Shown: one piece after another, positions 1 to 32,306 of the stretch
How positions within the stretch are numbered: the first letter of the stretch is position 1
Layout of the letters: each line of letters begins with the position of its first letter
Assembly (NCBI GenBank): GCA_003210235.1
Contig: QCVV01000007.1
Span: 1-32,306, forward strand
Origin: Prochlorococcus sp. AG-686-O05
GTDB lineage: Bacteria > Cyanobacteriota > Cyanobacteriia > PCC-6307 > Cyanobiaceae
Length of the DNA: 32,306 nt
Direction: 5' to 3'
Notes under the pieces: model-generated
Databases searched by the model: none
What the model saw: the letters and a program-made list of their open reading frames with translations, nothing else
What the model was told of the DNA's origin: nothing
Made by a program: the position numbers and the translations under genes

Positions 1-1
1 C

Positions 2-274
2 GAAATCCTAGGCCCTCTTGCTTACGATAAACAAGGTGGTGGTCAGTTTCTGGGGAATGGTAATAATCCAAGAAGATCAGTTAGTGATGCTACGGCACAA
101 GCAATAGATAAAGAAGTTAGAGATTTGGTAGATGATGCTCACGAGACGGCATTAAATATTTTAAGGAATAACCTCCCATTGCTAGAATCTATTTCCCAAA
201 AAATTCTTGAAGAAGAAGTTATTGAAGGGGAAAGTCTAAAAAATCTTCTTGCTGAAACTAAAATGCCTGCATAG
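2..274 (+). CDS. ftsH: ATP-dependent zinc metalloprotease FtsH, C-terminal 90 residues (partial)
   Basis: The reading frame is open from the window edge to TAG at 272-274. The tail reads LGPLAYDKQGGGQFLG, then RRSVSDATAQAIDKEVRDLV, and ends in a helical stretch with EEEVIEGESL. This is the characteristic C-terminal part of the M41 peptidase domain of cyanobacterial FtsH, a hexameric membrane AAA+ protease that turns over membrane proteins, including photosystem II subunits. The AAA and HExxH parts lie outside the window, so which FtsH paralogue it is cannot be decided. It is followed 28 nt downstream by argF in the same orientation. Confidence 0.93.
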   Translation, partial: EILGPLAYDKQGGGQFLGNGNNPRRSVSDATAQAIDKEVRDLVDDAHETALNILRNNLPLLESISQKILEEEVIEGESLKNLLAETKMPA

Positions 275-302
275 TAGAATTTAGATAGCATTAGAGATAT
301 TT

Positions 303-1229
303 ATGATAAAACCTTACAAGCTTTCTAATAATAACTTTTTATCAAGTTTGGATATCTCTACTGATGAAATCATTAAAATTTTAAAGCTTGCAGAAAATTT
401 TAAAAATAAAGAATTAAATATCAATTTTAAGGATAAAGTTTTAGGATTAATTTTTGATAAATCTTCTACTCGTACAAGAGTTAGTTTCCAAGTAGCAATG
501 TCAAGACTTGGAGGGACTACTATTGATCTTAATCCAACAACTTCACAAATAGGTAGAGGAGAACCAATTAAAGATACAGCGAGAGTTTTAAGTAGGTATT
601 GCGATGTTATGGCAATTCGAACATTTGATCATTCAGATTTAGAAGAATATGCGAAATGGTCTACAAAACCAGTTATAAATGCTCTTACCGACTTAGAACA
701 TCCATGTCAGGCTTTAGCTGATTTTTTAACAATTAAAGAGGAATTTATTGATTTTAAAAACGTAGTTTTGACATTTGTAGGTGATGGTAATAATGTCGCG
801 AATTCTCTTATTTTATGTGGGGCTTTATTAGGAGTTGAAGTTAGAATTGCATGCCCTAAAGGTTATGAACCCAACCCCTTCGTTATTAATAAAGCAAATG
901 AAATATATAAAAATAAAAATTTATTGAAAATCACAAATGATATATATAATGCTGTTTCAGGAGCTAACGTTCTCTATACGGATGTTTGGTCATCTATGGG
1001 AGAAGAAAAGCAAAAAGAAGAGAAAGATGAAGTTTTTAATAGATTTACTATTGACAGTGATTTAGTGGCACAGGCTGACAAAGATGCAATAATTCTTCAT
1101 TGCCTTCCTGCTTATAGATCTAAAGAAATAACTGATGAGGTTATTGAAGGTAAGAATAGTAGAATTTTTGATCAAGCAGAAAATAGATTATATGCTCAAC
1201 AAGCACTCTTATCTTGCCTTCTTTCTTGA
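303..1229 (+). CDS. argF: Ornithine carbamoyltransferase
   Basis: Transfers the carbamoyl group from carbamoyl phosphate to ornithine to give citrulline in cytoplasmic arginine biosynthesis. The 308-residue length is normal for the family. The carbamoyl-phosphate loop SSTRTR is at residues 54-59, HPCQ at 133-136, and the catalytic HCLP at 266-269, followed by YR where many homologues have HR. The C-terminal FDQAENRLYAQQALL is the usual FDEAENRLHxQKA block. The ATG at 303 is the first methionine after the FtsH stop and gives the full N-terminal domain. Its neighbours FtsH and LexA are core genes, so this end is outside the variable island. Confidence 0.97.
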   Translation: MIKPYKLSNNNFLSSLDISTDEIIKILKLAENFKNKELNINFKDKVLGLIFDKSSTRTRVSFQVAMSRLGGTTIDLNPTTSQIGRGEPIKDTARVLSRYCDVMAIRTFDHSDLEEYAKWSTKPVINALTDLEHPCQALADFLTIKEEFIDFKNVVLTFVGDGNNVANSLILCGALLGVEVRIACPKGYEPNPFVINKANEIYKNKNLLKITNDIYNAVSGANVLYTDVWSSMGEEKQKEEKDEVFNRFTIDSDLVAQADKDAIILHCLPAYRSKEITDEVIEGKNSRIFDQAENRLYAQQALLSCLLS

Positions 1230-1256
1230 TTAAGCTTGCAAATTTACTTGTTAATT

Positions 1257-1270
1257 GGTACAAATGTATT
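1257..1270 (+). promoter_or_regulatory. Candidate LexA (SOS) box upstream of lexA
   Basis: GGTACAAATGTATT matches the published cyanobacterial LexA-box pattern RGTACNNNDGTWCB at 13 of 14 positions (T instead of C at position 13). It lies 17 nt before the lexA ATG, where binding would block transcription, so negative autoregulation is likely. Binding itself is inference. Confidence 0.55.
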
Positions 1271-1287
1271 AAAGTATATTTGTTTTT

Positions 1288-1905
1288 ATGACATCTTCTG
1301 TGGAAAATAATCTTACTGATGCTCAAAATGAGCTTTATGGATGGATCAAAGAATATATGAAAAATTTCCAACATAGCCCTTCAATCAGGCAAATGATGCA
1401 AGCTATGGGATTAAAATCTCCTGCTCCAATTCAAAGTAGATTAAAGCATCTACAAGAGAAGGGATACATTTCATGGCAAGAAGGGAAAGCAAGAACAATG
1501 CAAATAGTTGATGAAATTGTAGAGGGAGTTCCAATTATGGGCTCAGTAGCAGCTGGAGGTCTAATAGAAACTTTTGCTGACGTAAATGAAAATTTAGATA
1601 TTTCTGATGTGTTACAAAAAAAAGATGTTTTTGCTCTAACAGTAAATGGGGATTCAATGATAGATGCATGTATTGCTGATGGAGATATGGTGCTTATGGA
1701 GCCCATAAAGGATTCGTATTCTTTAAGAAATGGAACAATAGTAAGTGCAATGGTTCCAGGTTTGGGAACAACCTTAAAATACTTTTTTAAAAGAGGGGAG
1801 AAAATATTTCTTGAAGCTGCAAATCCAGCTTATGAACCAATAGAGTTAAATTTAAATGAAGTTGTATTTCAAGGGAAATTGTTAGCAGTTTGGCGAAAGT
1901 TATAA
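1288..1905 (+). CDS. lexA: SOS transcriptional repressor LexA
   Basis: A 205-residue two-domain LexA. Residues 1-75 form the winged-helix DNA-binding domain (SIRQMMQAMGLKSPAPIQSR resembles the recognition region). Residues 80-205 form the S24 self-cleaving domain: scissile Ala89-Gly90 in VAAGGL, catalytic Ser123 in GDSM, and the general base Lys164 in TTLKYF. All self-cleavage residues are present, so it should behave as a true LexA and not like the non-cleavable cyanobacterial variants. A near-consensus LexA box sits directly upstream. The ATG at 1288 is supported by the conserved N-terminal helix LTDAQNELYGWI. Confidence 0.95.
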   Translation: MTSSVENNLTDAQNELYGWIKEYMKNFQHSPSIRQMMQAMGLKSPAPIQSRLKHLQEKGYISWQEGKARTMQIVDEIVEGVPIMGSVAAGGLIETFADVNENLDISDVLQKKDVFALTVNGDSMIDACIADGDMVLMEPIKDSYSLRNGTIVSAMVPGLGTTLKYFFKRGEKIFLEAANPAYEPIELNLNEVVFQGKLLAVWRKL

Positions 1906-1955
1906 TTTAGTTGACTAAATAATTGAAATAAACAAGTTTATTTATAGGTTTTTAT
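1905..1955 (+). terminator. Tandem palindromes behind lexA, candidate terminator
   Basis: Two perfect inverted repeats follow the lexA stop: ATTTAGT-TG-ACTAAAT at 1905-1920 and AAATAAAC-AA-GTTTATTT at 1926-1943, then a T-rich stretch. They are AT-only or nearly so, hence weak as hairpins. A role as an operator for the next gene (start 1991) cannot be excluded. Confidence 0.35.
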
Positions 1956-1990
1956 TCAAATAGAAGATTTAACGAGGTTAAATAAAAAAT

Positions 1991-3169
1991 ATGATAAAAA
2001 AAATTCAATGGATTAATTATATATATCCTTTTCTTGTTATTATAATTCCCTCATCCAGAGTGTTTTATAAGTATCTTCCAATATTTAATTCTTTCGGATA
2101 TTTACTATATGTACTTTTTTTCATATTTTTTATTTATTATTTATGCAAAGGCAACTTTTCGAGGATTATAAATTTCTTAGCTCAGCCAAAGGTAATAGCT
2201 TTATTCGTACTCATCTTAACCGCAGCAACTTTAATAATATATCCTATAGCTGATTCTCTTAAATATGAAATGAGAGGCTCAGATCAAGATGATTGTATAA
2301 TTTTATCTGTAAAACAACTTTTGCAATTTTCTAATCCTTATATTGAAGAAAGTTATCATGGTAACCAGTTCTCTTGTGGTTTTGGAATATTAATTTTATA
2401 TTTTCCATTTGTTATAACAGGTATCTATCCTCTTGGTTCAATAATAGGAACATTATTTGCTGCTTTTTCTCTTAAAAATATTACTAGAAATATTAATGTA
2501 TCAATTGTTTTCTCATTTTTTATTTTTACCTCGTTTGCATGGTTAGAGTTAACTGCCGTAGGGTCGGATTTGAATTTTATTGGATGTGGGTTATTAATTC
2601 TTAGTTACGGTATTTCAAAAAATGTAATTAATAAAAATCCTAACCATTTATTATTTTTATCAGTTTTTGCAGGACTTCTCTCAAGTTCAAGGATAAATTT
2701 TCTTATGATACCCCCTTTAATAGCATTTCTTATATTTAAATATTGGAGAAAAGGAGCAATAGTTTTTTTAGTTGTCTCTTTAATAGTGGCGATAGTTCCA
2801 TCGGCCTTTATATACAGTCTTAATCCTGATGGATTTGCTCCTTTTCATTTAATTGAAAAGTCATCTAACCTTTTACCACTAGGAATAAAAGAAACAGCAA
2901 TATTTTTAACTTTAATATCTGCAGTAGTTGCTTATAGGTTATCCATAAAATCTCCGCAAAATATACCTAAGGGTATTTTCATAACTCTATTACCTTCTTT
3001 ATCCTTTTTATCTTTTGGCGAATTGTATTATTTTAGAGAAGGTAACCTCTCTAATTGGGAAGGTGCAAACTATTTCATACCTCTTATACCTTTAGCGATT
3101 TCTTTTATATCTATAAATTCATTGAAAACCTTAAATCATAAAAATAAATCTGAAAAATTAACACCTTGA
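1991..3169 (+). CDS. Multi-spanning membrane protein, GT-C glycosyltransferase-like
   Basis: 392 residues with about ten hydrophobic segments from start to near the end. An acidic loop GSDQDDC (about residues 89-95) follows the first pair of membrane segments. That is where GT-C glycosyltransferases, which use lipid-linked sugars, carry their catalytic acidic residues. The downstream part FSCGFGILILYFPF and YPLG resembles the membrane architecture of mannosyltransferase-type GT-C proteins (GT87-like). The short hydrophilic tail is Lys/Asn rich. It is the first gene after lexA and so marks the left edge of the variable region. A precise family cannot be named by eye; another polytopic envelope protein is possible. 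Confidence 0.55.
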   Translation: MIKKIQWINYIYPFLVIIIPSSRVFYKYLPIFNSFGYLLYVLFFIFFIYYLCKGNFSRIINFLAQPKVIALFVLILTAATLIIYPIADSLKYEMRGSDQDDCIILSVKQLLQFSNPYIEESYHGNQFSCGFGILILYFPFVITGIYPLGSIIGTLFAAFSLKNITRNINVSIVFSFFIFTSFAWLELTAVGSDLNFIGCGLLILSYGISKNVINKNPNHLLFLSVFAGLLSSSRINFLMIPPLIAFLIFKYWRKGAIVFLVVSLIVAIVPSAFIYSLNPDGFAPFHLIEKSSNLLPLGIKETAIFLTLISAVVAYRLSIKSPQNIPKGIFITLLPSLSFLSFGELYYFREGNLSNWEGANYFIPLIPLAISFISINSLKTLNHKNKSEKLTP

Positions 3170-3196
3170 ATTCCATAACTTAATTTAAGTAAATTC

Positions 3197-3226
3197 TTAT
3201 TAATTAATTACTAAATTAATTAATAA
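3197..3226. terminator. 13-bp-stem palindrome between convergent genes, candidate bidirectional terminator
   Basis: ATTAATTAATT at 3199-3209 is separated by ACTA from its exact complement AATTAATTAAT at 3214-3224, and two more base pairs extend the stem on the outside. It lies between the stop of the forward gene (3169) and overlaps the stop codon of the reverse gene (3216-3218). Every stem base is A or T, so termination strength is uncertain. Confidence 0.4.
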
Positions 3227-5246
3227 ATTCATTTCTTATTTCCTCTTGCAATTCTTGTATTGATATTCTTGATTTCCAAATTAAGTGTTTATGCTTTTGA
3301 TCAATATTATTTTTAGTAATTGCTATATTTTTATGAAATTTACCAGCTGCTAATAATGTTGGATTTATATTGCCAGTTATAGAGGTATAAATTTTATCTA
3401 AAATAGATATGATTTCACATATTATATTTGGGACGAATAAAATTCTTAATTTAGTATTAAAAGATTTTGCAATTAATTTATAAATTTGAAAAACTGTCAT
3501 ATTTTTATCTAAGGAAGTAATCCAATATACTCCTGCATTTATTTTTTTTGTTTCCCCTAGTTCAATAAGAGAATAGAATACATCATCTAAATGCGTAATA
3601 CTTCTATAGTTTTGTCCACTTCCAAAAAGAACCTGATATTTCCAAAAGAAACTTTTAAAGAATTTTTTATTTCTACTGGGCATATTAGGACCAAAGAACC
3701 AAAAACCTCTTAAGATGGTGACATTTAATAAATTCTTCAAATCATAAGATTTTAGTAATTTTTCTGCAAGATATTTTGACTTCCCATAGTCTTTATATGG
3801 ATTATATGATTGGTCTAAACTGAAAAATTTCTTTTTACGTTCATACCCACAAACACTATCAGTGCTCATGAAAAGAAACTTTTTTACTTTATTTTTAATA
3901 CATGCATCGGCTAAATTTTTTGTTCCTAAATAATTAACATCGTAATGAGCTTTTTTCTTTTTTGGATAAACTGTGCCTGCAAGATGCCAAACGATATCAA
4001 CCCCTTTTGTTGCTGAAATTAAGGATTTGAAATTAGATAAATCTCCATTTACAATTTCGAAATTTTCAGAAAGATTTGGTAAATATTCGATGTATCTTTC
4101 TTGGACTAATAACTTTATATTTTTAAATCTATTTTTCTTGTTTTGATTAATATCCTGATTGAGCTTTTGTAAAACTCTATTTCCTAGCCATCCTGGATAG
4201 CCAGTAATTAATAATGTAGGGCTAGAATCTTTAGATTTATATTTTTTTCTTTCTAATAAATTTAAATGATTAATATTAAGATCTTTTTGTTTTATGAAAA
4301 GCTTTATGTCATCAAATATTGCATCTATTTTTCTACATTTATAACCAAGCTCTTTAATAGAATCTTGATTATCATACCAGGAATATTTACCAATTACTTC
4401 TCTCCCATATTTAGGGTCTATAGGACTAAAGTTTCCTAAAATGGAGATTACTTTTTTTAATGGCCTACTTGGAAGATTGAAGAAAGGTTTTGGTCTATTA
4501 AAAATTTGAGATATCTTATTTAAAAGTTCGTTAAAAGTAAGGTTAAAACCTGAAAGGATATATTTACTATTTTGAGTTCCTTTTTCCATTGCAAGAATAT
4601 GACCTTCAACTACATCGTCAACATGTACTAAGGAAACTCCTCCATTGATACTAAAAAAATTACGTTTAGTTGATAATTGACTTAAAAACTGATTAGGAGG
4701 AGTGCCTTTATAATCTCCTGAGCCAACAACCCAACTTGGATAAACTATTCTTATATCTGTATTAGTGTTGACTTTTCCTCTTATCCATTTTTCTGCAAAA
4801 ATCTTCCCAGAAACATAAGGTAAGCATGTATTTGTTTCAAAGTTTTTTAAATCTATTAATTTATCTTTCGTTTCGCTTCTTCCAAGTACAACAACTGAAC
4901 TTGTATAAACAATCATTTTTACATTTTCTTTTAACGCTGCGCCTATTACAGATTTTGTAATTCCTAAGGTATTTCTGATTAATTTTTCTTTATCTTTTGT
5001 TTCTGTACTATTTTCAGAAGCCAAATGGAAAAGAGCGTATTTTTTTTTTAGATATTTAGAAAATGTTACTGTATTGTGTAGATCACAAACCACTATTTCG
5101 GCTCCTAAACTTTTTAAATAATTAGAAACTGTTGATTCTTTTCTAACAAGTGCAATAACTTTGTATCCCCTCTCTATTAATGCTTTTACTAATCTATTTC
5201 CAATATGACCAGTAGAACCTGTAACAATTATTTCTTTATTATTCAT
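3216..5246 (-). CDS. Fusion of two NAD(P)-dependent SDR (epimerase/dehydratase) domains
   Basis: 676 residues, roughly double a normal extended SDR. Domain 1 (residues 1-320) has the Rossmann glycine motif TGSTGHIG at 9-16 and catalytic Tyr144-x3-Lys148. Domain 2 (about 343-676) repeats the pattern with TGYPGWLG at 348-355 and Tyr487-x3-Lys491. Both active sites therefore look intact. Such domains oxidise, reduce, epimerise or dehydrate nucleotide sugars or related substrates; two in one chain suggests consecutive steps or a built-in dimer. A Lys-rich linker joins them. The ATG overlaps the stop of the upstream GT2 gene by 4 nt (ATGA), indicating translational coupling. The substrate cannot be deduced; a sterol or dihydroflavonol-type SDR is an alternative to a sugar enzyme. 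Confidence 0.8.
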   Translation of the reverse strand: MNNKEIIVTGSTGHIGNRLVKALIERGYKVIALVRKESTVSNYLKSLGAEIVVCDLHNTVTFSKYLKKKYALFHLASENSTETKDKEKLIRNTLGITKSVIGAALKENVKMIVYTSSVVVLGRSETKDKLIDLKNFETNTCLPYVSGKIFAEKWIRGKVNTNTDIRIVYPSWVVGSGDYKGTPPNQFLSQLSTKRNFFSINGGVSLVHVDDVVEGHILAMEKGTQNSKYILSGFNLTFNELLNKISQIFNRPKPFFNLPSRPLKKVISILGNFSPIDPKYGREVIGKYSWYDNQDSIKELGYKCRKIDAIFDDIKLFIKQKDLNINHLNLLERKKYKSKDSSPTLLITGYPGWLGNRVLQKLNQDINQNKKNRFKNIKLLVQERYIEYLPNLSENFEIVNGDLSNFKSLISATKGVDIVWHLAGTVYPKKKKAHYDVNYLGTKNLADACIKNKVKKFLFMSTDSVCGYERKKKFFSLDQSYNPYKDYGKSKYLAEKLLKSYDLKNLLNVTILRGFWFFGPNMPSRNKKFFKSFFWKYQVLFGSGQNYRSITHLDDVFYSLIELGETKKINAGVYWITSLDKNMTVFQIYKLIAKSFNTKLRILFVPNIICEIISILDKIYTSITGNINPTLLAAGKFHKNIAITKNNIDQKHKHLIWKSRISIQELQEEIRNEFIN

Positions 5247-5974
5247 AAAATTGAATCTATACCAAGTAATCTATTTTTTGTTAACCACATTAAAGTATTT
5301 ATCGAATTTTTAATAGCACTTAATTTTACGCTTGGACTTGGAGCTTTATAGTGTATTGGTACCTCAGCAATTCTATAATTTCTTAATAAATAACGTAATT
5401 CAGTTTGGTAGAAATGTCCTGTAGATTTGAAATCGTGATTTATAATTTTTTCAACAATAATTCTATGAAATCCCTGAAATCCACTTGTCATATCACTCAA
5501 TTTTGCACCTAAAAAAACTTTAGCTAAAAGAGTCCCAAATTTTGAGAGTAAAATCCTACGAATTGGAGATTCTGTGATACTCCCTCCATTGATAAATCTA
5601 CTTCCAAAAGCGCATTCATTTCCTTCATTCAAAACTCTAAGAAACATTGGTATTGCTCTAGGGTCATGACTCAATCCCGCGTCCATCTCAATAAAAATCT
5701 CATGTCCATTTTTAAATGCAGTTTTTAAACCTATAAGATATGCGTCTACAACATTTTTATTATCCGGGGCCCATATAGTTTCAAAACGGCTATCATTTTC
5801 CGATAATGAATCACATAATAGTCTTGTTTTATCTTTACTTACATTATCCACAATTAAATAAACTTTACCCGGAGGAATTTCCTTAATAACGAACTTTATC
5901 ATATCTATAAGCATATTAAACTCTCTTTCTTCATTAGCTAAAGGAATTATTAGCGCCCAATTTTTATAGTACAA
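5243..5974 (-). CDS. Family 2 glycosyltransferase, polyprenol-phosphate-sugar synthase-like
   Basis: A 243-residue GT-A fold. The N-terminus ALIIPLANEE is the usual GT2 start, VDNVSKDKT (42-50) is the nucleotide-binding segment, and FIEMDAGLSHDP (94-105) carries the metal-binding acidic residues in the arrangement of dolichol-phosphate mannose synthase. GSRFINGG (124-131) also fits that subfamily. No C-terminal membrane segments are present, unlike GtrB. It probably loads a sugar onto a polyprenyl phosphate for use by the GT-C-like membrane enzymes at 1991 and 22660. It is translationally coupled to the double-SDR gene downstream and lies behind the mutase-like flavoprotein in the same direction. 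Confidence 0.82.
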   Translation of the reverse strand: MYYKNWALIIPLANEEREFNMLIDMIKFVIKEIPPGKVYLIVDNVSKDKTRLLCDSLSENDSRFETIWAPDNKNVVDAYLIGLKTAFKNGHEIFIEMDAGLSHDPRAIPMFLRVLNEGNECAFGSRFINGGSITESPIRRILLSKFGTLLAKVFLGAKLSDMTSGFQGFHRIIVEKIINHDFKSTGHFYQTELRYLLRNYRIAEVPIHYKAPSPSVKLSAIKNSINTLMWLTKNRLLGIDSIL

Positions 5975-6016
5975 TTTTTTTAAATTTGTTCAATTTTTAT
6001 ATATTACCATTTTTCT

Positions 6017-7294
6017 TTAAAAAGAATTGCATAGTTCCATAGCTGACTCAATAGCAGCATCTAAATTAAAATATTCCCACTCTGCAAATCTTCCACAAAG
6101 AAATATATTTTTTTCTGAAAGTTTTAGTTTAAGATTTTTAATTAGTAATCTTGTATCCTTATCTTGAATTATATAGGAATTATTACAATAATTATAGGCG
6201 ATTAGTTTAAGGTTGAATGGTAATTTTTTTAATTCAAAAATTATATCTTCTCTAGTTACTTTTCCTGAGAATTCAACAGTACAGCTGACCTTATTTTTAC
6301 TAAAATTAGCATCATTATTATTAGGCGAGAAATTACCTGTCATAATAATTCGATGAGGCTTTATTTTCTTATTTGGAATATATACCCAAGAATAAGGATT
6401 CTTATCGCATTCGCATAATACTGTTGTTGTGGAATTAGAATCTAATAATGAAATTTCTTCTAATAAATTTTTAATTTTTAGATCTTTAATTATCTCTGAA
6501 TTTAATACTTTTGATAAAATTCTCACATCTCCAGTGTAAATAACGTTGTCAAAAAGTTTATCTGAATTATTAATTTTTATCTTCCCTTTGAAATAGTTGA
6601 TTTCATTGATTTCTTCATGATTTATTTCATGACCTTCCGATAACCTATTAACGATAAATTGGGAACCATTATTCTTTGGATAATAAAATTTTGAATGTAC
6701 CATATTATCTACTTTAGAATAGGTAATATTTTTAACTAATATTTCTTCCGGGTCAATCATTGGTAGCTTTTCTTCAAGCCATTCAATAGGAATTAATTTT
6801 AAATTTTTATTCCATATTTTTTCATTGTATTCATAAAAGTAATTTTTGCATAAAGTTTCACCAAAATTATTTGTTAAAAATTCATAAAAGGTATCACATT
6901 TTTTAATTCCTTTATTAACTTTAGTTTTACTTAAATGGATAAGTTCTTTAACTATTTTTGATGCGGTTTTATCTTCTAATTGATTTAAATTAAGTTCAAT
7001 TGGATAGTTAATAAAATTATTATTCAAAAAAATTACAGCATTTCTATCTGCTTTTAAAAATTCTTTATCTTTATCAAAGTAATTCCAAAACCATTTGGAG
7101 ACTTTTAAATTTTTAGTATTAAATACATGGCCTCCAACCTTATGAAATAAATTACCTTTTTCAAAGACACAATTGATTAACCCTCCTGTTTCTGTTTTTT
7201 TTTCAAATATTAAAGGATTTATATTTTTTCTTTTAAGTAAGTTAGCACAAGCTAAACCAGATATACCACTTCCAATTATCGCAAAGTTTTTCAT
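6017..7294 (-). CDS. FAD-dependent UDP-galactopyranose mutase-like oxidoreductase
   Basis: 425 residues. The N-terminal dinucleotide-binding motif is GSGISG (8-13), followed by the acidic residue of FEKKTETGG and then VGGHVFNT, the equivalent of the GPHIFHT segment of UDP-galactopyranose mutases. NYPIELNLNQL and KIWNKNLKLIPIEWL match the substrate-region pattern of that family (YPxxxN and the WxxxxxxLP stretch). The C-terminus LCGRFAEWEYFNLDAAIESA is the FAD-closing motif. True mutases convert UDP-galactopyranose to the furanose form. This is a divergent member, so the exact sugar is unproven. It shares its fold with the flavoprotein at 24455. Confidence 0.72.
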   Translation of the reverse strand: MKNFAIIGSGISGLACANLLKRKNINPLIFEKKTETGGLINCVFEKGNLFHKVGGHVFNTKNLKVSKWFWNYFDKDKEFLKADRNAVIFLNNNFINYPIELNLNQLEDKTASKIVKELIHLSKTKVNKGIKKCDTFYEFLTNNFGETLCKNYFYEYNEKIWNKNLKLIPIEWLEEKLPMIDPEEILVKNITYSKVDNMVHSKFYYPKNNGSQFIVNRLSEGHEINHEEINEINYFKGKIKINNSDKLFDNVIYTGDVRILSKVLNSEIIKDLKIKNLLEEISLLDSNSTTTVLCECDKNPYSWVYIPNKKIKPHRIIMTGNFSPNNNDANFSKNKVSCTVEFSGKVTREDIIFELKKLPFNLKLIAYNYCNNSYIIQDKDTRLLIKNLKLKLSEKNIFLCGRFAEWEYFNLDAAIESAMELCNSF

Positions 7295-7392
7295 GAGTGA
7301 ATATTATCAATTAATAATTTTTTAAGTTGCAATAATTTAATAGTTATTAAAGAAATGTATTTATTATTAAGTGATGGATTATTTAAAAACAT

Positions 7393-8364
7393 TTAGATGA
7401 TTTTTTTTCTGATTTTTATTAGGCATATTATTCCTATAAAAGTAATATACCAAAGAGTCATAGATCTTATAAGAGTTGTTATTGGAATAGCTATATCAAG
7501 TGGAATAGATTTTATGTTTAAAAGAGCAACAGTTGTAGCCTCAGTAAAACCTAAACCCCCAGGAATTAATGATATTGCTCCTATTATGCCAGAAGATATA
7601 TGGGTGAAACTAGCATCTAATATTGATACATCATTAGAATAGTTTCTTAAAAGCAAATAAAAAGCAAAGCTTTCTAGCATCCATGATGAAATAGAGAGAA
7701 ATATAATAAAAATTATTGATTCTAACTTTCTGATTTCCTTATTTTTTTTTATTGATTCAATTTTATTAATTGGAATATATTTATTTATAATTTTTAAACA
7801 TTTTTTAATCAATATCATAAAGATATTTTTTATGATATTCCTAAAATAAATAATAGTTACCATAGTAAATATTAAAATTAATAAAAGATTTTTGTTTAAA
7901 TAGAAATTACTTAAAAAGTTTTTTATATTAAATGCGAAAAATATTAAACATATAAAAAATACTGCTGATAAATCTCCAATCCTCTCAATTACTAGTGATA
8001 AAAAAGAATCTAATTTAGGTATATTAAACAATCTTTTTAAGAAGAAACATCTTAGAAGCTCTCCTACTTTGCCTGGTGTTGCTGTAAAGGCAAAAGATGC
8101 AAACCAGACTTTTATTTCCTCTTTAATTTTAGGCTTATATCCAAATGATTTTAAAATTACTCTCCATCTGAAATATCTAATAAAAAATCCAATGGTAATT
8201 AATAGTAATCCAAATAATATATCAGGATAAAGTTCTTCAATAAGTTTGGGAAAACTAATCTTAGAAGTGAAATTTATAAATACAAAGTAACTTAAAAAAG
8301 TTATAGGCAAAATAATAATTAAATTTCTTATTGACCCTTTAATATCCCTTTTTATCTGATTCAT
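7393..8364 (-). CDS. LPG-synthase-TM/YbhN-type integral membrane protein (UPF0104-like)
   Basis: 323 residues with about seven or eight hydrophobic segments. The conserved block FAFTATPGKVGELLRCFFL (about residues 92-110) and the later SLIPGGLGFTEAT segment are the two signature motifs of the lysylphosphatidylglycerol-synthetase transmembrane domain family. Stand-alone members occur in glycan and lipid clusters and are thought to move or flip lipid-linked substrates. It is divergently oriented to the sulfotransferase-like gene, with a 251-nt AT-rich region between them that must hold both promoters. Confidence 0.75.
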   Translation of the reverse strand: MNQIKRDIKGSIRNLIIILPITFLSYFVFINFTSKISFPKLIEELYPDILFGLLLITIGFFIRYFRWRVILKSFGYKPKIKEEIKVWFASFAFTATPGKVGELLRCFFLKRLFNIPKLDSFLSLVIERIGDLSAVFFICLIFFAFNIKNFLSNFYLNKNLLLILIFTMVTIIYFRNIIKNIFMILIKKCLKIINKYIPINKIESIKKNKEIRKLESIIFIIFLSISSWMLESFAFYLLLRNYSNDVSILDASFTHISSGIIGAISLIPGGLGFTEATTVALLNIKSIPLDIAIPITTLIRSMTLWYITFIGIICLIKIRKKII

Positions 8365-8615
8365 TTATTATTATTTATATTCTTTGAATATATTATTATT
8401 GTATTAAAATTTTCTTTTACATAATTGATTTGTAAATTGTTTGAAAAATAATATCTTGAATAAATATAATGACTTTAAAAATATTGTCAAATTAAAAAAA
8501 ACCAAAACAGATTTTAATAATTTTAATTATCTTAAATATTATGTTCTTAGTATCAATCCAAAATATTTACTCCCTATTTCATAGTATTATATAATTTACA
8601 CAAAAAAGTTTTGAA

Positions 8616-9305
8616 GTGTTATTAAAGCAAAAGCTAAGATATATTTTTAATATTTTTGCTCATAAATTAAATAATTCCAGTAGACCCCCTATATTAGTTT
8701 CATCAATGGGTAGAGCTGGCTCTACTTTATTGTTTCAGGCAATTATGAAAAGTTTAGCTATAGATAGATTCCCTTATTTACCATTAAGTATTTCGCGTTT
8801 ACTTTGCCATGGAACAATGTGGTTCCCTGGTTATAAATTGTTCAAAGGACTTGTGCATAAAACACATGTTCATGGATATGATTTTCCTAATGATACTAAT
8901 ACAAAAATTATCTATGTATTTTGTAAGCCAAGTGATTCAGTCCTATCTGTTATTAATACGAAATCGAGAAGAGGTAAGGGATGGATAAATGAGCATTTTC
9001 ATAATCTAAAAGTCAATGGTAAATTTGAAGATCTACCGTATAGAGATGTTTTGAGATTAGAGGATCACTTGAAAGGATGGTTATCAAAAAAATCTGTGAA
9101 TATTTTGTTTATAAGATATGAAAATATATGGGAGTACAAGAATGAAATAGAAGAATTCTTAAATTTAAAAATAAATTTACCAGAGTTTAAATTAAGAAGA
9201 GAACTTTCTGAGGAAGCAGAATCTTTTAGAGATATTTGTAAAAAAAATTATGCTGAATTTGATAAGAAAGTTGATAAAATTCCTAATTTTAGTATCTCAA
9301 ATTAA
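8616..9305 (+). CDS. Sulfotransferase-fold P-loop protein
   Basis: 229 residues starting with GTG at 8616. The segment PILVSSMGRAGSTLL (25-39) matches the 5'-phosphosulfate-binding loop of PAPS-dependent sulfotransferases, and IYVFCKPSDSVLSVINT resembles the 3'-phosphate-binding strand with its serine. IRYENIWE resembles the later conserved RYEDL motif. It is shorter than most carbohydrate sulfotransferases (250-300 residues). Its stop overlaps the ATG of the flippase gene by one base (TAATG), so the two are co-translated. It probably sulfates a surface glycan, or is a related P-loop transferase. Sulfation activity is inferred from the fold only. Confidence 0.6.
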   Translation: MLLKQKLRYIFNIFAHKLNNSSRPPILVSSMGRAGSTLLFQAIMKSLAIDRFPYLPLSISRLLCHGTMWFPGYKLFKGLVHKTHVHGYDFPNDTNTKIIYVFCKPSDSVLSVINTKSRRGKGWINEHFHNLKVNGKFEDLPYRDVLRLEDHLKGWLSKKSVNILFIRYENIWEYKNEIEEFLNLKINLPEFKLRRELSEEAESFRDICKKNYAEFDKKVDKIPNFSISN

Positions 9306-10765
9306 TGCTAAAAAAAATAATTTTAATCTCTGGAATATGGTCTTATACAAATATAATTTTTACTGCTCTCAACCTAACATTAATAGCATTAATTTTCAGT
9401 AGATTTTTAACTGTAAGTGATTATGGTTCTTACGTTAGTGCGAATTTAATTATCGAGTTCTTAAGTAATATAGGGGGATTAGGAGTTTCTGCTTTTTTAA
9501 TTCAGCGAGAAAAGATTGATAATAAAATTATTTCTGTTTGTTTTTTATTAATATCTTTATTATCTTTATTACTGATATTAATATTAAATACAACTTATTT
9601 TTTAGATTTAAACTCTCCAAATATTTCTGAAATTTTTTTTATTTCTAGGATTCTTTCTTGGAATATTTTATCAAAAAATTTATTATCCGTTATTAATGCA
9701 ATATGGTTTAGAGAATTAAAAAATAAACCAATTACACAAATATCAATAATATCAGGATTTATATCTTTCTTATTAGTAATATTTTTGACTTCATCTATTG
9801 ATCCTTTTAAAGCTCTTTTAATATTTACAATATCGCAGCCAATTATACAATTGATTATTTCTTTAAGGCTTATAAAATTTAAATTATTTCTTGTCTATGA
9901 TTTTTTAATTATTAAAGAAATTTTTGATTATGGAATTCCAATTGTTTTTACAAGGTTAATAGGTTATCTTAATTTAAATTCTCCAAAGATAGTCTGTAGC
10001 ATATTCTTAGGGAATTATGAATTAGGTATTTTATCTTCAGCAATTTTAATAACGGAAAGTATTCATAGGATATTTTTTAGCTCTATGTGGTCAATATGGA
10101 TGCCCCTTCTTGGGAAAATAAGGAGAGAAGCACCTATAAGATTTGGCGAATTTTATTTACGTCTTAGAACTATTCAGGCAGCAACAATAATTCCGATATT
10201 GTTATTATTATTTTGGATGAGGAGACCTTTATTAACATATTTATTACCAGAGAGGTTCTATCAAATTGAGAGTTTATTGCCGGGCTTAATTTTTGCAGGT
10301 CTCTTTTTATCAATGAATTATTTATTTAGGCCAACATTAATATTAATAGGAAAAACAAGGCAAAGATTAAAATTTGATTTATTGCGATTAATATTATCTT
10401 TTATGTTTCTTATCCCTCTATCTAATTTAGGAATAATATATATAACTTTTGCTTTAGTTTTAATTGAGTTAATCTTATTTTTGATAAGTCAATACTTATT
10501 GAAAGATATTATCAAGAAAAGCTTATTTCAACAATTCTATCCTTTGCGAGGAACTTTTATTGCTGTTTTGGTAACATCCATTATTTATTGTGGAACTGCA
10601 ATATTCTTAAATTATGATTTCAATTTATTTTCTTTCATTTTTTACTCTTTGTTTATTCTTATAACGTATGTATTTATAGTTTTTAAGATTGATAAGAGTT
10701 TAATGTTTGAGATCCGCGATCTTACAAAGATACTTTTTAAAGATAGTAAAGTGATAGATTCATAG
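9305..10765 (+). CDS. Wzx-like polysaccharide/O-antigen flippase
   Basis: 486 residues, hydrophobic throughout, with about twelve to fourteen membrane segments. The opening SGIWSYTNIIFTALNLTLIALIFSRFLTVSDYG is typical of the MOP superfamily polysaccharide-transport branch (SRFLxxxDYG). The protein would flip undecaprenyl-linked oligosaccharide units across the inner membrane. The start overlaps the preceding stop by one nucleotide, coupling it to the sulfotransferase-like gene. A LLPGLIFAGLFLSMNYLFRPTL-type segment near residue 330 matches the family's second half. No sign of truncation. Confidence 0.85.
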   Translation: MLKKIILISGIWSYTNIIFTALNLTLIALIFSRFLTVSDYGSYVSANLIIEFLSNIGGLGVSAFLIQREKIDNKIISVCFLLISLLSLLLILILNTTYFLDLNSPNISEIFFISRILSWNILSKNLLSVINAIWFRELKNKPITQISIISGFISFLLVIFLTSSIDPFKALLIFTISQPIIQLIISLRLIKFKLFLVYDFLIIKEIFDYGIPIVFTRLIGYLNLNSPKIVCSIFLGNYELGILSSAILITESIHRIFFSSMWSIWMPLLGKIRREAPIRFGEFYLRLRTIQAATIIPILLLLFWMRRPLLTYLLPERFYQIESLLPGLIFAGLFLSMNYLFRPTLILIGKTRQRLKFDLLRLILSFMFLIPLSNLGIIYITFALVLIELILFLISQYLLKDIIKKSLFQQFYPLRGTFIAVLVTSIIYCGTAIFLNYDFNLFSFIFYSLFILITYVFIVFKIDKSLMFEIRDLTKILFKDSKVIDS

Positions 10766-10797
10766 TTATAAAATCTTAATTATAAAAAAATATATAC

Positions 10798-11502
10798 TTA
10801 GATATCTAAACATGGACTTCCCTTTAATAATTTATCTGAGACTTTTTTATCTCTTTTGATGAGCCTTAATACTATGCCCATTCTCCCTTTTTCTATTGAT
10901 GTGGCAGCAGCAGATCCATGAATTAAGGCTGAATGAAATACTATAAAATTTCCATCTTTTATTTCCAAACTTTTTGAATTTTTATCGTAGTCAAAGTCCT
11001 CAATTATTGGTTTAAAGTGGTCTTTTTTACTTTTTAGATGTGAAGGGCTTATATTCCTTTTAATTTCACTACTTTTTACCGAACCTGGAATATATCTAAA
11101 AATACCTGTTTGTTTATCAATATTAGATATAGCGATTAATAAAGAAATATGAGTACCTATTTCCCTAAAGTCTATATCTCTATCATTTTCTTGAAAATGT
11201 TTATCATGATGCCAATTAATTCCCTTATAGGGAAATCCAGGCCTTTTGTAAAATATATTACTTCTCCAGATTTTGTATTTTTTATTATTTGTAAAATTTG
11301 AGAGGGTATCCTTTAAAACTGGATCCTTTATTAGTTCTTTTAAATGTTTACCTAGGAAATTACTATGCCAATTTGCTGCCGTACCTCCTCTCCAATTTGA
11401 TAGTAATAATTTTGTTCTCCAGTTTTTTGATATAAAACGGGATAACTTTTTTCCAGAATCGCTTAATTCAATAGGGCCGCAAATTTCTTCGTTGTTTATC
11501 AA
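10798..11502 (-). CDS. Phytanoyl-CoA dioxygenase-like Fe(II)/2-oxoglutarate oxygenase
   Basis: 234 residues with the full 2-His-1-carboxylate facial triad: His98-x-Asp100 in NWHHD, distal His195 in LIHGS, and a 2-oxoglutarate-binding Arg213 in VLRL. Family features FRYIPGS (135-141) and GNFIVFHSALIHGSA (184-198) are present. PhyH-family enzymes hydroxylate lipids, amino acids or modified sugars. In this context it may oxidise a glycan or lipid-anchor precursor, but the substrate is unknown. It is isolated on the minus strand, convergent with the flippase and divergent from the SGNH gene. Confidence 0.78.
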   Translation of the reverse strand: MINNEEICGPIELSDSGKKLSRFISKNWRTKLLLSNWRGGTAANWHSNFLGKHLKELIKDPVLKDTLSNFTNNKKYKIWRSNIFYKRPGFPYKGINWHHDKHFQENDRDIDFREIGTHISLLIAISNIDKQTGIFRYIPGSVKSSEIKRNISPSHLKSKKDHFKPIIEDFDYDKNSKSLEIKDGNFIVFHSALIHGSAAATSIEKGRMGIVLRLIKRDKKVSDKLLKGSPCLDI

Positions 11503-11639
11503 TTATTTATACCTTTTATTGATTGGTTTTGTATCTATTTTATATTAATATTACTTAACTGATAACATAATTATTCAATGGTAATTAGTATTAAAAAATC
11601 TTTTCATAGATTTTCTAACAAATTTAATTGAAAATTCAT

Positions 11640-12899
11640 ATGAAACAAAAAAGTTCTTCAAAAAAATTTATAATCTATCTGATTATTTTAGTACCATCAT
11701 TAATTATTTTTCTTGAGTTTTTGTTAACTTTAATTTTTTCATTTAAAGAGAATAAACTTCCTGTAAATAGATTTGGGGCACAGAAATATGATGTTATTAA
11801 TGGTTGGAGGAATATTGATAAAGAAGCTGACCAAAATAAATTTGAATATATTGATCAACATGGTTTAATAAATACACCTTTTAAATCATCAAAATTAAAA
11901 GAAGCAAATATTAAGGGTGTAATTATTACTGGTAATAGTGTTGCAATGGGATCTCCGATTCTATTTAGTGATTTTGAAACTACTTTTGTAAATAAATTAG
12001 AAACTAGTTTGAGAGAAGAAGATAAGAGGATTGATTTTATTAATTTATCTAATAGTGCCTATAATTCTTGGCAAGAAACTGTTGAAGTCGCGAGATATTT
12101 AAATTCATTAGTCCTAAATGATGATCTTCCTGAAATATCTTACATAGCCAGTATTGGAGGTATTCAGGATTTTTGGGATTTTTTAGATGTATTAAATTAT
12201 AGAAGTTACCCGATCAAAGATTACTATAAGGCAAATGGATTAATGTCATGGGATTCTCAAAATGGAGATTATTTAGAGATTATCAGTAGTTCTCAAAATG
12301 GCAATATTACATCTGCTTTTAGAATACTTATAAATTCAACAATGCTTAATATTAGGAAAAATAGTAATTTATTCCTTGCATTGAAGTTTTTTAAACATAA
12401 CTATTTTCGAAAAGGATTATTGATTAATGAAACTCAAAATTATCAATTGAATAATGAAATAGAAAATTACACGGCTTTAAAAGATATTATAAAAAATAAA
12501 TTAAAAATTCCATTTAAGGATTATGAAGTTAAAAGAAATAATGTTGTAGATTCTAAAATTAGAAATTTTGAAATTCTCACATCCTTGAATCCGATTGGAA
12601 GTAATATATTTATTTATTTGCCATCGATGATAAATATTAATACTGATATAAATAAGAAATTTGCTGGAATCCCTAAATATAAAAATCTAGATCTTACTTG
12701 GTATGAGTTAAAAGTTCTTGAAAAAGATTATAGGAATGTGCTTTTTAAAAAAATTAAACAAGTAAGTAATTTGGAAGAATTTGATCTAAGTAATTTTGGT
12801 CAAAGAAATTGGTTTTATGACAATAGCCATTTTTCTGTCACAGGGCAAGATAGATTACACGAAATTTTATTACCTATTTTTAAAAATATTATAATTTAA
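11640..12899 (+). CDS. Membrane-anchored SGNH/GDSL hydrolase-like protein (paralogue 1)
   Basis: About 419 residues from ATG 11640; a TTG at 11628 would add four residues, but ATG is preferred. One N-terminal membrane segment (FIIYLIILVPSLIIFLEFLL) is followed by an SGNH-type domain. Block I is ITGNSVAMG with the presumed nucleophile Ser100, then SIGGIQDFWDF with glycines of the oxyanion region, and block V DNSHFSVTG gives Asp394 and His397. The usual GDS is GNS here. Such enzymes add or remove acyl groups on surface polysaccharides, working outside the membrane. It is clearly paralogous along its length to the protein at 21316, which shares the same motifs and IEKDYR/LEKDYR segment. Confidence 0.75.
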   Translation: MKQKSSSKKFIIYLIILVPSLIIFLEFLLTLIFSFKENKLPVNRFGAQKYDVINGWRNIDKEADQNKFEYIDQHGLINTPFKSSKLKEANIKGVIITGNSVAMGSPILFSDFETTFVNKLETSLREEDKRIDFINLSNSAYNSWQETVEVARYLNSLVLNDDLPEISYIASIGGIQDFWDFLDVLNYRSYPIKDYYKANGLMSWDSQNGDYLEIISSSQNGNITSAFRILINSTMLNIRKNSNLFLALKFFKHNYFRKGLLINETQNYQLNNEIENYTALKDIIKNKLKIPFKDYEVKRNNVVDSKIRNFEILTSLNPIGSNIFIYLPSMININTDINKKFAGIPKYKNLDLTWYELKVLEKDYRNVLFKKIKQVSNLEEFDLSNFGQRNWFYDNSHFSVTGQDRLHEILLPIFKNIII

Positions 12900-12932
12900 T
12901 TCAAAACTTACTATAATAATAAAAAAGTTATT

Positions 12933-13628
12933 ATGAAAAATAATTCAAATTATTTAAATGTAATGCTTGAGACAGCAAGTGCAGAATTTGGTTCTGCTTT
13001 AGAAATGTTGGCTGCATGCAAGACTTCTGTTAAAGATACATTTGCTTTTGGATATTTTGAACATTCAAAAGATGAATATAATCATACAAAAACATTTTTA
13101 TCAATTCTTTCAAAAGCAGCAAGAATGATGCCAGCTGATATTGCAAGAAAATATAGATTCAACTCTATTTCACTCTTCTCAAAAGGTTACCTTTCTAAAA
13201 ACGGTTATCTTATAGAGACCATGAAACTTAAGGATTTCATAGCATATGTTTATACAAATGAACTATTAGCTAAAGAATCTTTTGAAGGGATATTGAAATT
13301 AGTAAAAAATAATTATGAAGATACAAATGCAATAAAAAATATTATGAACGATGAATTGAGGCACCATGGTTTCGCTAAGGAACACTTTTTAAAATATTAT
13401 CCTAAACTTCAGCCATGGCAGCTTAAATACTATAAGGCTAAAGAGACAGCTAAAAATAGATTTAGGAGGATTTATGATTTTAATTTAAAACTATTAGGAA
13501 AATTACTCAATCCTCTCTATATTTTATTAGGTTATTTTGGGGTTCAAATCATATCTTTAATTAACACATCTAATTTATCTAGAACAGGTAGAAATCTTAT
13601 GGATCTCAAGTCAAATTCTATTCTATAA
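12933..13628 (+). CDS. Ferritin-like diiron protein, possible oxygenase
   Basis: 231 residues, mostly helical. A four-helix diiron ligand set is visible: Glu18, Glu48-x2-His51 (EYNH), a glutamate in the third helix (Glu110, Glu115 or Glu118) and Glu141-x2-His144 (ELRH). This E/ExxH/E/ExxH pattern is that of ferritin-like enzymes such as rubrerythrin, MiaE and related hydroxylases. The C-terminal region has a hydrophobic stretch (LLNPLYILLGYFGVQIISLI) that may bind the membrane. It lies 15 nt before the carbamoyltransferase gene in the same operon, so it may oxidise the same glycan or natural-product substrate. Iron storage is unlikely at this length and in this context. Confidence 0.68.
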   Translation: MKNNSNYLNVMLETASAEFGSALEMLAACKTSVKDTFAFGYFEHSKDEYNHTKTFLSILSKAARMMPADIARKYRFNSISLFSKGYLSKNGYLIETMKLKDFIAYVYTNELLAKESFEGILKLVKNNYEDTNAIKNIMNDELRHHGFAKEHFLKYYPKLQPWQLKYYKAKETAKNRFRRIYDFNLKLLGKLLNPLYILLGYFGVQIISLINTSNLSRTGRNLMDLKSNSIL

Positions 13629-13643
13629 GTTAGTAATTCTGAA

Positions 13644-15380
13644 ATGTATTTAGGAATATCTTGTTATAACCATGAATCTGCAGCTGCTTTGATAGATAAT
13701 AATGGTAATTTAATAAATTATTATAGGGAGGAATCTCTTAGTAGAGTTAAAAGTGATAAGTCCTTTCCTAAAAGATCTATAAAAAAGATTTTTGAAGAAA
13801 ATAGTCTTAATACGGAAAATATTAGATCAATATGCTTCTATGAAAAACCTCTTAGTGCTTTTTTAATTCCATTAAAAACTGCTTTGAAACATATACCAAA
13901 AAGCTTAGATTTAATTTCTAATCAATTTCGAAACTTTGATAAAAGTTCACTTTCATGTTATTTAGATATTTCAAGAAGTTTTCCTGGTCTAGAAAATAAA
14001 ATACTATACGTTGATCATCATCTTTCTCATACATTAACGGCATTAGTTTATTCACAAAAAAAAAATAATTTATGTTCTTTAGTAGTTGATGGTTTTGGGG
14101 ATAGAAGTACAACTTCTATCAGTTTTGTTAATAGTCCATATGAAATTAACGAACTTTGGTCTTGTGATTATCCTGTATCTTTAGGTTTATTTTATTCTGC
14201 AATAACAGATTTTTTAGGATTTCAAGTAAATGAAGGAGAATTTAAAGTAATGGGTTTAGCATCATATGGAAATAGTAATAGTAAAATCTCTAAAAAAGTT
14301 TCAAAATTACTTTATTGGGATGATAAATATAAAAAAATCCAATTAAATATGGATTTTTTTGATTATCATGTTTCTCTTGAGAATTCTTTCAGTCCAAAAT
14401 TAAAATCTTTGATAGGTGAACCAAGAAATCCTTTTTTACCTCTTAAATTAAATGATAAAAATTTTCAACATTATGCAGATATTGCTGCTGGAGCTCAAGA
14501 AGCAATAATAAATATACTTTTAAATCTTTTTGAATATTCGTATCAAATAACTGGCTCTAGAAACTTTCTCTTTTCAGGTGGCGTAGCTATGAACTCTGCC
14601 TCTATTGAGAAGATTGCAAAACTTCCATTTATCGATGAAATTATAATTCCACCAAGTCCAGGAGATGCAGGATCAGCAATTGGAGCGGCATATTATTCAT
14701 TTCTTAAATGTAATAAAAACTTTTCAAGTAAAATCGTTTTACCAAAATTGTTTCCATCTATCTATAGTTATAATAATCAAAAAAAGCTTACAAAAAAAAT
14801 TATTAGTAGAAATTTTGAAAAAATAAGCGATAGGATGGATGAATCTTATAAAAAGGTGGGAGAATTGATTTCTTCTGGAGAAGTTATTGGGATTTCAGTT
14901 GGCAATTCAGAAACAGGTCCAAGAGCTTTAGGTAATAGATCTTTAATATGTGACGGTTCTAATCATGATGCAGTTAATTTTCTTAATACATCAATAAAAA
15001 ATAGAAGTCCCTTCAGGCCAACTGCTCCCTGCATGCAATTAAATATCGCAAAAAAATATTACGAATTGCAGCCAGCTTTAATGCAGGCATATAAATCAAT
15101 GGGGGCAACTTGTAGATGTAAAAATGGTACAAATTCTAATAGTTTCCCTACAAGTCATGTTGATAAAACAGCAAGAATACAGATAGTTGAAAAAGACACA
15201 ATCTTAAATGACCTTTTAGAAATTCTTAAAAAGTATGATATTGAAATACTTGCAAATTCATCTTTAAATTTGAGTGGCGACCCTACATGTTTTGACTTAA
15301 TAGATGGTTTAATGGTTTGTGCCAGAAGTCCCTTAAGATACATACTTACAGACTTTGGATTGTTTAAAAGTAAATATTAA
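13644..15380 (+). CDS. NodU/CmcH/TobZ-family O-carbamoyltransferase
   Basis: 578 residues, normal for the family. The N-terminal ASKHA-fold domain starts with LGISCYNHESAAALI and has the metal- and carbamoyl-phosphate-binding DHHLSH at 124-129. The later YrdC-like part carries GNSETGPRALGNRS, the conserved GPRALGNRS signature, with FRPTAP after it. Enzymes of this type transfer carbamoyl from carbamoyl phosphate through carbamoyl-adenylate to a hydroxyl group of a sugar or antibiotic. It is followed after 3 nt by a DUF5989-like small membrane protein, a recurrent partner. A run of ten A at 14056-14065 lies inside the coding region and could promote slippage. Confidence 0.93.
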   Translation: MYLGISCYNHESAAALIDNNGNLINYYREESLSRVKSDKSFPKRSIKKIFEENSLNTENIRSICFYEKPLSAFLIPLKTALKHIPKSLDLISNQFRNFDKSSLSCYLDISRSFPGLENKILYVDHHLSHTLTALVYSQKKNNLCSLVVDGFGDRSTTSISFVNSPYEINELWSCDYPVSLGLFYSAITDFLGFQVNEGEFKVMGLASYGNSNSKISKKVSKLLYWDDKYKKIQLNMDFFDYHVSLENSFSPKLKSLIGEPRNPFLPLKLNDKNFQHYADIAAGAQEAIINILLNLFEYSYQITGSRNFLFSGGVAMNSASIEKIAKLPFIDEIIIPPSPGDAGSAIGAAYYSFLKCNKNFSSKIVLPKLFPSIYSYNNQKKLTKKIISRNFEKISDRMDESYKKVGELISSGEVIGISVGNSETGPRALGNRSLICDGSNHDAVNFLNTSIKNRSPFRPTAPCMQLNIAKKYYELQPALMQAYKSMGATCRCKNGTNSNSFPTSHVDKTARIQIVEKDTILNDLLEILKKYDIEILANSSLNLSGDPTCFDLIDGLMVCARSPLRYILTDFGLFKSKY

Positions 15381-15383
15381 ATT

Positions 15384-15545
15384 ATGCAATTTTTTAGACT
15401 AATTACACATCTTATTAAATCAGTTTGGAAAAATACAACTCCTTTACAAGCTGCTTTAATAACTGCTTTATTTATAGTAATAATATTAATTTTTATTGTG
15501 AGTGTAGTTCAAATTCTTGTTCCATTTACATATATCGCTATTTAA
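15384..15545 (+). CDS. DUF5989-like small membrane protein, partner of carbamoyltransferase
   Basis: A 53-residue ORF starting ATG three bases after the carbamoyltransferase stop. It has a short amphipathic N-terminus (MQFFRLITHLIKSVWKN), one membrane segment (ALITALFIVIILIFIVSVVQIL) and the ending VPFTYIAI. This matches the plan of the DUF5989 family, about 50 residues with one membrane helix and an APFIYTLF-like end, which is found next to NodU/TobZ carbamoyltransferases in many genomes. Its role is unknown; it may dock the enzyme to the membrane. A longer out-of-frame reading at 15425-15616 is not the gene. Confidence 0.65.
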   Translation: MQFFRLITHLIKSVWKNTTPLQAALITALFIVIILIFIVSVVQILVPFTYIAI

Positions 15546-15602
15546 AACAATCTGCTTTACTTTTTATTGTGTTATTAAAATTTATATGTGTTTTAAATTG
15601 CT

Positions 15603-16571
15603 ATGCGATTAACTAAAAGATTAAAAATTCCTATAAATATTTGTAAAAAATCTATAAATAGAATTGTAAGTTTTTTAAGAATAATAAAGTTTAATTTAAT
15701 ATTCCCTTTTTTTGAATCTGAGAAAGAAGTTAATGTTATAAGAAGAAAATTAATTAAAAATCAATCAAATTCGGAAAACTTTTCTTTTACAAATAAAAAA
15801 TTATTCTGTATTCTTGAGCAGGGAAATGCAATTAATAATGAATTAACTCTAAAAAGAAAAAAAATATTTGATACTGAATTCTCAGATGTTAAAAGGTTAA
15901 ATTGGGAAAATAACAAAGACGATGAATTAGCTGATTTTTTTTCAACAAATATGTGTTGGAGCGAGGGAAGATCTTTCTTATATGAAAAGGTTAAAGGTAA
16001 ATATGAATTCTACATTTTTATTGATGATGACATTGATATTAAATTAGTAAATGGAAGTGGAAGTGATGTTGCAAAGTCATTAAAAAAACAATTAATAAAA
16101 TATCAGCCAATACATGGCAGCATACCAAATAATGCATGGCCTAAAAAATATTTTTACAATAATTTTGAAGATATATTTATTATGAAGGGAGGTGATTTAT
16201 GTTTACAAATATTTAGAGATGATTTTGCTTCAATAATGTTTCCAACCTGGAAACATGGATCAGGAAGCTCAATGTGGTATTGCCAATTCATTGCCCATAT
16301 ATTATTTCCAAGTCAGTCTTTATATCTAAATAATTTTAGAGCAATAAATACAAGGCATGATCCTCATAATGACTTCGAATTGAATAATTACTCTAAACCA
16401 AAAGAAGTTATTAACTATTTTGAAAATAAAATTAAACAGAAATCATTAAAAAGTTTATTTAATTATTGGTTTGAATATTCAATGTCAGAAAGGATACTTG
16501 ATAAAGGAAAAAAATTTAAAAATAGATTAACTTTAAGTTTATTAAATGAGTTAATAGAAAAAGAGTTTTAA
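15603..16571 (+). CDS. Unrecognised protein with DDD motif, possible glycosyltransferase
   Basis: 322 residues with no family I can name. Residues 137-146 read IFIDDDID, a hydrophobic strand ending in three aspartates, the pattern of the metal- and nucleotide-sugar-binding DxD of GT-A glycosyltransferases. Later come WKHGSGSSMWYCQF and NTRHDPHND, with conserved-looking His and Asp residues that could complete an active site. The N-terminal 35 residues are basic and hydrophobic, perhaps membrane-associated. It begins 57 nt after the DUF5989-like gene and is probably the last gene of the carbamoyltransferase operon. Glycosyltransferase function is an inference from one motif and from the cluster. 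Confidence 0.45.
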   Translation: MRLTKRLKIPINICKKSINRIVSFLRIIKFNLIFPFFESEKEVNVIRRKLIKNQSNSENFSFTNKKLFCILEQGNAINNELTLKRKKIFDTEFSDVKRLNWENNKDDELADFFSTNMCWSEGRSFLYEKVKGKYEFYIFIDDDIDIKLVNGSGSDVAKSLKKQLIKYQPIHGSIPNNAWPKKYFYNNFEDIFIMKGGDLCLQIFRDDFASIMFPTWKHGSGSSMWYCQFIAHILFPSQSLYLNNFRAINTRHDPHNDFELNNYSKPKEVINYFENKIKQKSLKSLFNYWFEYSMSERILDKGKKFKNRLTLSLLNELIEKEF

Positions 16572-16722
16572 TTTCAAATTAAATAAATCTATTCAACTTA
16601 ACTTTTAAATAAATTTTTTTATATTATAAATTTAACCAAGAAAGTCTTAAGATCTTGTGATTTCTAAACTCATGAAATAGTTTTCTAAAAAAGACTTTTC
16701 TATAATTAAGATTATCCAGCTA

Positions 16723-17589
16723 TTAAATCTTTAAAAGACTTTTATCTATCTGATAACAAGATATTTTCCAATTTTCGTAAATTTTATTTAAAGCTAAGGT
16801 GTTATCACAAATTTTTCGTAAATAATGTACATTTGCCCAATGTCGATCGTCAAGAATAATAATTCCTTTATCTTTAATTAATTTAAGACTTTCATTAAAA
16901 TCAAAGATAGGAGTCAAGCCATCATGTAATCCATCTATATAAATTAGATTAAAGCTTAGCTTTTGTAATTCTAATTTTTTTAATCCCTCTAATGATGTTT
17001 CCCTTATTTGCTTAACTGAAAGATTAAATTTTCTCCAGAGATTTAAAGCTTCAATAAGATTAGAGGATTTGATAGGTGCCAAATATTTTTTTCTTCTACC
17101 CAAGAATCTTTCTGGTTGATCACTGCCCTCGAAATATCCCTCTTCAAAATAAGGATCGATAGAAATTCCTTCAAATTTGAGATTGTGTGCAATGCTAAGT
17201 AAACCAATTAATGACATACTTTTCCCTTTGGCTGATCCAATCTCTAAATAGTTAACTTTTTCGAACTTATTTTTTAGGTCAATAATGCAATTCTCAAATC
17301 CAAAAGCGATCTCTGGTGCTGTAGCTCCAGAGTATTCTTCATGCAATAAACCTATAGTCTGTTTTGCTAAAGCATTTACTTTTTTGGCGCATTCTTTAGA
17401 AATAGTTGTCTTATATTGATAAAAACCAACACCTTTTAACAAAAACCTTTTTATGTAAAAATCAATAATATGCGTTTCATTTTTTATTAATGATTTAAAA
17501 ACAATATTAGGGAATAAAATAATCTTCACAAAGTAGTTTAATAAATGCTTCAAAATTTTATTCAAAAAGAAAAATTTTTTTAAATTCAC
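16723..17589 (-). CDS. Class I SAM-dependent methyltransferase (Methyltransf_24 type)
   Basis: 288 residues. The SAM-binding motif I is YLEIGSAKGKS (114-124), the acidic end of strand 2 is Asp145 in GISIDPYF, and IYIDGLHDG (216-224) followed by ILDDRHW (245-251) is the signature of the Methyltransf_24 family. A basic, hydrophobic N-terminal 50 residues precede the fold. Members methylate sugars in surface glycans and natural products. It converges on the preceding gene across 151 nt. It is the last intact gene before the gene-poor tRNA region. Confidence 0.8.
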   Translation of the reverse strand: MNLKKFFFLNKILKHLLNYFVKIILFPNIVFKSLIKNETHIIDFYIKRFLLKGVGFYQYKTTISKECAKKVNALAKQTIGLLHEEYSGATAPEIAFGFENCIIDLKNKFEKVNYLEIGSAKGKSMSLIGLLSIAHNLKFEGISIDPYFEEGYFEGSDQPERFLGRRKKYLAPIKSSNLIEALNLWRKFNLSVKQIRETSLEGLKKLELQKLSFNLIYIDGLHDGLTPIFDFNESLKLIKDKGIIILDDRHWANVHYLRKICDNTLALNKIYENWKISCYQIDKSLLKI

Positions 17590-17748
17590 AAATTCTTTTT
17601 ATGTTTAATTCCTTTAATATAACTATATACAAGTAAACAACTAAATATTTATATAAAAATCAATCTATAAGAAGAAAAGTCTATTTGAAATTTTTATTTA
17701 TTCCTTTGTGGAATTTAATTAAACTTTAATATTTCAAGAATAATATAG

Positions 17749-17943
17749 TTAGTAATAGTTTCTCTAATAAAAACTATATTTCCATCAGGATCTCTATTTG
17801 GGAGGATAGGATTTTCTTAAATATTGCTAATATTTGCTTACATTAAATTATTTGGCTTTAATTCTCCAAATGATTCCAATAAAGAAGAAATTGAAGCAGT
17901 AACTAAAGAAGATTTTGATGGAGCAGATAAATCTAGTTTGTAG
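17749..17943 (+). pseudogene. Broken small membrane protein gene with internal stop
   Basis: One forward frame reads about 23 codons ending in IFPSGSLFGRIGFS, then TAA at 17818-17820, then continues in frame for 40 codons: a hydrophobic stretch (ILLIFAYIKLFGF), then an acidic hydrophilic tail with NKEEIEAVTKEDFDGAD, ending TAG at 17941. The reading looks coding on both sides of the stop, giving two potential membrane helices plus an acidic tail. No ATG, GTG or TTG precedes the first half (TAG at 17746). A TTG at 17824 could still yield a 39-residue C-terminal protein. The family is not known to me. A sequencing error cannot be excluded. Confidence 0.45.
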
Positions 17944-18230
17944 TTATAGTGGAGATTTGGAATTCAATTGATCATTACTATTTCAAAGATAAATAGTAAA
18001 AATAAATTTAATAGAATTTGATTTATTATTTATTTTATAAATAAAATAGCCTCTCTAAAAAGTGTTTATTTTTTTAGTTTAGTTTTTTTAAGATTTGAAA
18101 AATCCATTTTAAAAGTAACACTATTTTTTATGATTCAGAAAGTTTTTACTAATCATTATCCTTCAAAAATTAATTATTTTATAAATAACTTTTTTCTTTT
18201 CTAGTTGATTTGAAAATAATAAATATTTAT

Positions 18231-18447
18231 TTATCTTACATTTAAATTGATCTTCATAGTTTTGAAAAAGTTTTTAAATGTAACTAATATATCTGCATAT
18301 TTATCATCAAGGTCCAATAAAAAATTAAAATAATTCTTGTTTATAAGAAAGTTTTTCTTTTACTTTTTCTAAGCTTAAAAATTTATCAAAGTCTAAACTA
18401 TTTATATTATTAACCAATATAAATCTATCAACTTATTTAATCTTCAT
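18231..18447 (-). pseudogene. Broken small gene, one nonsense codon and one frameshift
   Basis: On the minus strand an ATG at 18447 gives MKIK, an immediate TAA, then VDRFILVNNINSLDFDKF and on to SYKQELF before a second stop. Removing one T from the TTTT run (plus-strand 18327-18330) restores a frame that continues NFLLDLDDKYADILVTF and ends at TAA 18231-18233. The corrected protein would be about 71 residues, charged and helical. The smooth continuation after a single-base correction, rich in Asp, Glu and Lys, argues for a real decayed gene and against chance. No family is recognised. Confidence 0.45.
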
Positions 18448-18713
18448 ATTTACAGGTTCTTAATACAAAACTTTTTAAGAAAAAGGAACATCCTAATACT
18501 TTTATAGTTAGGAAGCATTCAAGATAATTAAACAATTTAAAGTTTCAAAAGTTAATGCTTTTGTAAAGCCCTTAAAAATGCTAAAACTTCTAAAACTCTA
18601 GTGTCATTTAAGAGTGCAGAATTCAATAAGCAAACTCTATAAAGTAATATAGGAATTATAGTCGTTACGAATAAAGTCTCTAAAATTTTTTGATGACTAA
18701 CGTTTCGAGATTT

Positions 18714-18786
18714 GGGGCCATAGCTCAGCTGGTAGAGCACCTGCATGGCATGCAGGGGGTCAGCGGTTCGAGTCCGCTTGGCTCCA
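18714..18786 (+). tRNA. tRNA-Ala (anticodon GGC)
   Basis: A complete 73-nt cloverleaf. The acceptor arm GGGGCCA pairs with TGGCTCC including one G-T pair, discriminator A. The D arm is GCTC-AGCTGGTA-GAGC. The anticodon stem is CCTGC/GCAGG with loop ATGGCAT (anticodon GGC), and the T arm is AGCGG-TTCGAGT-CCGCT. The 3' CCA is not encoded and must be added. It is the only RNA gene found and sits between the two glycan blocks, where tRNA genes often serve as integration sites. I saw no second copy of its 3' end in the window. Confidence 0.96.
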
Positions 18787-19277
18787 TCAGAATCTTAACT
18801 AGTTATACTAGTTAGTCTGGACAATTCATGATAACAAAATGATAGGTTTCAATAAGTCAAACCATGCTTAATTATTCCCTCCTAATAGCAACTTTGCGAG
18901 CGACAACACTTTTGAATAGGTAGAAAATTTATATAGTAGTTTTTATTCTTACAGACAATGGCTAAGTTGATCTTAGAAATGAAATTAACATTATTTATTA
19001 AATCTAATTAATCTTTAATTTTTTATACGTAAAAGCAATTGTTTCTATATCAATTATTAAATTAGAATTGAAAGCTAATAATATTTAGAATTTTAACTAT
19101 ATAGAAATATTGAAAATAATAAAAATTTAAATTTTTGATGGATTATTTTTAAAAATAAATTCAGATCTTTTCTAACTTTCCAATCATTAAGGCTACATCC
19201 ATAACCCAATTTTAGCTAAGCAAATAATCTCTCAATTAATCATCTTCTTTTAATTAGTTTAATGAGTTTAAAAGAAA
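18787..19277. other. Gene-free region downstream of tRNA-Ala
   Basis: No supported gene. A 7-bp inverted repeat, AACTAGT-TAT-ACTAGTT, at 18797-18813 may form the 3' end of the tRNA transcript. On the minus strand at 18872-18918 a short open stretch ends in SVVARKVAIRRE and a stop. It resembles a protein C-terminus and is less AT-rich than its surroundings, but it has no start codon and could be another gene remnant. The rest is very AT-rich without visible structure. Confidence 0.45.
18797..18813 (+). terminator. Small hairpin after tRNA-Ala
   Basis: AACTAGT-TAT-ACTAGTT is a perfect 7-bp stem with a 3-nt loop, 11 nt after the tRNA discriminator base. It has no following T-run, so it may be a processing or stabilising hairpin instead of a terminator. 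Confidence 0.25.
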
Positions 19278-21164
19278 TCAATTTAAATATATTATTTTCC
19301 CCTCTGATGGAGTCCCTGATTTAGTTATAGCGAAAATCATGTATGTTCCATCCTGTAACTCATTTTTGTTTTTTGGAATATCAACTAGGAATTCATTTTT
19401 GTTTATTTTAGAGAATTGTAAAGATCTGAATTTGGGCTCTGATCCCTGAGCATGTGTGGTACTTCCAGTAGAAATTATTGTAAATTTTCCAATATCAATA
19501 GGATAATCTTTATTTAATTTAATTTTTAATATTCCTCTCTTGATAGATGTATTTATATTTTCTATTTTAGGCCGCTTAGCTAGAACAGTTTTATCTTCCC
19601 AGTCTTTATTAAATAGGTATGGAGGATAAAATACCTCTGAATTCCATACGTCTCCTCCAGATACTAAAATTGTTCCATTAGGTAAAAGAAGAGATGTACT
19701 ATGGTAATTCCTTCTGAAATAACCCTTGTCCATTAATGTAGATGTTTCATTAAAAGGATCATATATCTCACCTTTGTAGTGGCTAAATTCTAGATCTTTA
19801 TAAGAGGAGCCTCCATTAATAAAAATCTTTCCATCAGGAAGTATTGTAGCGTTAGCATTAAATCTTGGCATTAGCATATTATTCGCTTCATAGATTTTTG
19901 GTTCTCTACTATTGCTAAAATCTATTTTTATTACTTTATTGGAGCCTGAGTATTCTTCACCATACTGTTTCCCTCCGAATAAATAAACAATATCTTTTCC
20001 TATCATGACTGTTGAATTGTATGCTCCAACTGGACTCCCTATTGTTAAAAGTCTCAATTTCCTTATGTCATTGTGACCCTTTTGATGAATATGTGCATCT
20101 TGTTCCTTATTCATATTAATATCATCTATTACTCCTGAAATTCCACCAGTTTCTAATTTAATCTCGTTTGTTTGAAAAACCCTGAAGTCATTATTTTTCT
20201 CCATCACCCAAACTTTATTATAAGAAATTCCAACTATATTACCGTCAGATGATAAGTAACTTCTAGGATAATTCCATTCCTCATTTGTACCGTTGGGTTC
20301 ACCAAATAAATTATTACTCGAAGCTTTATAGAGAGGTCGCCATCCATTTTCAAAATTATTTAAATCTAATATTTCAGGAGTTATACTCGGATTTGAATTT
20401 ACATGATCTGTTCCACCAATTAGGACTAATTTATTATCAGAAGTTCTAACAACAGATGCGTACCATCTTTTGTAATTAAGATTTTTACTTTTAGTAAATT
20501 TCTTTTCTTTGATGTTATAAATCATTGTTCCTGCTTGAGTATCAGGAAGGCTTGTATTCATATTTTTGTTTCCACCTATAATCAATAATCTTTCATTATC
20601 TATAACTCGTAAAACTGAGCAAAACGAATCCATTACAACTGGCTGCTTAAAAAGTGTATGTGAATCTTCTGCAAACCCTTGTTTAAAATCCCAAATATCA
20701 AAATCTATTCCACTGTTAACATCATGACCAATCCATTGATGAAGACCGTCATCTCTTTTTAAGTTTCTACCATCAGTTATTTTAATTTTTTTATTTTTAC
20801 GTCGATCAATTTTTTCTTTATCATCTATACCATAGGTGCCAAAAGTCATTACAGAATAGTCAGGAAGTAAAATTGAATGAATTGCAGTTACATTCCAATC
20901 TATAGGAGCTGACCATTGCCCAATTTGATTTGCATCATTATTAATTTTAATATCATTTAAGTTATACTTTGCTAATTCCTTATTTGACATCTTGAGAGGA
21001 TTTACCAAAAATCTACTAGTGTGATGATTATCTACATGCTTCTTTATTTTTTCTCTAGCGGAATAGATATTTAATAAGGAACTAAATAAGATAATTACTA
21101 AAGAAATAAAACCTGAAGTAAAAATTAATATTTTAAAAATAAGTTTATATTTTTTATTCATCAA
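19278..21164 (-). CDS. Membrane-anchored copper-radical-oxidase-like protein (glyoxal/galactose oxidase fold)
   Basis: 628 residues. An N-terminal membrane anchor (about 8-32) is followed by a Kelch-type seven-bladed propeller with repeated GG-containing strands (IIGG, LIGG, LFGG, INGG) and a C-terminal DUF1929-like domain after YPPYLF (513-518). The copper-radical oxidase residues can be matched: Cys182 in DSFCS and Tyr235 in RWYAS for the Cys-Tyr cofactor, axial Tyr487 and ligand His488 in RRNYHS, and ligand His571 in TTHAQGS. Known members oxidise primary alcohols or aldehydes with O2, releasing H2O2, outside the cell. A surface-glycan alcohol is a plausible substrate here. Spacings are close to those of glyoxal oxidase. 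Activity is not proven. Confidence 0.78.
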   Translation of the reverse strand: MMNKKYKLIFKILIFTSGFISLVIILFSSLLNIYSAREKIKKHVDNHHTSRFLVNPLKMSNKELAKYNLNDIKINNDANQIGQWSAPIDWNVTAIHSILLPDYSVMTFGTYGIDDKEKIDRRKNKKIKITDGRNLKRDDGLHQWIGHDVNSGIDFDIWDFKQGFAEDSHTLFKQPVVMDSFCSVLRVIDNERLLIIGGNKNMNTSLPDTQAGTMIYNIKEKKFTKSKNLNYKRWYASVVRTSDNKLVLIGGTDHVNSNPSITPEILDLNNFENGWRPLYKASSNNLFGEPNGTNEEWNYPRSYLSSDGNIVGISYNKVWVMEKNNDFRVFQTNEIKLETGGISGVIDDINMNKEQDAHIHQKGHNDIRKLRLLTIGSPVGAYNSTVMIGKDIVYLFGGKQYGEEYSGSNKVIKIDFSNSREPKIYEANNMLMPRFNANATILPDGKIFINGGSSYKDLEFSHYKGEIYDPFNETSTLMDKGYFRRNYHSTSLLLPNGTILVSGGDVWNSEVFYPPYLFNKDWEDKTVLAKRPKIENINTSIKRGILKIKLNKDYPIDIGKFTIISTGSTTHAQGSEPKFRSLQFSKINKNEFLVDIPKNKNELQDGTYMIFAITKSGTPSEGKIIYLN

Positions 21165-21315
21165 GAAATTTCTGTAATTATAATAATACTATAATTATAA
21201 AAGTTATTTTTTTAATTATATTTTAGTTTCTAATTTCTTAATCAATATTAGAAATCGTAGTTAATTTAATTTTTAATTTTATATCTTTGATATGATTTAA
21301 AAGAAAAAAAAATCT

Positions 21316-22599
21316 ATGGATTTAAAACGAGATAAAAAATTATTTTTCCAACTTACCTTATTGATCTTTCCATTTATGGTCTTAACAATAGAGGTTATTT
21401 CTTTTGGGTTAAAAGTTTTTGGTAAATCAATATTTCCTGAAAGGGCTTTTATAGATTATTCTCATTTAACTTCTGACATGGTTAACGGAATAAGGTTTAT
21501 TGAGCCAGATAATAAATCCAGTGATCCAAAAAATATTTATATTGAAAAACACGGTTTAGTCAAAACTTTTCATACGGCTAGTTCTGAAAATAGAAATTTA
21601 GACATAGGATTAATTATTACTGGTAACAGTGTTTCTCTAGGTCACCCATTAATCGAAAGAGGTAATTATAAAAACACTTTTATCAATCTAATTGAGAAGA
21701 ATTTAAGAAAAAAACAACCAATTGATATAATTAATCTTTCTTTTTATAATTTCAATTCTTGGGAGGAAAAAGTTGAATTAAATCGATATGTTATTTCTCA
21801 AACTAATCATAATGATTTACCACAAGTAAATTTAGTTGTGAGTATTGGTGGTATTCAAGATTATTGGGGATTTGTTGAATCGCTTCATAATGAGAAGAAC
21901 TTAAATGATTCATATTACAAGGCTGGGGGGCTTATGACATGGAAAAATAGAAATCAACCTTTTGTTGATTTTTATGAAGAATCTTATAAAGCATCTCAGG
22001 GGAATATATTTTCTAGTGTGGGAATATTACTAGATTCTTTTTTTACTTTTGCAAAGAAAAATAGTAATACTCTTGAAATAATAAGGAGATTTAAAGACAA
22101 GAAATTTAACAATATAAATTATCGGGAATTTGAGGATTTTAATGAAATAACCAATCATAAATCTCTTTTAGATAAAATCATAAATACTAAAATTAAAATT
22201 ACTCCTAAAGAATATTTAAGTAAAAAGAATTATGTAATTGCCTCAACAGAAAGAAATATCAAATCGATAGTTAATAGTATCCCAAATAAAAAGTTTTTGT
22301 TTGTTTATTTACCTACTCGCATTACAGTTACAGATCAATTTAATCTCAAAAATAGATATAAGTTTAAATCTTTAAATATTAGAGATCTTCATATAATTGA
22401 GAAAGACTATAGAAGGACACTTATTTCTAAATTATCTTCACAACAAAATATTGAAGTTATTAATATTGGTGACAAAGGAAGTTATGATTGGTTTATAGAT
22501 GAGAGTCATTTCTCATTAAAAGGACATCAAGAAATAACAAAGTTATTGCAACCTATTTTAAGAAAATACGTAAGTCCTAATGACAACAAAATCAAATAG
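21316..22599 (+). CDS. Membrane-anchored SGNH/GDSL hydrolase-like protein (paralogue 2)
   Basis: 427 residues. One N-terminal membrane segment (residues 9-33), then the SGNH-type domain with ITGNSVSLG (nucleophile Ser105), SIGGIQDYWGF, and DESHFSLKG near the C-terminus (Asp395, His398). It aligns end to end with the protein at 11640, sharing HGL, FNSWEE/YNSWQE, YYKAGGLMTW/YYKANGLMSW and EKDYR. The two are therefore duplicates within one island and probably modify different acyl sites or glycans. It is divergent from the copper-oxidase-like gene, sharing a 151-nt promoter region, and is followed by the GtrC-like gene. Confidence 0.75.
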   Translation: MDLKRDKKLFFQLTLLIFPFMVLTIEVISFGLKVFGKSIFPERAFIDYSHLTSDMVNGIRFIEPDNKSSDPKNIYIEKHGLVKTFHTASSENRNLDIGLIITGNSVSLGHPLIERGNYKNTFINLIEKNLRKKQPIDIINLSFYNFNSWEEKVELNRYVISQTNHNDLPQVNLVVSIGGIQDYWGFVESLHNEKNLNDSYYKAGGLMTWKNRNQPFVDFYEESYKASQGNIFSSVGILLDSFFTFAKKNSNTLEIIRRFKDKKFNNINYREFEDFNEITNHKSLLDKIINTKIKITPKEYLSKKNYVIASTERNIKSIVNSIPNKKFLFVYLPTRITVTDQFNLKNRYKFKSLNIRDLHIIEKDYRRTLISKLSSQQNIEVINIGDKGSYDWFIDESHFSLKGHQEITKLLQPILRKYVSPNDNKIK

Positions 22600-22659
22600 A
22601 AATCAAAATACAAATAATATGAAATATCTAAATATAATCCTTAAAACTTTCTGCTCAAT

Positions 22660-23931
22660 TTGTCTCTGCCCTTGAAACTTAAAAGATTTAAATTTTTTAA
22701 AACCTTTTATTATTTGCAAATATTATTTCCTGCTTTTTTATTAAGTTTTTTTAGAGAGCCACTATATTTCTCTAAACCAAGAATTTGGGCTGAAGATGGC
22801 ACTATTTATTTAAATAATGCAATAGATAATAGCTTTTGGAATATCTTTGATCCTAGTAATACTGGCCAATCCGAAATAAATTATTATAGTTTTTATACAA
22901 ATTTTTTCTCTCATATATCTGCGAATATTATTCCAATTTCATACGCTGCTCATGTAAATACATATGCTTCTTTTGTTTTTCAGATTTTAACATGCATAGT
23001 TATTTATAATTCAATTTTTTATCTTTTCAAAAATAAATATATCTGTATTTTTTTAGCGTTAAGTCCGATATTTTTAAGCTCAGCTGAAATTTGGCTTAGT
23101 CTTATTAGCGTTCAATTTTGGGGATCTACCGGGATGATATTTATATTAAATGCAAAAAAGCAAAATATCTTAAATTTAATATATTCTTTCTTGGCTTTCT
23201 TTACTGGGAGTGGAAGTTTGTTTCTTTTGCCTTTCTTTCTATTGAAAATAATAAAAGATAAAAAAAAGGATTTAATTTTAAATTTTATTTCTTTAATAGG
23301 TATAACCGCATTAGTAATTCAAATCAAATCGTTTTTTGACTCCGATGCTGATTCTCTAAGATTTCAAATAGATTTTCTTAAAAATTTACCAAAAGGTTTA
23401 GTTTCCTCACTTTTTCCAAGATTTATAAATACATCTAATAGTTATCTCCCAGTAAGTTTGAATTCAACTTATAACTCTTTTAATTTATTAATTATTTTTT
23501 TATTTATTTTATTAGTGTGCATATCAATAGTTATTTGCTTGAGAACTAAAAATAGTGAAGAAATAAGGTTTAATTTGTTAATGCCAATTTTTTCTTATTG
23601 GTTACTTTCAACAATTTCATCTATGAATATGTCTGGTGGAGAAAGATATGGATTACCTGTATATTGTGGATTAACTTTTGTAATTTTATTAGCGATTAAA
23701 TATCAAAAAAATAAAGTATTTAATTTAATATTAGTATTTATTTTCTCATCTATTTATATATTAAGAATTCCAGTTTTTTTTCAGACTATTAAATTTTATG
23801 ATCCATCTTGGTTGAATTGGAAGGAACAAGTTGAAGAGAGGAATTTATCAACAGATACAGCTATTAAGGTATTTCCTCAATGGGAAAATTTTCCATCTTG
23901 GCAATTATCTTTACCACCTTTAAAAAAATAG
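22660..23931 (+). CDS. GtrC/GT-C-like membrane glycosyltransferase
   Basis: 423 residues starting with TTG at 22660; an in-frame stop lies 18 nt upstream and no ATG occurs in the first 150 codons. The protein has about ten hydrophobic segments. The first periplasmic loop holds IWAEDGTIYLNNAI with an Asp-Glu pair, a motif of GT-C enzymes in phage- and O-antigen-type glucosylation systems. MSGGERYGLPVY lies in a late loop. It should transfer sugars from a polyprenyl-phosphate donor to a surface polymer. The next gene encodes a GtrA-like protein, the classical partner, while the GtrB-like step could be supplied by the GT2 gene at 5243. Confidence 0.62.
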   Translation: MSLPLKLKRFKFFKTFYYLQILFPAFLLSFFREPLYFSKPRIWAEDGTIYLNNAIDNSFWNIFDPSNTGQSEINYYSFYTNFFSHISANIIPISYAAHVNTYASFVFQILTCIVIYNSIFYLFKNKYICIFLALSPIFLSSAEIWLSLISVQFWGSTGMIFILNAKKQNILNLIYSFLAFFTGSGSLFLLPFFLLKIIKDKKKDLILNFISLIGITALVIQIKSFFDSDADSLRFQIDFLKNLPKGLVSSLFPRFINTSNSYLPVSLNSTYNSFNLLIIFLFILLVCISIVICLRTKNSEEIRFNLLMPIFSYWLLSTISSMNMSGGERYGLPVYCGLTFVILLAIKYQKNKVFNLILVFIFSSIYILRIPVFFQTIKFYDPSWLNWKEQVEERNLSTDTAIKVFPQWENFPSWQLSLPPLKK

Positions 23932-23960
23932 ATAACTTATATTCTTCGTAATTATTAATA

Positions 23961-24413
23961 ATGAAAATTTTAAAATATATTTTCTACCTTTTCCATTATT
24001 TGAAAATATCAATATTTGCTTTTTCATCTAATGTAATTCTATATATATTTTTAAAACCTATTATAGGAATTAATTTAAGTGCATTTATCTCAGAATTTTT
24101 GGGTACTTTTGTTTTATATATCTTACTAAGACTTACAAGGCAACCTAAAATCAAAAATAAGATTTTTGGTTTTTCTTTGCAATATTTTATATCTGCCATA
24201 ACAATATCTATAAACATTATTTCAATAAATATTATATATATTTTGTATTTTAAATATTTGATCAATCAATCAATTTTCTTCCAATTAGATGATACTTATG
24301 TCTCCTTCTTAACAAAATTTAGTTCAAGTCTAATTGGGCTTATATTTTCTAGCACTATGACAATAAAACTAGGATTTTATTTTGATAAGAAAAAATATGT
24401 GAGTTTTAAATAA
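23961..24413 (+). CDS. GtrA-like four-helix membrane protein
   Basis: 150 residues with four hydrophobic segments at about 15-32, 40-58, 72-98 and 113-135. The layout (FSSNVILYIFL, then a polar turn, then two more membrane pairs) and the position next to a GT-C gene fit the GtrA family, which is thought to flip polyprenyl-phosphate sugars. The usual arginine-rich connector is present as RLTRQPKIKNK. Sequence similarity is weak, so a different small polytopic protein is possible. It starts 29 nt after the preceding gene and 41 nt before the flavoprotein gene. Confidence 0.5.
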   Translation: MKILKYIFYLFHYLKISIFAFSSNVILYIFLKPIIGINLSAFISEFLGTFVLYILLRLTRQPKIKNKIFGFSLQYFISAITISINIISINIIYILYFKYLINQSIFFQLDDTYVSFLTKFSSSLIGLIFSSTMTIKLGFYFDKKKYVSFK

Positions 24414-24454
24414 ATATCTATTAAGTTATTATATATAGTCTGATTTATTCCTAA

Positions 24455-26059
24455 ATGAGAGTTGCTGTAATTGGTGCAGGTCCAGCAGGTTTATCCTTTG
24501 CTGATAAATTAAAAAATCTTGATAATAATATTCAAATTGATATTTATGAAAAATCAAAATTTATAGGAGGTATTTCAAAAACTATAAATTATAAGAATAA
24601 TCGAATTGATATAGGTGGACATAGGTTTTTTTCAAAATCAGATGAAGTTATGAAATGGTGGGTAGATAAATTTCCAATTGATCCAAACTCTATTCCTGAT
24701 GATAAATTAATAACTTATAGAAAATCATCAAGAAATATTGATGGTTTTAAGGTCGCAACTAAGAAAGAAATAGACTCAGGAAGGGTTTTATTATTAAGAA
24801 AACGTAAATCTAGAATTCTCTATCAAAGAAAACTATATGATTATCCTCTAAAACTGAACAAAAAAACTATTTTAAATATTGGATTAACAAGAATGATTGA
24901 AATAGGTTTTAGCTACATTTTGAGTAAATTTAATTCAAAACAGCCTAATAATCTAGAAGAATGTATTAAAGGAAAGTTTGGGAGCAAATTATATGAAATG
25001 TTTTTTGAAAGTTATACTTTTAAAGTCTGGGGAAGGAAGCCTCAACAAATATCTGCGGATTGGGGGAACCAAAGAATAAAGGGTTTATCAATAAGAAAAG
25101 TTTTATTTGATATTTTTAAAAAATACTTTTCAAGTTTAAAAAAATCCAAGAATTCAATTGATCAGAAAGGGACGGAGACATCTTTAATTGAAAGATTTTT
25201 ATATCCAAAATATGGGCCAGGACATATGTGGGAGGAGGTCGCTAAAGATTTAATTTCAGATGGGGTTTCAATAACTCAAGAGTCAGAAATTACGGAAATT
25301 TTTCTAGAAGATGAAAAAAATATAGTTAAATCTATAAAGATAAAAAAGAAAGGTAAATATGAAATTCATTCTTATGATTATATTATTTCCACTATGCCTA
25401 TATCGGAATTAATGAGATCGATTAATGGCAAGAATAAAGAGAAAATTTTCCCAAAAAGTACTCAAGACATTGCATACAACCTACCTTATAGAGATTTTAT
25501 AACTGTAGGATTACTTTTAAATAATATTCATACGCCAAGTGGAGATAAATTAGACGATACTTGGATATATATACAAGAGTCGGATGTTAAAGTTGGCCGT
25601 CTTCAAATTTTTAATAATTGGAGTCCATATCTTGTCGCAAATAAAGATAAAAAATGGGTTGGATTAGAATTTTTCTGTCAAGAGGGAGATGAGATTTGGA
25701 ATTTAAAAGATAAAGAACTAATTTCTCTTGCCAAAAATGAGTTGCAAAAACTTAGGCTATGTGGAAAGAGTGATTTTATTGATGGAACAGTTATAAAAGA
25801 AAGAAAGACTTATCCTGCCTATTTTGATTCTTATATGGATTTTGATCAATTGAAAAACAAATTTGATGAAATAGAAAATTTATTTCTTATCGGAAGAAAT
25901 GGTATGCATAAATATAATAATCAAGATCATTCTATGCTTACAGGTTTTAGAGCTGCTGAGTTAATATTTAAGGGCAAAACCTCCAAAAAAGATAAAAAAA
26001 TGCTTTGGGACATAAATGCAGAGAAGGATTATCATGAAATAAAAAAAAATAAGATTTAA
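24455..26059 (+). CDS. FAD-dependent amine-oxidase-fold protein, mutase-like
   Basis: 534 residues. The FAD motif GAGPAGLS is at 7-14, followed by [14 protein letters not shown] and the [17 protein letters not shown] block that defines a subfamily common in bacterial surface-glycan clusters. The middle holds [29 protein letters not shown], comparable to the WG/P segment of UDP-galactopyranose mutase but longer. The C-terminus [17 protein letters not shown] closes the FAD site. The subfamily is larger than classical mutases by about 130 residues. Its reaction is not known to me; sugar-ring contraction or a redox step on a lipid-linked sugar are options. It is the last gene of the 21316-26059 run, with a run of nine A just before the stop. 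Confidence 0.72.
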
Positions 26060-26428
26060 TTTGTTTTTTGGAAATTTTAAATTAGAAAAGCAAGTTTTTT
26101 GAAAATTTCTAATATCCTTGAATATATATATCCATAAGAATTAAGCTAACTTTTAATAAAATTAGTATTTTGTATCATCTGCTATAAATTAAAATAATCA
26201 CTATTGAACTCCACTTTATTAAACTTCATTTGTAAATCTAATTCTTAAATTCATGATTTTAATTAATGTTGTAAGAAGCTAAATCAATATCACCTATTTT
26301 AAGAAGTTTTATAGGAAAGTTTATACATTAGATTTAGCAAATTATTTTAAATTAAATTTTATTGAACAATCATAAAATTTAATATATTTCAAATATGATT
26401 TGGTAAGATAACGATAAAATATAAAAAT
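26060..26428. other. AT-rich spacer before the LdpA-like operon
   Basis: No ORF. An 8-bp inverted repeat ATTAGAAA/TTTCTAAT with a 17-nt loop at 26081-26113 could end the upstream transcript. The 3' part before 26429 is very AT-rich and must contain the promoter of the forward operon, but I cannot fix a -35/-10 pair with confidence. Confidence 0.4.
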
Positions 26429-27460
26429 ATGAGGCTTAAAAGTACTACAAGATTTGGCCTTTACAAAGATCTTTTAAGTTCTTCAAATTATTTTAAATTA
26501 GTTTGTGGCGCAGGGAACGAGGACAAAAACGAAGTAGAGTTTTTAACTTTTGTCTACACCTTAGCTGGATGTGCTGGTTTTGACGTCTCTGCGAGCCCAG
26601 AAATTGTTGATTCTGCTAAAAAAGGGATTAATCTAGCTATTGAAAAATCATTTGAACTTGGAATAGAAATACCTTTTATCCCTTTTATCACTGTTAGTGT
26701 AGGGATGCCGGGAGATCATCATGTTAGAAAAGCCATAATAACAAATGATTGTGTTTCCTGTAATTTATGTATACCTACATGTCCTACAGATGCAATTCCC
26801 GACAATTTAATTATTACTCGTGAATTATGTATAGGTTGCGGTAATTGTGAAGCAGTTTGTCCTCCAGCGGCAAATGCAATAAAATATGAACATAATTCTA
26901 AAGAGCTATTAACAATTTTACCTAAATGTGTTGAAGCAGGTGCAGAAAGTATTGAACTCCATGCAGGAGTTCCTGACGATAGTTCAACAGTAAAAGAATG
27001 GAAGATTGTCTCTGAATCAGTTCCAAATGGAATGATATCTATGTGTTTAGATAGAAAACATTTAAGCAATGATATGCTTATAGAAAGAATAAAAATTGCA
27101 CAAGAAATTGCAAATGATAGATTAATAATTCAAGCAGATGGAATTCCAATGAGTGGAGGAGTAGACGACTTTAATACAACATTACAAGCCGTATCAATAA
27201 CTGACTTTATAAATAAAGAATTGAAAAATAAATATCCAAAATTTAAAAAATTACCCATTCTTATTTCAGGCGGAACAAATTCTTTTACCGGTCAATTAGC
27301 TAGACAATGTAAAGTAAAATTTAATGGAATAACAATTGGTACTCATGCTAGAAAAGTAATATCTAGTTTCTTTTCAAGGCCAGCAGATTTTAAAAAAGAT
27401 AAACTCCTTTTTGCTATAAATAATGCAAAAAAGTTAATAGATATGAATTTATATCATTAA
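26429..27460 (+). CDS. LdpA-like protein with two [4Fe-4S] clusters
   Basis: 343 residues with the three-part plan of cyanobacterial LdpA, a redox-responsive circadian-input Fe-S protein. The N-terminal domain has YFKLVCGAGNED and FVYTLAGCAGFDVSASPEIV. A ferredoxin-like region has Cys108/111/114/118 and Cys134/137/140/144 (two CxxCxxCxxxC motifs, each followed by Pro). The C-terminal domain has IQADGIPMSGG (234-244) and ILISGGTNSF (277-286), then GITIGTHARK. Its first cluster motif is a regular ferredoxin type, unlike the spaced cysteines I recall for clock LdpA, and it sits in an island with sugar-acid genes. It is therefore more likely a specialised paralogue than the clock protein. The C-terminal GGT region suggests a phosphate-binding barrel, which is inference. 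Confidence 0.75.
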   Translation: MRLKSTTRFGLYKDLLSSSNYFKLVCGAGNEDKNEVEFLTFVYTLAGCAGFDVSASPEIVDSAKKGINLAIEKSFELGIEIPFIPFITVSVGMPGDHHVRKAIITNDCVSCNLCIPTCPTDAIPDNLIITRELCIGCGNCEAVCPPAANAIKYEHNSKELLTILPKCVEAGAESIELHAGVPDDSSTVKEWKIVSESVPNGMISMCLDRKHLSNDMLIERIKIAQEIANDRLIIQADGIPMSGGVDDFNTTLQAVSITDFINKELKNKYPKFKKLPILISGGTNSFTGQLARQCKVKFNGITIGTHARKVISSFFSRPADFKKDKLLFAINNAKKLIDMNLYH

Positions 27461-27466
27461 ATTAAA

Positions 27467-28318
27467 GTGAAAAAAAAAATAAGATTAAATAATTTAGAAA
27501 ATCATTATCAAAATAGATTTAATAATTCTAGATTTTACAAACTAAATTTAAGTAAAACCGAAGAAACAAGCAATATAAAATCTAATCTAGTTGTTATTTC
27601 ATCGTTAATAGGTTTTTCTGCTATCTCAATATCTTATGATATTCAAGAATTTAAGAATATTCGATTATCAATCGAAGAAGCTAATATTAAATCTAAATTA
27701 TTGAAATTAGATGAGTTTATATCTCCCTTGATTTTCTGCCGTTTAAAGATTTCAATGTTCAAAAAAAATCAATTTAATGATTTATTAAATAAAATAGAAA
27801 TTCTAAATAAGCTAAATATATTTTCTATAGAATTTGATTTAGACTCAACAGATCAAGAATTTATAAAAAATATAATTCAAATTGCTTATGAGAATTTTGT
27901 AAATAAATCAATTTCCTTAATAATAAGTAGAAAAATAATGAGTAATGCCATTATTATTGATACTATAAAAAGTATCAGAGAAATAGTACAAAATGACTTA
28001 ATAGTTGAAGTTGATGGAGTCTCCTCGCATACTGATAAAAATGAATTTAATAATACTCTTCAAACTATCTCTACTGCGGATATTTTAAATAAACAATTAA
28101 AACTTACTAGTCCAAAATATAATAGAATTCCTTTAATACTGTCTGGGGGTACAAATATTGCTACTGCTAAATTTGCTGATCAGTGTGGTGTTTTGTTTAA
28201 TGGGATAAGTTTTGATATTTCTTATTTTAGAGATTTAGATAATAATTTTATGGAATGTATGAATAGTAAAAGTAAGCTTAAGGTTCTGACTAGTAAATTA
28301 AATAATTTATTTTTATGA
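27467..28318 (+). CDS. LdpA-like paralogue lacking the Fe-S region
   Basis: 283 residues starting with GTG at 27467, six nt after the previous stop. The C-terminal half aligns closely with the upstream gene: VEVDGVSSHTDKNEFNNTLQ against IQADGIPMSGGVDDFNTTLQ, and ILSGGTNIATAKFADQCGVL against the GGTNSF segment. The N-terminal part aligns more weakly (LVVISSLIGFSAISISYD). The segment holding both CxxCxxCxxxC motifs is missing in frame; the reading passes from a FISPLIFCRLKISMF stretch directly to the next helix. It looks like a duplicated subunit that lost its clusters. Ten A follow the start codon (27470-27479), a possible slippage site. It could pair with the Fe-S protein. Confidence 0.68.
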   Translation: MKKKIRLNNLENHYQNRFNNSRFYKLNLSKTEETSNIKSNLVVISSLIGFSAISISYDIQEFKNIRLSIEEANIKSKLLKLDEFISPLIFCRLKISMFKKNQFNDLLNKIEILNKLNIFSIEFDLDSTDQEFIKNIIQIAYENFVNKSISLIISRKIMSNAIIIDTIKSIREIVQNDLIVEVDGVSSHTDKNEFNNTLQTISTADILNKQLKLTSPKYNRIPLILSGGTNIATAKFADQCGVLFNGISFDISYFRDLDNNFMECMNSKSKLKVLTSKLNNLFL

Positions 28319-28364
28319 ATTATTTAAAAATATAAAAATTAAAGTATTTTCATTATTATTTATT

Positions 28365-29102
28365 ATGAGAAATTTTTTATTGATCATACCTGCGCGTTTG
28401 GATTCTACTAGATTACCAAAGAAACTTTTGTTGGATATAGAGGGTATAAGTATTCTTCAAAGAACATATAATTGTGCTTTAAAAGCTTTAAAAGATAAAG
28501 AAAAAATTTTAATAGCGACAGATTCAATTGAAATAAAAAAACATTGTGAAAATTTCGGAGCTAAAACATTGATAACATCAAAGGATTGTCTTACTGGAAC
28601 AGATCGAATTGCTGAAGTTTCTCAAATAATTGAAGCAGAACAGTATATAAATTTGCAAGGGGATGAGCCTATTTTTCCAAGTTCCCAGCTATCATTATTT
28701 ATTGAAAAAGTATCTTTAGATCCTTCTAATGTTTATACTGCGGTTACAAAAATTAAAAAAGAATCAGATTTTAGAAATCTATCAATACCTAAAATGGTTT
28801 TTTCAAATAGTAATAAATTACTTTACTCAAGCAGAGCCCCTATACCCTCGAGTAAGTTAGGTTCTTTTAGTTTTGGTTATAAGCATGTTTGTGTTTATGC
28901 ATTTAATAAAAATCATCTTTCAATTTTTAAAAGTTATAATAGTAAAACTAAATTTGAATTACAAGAAGACTTAGAAATAAATAGATATTTAGAATTGGAT
29001 ATCAATGTTAAATGTATTGAATTAGAAGAATGTGGGAAGGCAGTTGATACAGAAAGCGATTTTATGGCAGTTGAAAAAATTATTAAATCTAGTTCAATTT
29101 AA
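28365..29102 (+). CDS. KdsB-like CMP-keto-deoxy-sugar-acid cytidylyltransferase
   Basis: 245 residues, the normal length of CMP-KDO synthetase. Motifs in order: IPARLDSTRLPKK (8-20, the CTP-binding loop), TSKDCLTGTDRIAEV (71-85), NLQGDEP (96-102, metal-binding Asp100), YSSRAPIP (154-161), KHVCVYAF (173-180), ELQEDLEINRYLE (198-210) and VDTESD (227-232, second metal-binding Asp228). All catalytic motifs are intact. KdsB activates KDO with CTP. Marine picocyanobacterial lipopolysaccharide has been reported to lack KDO, so another 2-keto-3-deoxy acid is a reasonable alternative. No KDO-8-phosphate synthase or KdsD is visible in the window. The stop overlaps that of the convergent aldolase gene by 9 nt. 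Confidence 0.85.
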   Translation: MRNFLLIIPARLDSTRLPKKLLLDIEGISILQRTYNCALKALKDKEKILIATDSIEIKKHCENFGAKTLITSKDCLTGTDRIAEVSQIIEAEQYINLQGDEPIFPSSQLSLFIEKVSLDPSNVYTAVTKIKKESDFRNLSIPKMVFSNSNKLLYSSRAPIPSSKLGSFSFGYKHVCVYAFNKNHLSIFKSYNSKTKFELQEDLEINRYLELDINVKCIELEECGKAVDTESDFMAVEKIIKSSSI

Positions 29103-29825
29103 CAAATTAAAATAATTCTGATACTCTTCTTTCAATTTCAATGCTAGTTGGGAAGTATCTACTGATGCTACCGGGAAGTGAACTCCTATTTTAAAAAGTA
29201 TTTCTAATTCCTCTATATTTCTATATATTGCAAGGACTTTTTTATTAAATTGATTCGCAAATTTAACTATCAACTTTAAGTTTTCTATAATTTCAGCGTC
29301 AAAGATATCGCCTTGTTTTAATAATTCTACTGATAAGTCGTAAGCTCCAAAATATACAAAATCAACATTTTTATTACTTATTAGCAATTTGGAATTTTTT
29401 ATACCTAACTTAGATTCAATAAGAATTCCTATTGAAGGATCTTTAACTGTAATTTTCTCCATCCCATATTTATTTCTAGGAACAAATGGAGAAAAACTTT
29501 TATTACCTTTCGGATAAAGTAAACTTTGATTTATAATTTTTTCTAAATCTAATTCAGTCTCTATATGTGGGAAAAGAACTGCATCAACTCCTGTATCAAT
29601 TATTTGTACTATATATTCATATGAGCATGAAGGTAGCCTTGCAATCGTGAAGATTGAAGATGCTTGAGACGAAAACACGCAATTTTGAATAGTTTGAGGA
29701 TTAAGAAGACCATGTTCAAGATCTAATAAAGTGATCTTAAATCCTGCTTTTGCAATAATATCAGTAACTATACTCGAATCTAAAATCTGCCAGATGCAAA
29801 GGCCATTAACTAAATTCTTAATCAT
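29094..29825 (-). CDS. HpcH/HpaI-family class II pyruvate aldolase
   Basis: 243 residues, a typical length. LLDLEHGLL (33-41) contains the catalytic His38 region, IARLPS (61-66) the substrate-binding Arg63, GVDAVLFPHIET (79-90) the following strand, ILIES (134-138) metal ligand Glu137, and YFGAYDLS (158-165) metal ligand Asp163. All expected active-site residues are present. Family members reversibly add pyruvate or a related enolate to an aldehyde, giving a 2-keto-3-deoxy or 4-hydroxy-2-oxo acid. With the neighbouring phosphatase and cytidylyltransferase it could build the acid that is then activated. It is separated by 98 nt from the HAD gene and may have its own promoter. Confidence 0.82.
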   Translation of the reverse strand: MIKNLVNGLCIWQILDSSIVTDIIAKAGFKITLLDLEHGLLNPQTIQNCVFSSQASSIFTIARLPSCSYEYIVQIIDTGVDAVLFPHIETELDLEKIINQSLLYPKGNKSFSPFVPRNKYGMEKITVKDPSIGILIESKLGIKNSKLLISNKNVDFVYFGAYDLSVELLKQGDIFDAEIIENLKLIVKFANQFNKKVLAIYRNIEELEILFKIGVHFPVASVDTSQLALKLKEEYQNYFNLLN

Positions 29826-29923
29826 AATTATTTATTAATTAAATGAACTCTACTAAAAAACAAAATTTATTCATAATAAATAATCAATTTTTAAAGTAAA
29901 TTTTCAGTTTTGTAAAATATTAA

Positions 29924-30679
29924 TTAATCAATATTAACTTCTGAAAGATTTGATATTGAATACTTACATATTTTCATTAAATCACATAAGGGTATTTGCC
30001 CAGTTGCCACAAGGATCGATCCTTTCAAATCAGCTTTCTTAGAAAATTCGTAATCAACTGGCGCGTCTCCAATAGCAATTACATTTTTTTTATTTATTTG
30101 CATCTTCTCGCAAAGGTAATTAGCGGGAATTCCTGTTGCTTTCTTTCCTATCTTATTATCGCCTCCTATTATAAATTCAAAATAAGATTCAATATTAAGT
30201 TTTTTGCAAGCCTCTTGAGCATTGTGAGTTGTATCACTAGTAAGTAAACTAATTTTTACATCGCGTTGATGAATTTTTTTGATAAAGTCCACACATTCAT
30301 CAATAGGTTTAATAAAGCTATCAGATATGGCTGTAAAATTTTTATGTACTTCAACAAAAATTTCTTCAATTTCTGCAACCGAGGATTTAATACCTATTTT
30401 TCTAAGATCTTCAATTAATTTATCAATAACTTCTCTTCTCGTTACAAGGGCAATTGGTCCTTTAGGTAATAATTTTTGAGTAATCGGATTTAAACCCATA
30501 AATCTTGACACTTGAGTATACTTTTCCATATCAATTGAAAATCTTTCACAAATAAGTTCTGTTCTCATGGAAATAATTTTTGACCAATAAATATGTGAAT
30601 CAGTTAAAGTTCCATCCTTATCAAAAATAATGCCTTGAATATTTTTTAAGTAAAAGTTATTAGCCTTTAAATTAATCAT
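29924..30679 (-). CDS. HAD-superfamily phosphatase (phosphoglycolate phosphatase-like)
   Basis: 251 residues. Motif I is IIFDKDGTLTD (nucleophile Asp20, general acid Asp22), motif II is LLTSDT (Thr147 or Ser148), motif III Lys179 in IGKKATG, and motif IV IGDAPVDYEF with Asp205 and Asp209. A helical cap lies between motifs I and II (about 35-115), which places it in the capped C1 type and not with the capless KdsC (KDO-8-phosphate phosphatase). It probably removes phosphate from a phosphorylated keto-acid sugar or an aldehyde precursor. It starts 4 nt after the upstream aldolase-like gene, so the two are co-transcribed. Confidence 0.82.
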   Translation of the reverse strand: MINLKANNFYLKNIQGIIFDKDGTLTDSHIYWSKIISMRTELICERFSIDMEKYTQVSRFMGLNPITQKLLPKGPIALVTRREVIDKLIEDLRKIGIKSSVAEIEEIFVEVHKNFTAISDSFIKPIDECVDFIKKIHQRDVKISLLTSDTTHNAQEACKKLNIESYFEFIIGGDNKIGKKATGIPANYLCEKMQINKKNVIAIGDAPVDYEFSKKADLKGSILVATGQIPLCDLMKICKYSISNLSEVNID

Positions 30680-30683
30680 TTAA

Positions 30684-31478
30684 CTATTTGCTTATCCTTT
30701 TATTAATTGTAGAAATCCTTAGGTTTTCTTCCTCGGAACGAGATAAATACATCTTTCTTTTGAAATTAAGCCAGCTTAGTTCAAACTTTAATCCCATCTC
30801 TATTATTTCGGAAAACTCACTCTTATCAATAATATTCAGGTATAAAAAAGTACATTTTCTTGATTCAAATGCTTTAATTTGATTTTCAGTATAGTTCTTC
30901 AAAAAAACATAACTATCTTTAGTTAAATTGCCTCCAATTGTAACTTCGATATTATTTTTATTGCATAGTTCTATGATTTTTGAACTTTCATTCAAAATAA
31001 TTTCTGAATTTACATCTTTTAGACCTAATGATTCTGCTAGATCTGAACGACCAATAACGATATTTCTTATTGGTAAAGATAGTATTTTTATCTTATCGAT
31101 AATGTTTCTAAAGTTCTTGCAACCAGTAATGCTTTCAATATTGATTGATAATGAGGGTATTTTATTAAGCGATTTAAAGTCTTTTGCAAAATCATTGAAA
31201 GATTGACAACAATTTTCTAAAGCATAATCTGATTCAATCATTGGTACTAATATATTATCCGCACCAAGTTGAAAAGCCTCATAAAAATCCCTTTTTGCCG
31301 AGGCACCTCCTATTTTAAGAGTCAAAGGTATTTCATTTTTAGTGCATAAATAAGAAAGAATAGAAAGTTCATCAATTCTTGTACCCTCTGCTTCAAATTC
31401 AGCCTTTATTGCTAATAATGAATTTGAAGATTTCAAACTTAATAGATTTTTTTCCAGTTCAGATAAAAGAGAATTCAT
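30684..31478 (-). CDS. HpcH/HpaI aldolase-like protein with intact metal site
   Basis: 264 residues. The central part carries the hallmarks of the HpcH/HpaI/CitE TIM-barrel family: INIES (112-116) with metal ligand Glu115, and IVIGRSDLAESLG (140-152) with metal ligand Asp146. Upstream are LKIGGASAKRD (54-64) and LVPMIESDYA (77-86), which replace the usual D/LEH segment, so this is a distinct subfamily and not a standard HpaI. KAEFEAEGTR near the N-terminus may give further acidic ligands. The tandem gene at 31485 is a paralogue without these ligands. It likely cleaves or forms a C-C bond next to a carboxylate; the substrate is unknown. Confidence 0.68.
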   Translation of the reverse strand: MNSLLSELEKNLLSLKSSNSLLAIKAEFEAEGTRIDELSILSYLCTKNEIPLTLKIGGASAKRDFYEAFQLGADNILVPMIESDYALENCCQSFNDFAKDFKSLNKIPSLSINIESITGCKNFRNIIDKIKILSLPIRNIVIGRSDLAESLGLKDVNSEIILNESSKIIELCNKNNIEVTIGGNLTKDSYVFLKNYTENQIKAFESRKCTFLYLNIIDKSEFSEIIEMGLKFELSWLNFKRKMYLSRSEEENLRISTINKRISK

Positions 31479-31484
31479 TTTAAA

Positions 31485-32255
31485 TTATGCTTTATTTAGG
31501 AAATCTGTAAGGTGCTTTTCTCGTATATTGAGATAATTGTGTTTCTTTACAATACATTTATTCATTAGGCTTAAAATTTCTTTTTCTAAAACTTGTAATC
31601 TATTAATTTGTTTTATTAAATTTGAATCTAATTCTCCAACTCTTATTGTAAATAGTCCTGTCTTGATGTAATCAGGGGAAATTCCATAATCACTTAAATT
31701 GATAATTGACTTTTGTGTAATTCCTCCAGAAATTGAGTATAAAAACTTGCTTTTCTTAATAAGCGCTACCTTTTTACTAATTATATTATTTATTTTTTCT
31801 TCAAAATTATCGACCTCAAAATTATTATTATTTACAAGCTTTGTTGATATTATGATGGATCTGCGATCAAAATTAAAAATTAAATTTTTTCTACTAATAA
31901 ATTTTGGAATTTCTAAATTTTGAATATCATCAATCATTTCTAAACCCATTTTTGAAGAAATATTAATAAAACATTTTTTTGAGCCTAATAAATTTTGGTC
32001 TGTTAAGAAAGTTTTTTCTAGAGCATTAAAAATTTTCTTAATTGCAAAAATTGATTCAATAATAGAAAATTCATATGCTTCCACGAAAAGACTTTTCGAC
32101 TCCTGAAGATCTCTTATAGATTCGGCTCCCCCAATCATTGAACATAAATTAAATTTATTTGATCTTGCATAATTGCAAAGCATCAAAATATCATTGAAAC
32201 TCAGGTCAAAAATATGATCATTGGTATTCAAGAAAACTTCTGATCTGAAATGCAT
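31485..32255 (-). CDS. Aldolase-like paralogue without metal ligands, probable non-catalytic subunit
   Basis: 256 residues, first gene of the reverse operon, 6 nt before its paralogue. SMIGGAESIRDLQESKSLF (39-57) and SIIESIFAIKKI (64-75) align with IGGASAKRDF and PMIESDYALENC of the next gene, and ISGGITQKS in its C-terminal part aligns with IGGNLTKDS. At the metal site, however, INIES has become INISS (Ser100 for Glu) and GRSD has become NFDR (Arg131 for Asp). Both metal ligands are thus lost. A scaffolding or allosteric subunit with the intact paralogue is the simplest reading. Any standard database match may be weak. Confidence 0.6.
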   Translation of the reverse strand: MHFRSEVFLNTNDHIFDLSFNDILMLCNYARSNKFNLCSMIGGAESIRDLQESKSLFVEAYEFSIIESIFAIKKIFNALEKTFLTDQNLLGSKKCFINISSKMGLEMIDDIQNLEIPKFISRKNLIFNFDRRSIIISTKLVNNNNFEVDNFEEKINNIISKKVALIKKSKFLYSISGGITQKSIINLSDYGISPDYIKTGLFTIRVGELDSNLIKQINRLQVLEKEILSLMNKCIVKKHNYLNIREKHLTDFLNKA

Positions 32256-32306
32256 ATTATTTAAACTTTCTGTTAGATATTAATTTAGGATATAATCAAT
32301 AAGAAT

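Follow-up and report, generated by a model that had tools for sequence, protein, structure and literature searches.

The seven genes at positions 26429–32255 of the window (the whole stretch of 32,306 nucleotides that was analysed) form a cassette whose constant part is LdpA1, not the LdpA1/LdpA2 pair. There is about an even chance that this cassette belongs to a glycan island and supplies a surface glycan with a keto-deoxy sugar acid, which it would build by a route other than KdsA/KdsC and activate with CMP; LdpA1 would be its signature enzyme. The cassette, which occurs in ocean cyanobacteria, other microbes, and viruses, joins a relative of a circadian-clock Fe-S protein to sugar enzymes, and the clock-type gene seems to be absent from its cyanobacterial carriers, which suggests that the LdpA family consists of enzymes.

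The seven-gene cluster

All seven ORFs are intact and are arranged in two convergent gene groups that meet in a 9-base overlap between their terminal genes, which lie on opposite strands. The features are listed in Table 1. This arrangement is as the earlier note had described it, and the paralogy it had seen within the LdpA and HpcH pairs is borne out by profile comparison. The contig ends at 32306, thus genes past hpcH2 fall outside view. The complete set of seven families is also found together in two other genomes, G130 (L050 = L070) and G318 (L052 = L074), and six of the seven are found together in G275 (L053). The grouping exceeds chance, as it recurs in these genomes.

Table 1. Features of the seven-gene cluster and the evidence for their assignment.
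Feature	Position	Strand	Evidence
LdpA1, predicted Fe-S TIM-barrel protein, 343 aa	26429..27460	+	PF12617 LdpA_C 39.5 bits (cut-off 22.2), Fer4 domains
Ferredoxin-like insert of LdpA1, after barrel strand 3	26732..26866	+	eight Cys: residues 108, 111, 114, 118, 134, 137, 140, 144
LdpA2, LdpA1 paralogue without Fe-S insert	27467..28318	+	hhalign 100%, E 6e-44 to LdpA1; no Pfam hit
KdsB-like CMP-sugar synthetase (cytidylyltransferase)	28365..29102	+	PF02348 (CTP_transf_3) 126.7 bits
HpaI-type class II pyruvate aldolase	29094..29825	-	PF03328 (HpcH_HpaI) 59.0 bits (cut-off 25)
HAD phosphatase, nearest phosphoglycolate-phosphatase type, not KdsC	29924..30679	-	PF00702 85.9 bits
HpcH1, HpcH/HpaI family, both putative metal ligands (E115, D146)	30684..31478	-	PF03328 37.9 bits (cut-off 25)
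HpcH2, degenerate HpcH1 paralogue, putative metal ligands lost	31485..32255	-	hhalign 98.6%, E 8e-16 to HpcH1; no significant Pfam hit

Recurrence of the cassette in cells and viruses

The relatives of LdpA1 were taken from the best 80 of 149 matches, of which 51 (L099–L149) were dropped that cover only 37–158 residues around the ferredoxin part. The cellular set of 32 loci consists of the window, L070–L098, L053, and L200, and up to 10 kb was inspected on each side. The 31 other cellular loci (45–79% identity) belong to several phyla. LdpA1 relatives were also identified in 10 viral contigs (44–49% identity).

A CMP synthetase is found near LdpA1, together with a HAD homologue, in 21 of the 32 cellular loci (among the matches listed) and in 6 of the 10 viral loci. 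HAD homologues as such are near LdpA1 in 24/32 cellular loci (among the matches listed) and in all 10 viral loci; that of L076 is weak and lies 6 kb away. As a control, 20 of 20 neighbourhoods of resident LdpA from the same genus are without CMP synthetase, HpaI, HpcH, or HMGL. The earlier note had let its reading depend on the families occurring together elsewhere, and the aldolase, phosphatase, and CMP transferase do recur with LdpA1 across phyla. The fixed seven-gene pathway it had drawn is not supported, as LdpA2, HpcH2, and HpaI are optional and the unit is modular.

The aldolase partner of LdpA1 is of HpcH type in 22 loci and of HMGL type in 12, and both types occur together in none of the 42 loci (among the matches listed). 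The chance of this zero overlap is 2.4e-5 (41 loci, without L200), a value that serves as a guide only since the loci are not independent. Both versions occupy the same chromosomal site in genus g39, where one has been swapped for the other. The gene order HMGL-LdpA1-HAD-HpaI-KdsB is exhibited by six MAG loci of several phyla (L079–L083 and L090), and an HMGL aldolase takes the place of the missing HpcH pair in six non-cyanobacterial MAG loci whose operons are complete. A search of eight genomes whose LdpA1 is solitary or of HMGL type, run without a positive control, found no HpcH1. L075 was scored as HpcH-type without HMGL; the contig begins with its KdsB-like gene, and an HMGL gene could be missing through truncation.

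Eleven cellular loci are without CMP synthetase, and six of them are truncated by a contig end on one or both sides. The five with two flanks are L076, L077, L084, L086, and L087. Three of these (L084, L086, and L087, from freshwater picocyanobacteria) carry LdpA1 alone; L085 and L088 are of the same kind and are cut by the contig end. L076 and L077 carry LdpA1 with HpcH1 and HpcH2, and such loci would be expected if LdpA1 and HpcH1/HpcH2 (or HMGL) were a unit of their own whose product, a building block such as a keto acid or aldehyde, enters several routes to sugars (CMP sugars; ThDP/RfbH branched sugars), with HAD, HpaI, and KdsB as a separate adjoining module. We regard this alternative as unlikely. 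It is also favoured by three genomes (G224, G285, and G205; 99, 59, and 83% complete) that carry LdpA1, HpcH1, and HpcH2 and give no match to the window HpaI, and by four viral loci with a ThDP enzyme beside LdpA1 and HpcH and no CMP synthetase, three of which also have an RfbH-like gene. In L060 and L066, relatives of HpcH1 without LdpA1 have ThDP genes as neighbours, in L066 also RfbH and an AroB-like gene. However, the joint presence of HAD and CMP synthetase with LdpA1 in the cellular and viral loci counted above argues against a separate supply unit, as do five viral and two SAR11 loci in which hpcH, ldpA1, HAD, and CMP synthetase genes form a tight string without HpaI.

Fold and conserved residues of LdpA1 and its paralogue

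The AF2 model of LdpA1 (pLDDT 88.4, pTM 0.87) shows a TIM barrel, (beta-alpha)8, into which a ferredoxin-like domain for two clusters is inserted. LdpA1 passes the LdpA_C domain and is thus a member of the LdpA superfamily by the domain test. The score against the LdpA_Fe-S-bd domain PF25160 is 27.1 bits in the window (cut-off 27.6) and 28.7 in viral L150, and that against the clock-LdpA model NF045992 is 123.7 bits, under the cut-off of 450. The structural search gave matches to DERA, ribulose-phosphate epimerase, class II FBP aldolase, and OYE, and the 50 VIA rows listed span Z 16.1–17.3; these denote the fold class only and function was not read from them. One match is presumably MfnB. The motif SGGT/GTHAR in LdpA1 is a pattern that we take to be reminiscent of a flavin site, and such a site was considered as a candidate.

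The eight Fe-S cysteines are identical in 28 of 28 LdpA1, in 20 of 20 resident LdpA, and in 30 of 30 LdpA above the NF045992 cut-off. Sixteen putative pocket residues, chosen after looking, are all identical in the 20 resident LdpA. Fifteen of them are identical in all 30 LdpA above the cut-off, and R100 in 29. Four residues, E190, R220, Q253, and S280, do not vary within LdpA1 and are replaced in both other groups. The putative pocket residues are placed by the LdpA1 model in predicted barrel strands or just after them, not in the Fe-S insert alone.

LdpA2 has lost the Fe-S block. No cysteine was found at the eight columns in 6/6 LdpA2, and 36 of 96 pocket cells are kept, most pocket residues being altered.

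Comparison with resident LdpA

LdpA1 and clock LdpA (NF045992) share the LdpA_C family and the eight cysteines. Among 41 examined positions, 29 are identical in all 30 over-cut-off LdpA and 30 in all 20 resident LdpA, and the overall identity of LdpA1 is 25–30% to the former and 30–39% to the latter. The two differ in gene neighbours and in NF045992 score, which is 119–157 bits in 10 LdpA1 relatives and 285–297 bits in 10 resident LdpA. Both bands are under 450; since all 10 picocyanobacterial resident proteins thus fall short of it too, the division between LdpA1 and resident LdpA rests on the score bands, the tree, and the neighbours. The tree places the 20 resident LdpA on one side of one branch (100/100, length 7.0). 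LdpA1 as a misplaced resident LdpA was rejected, since the resident LdpA are split off by that branch and the neighbours differ. The LdpA1 of L093 joins the long resident branch, with a long-branch warning, and a placement of LdpA2 was not obtainable. A gene beside resident LdpA is HAD-like by eye in two examples (L191_17 and L186_17), and HAD neighbours are therefore not confined to the cassette.

Resident LdpA is absent from the 10 cassette genomes searched, six of which are less than 93% complete; each has a single NF045992 match, which is LdpA1. In two complete genomes (G275 and G237), the conserved resident locus, flanked by ndhN-like and recA-side genes, is empty. A match was obtained in 149 of 197 cassette-free genomes of the genus, against no resident genes in G000, G127, and G130. 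LdpA1 may therefore serve the role of the missing resident LdpA too. These absences, together with the pocket residues common to LdpA1 and resident or clock LdpA, would also be consistent with LdpA1 being primarily a replacement of the resident protein in the same reaction or sensing role, acquired on an island and followed by loss of the old gene, with the sugar genes as fellow travellers or users of the same activity. This is distinctly unlikely, as LdpA1 is found in viruses, SAR11, and other non-cyanobacteria and lies within sugar operons. LdpA may also have been lost by lineage, as no g39 genome without LdpA1 was seen and six of the ten genomes fall short of 93% completeness.

A bolder reading, with somewhat less than an even chance, is that LdpA is a widespread family of Fe-S TIM-barrel enzymes and not a dedicated clock sensor. 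LdpA1 would perform a hitherto undescribed redox step in a pyruvate-aldolase route to CMP sugar acids, would have been spread by glycan islands and viruses, and would be able to replace resident LdpA, which would have been lost where LdpA1 is present. Clock LdpA would be a recruited or dual-use relative with a nearly whole catalytic site.

Aldolases, phosphatase, and CMP synthetase

E115 and D146 of HpcH1, which we take to be metal-binding residues as in HpaI, are invariant in 10/10 sequences. Alignments read by eye show the glutamate lost in 7/8 HpcH2 and the aspartate in 8/8. HpcH2 gives no PF03328 hit, though its profile matches HpcH1 and its model (pLDDT 89) is HpaI-like, with HpcH/HpaI aldolases as top PDB matches. 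The best PDB relative of the HpaI-type aldolase is 2-dehydro-3-deoxyglucarate aldolase 4tv5, and the solved-structure relatives of the cluster aldolases act on keto-deoxy acids or pyruvate. The aldolase shares family and closest solved structures with the HpaI/YfaU/GarL class II pyruvate aldolases and differs from them in missing all four listed equivalog cut-offs. The HMGL-domain protein that replaces the HpcH pair in other lineages has about 540 aa. It shares its HMGL domain with the 4-hydroxy-2-oxovalerate aldolase DmpG (TIGR03217), but in L079 it scores below the cut-off of that model (91.9 bits against 286) and its C-terminal half is without Pfam match.

The HAD protein has phosphoglycolate phosphatases as best PDB relatives and scores 21.5 bits against the KdsC model TIGR01670 (cut-off 106.95), so it is not of KdsC type. 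The KdsB-like protein passes the NCBIfam KDO cytidylyltransferase subfamily NF003952 (203.5/193) and its best PDB relative is KDO cytidylyltransferase 1gq9. It fails NF009905 (239.3/255), TIGR00466 (115.2/155.2), and NF003948 (137.4/281).

The cluster shares a HAD phosphatase and KdsB-type CMP activation with the KDO pathway (KdsA, KdsC, and KdsB). It differs in its HpaI/HpcH aldolases, in its HAD not being KdsC, in the additional LdpA1 and LdpA2, and in KdsA, which was not found. KdsA (TIGR01362) gave no match in eight cluster genomes at E 0.001, and 9 of 14 controls matched, including E. coli and S. elongatus. No match over the KdsC cut-off was found in the same eight genomes, and two weak matches lie below it. 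For G000 this is weak evidence, as that genome is only 63.6% complete. A conventional kdsA/kdsC set elsewhere in the genome, which the earlier note had named as part of what would speak against its reading, is not supported by these searches. An ordinary KDO cluster is thus disfavoured by the KdsA, KdsC, and KdsB tests, though the relatives of the KdsB-like protein in L073 and L079 score above the cut-off of the TIGR00466 equivalog.

It is highly improbable that ordinary KDO is made through another aldolase route with LdpA1 as a redox regulator. The NF003952 match and the two relatives that pass TIGR00466 speak for it, and a review (PMC13421787) describes clock LdpA as a redox sensor. Against it stand the equivalog results in the window and the absence of KdsA, the barrel position of the predicted pocket, and the published statement that cyanobacterial LPS is without KDO (PMC4515613).

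The nonulosonic acid pathways (NeuB, NeuA/PseF) share the keto-deoxy acid logic with the cluster, and the synthetase of viral L150 is nearest to PseF, under the cut-off (60.8/205.7). They differ in NeuB (PF03102), which is not among the seven cluster genes and gave no match in G000. A classical nonulosonic acid cluster was rejected, as the set has no NeuB. Outside the set, 7/8 cluster genomes do have NeuB, and the copy in G130 shares a contig with the cluster.

Proposed pathway

Going by the enzyme families, pyruvate and a phosphorylated aldose would be joined by a metal-dependent aldolase (HpaI and/or HpcH1; HMGL/DmpG-like elsewhere), and not in a PEP-dependent reaction as with KdsA or NeuB. 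The HAD enzyme would then strip the phosphate, and the KdsB-like enzyme, often PseF/NeuA-like in SAR11 and viral cassettes, would form the CMP sugar. LdpA1 may catalyse a redox step on a phosphosugar or keto-acid intermediate, with its clusters passing electrons to the barrel. LdpA2 and HpcH2, whose cofactor or metal sites are lost, may be non-catalytic partners of LdpA1 and HpcH1. The claim in the earlier note of a CMP-activated keto-deoxy acid made outside the KdsA/KdsC route is supported in its recurrent gene content and in the missing KdsA and KdsC and is not supported in the fixed set of seven; we infer the sugar-acid product and the LdpA1 reaction.

Glycan islands, viruses, and the wider LdpA family

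That the genes adjoin merely through a shared hypervariable glycan island is very improbable: the island beside argF and lexA does have varying gene sets, and LdpA1 of L076 (= L054) lies near metK, kinase, and DUF520 genes, but the HMGL-type order is kept in six MAG loci of several phyla and hpcH-ldpA1-HAD in 8/10 viral loci, with a ThDP gene inserted in the other two.

A survey of 11,264 genomes calls LdpA exclusive to cyanobacteria (PMC5520375), and the 2026 review calls the mechanism by which LdpA controls CikA abundance unknown (PMC13421787). The findings in this work extend the wider LdpA family, not clock LdpA itself, to Betaproteobacteria, Acidimicrobiales, SAR11, one archaeal MAG, and viral contigs, mostly in sugar operons. 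One set of pocket residues is common to this wider family, and picocyanobacteria with the cassette form are without the resident form. A search of titles and abstract openings found no treatment of the LdpA1 cassette. By the proposed pathway, some picocyanobacteria and the hosts of the operon-bearing viruses should carry an unusual acidic sugar, which would be relevant to phage attachment.

No LdpA1 match was found among 50,697 named phage records at 1e-5, and PHROGs gave a weak ferredoxin match only, for viral L150. L094, titled Flavobacteriales, was counted as cellular; it is probably viral because its LdpA1 nests among viral LdpA1 and its gene order equals that of L155.

The seven-gene cluster and its surroundings

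The cluster consists of seven intact ORFs in two convergent groups at 26429-32255 of the window, and the contig ends just past it at 32306. The families assigned, in gene order, are LdpA_C with ferredoxin domains, none, CTP_transf_3, HpcH_HpaI, HAD, HpcH_HpaI, and none significant. The two proteins without an assigned family, LdpA2 and HpcH2, were recognised by profile comparison as paralogues of their neighbours, LdpA1 (the LdpA-like Fe-S protein) and HpcH1. The earlier note had described seven genes in two operons meeting tail to tail, and the ORF list, family searches, and profile comparisons show this description to be correct.

The HpcH2 model is a confident TIM barrel with HpcH/HpaI aldolases as its top PDB matches. 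HpcH1 keeps Glu and Asp at positions that we take to correspond to the metal-binding residues of HpaI. In HpcH2, Glu is gone in 7/8 and Asp in 8/8 (alignments read by eye in both cases). The window thus carries two pairs, LdpA1/LdpA2 and HpcH1/HpcH2, each with one intact and one degenerate member.

Aldolase, phosphatase, and CMP transfer form the standard logic for keto-deoxy acids, and the cluster follows a variant of the logic seen in known CMP-sugar-acid cassettes. The HpaI-like protein is nearest to keto-deoxy-acid aldolases. The KdsB-like protein is nearest to KDO cytidylyltransferases and scores under the equivalog cut-offs, which its homologues in L073 and L079 pass. The absence of KdsA claimed from the window extends to all eight cluster genomes searched, single-contig G275 among them, and no KdsC was found over the cut-off in these eight. 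NeuB is present in seven of them, always outside the cassette. Cyanobacterial LPS is described as free of KDO in one abstract (PMC4515613).

The assembly of the window's genome (G000) is incomplete (63.6%, 1.09 Mb). The window starts with argF (OTCase) and lexA at 303-1905, and this pair flanks the variable glycan island both here and in genomes G130, G275, and G237. The window also has further glycan-type genes, namely glycosyltransferase, flippase-like, carbamoyltransferase, sulfotransferase, and PhyH genes. The last three are possible decorators of a glycan.

Coordinates of features in the window and in related loci
Feature	Coordinates	Occurrence	Remarks
534-538 aa protein near LdpA1	L053:4838-6451, L073:7828-9438, L078:11049-12665, L200:7794-9398	four picocyanobacterial loci	
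Empty resident-LdpA locus	L239:12746-14188 (G275), L247:3477-4882 (G237)	two complete genomes with LdpA1 cassette	
Distant HpcH1 relative adjoining ThDP enzyme	L060:7633-10250, L066:9534-17473		
Carbamoyltransferase, sulfotransferase-like, PhyH-like genes	window 13644-15380, 8616-9305, 10798-11502	same island	
Kelch/galactose-oxidase-like protein	window 19278-21164 (-)		Glyoxal_oxid_N, GO-like_E_set; inside island

Distribution of LdpA1 and HpcH1

LdpA1 was matched by 152 of 200 sampled genomes of the genus at 1e-10. The best E-values of 149 of those genomes lie between 3.6e-27 and 3e-12 and come from resident (clock-type) LdpA, 30-39% identical where listed. The cassette form is found only in G000, G127, and G130 among the 200 sampled, with the latter two at 78-79%. 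At family level, LdpA1 at E < 1e-60 is present in 15/400 genomes, and in 5/250 good ones. HpcH1 is present in 26/300 family genomes: six close (>40% identical, G000 included), 19 distant (30-37%), and one partial.

Among the best 80 of 149 matches, taking one genome per species, 29 full-length LdpA1 relatives (L070-L098) were identified at 45-79% identity, and the closest named relatives of the gene are in Prochlorococcus single-cell genomes. Viral contigs hold ten further relatives (44-49% identity). According to a survey from 2017, LdpA is found in cyanobacteria exclusively; the statement refers to clock LdpA (PMC5520375). A literature search that covered few subscription papers returned no LdpA-family member described in a CMP-sugar-acid cassette or outside cyanobacteria.

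Gene neighbourhoods of LdpA1

The comparison of neighbourhoods covered 42 loci, of which ten are viral and 32 cellular (the window, L053, L070-L098, and L200). The seven families recur as one set in part: all seven are present in the window, L070 (G130), and L074 (G318). L053 (G275) has six, with LdpA2 alone missing. L072, cut at LdpA1, has LdpA2, HAD, both HpcH, and another synthetase, without HpaI. The order HMGL-LdpA1-HAD-HpaI-KdsB, in which HMGL is a DmpG-like aldolase, is exhibited by L079-L083 and L090 from Nitrosomonadales, Acidimicrobiales, Microthrix, Chloroflexi, SI034, and Rhodocyclaceae MAGs. HMGL, KdsB, and HAD lie close to LdpA1 in L073, L078, and L200. L091 starts at LdpA1, and rearrangement or a cut affects L089, L092, L093, and L098.

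The viral and SAR11 loci share hpcH, ldpA1, and a small HAD gene. To these is added a PseF/NeuA-like synthetase in L094, L096, L097, L150, L151, and L154-L156, and HpaI with KdsB in L157, whereas L152, L153, L158, and L159 have a ThDP enzyme in the vicinity. L095 is cut after HAD. L094, titled a Flavobacteriales MAG, is probably viral, as its gene order and LdpA1 are almost identical to those of viral L155. The hpcH-ldpA1-HAD string is found in SAR11 single-cell genomes (L095-L097), and two of these, L096 and L097, add the NeuA-like synthetase. Apparent HisF, HisH, and amidotransferase genes (by eye) come after the string in L096.

A CMP synthetase lies in the examined stretch of 21/32 cellular loci (9.5 kb off in L075) and 6/10 viral loci. 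Six of the 11 cellular loci without it are truncated at one or both ends (L071, L085, L088, L089, L095, and L098); it is absent from L076, L077, L084, L086, and L087 though both flanks are present. The control set, 20 stretches of 19.5 kb around resident LdpA, contained no CMP synthetase, HpaI, HpcH, or HMGL (tblastn, 1e-6), and a weak HAD match was obtained in two of the 20 (blastp, 1e-5). In the two stretches read, L191 and L186, the gene after resident LdpA is HAD-like by eye, though without a match to the HADs of the cassette. The HAD neighbour is therefore not peculiar to the cassette.

Exchange of aldolase types at one site

The 42 loci have either HMGL (12) or HpcH1 (22), never both; eight have neither. 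In genus g39, G275 (L053) and G237 (L200) share five genes on one side (53-80% identity) and five on the other (60-96%). The insert between these flanks is kdsB, hpaI, ldpA1, HAD, hpcH1, and hpcH2 in G275 versus ldpA1, another HAD, kdsB, and HMGL in G237. L078, whose position fits G300 of g39, has the G237-type insert with the same left flank and the first right-flank gene. LdpA1 (69% identical), the KdsB-type gene (39%), and a gene of 534-537 aa (37%) are kept across the swap. We read the two inserts as cassettes for related products. The 534-538 aa protein, for which the L073 member has no Pfam match, is perhaps a transferase for the cassette product.

Predicted fold and putative pocket of LdpA1

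The LdpA1 model, built from 28 sequences (pLDDT 88.4), consists of eight strand-helix units with the Fe-S insert after strand 3. Many TIM barrels match this structure with similar Z, which allows the fold class alone to be deduced. We compared 41 positions picked as constant or almost constant in LdpA1. The same residue is found at 30 of them in 20/20 resident LdpA, and at 29, eight of which are Cys, in 30/30 other-cyanobacterial LdpA over the clock-model cut-off (alignment without the S. elongatus protein; S. elongatus genome over the cut-off as control). The kept residues include K23, D52, S90, D96, H98, K101, E176, H178, Q235, D237, G281, G282, T283, N284, and R308; R100 is kept in 20/20 resident and 29/30 over-cut-off LdpA. 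Judged by the secondary structure of the model, most kept positions lie within or directly after barrel strands. This common pocket argues that LdpA1, resident LdpA, and clock LdpA descend from, and perhaps remain, enzymes. All eight Cys are missing in 6/6 LdpA2, which keep 36 of 96 cells at 16 pocket positions.

Absence of resident LdpA in cassette genomes

The clock-LdpA model matched 114/116 class-sample genomes at 1e-20, including all 105 good ones, with 70 over the cut-off. G000 and complete G237 were matched through LdpA1 only. Each of the ten cassette genomes (G237, G275, G300, G305, G224, G205, G285, G318, G130, and G127) has a single match at 1e-8, which is LdpA1. In related genomes, resident LdpA is flanked by an ndhN-like gene on one side and, on the other, by a HAD-like gene that precedes recA (names by eye). 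Single-contig G275 and G237 keep the ndhN-like/HAD-like/recA-like order with LdpA missing; about 200 bases with an apparent tRNA remain at the G275 site. In the window's genus, resident LdpA is present in 149/197 genomes without the cassette form and 0/3 with it, incomplete G000 among them. The absence may also reflect loss by lineage, since six of the ten cassette genomes are <93% complete, three are from one genus, and every g39 genome seen has LdpA1.

Settings beyond one pathway

Viruses also have LdpA1 and HpcH together with ThDP and RfbH-like genes, and other picocyanobacteria have HpcH1 relatives together with ThDP genes. Solitary LdpA1 (51-57% identical) is found in freshwater picocyanobacterial MAGs (L084-L088), where the stretch examined contains none of the cassette genes. 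These settings and the absence of resident LdpA count against one tight pathway as a full explanation.

We retrieved 13 of the 19 distant HpcH1 loci and searched gene families in L060 and L066, in both of which the HpcH1 relative adjoins a ThDP enzyme. The L066 stretch, which has no LdpA1, further contains RfbH (over the cut-off), genes resembling RfbF/G, and one resembling AroB (TIGR04425, under the cut-off). This set may represent a branched CDP-sugar pathway plus an unexplained HpcH protein. Several of L059-L069 have similar-sized ORFs around HpcH1 by length comparison only. Among the solitary cases, LdpA1 of L084-L087 is followed by a gene that resembles a response regulator (by eye).
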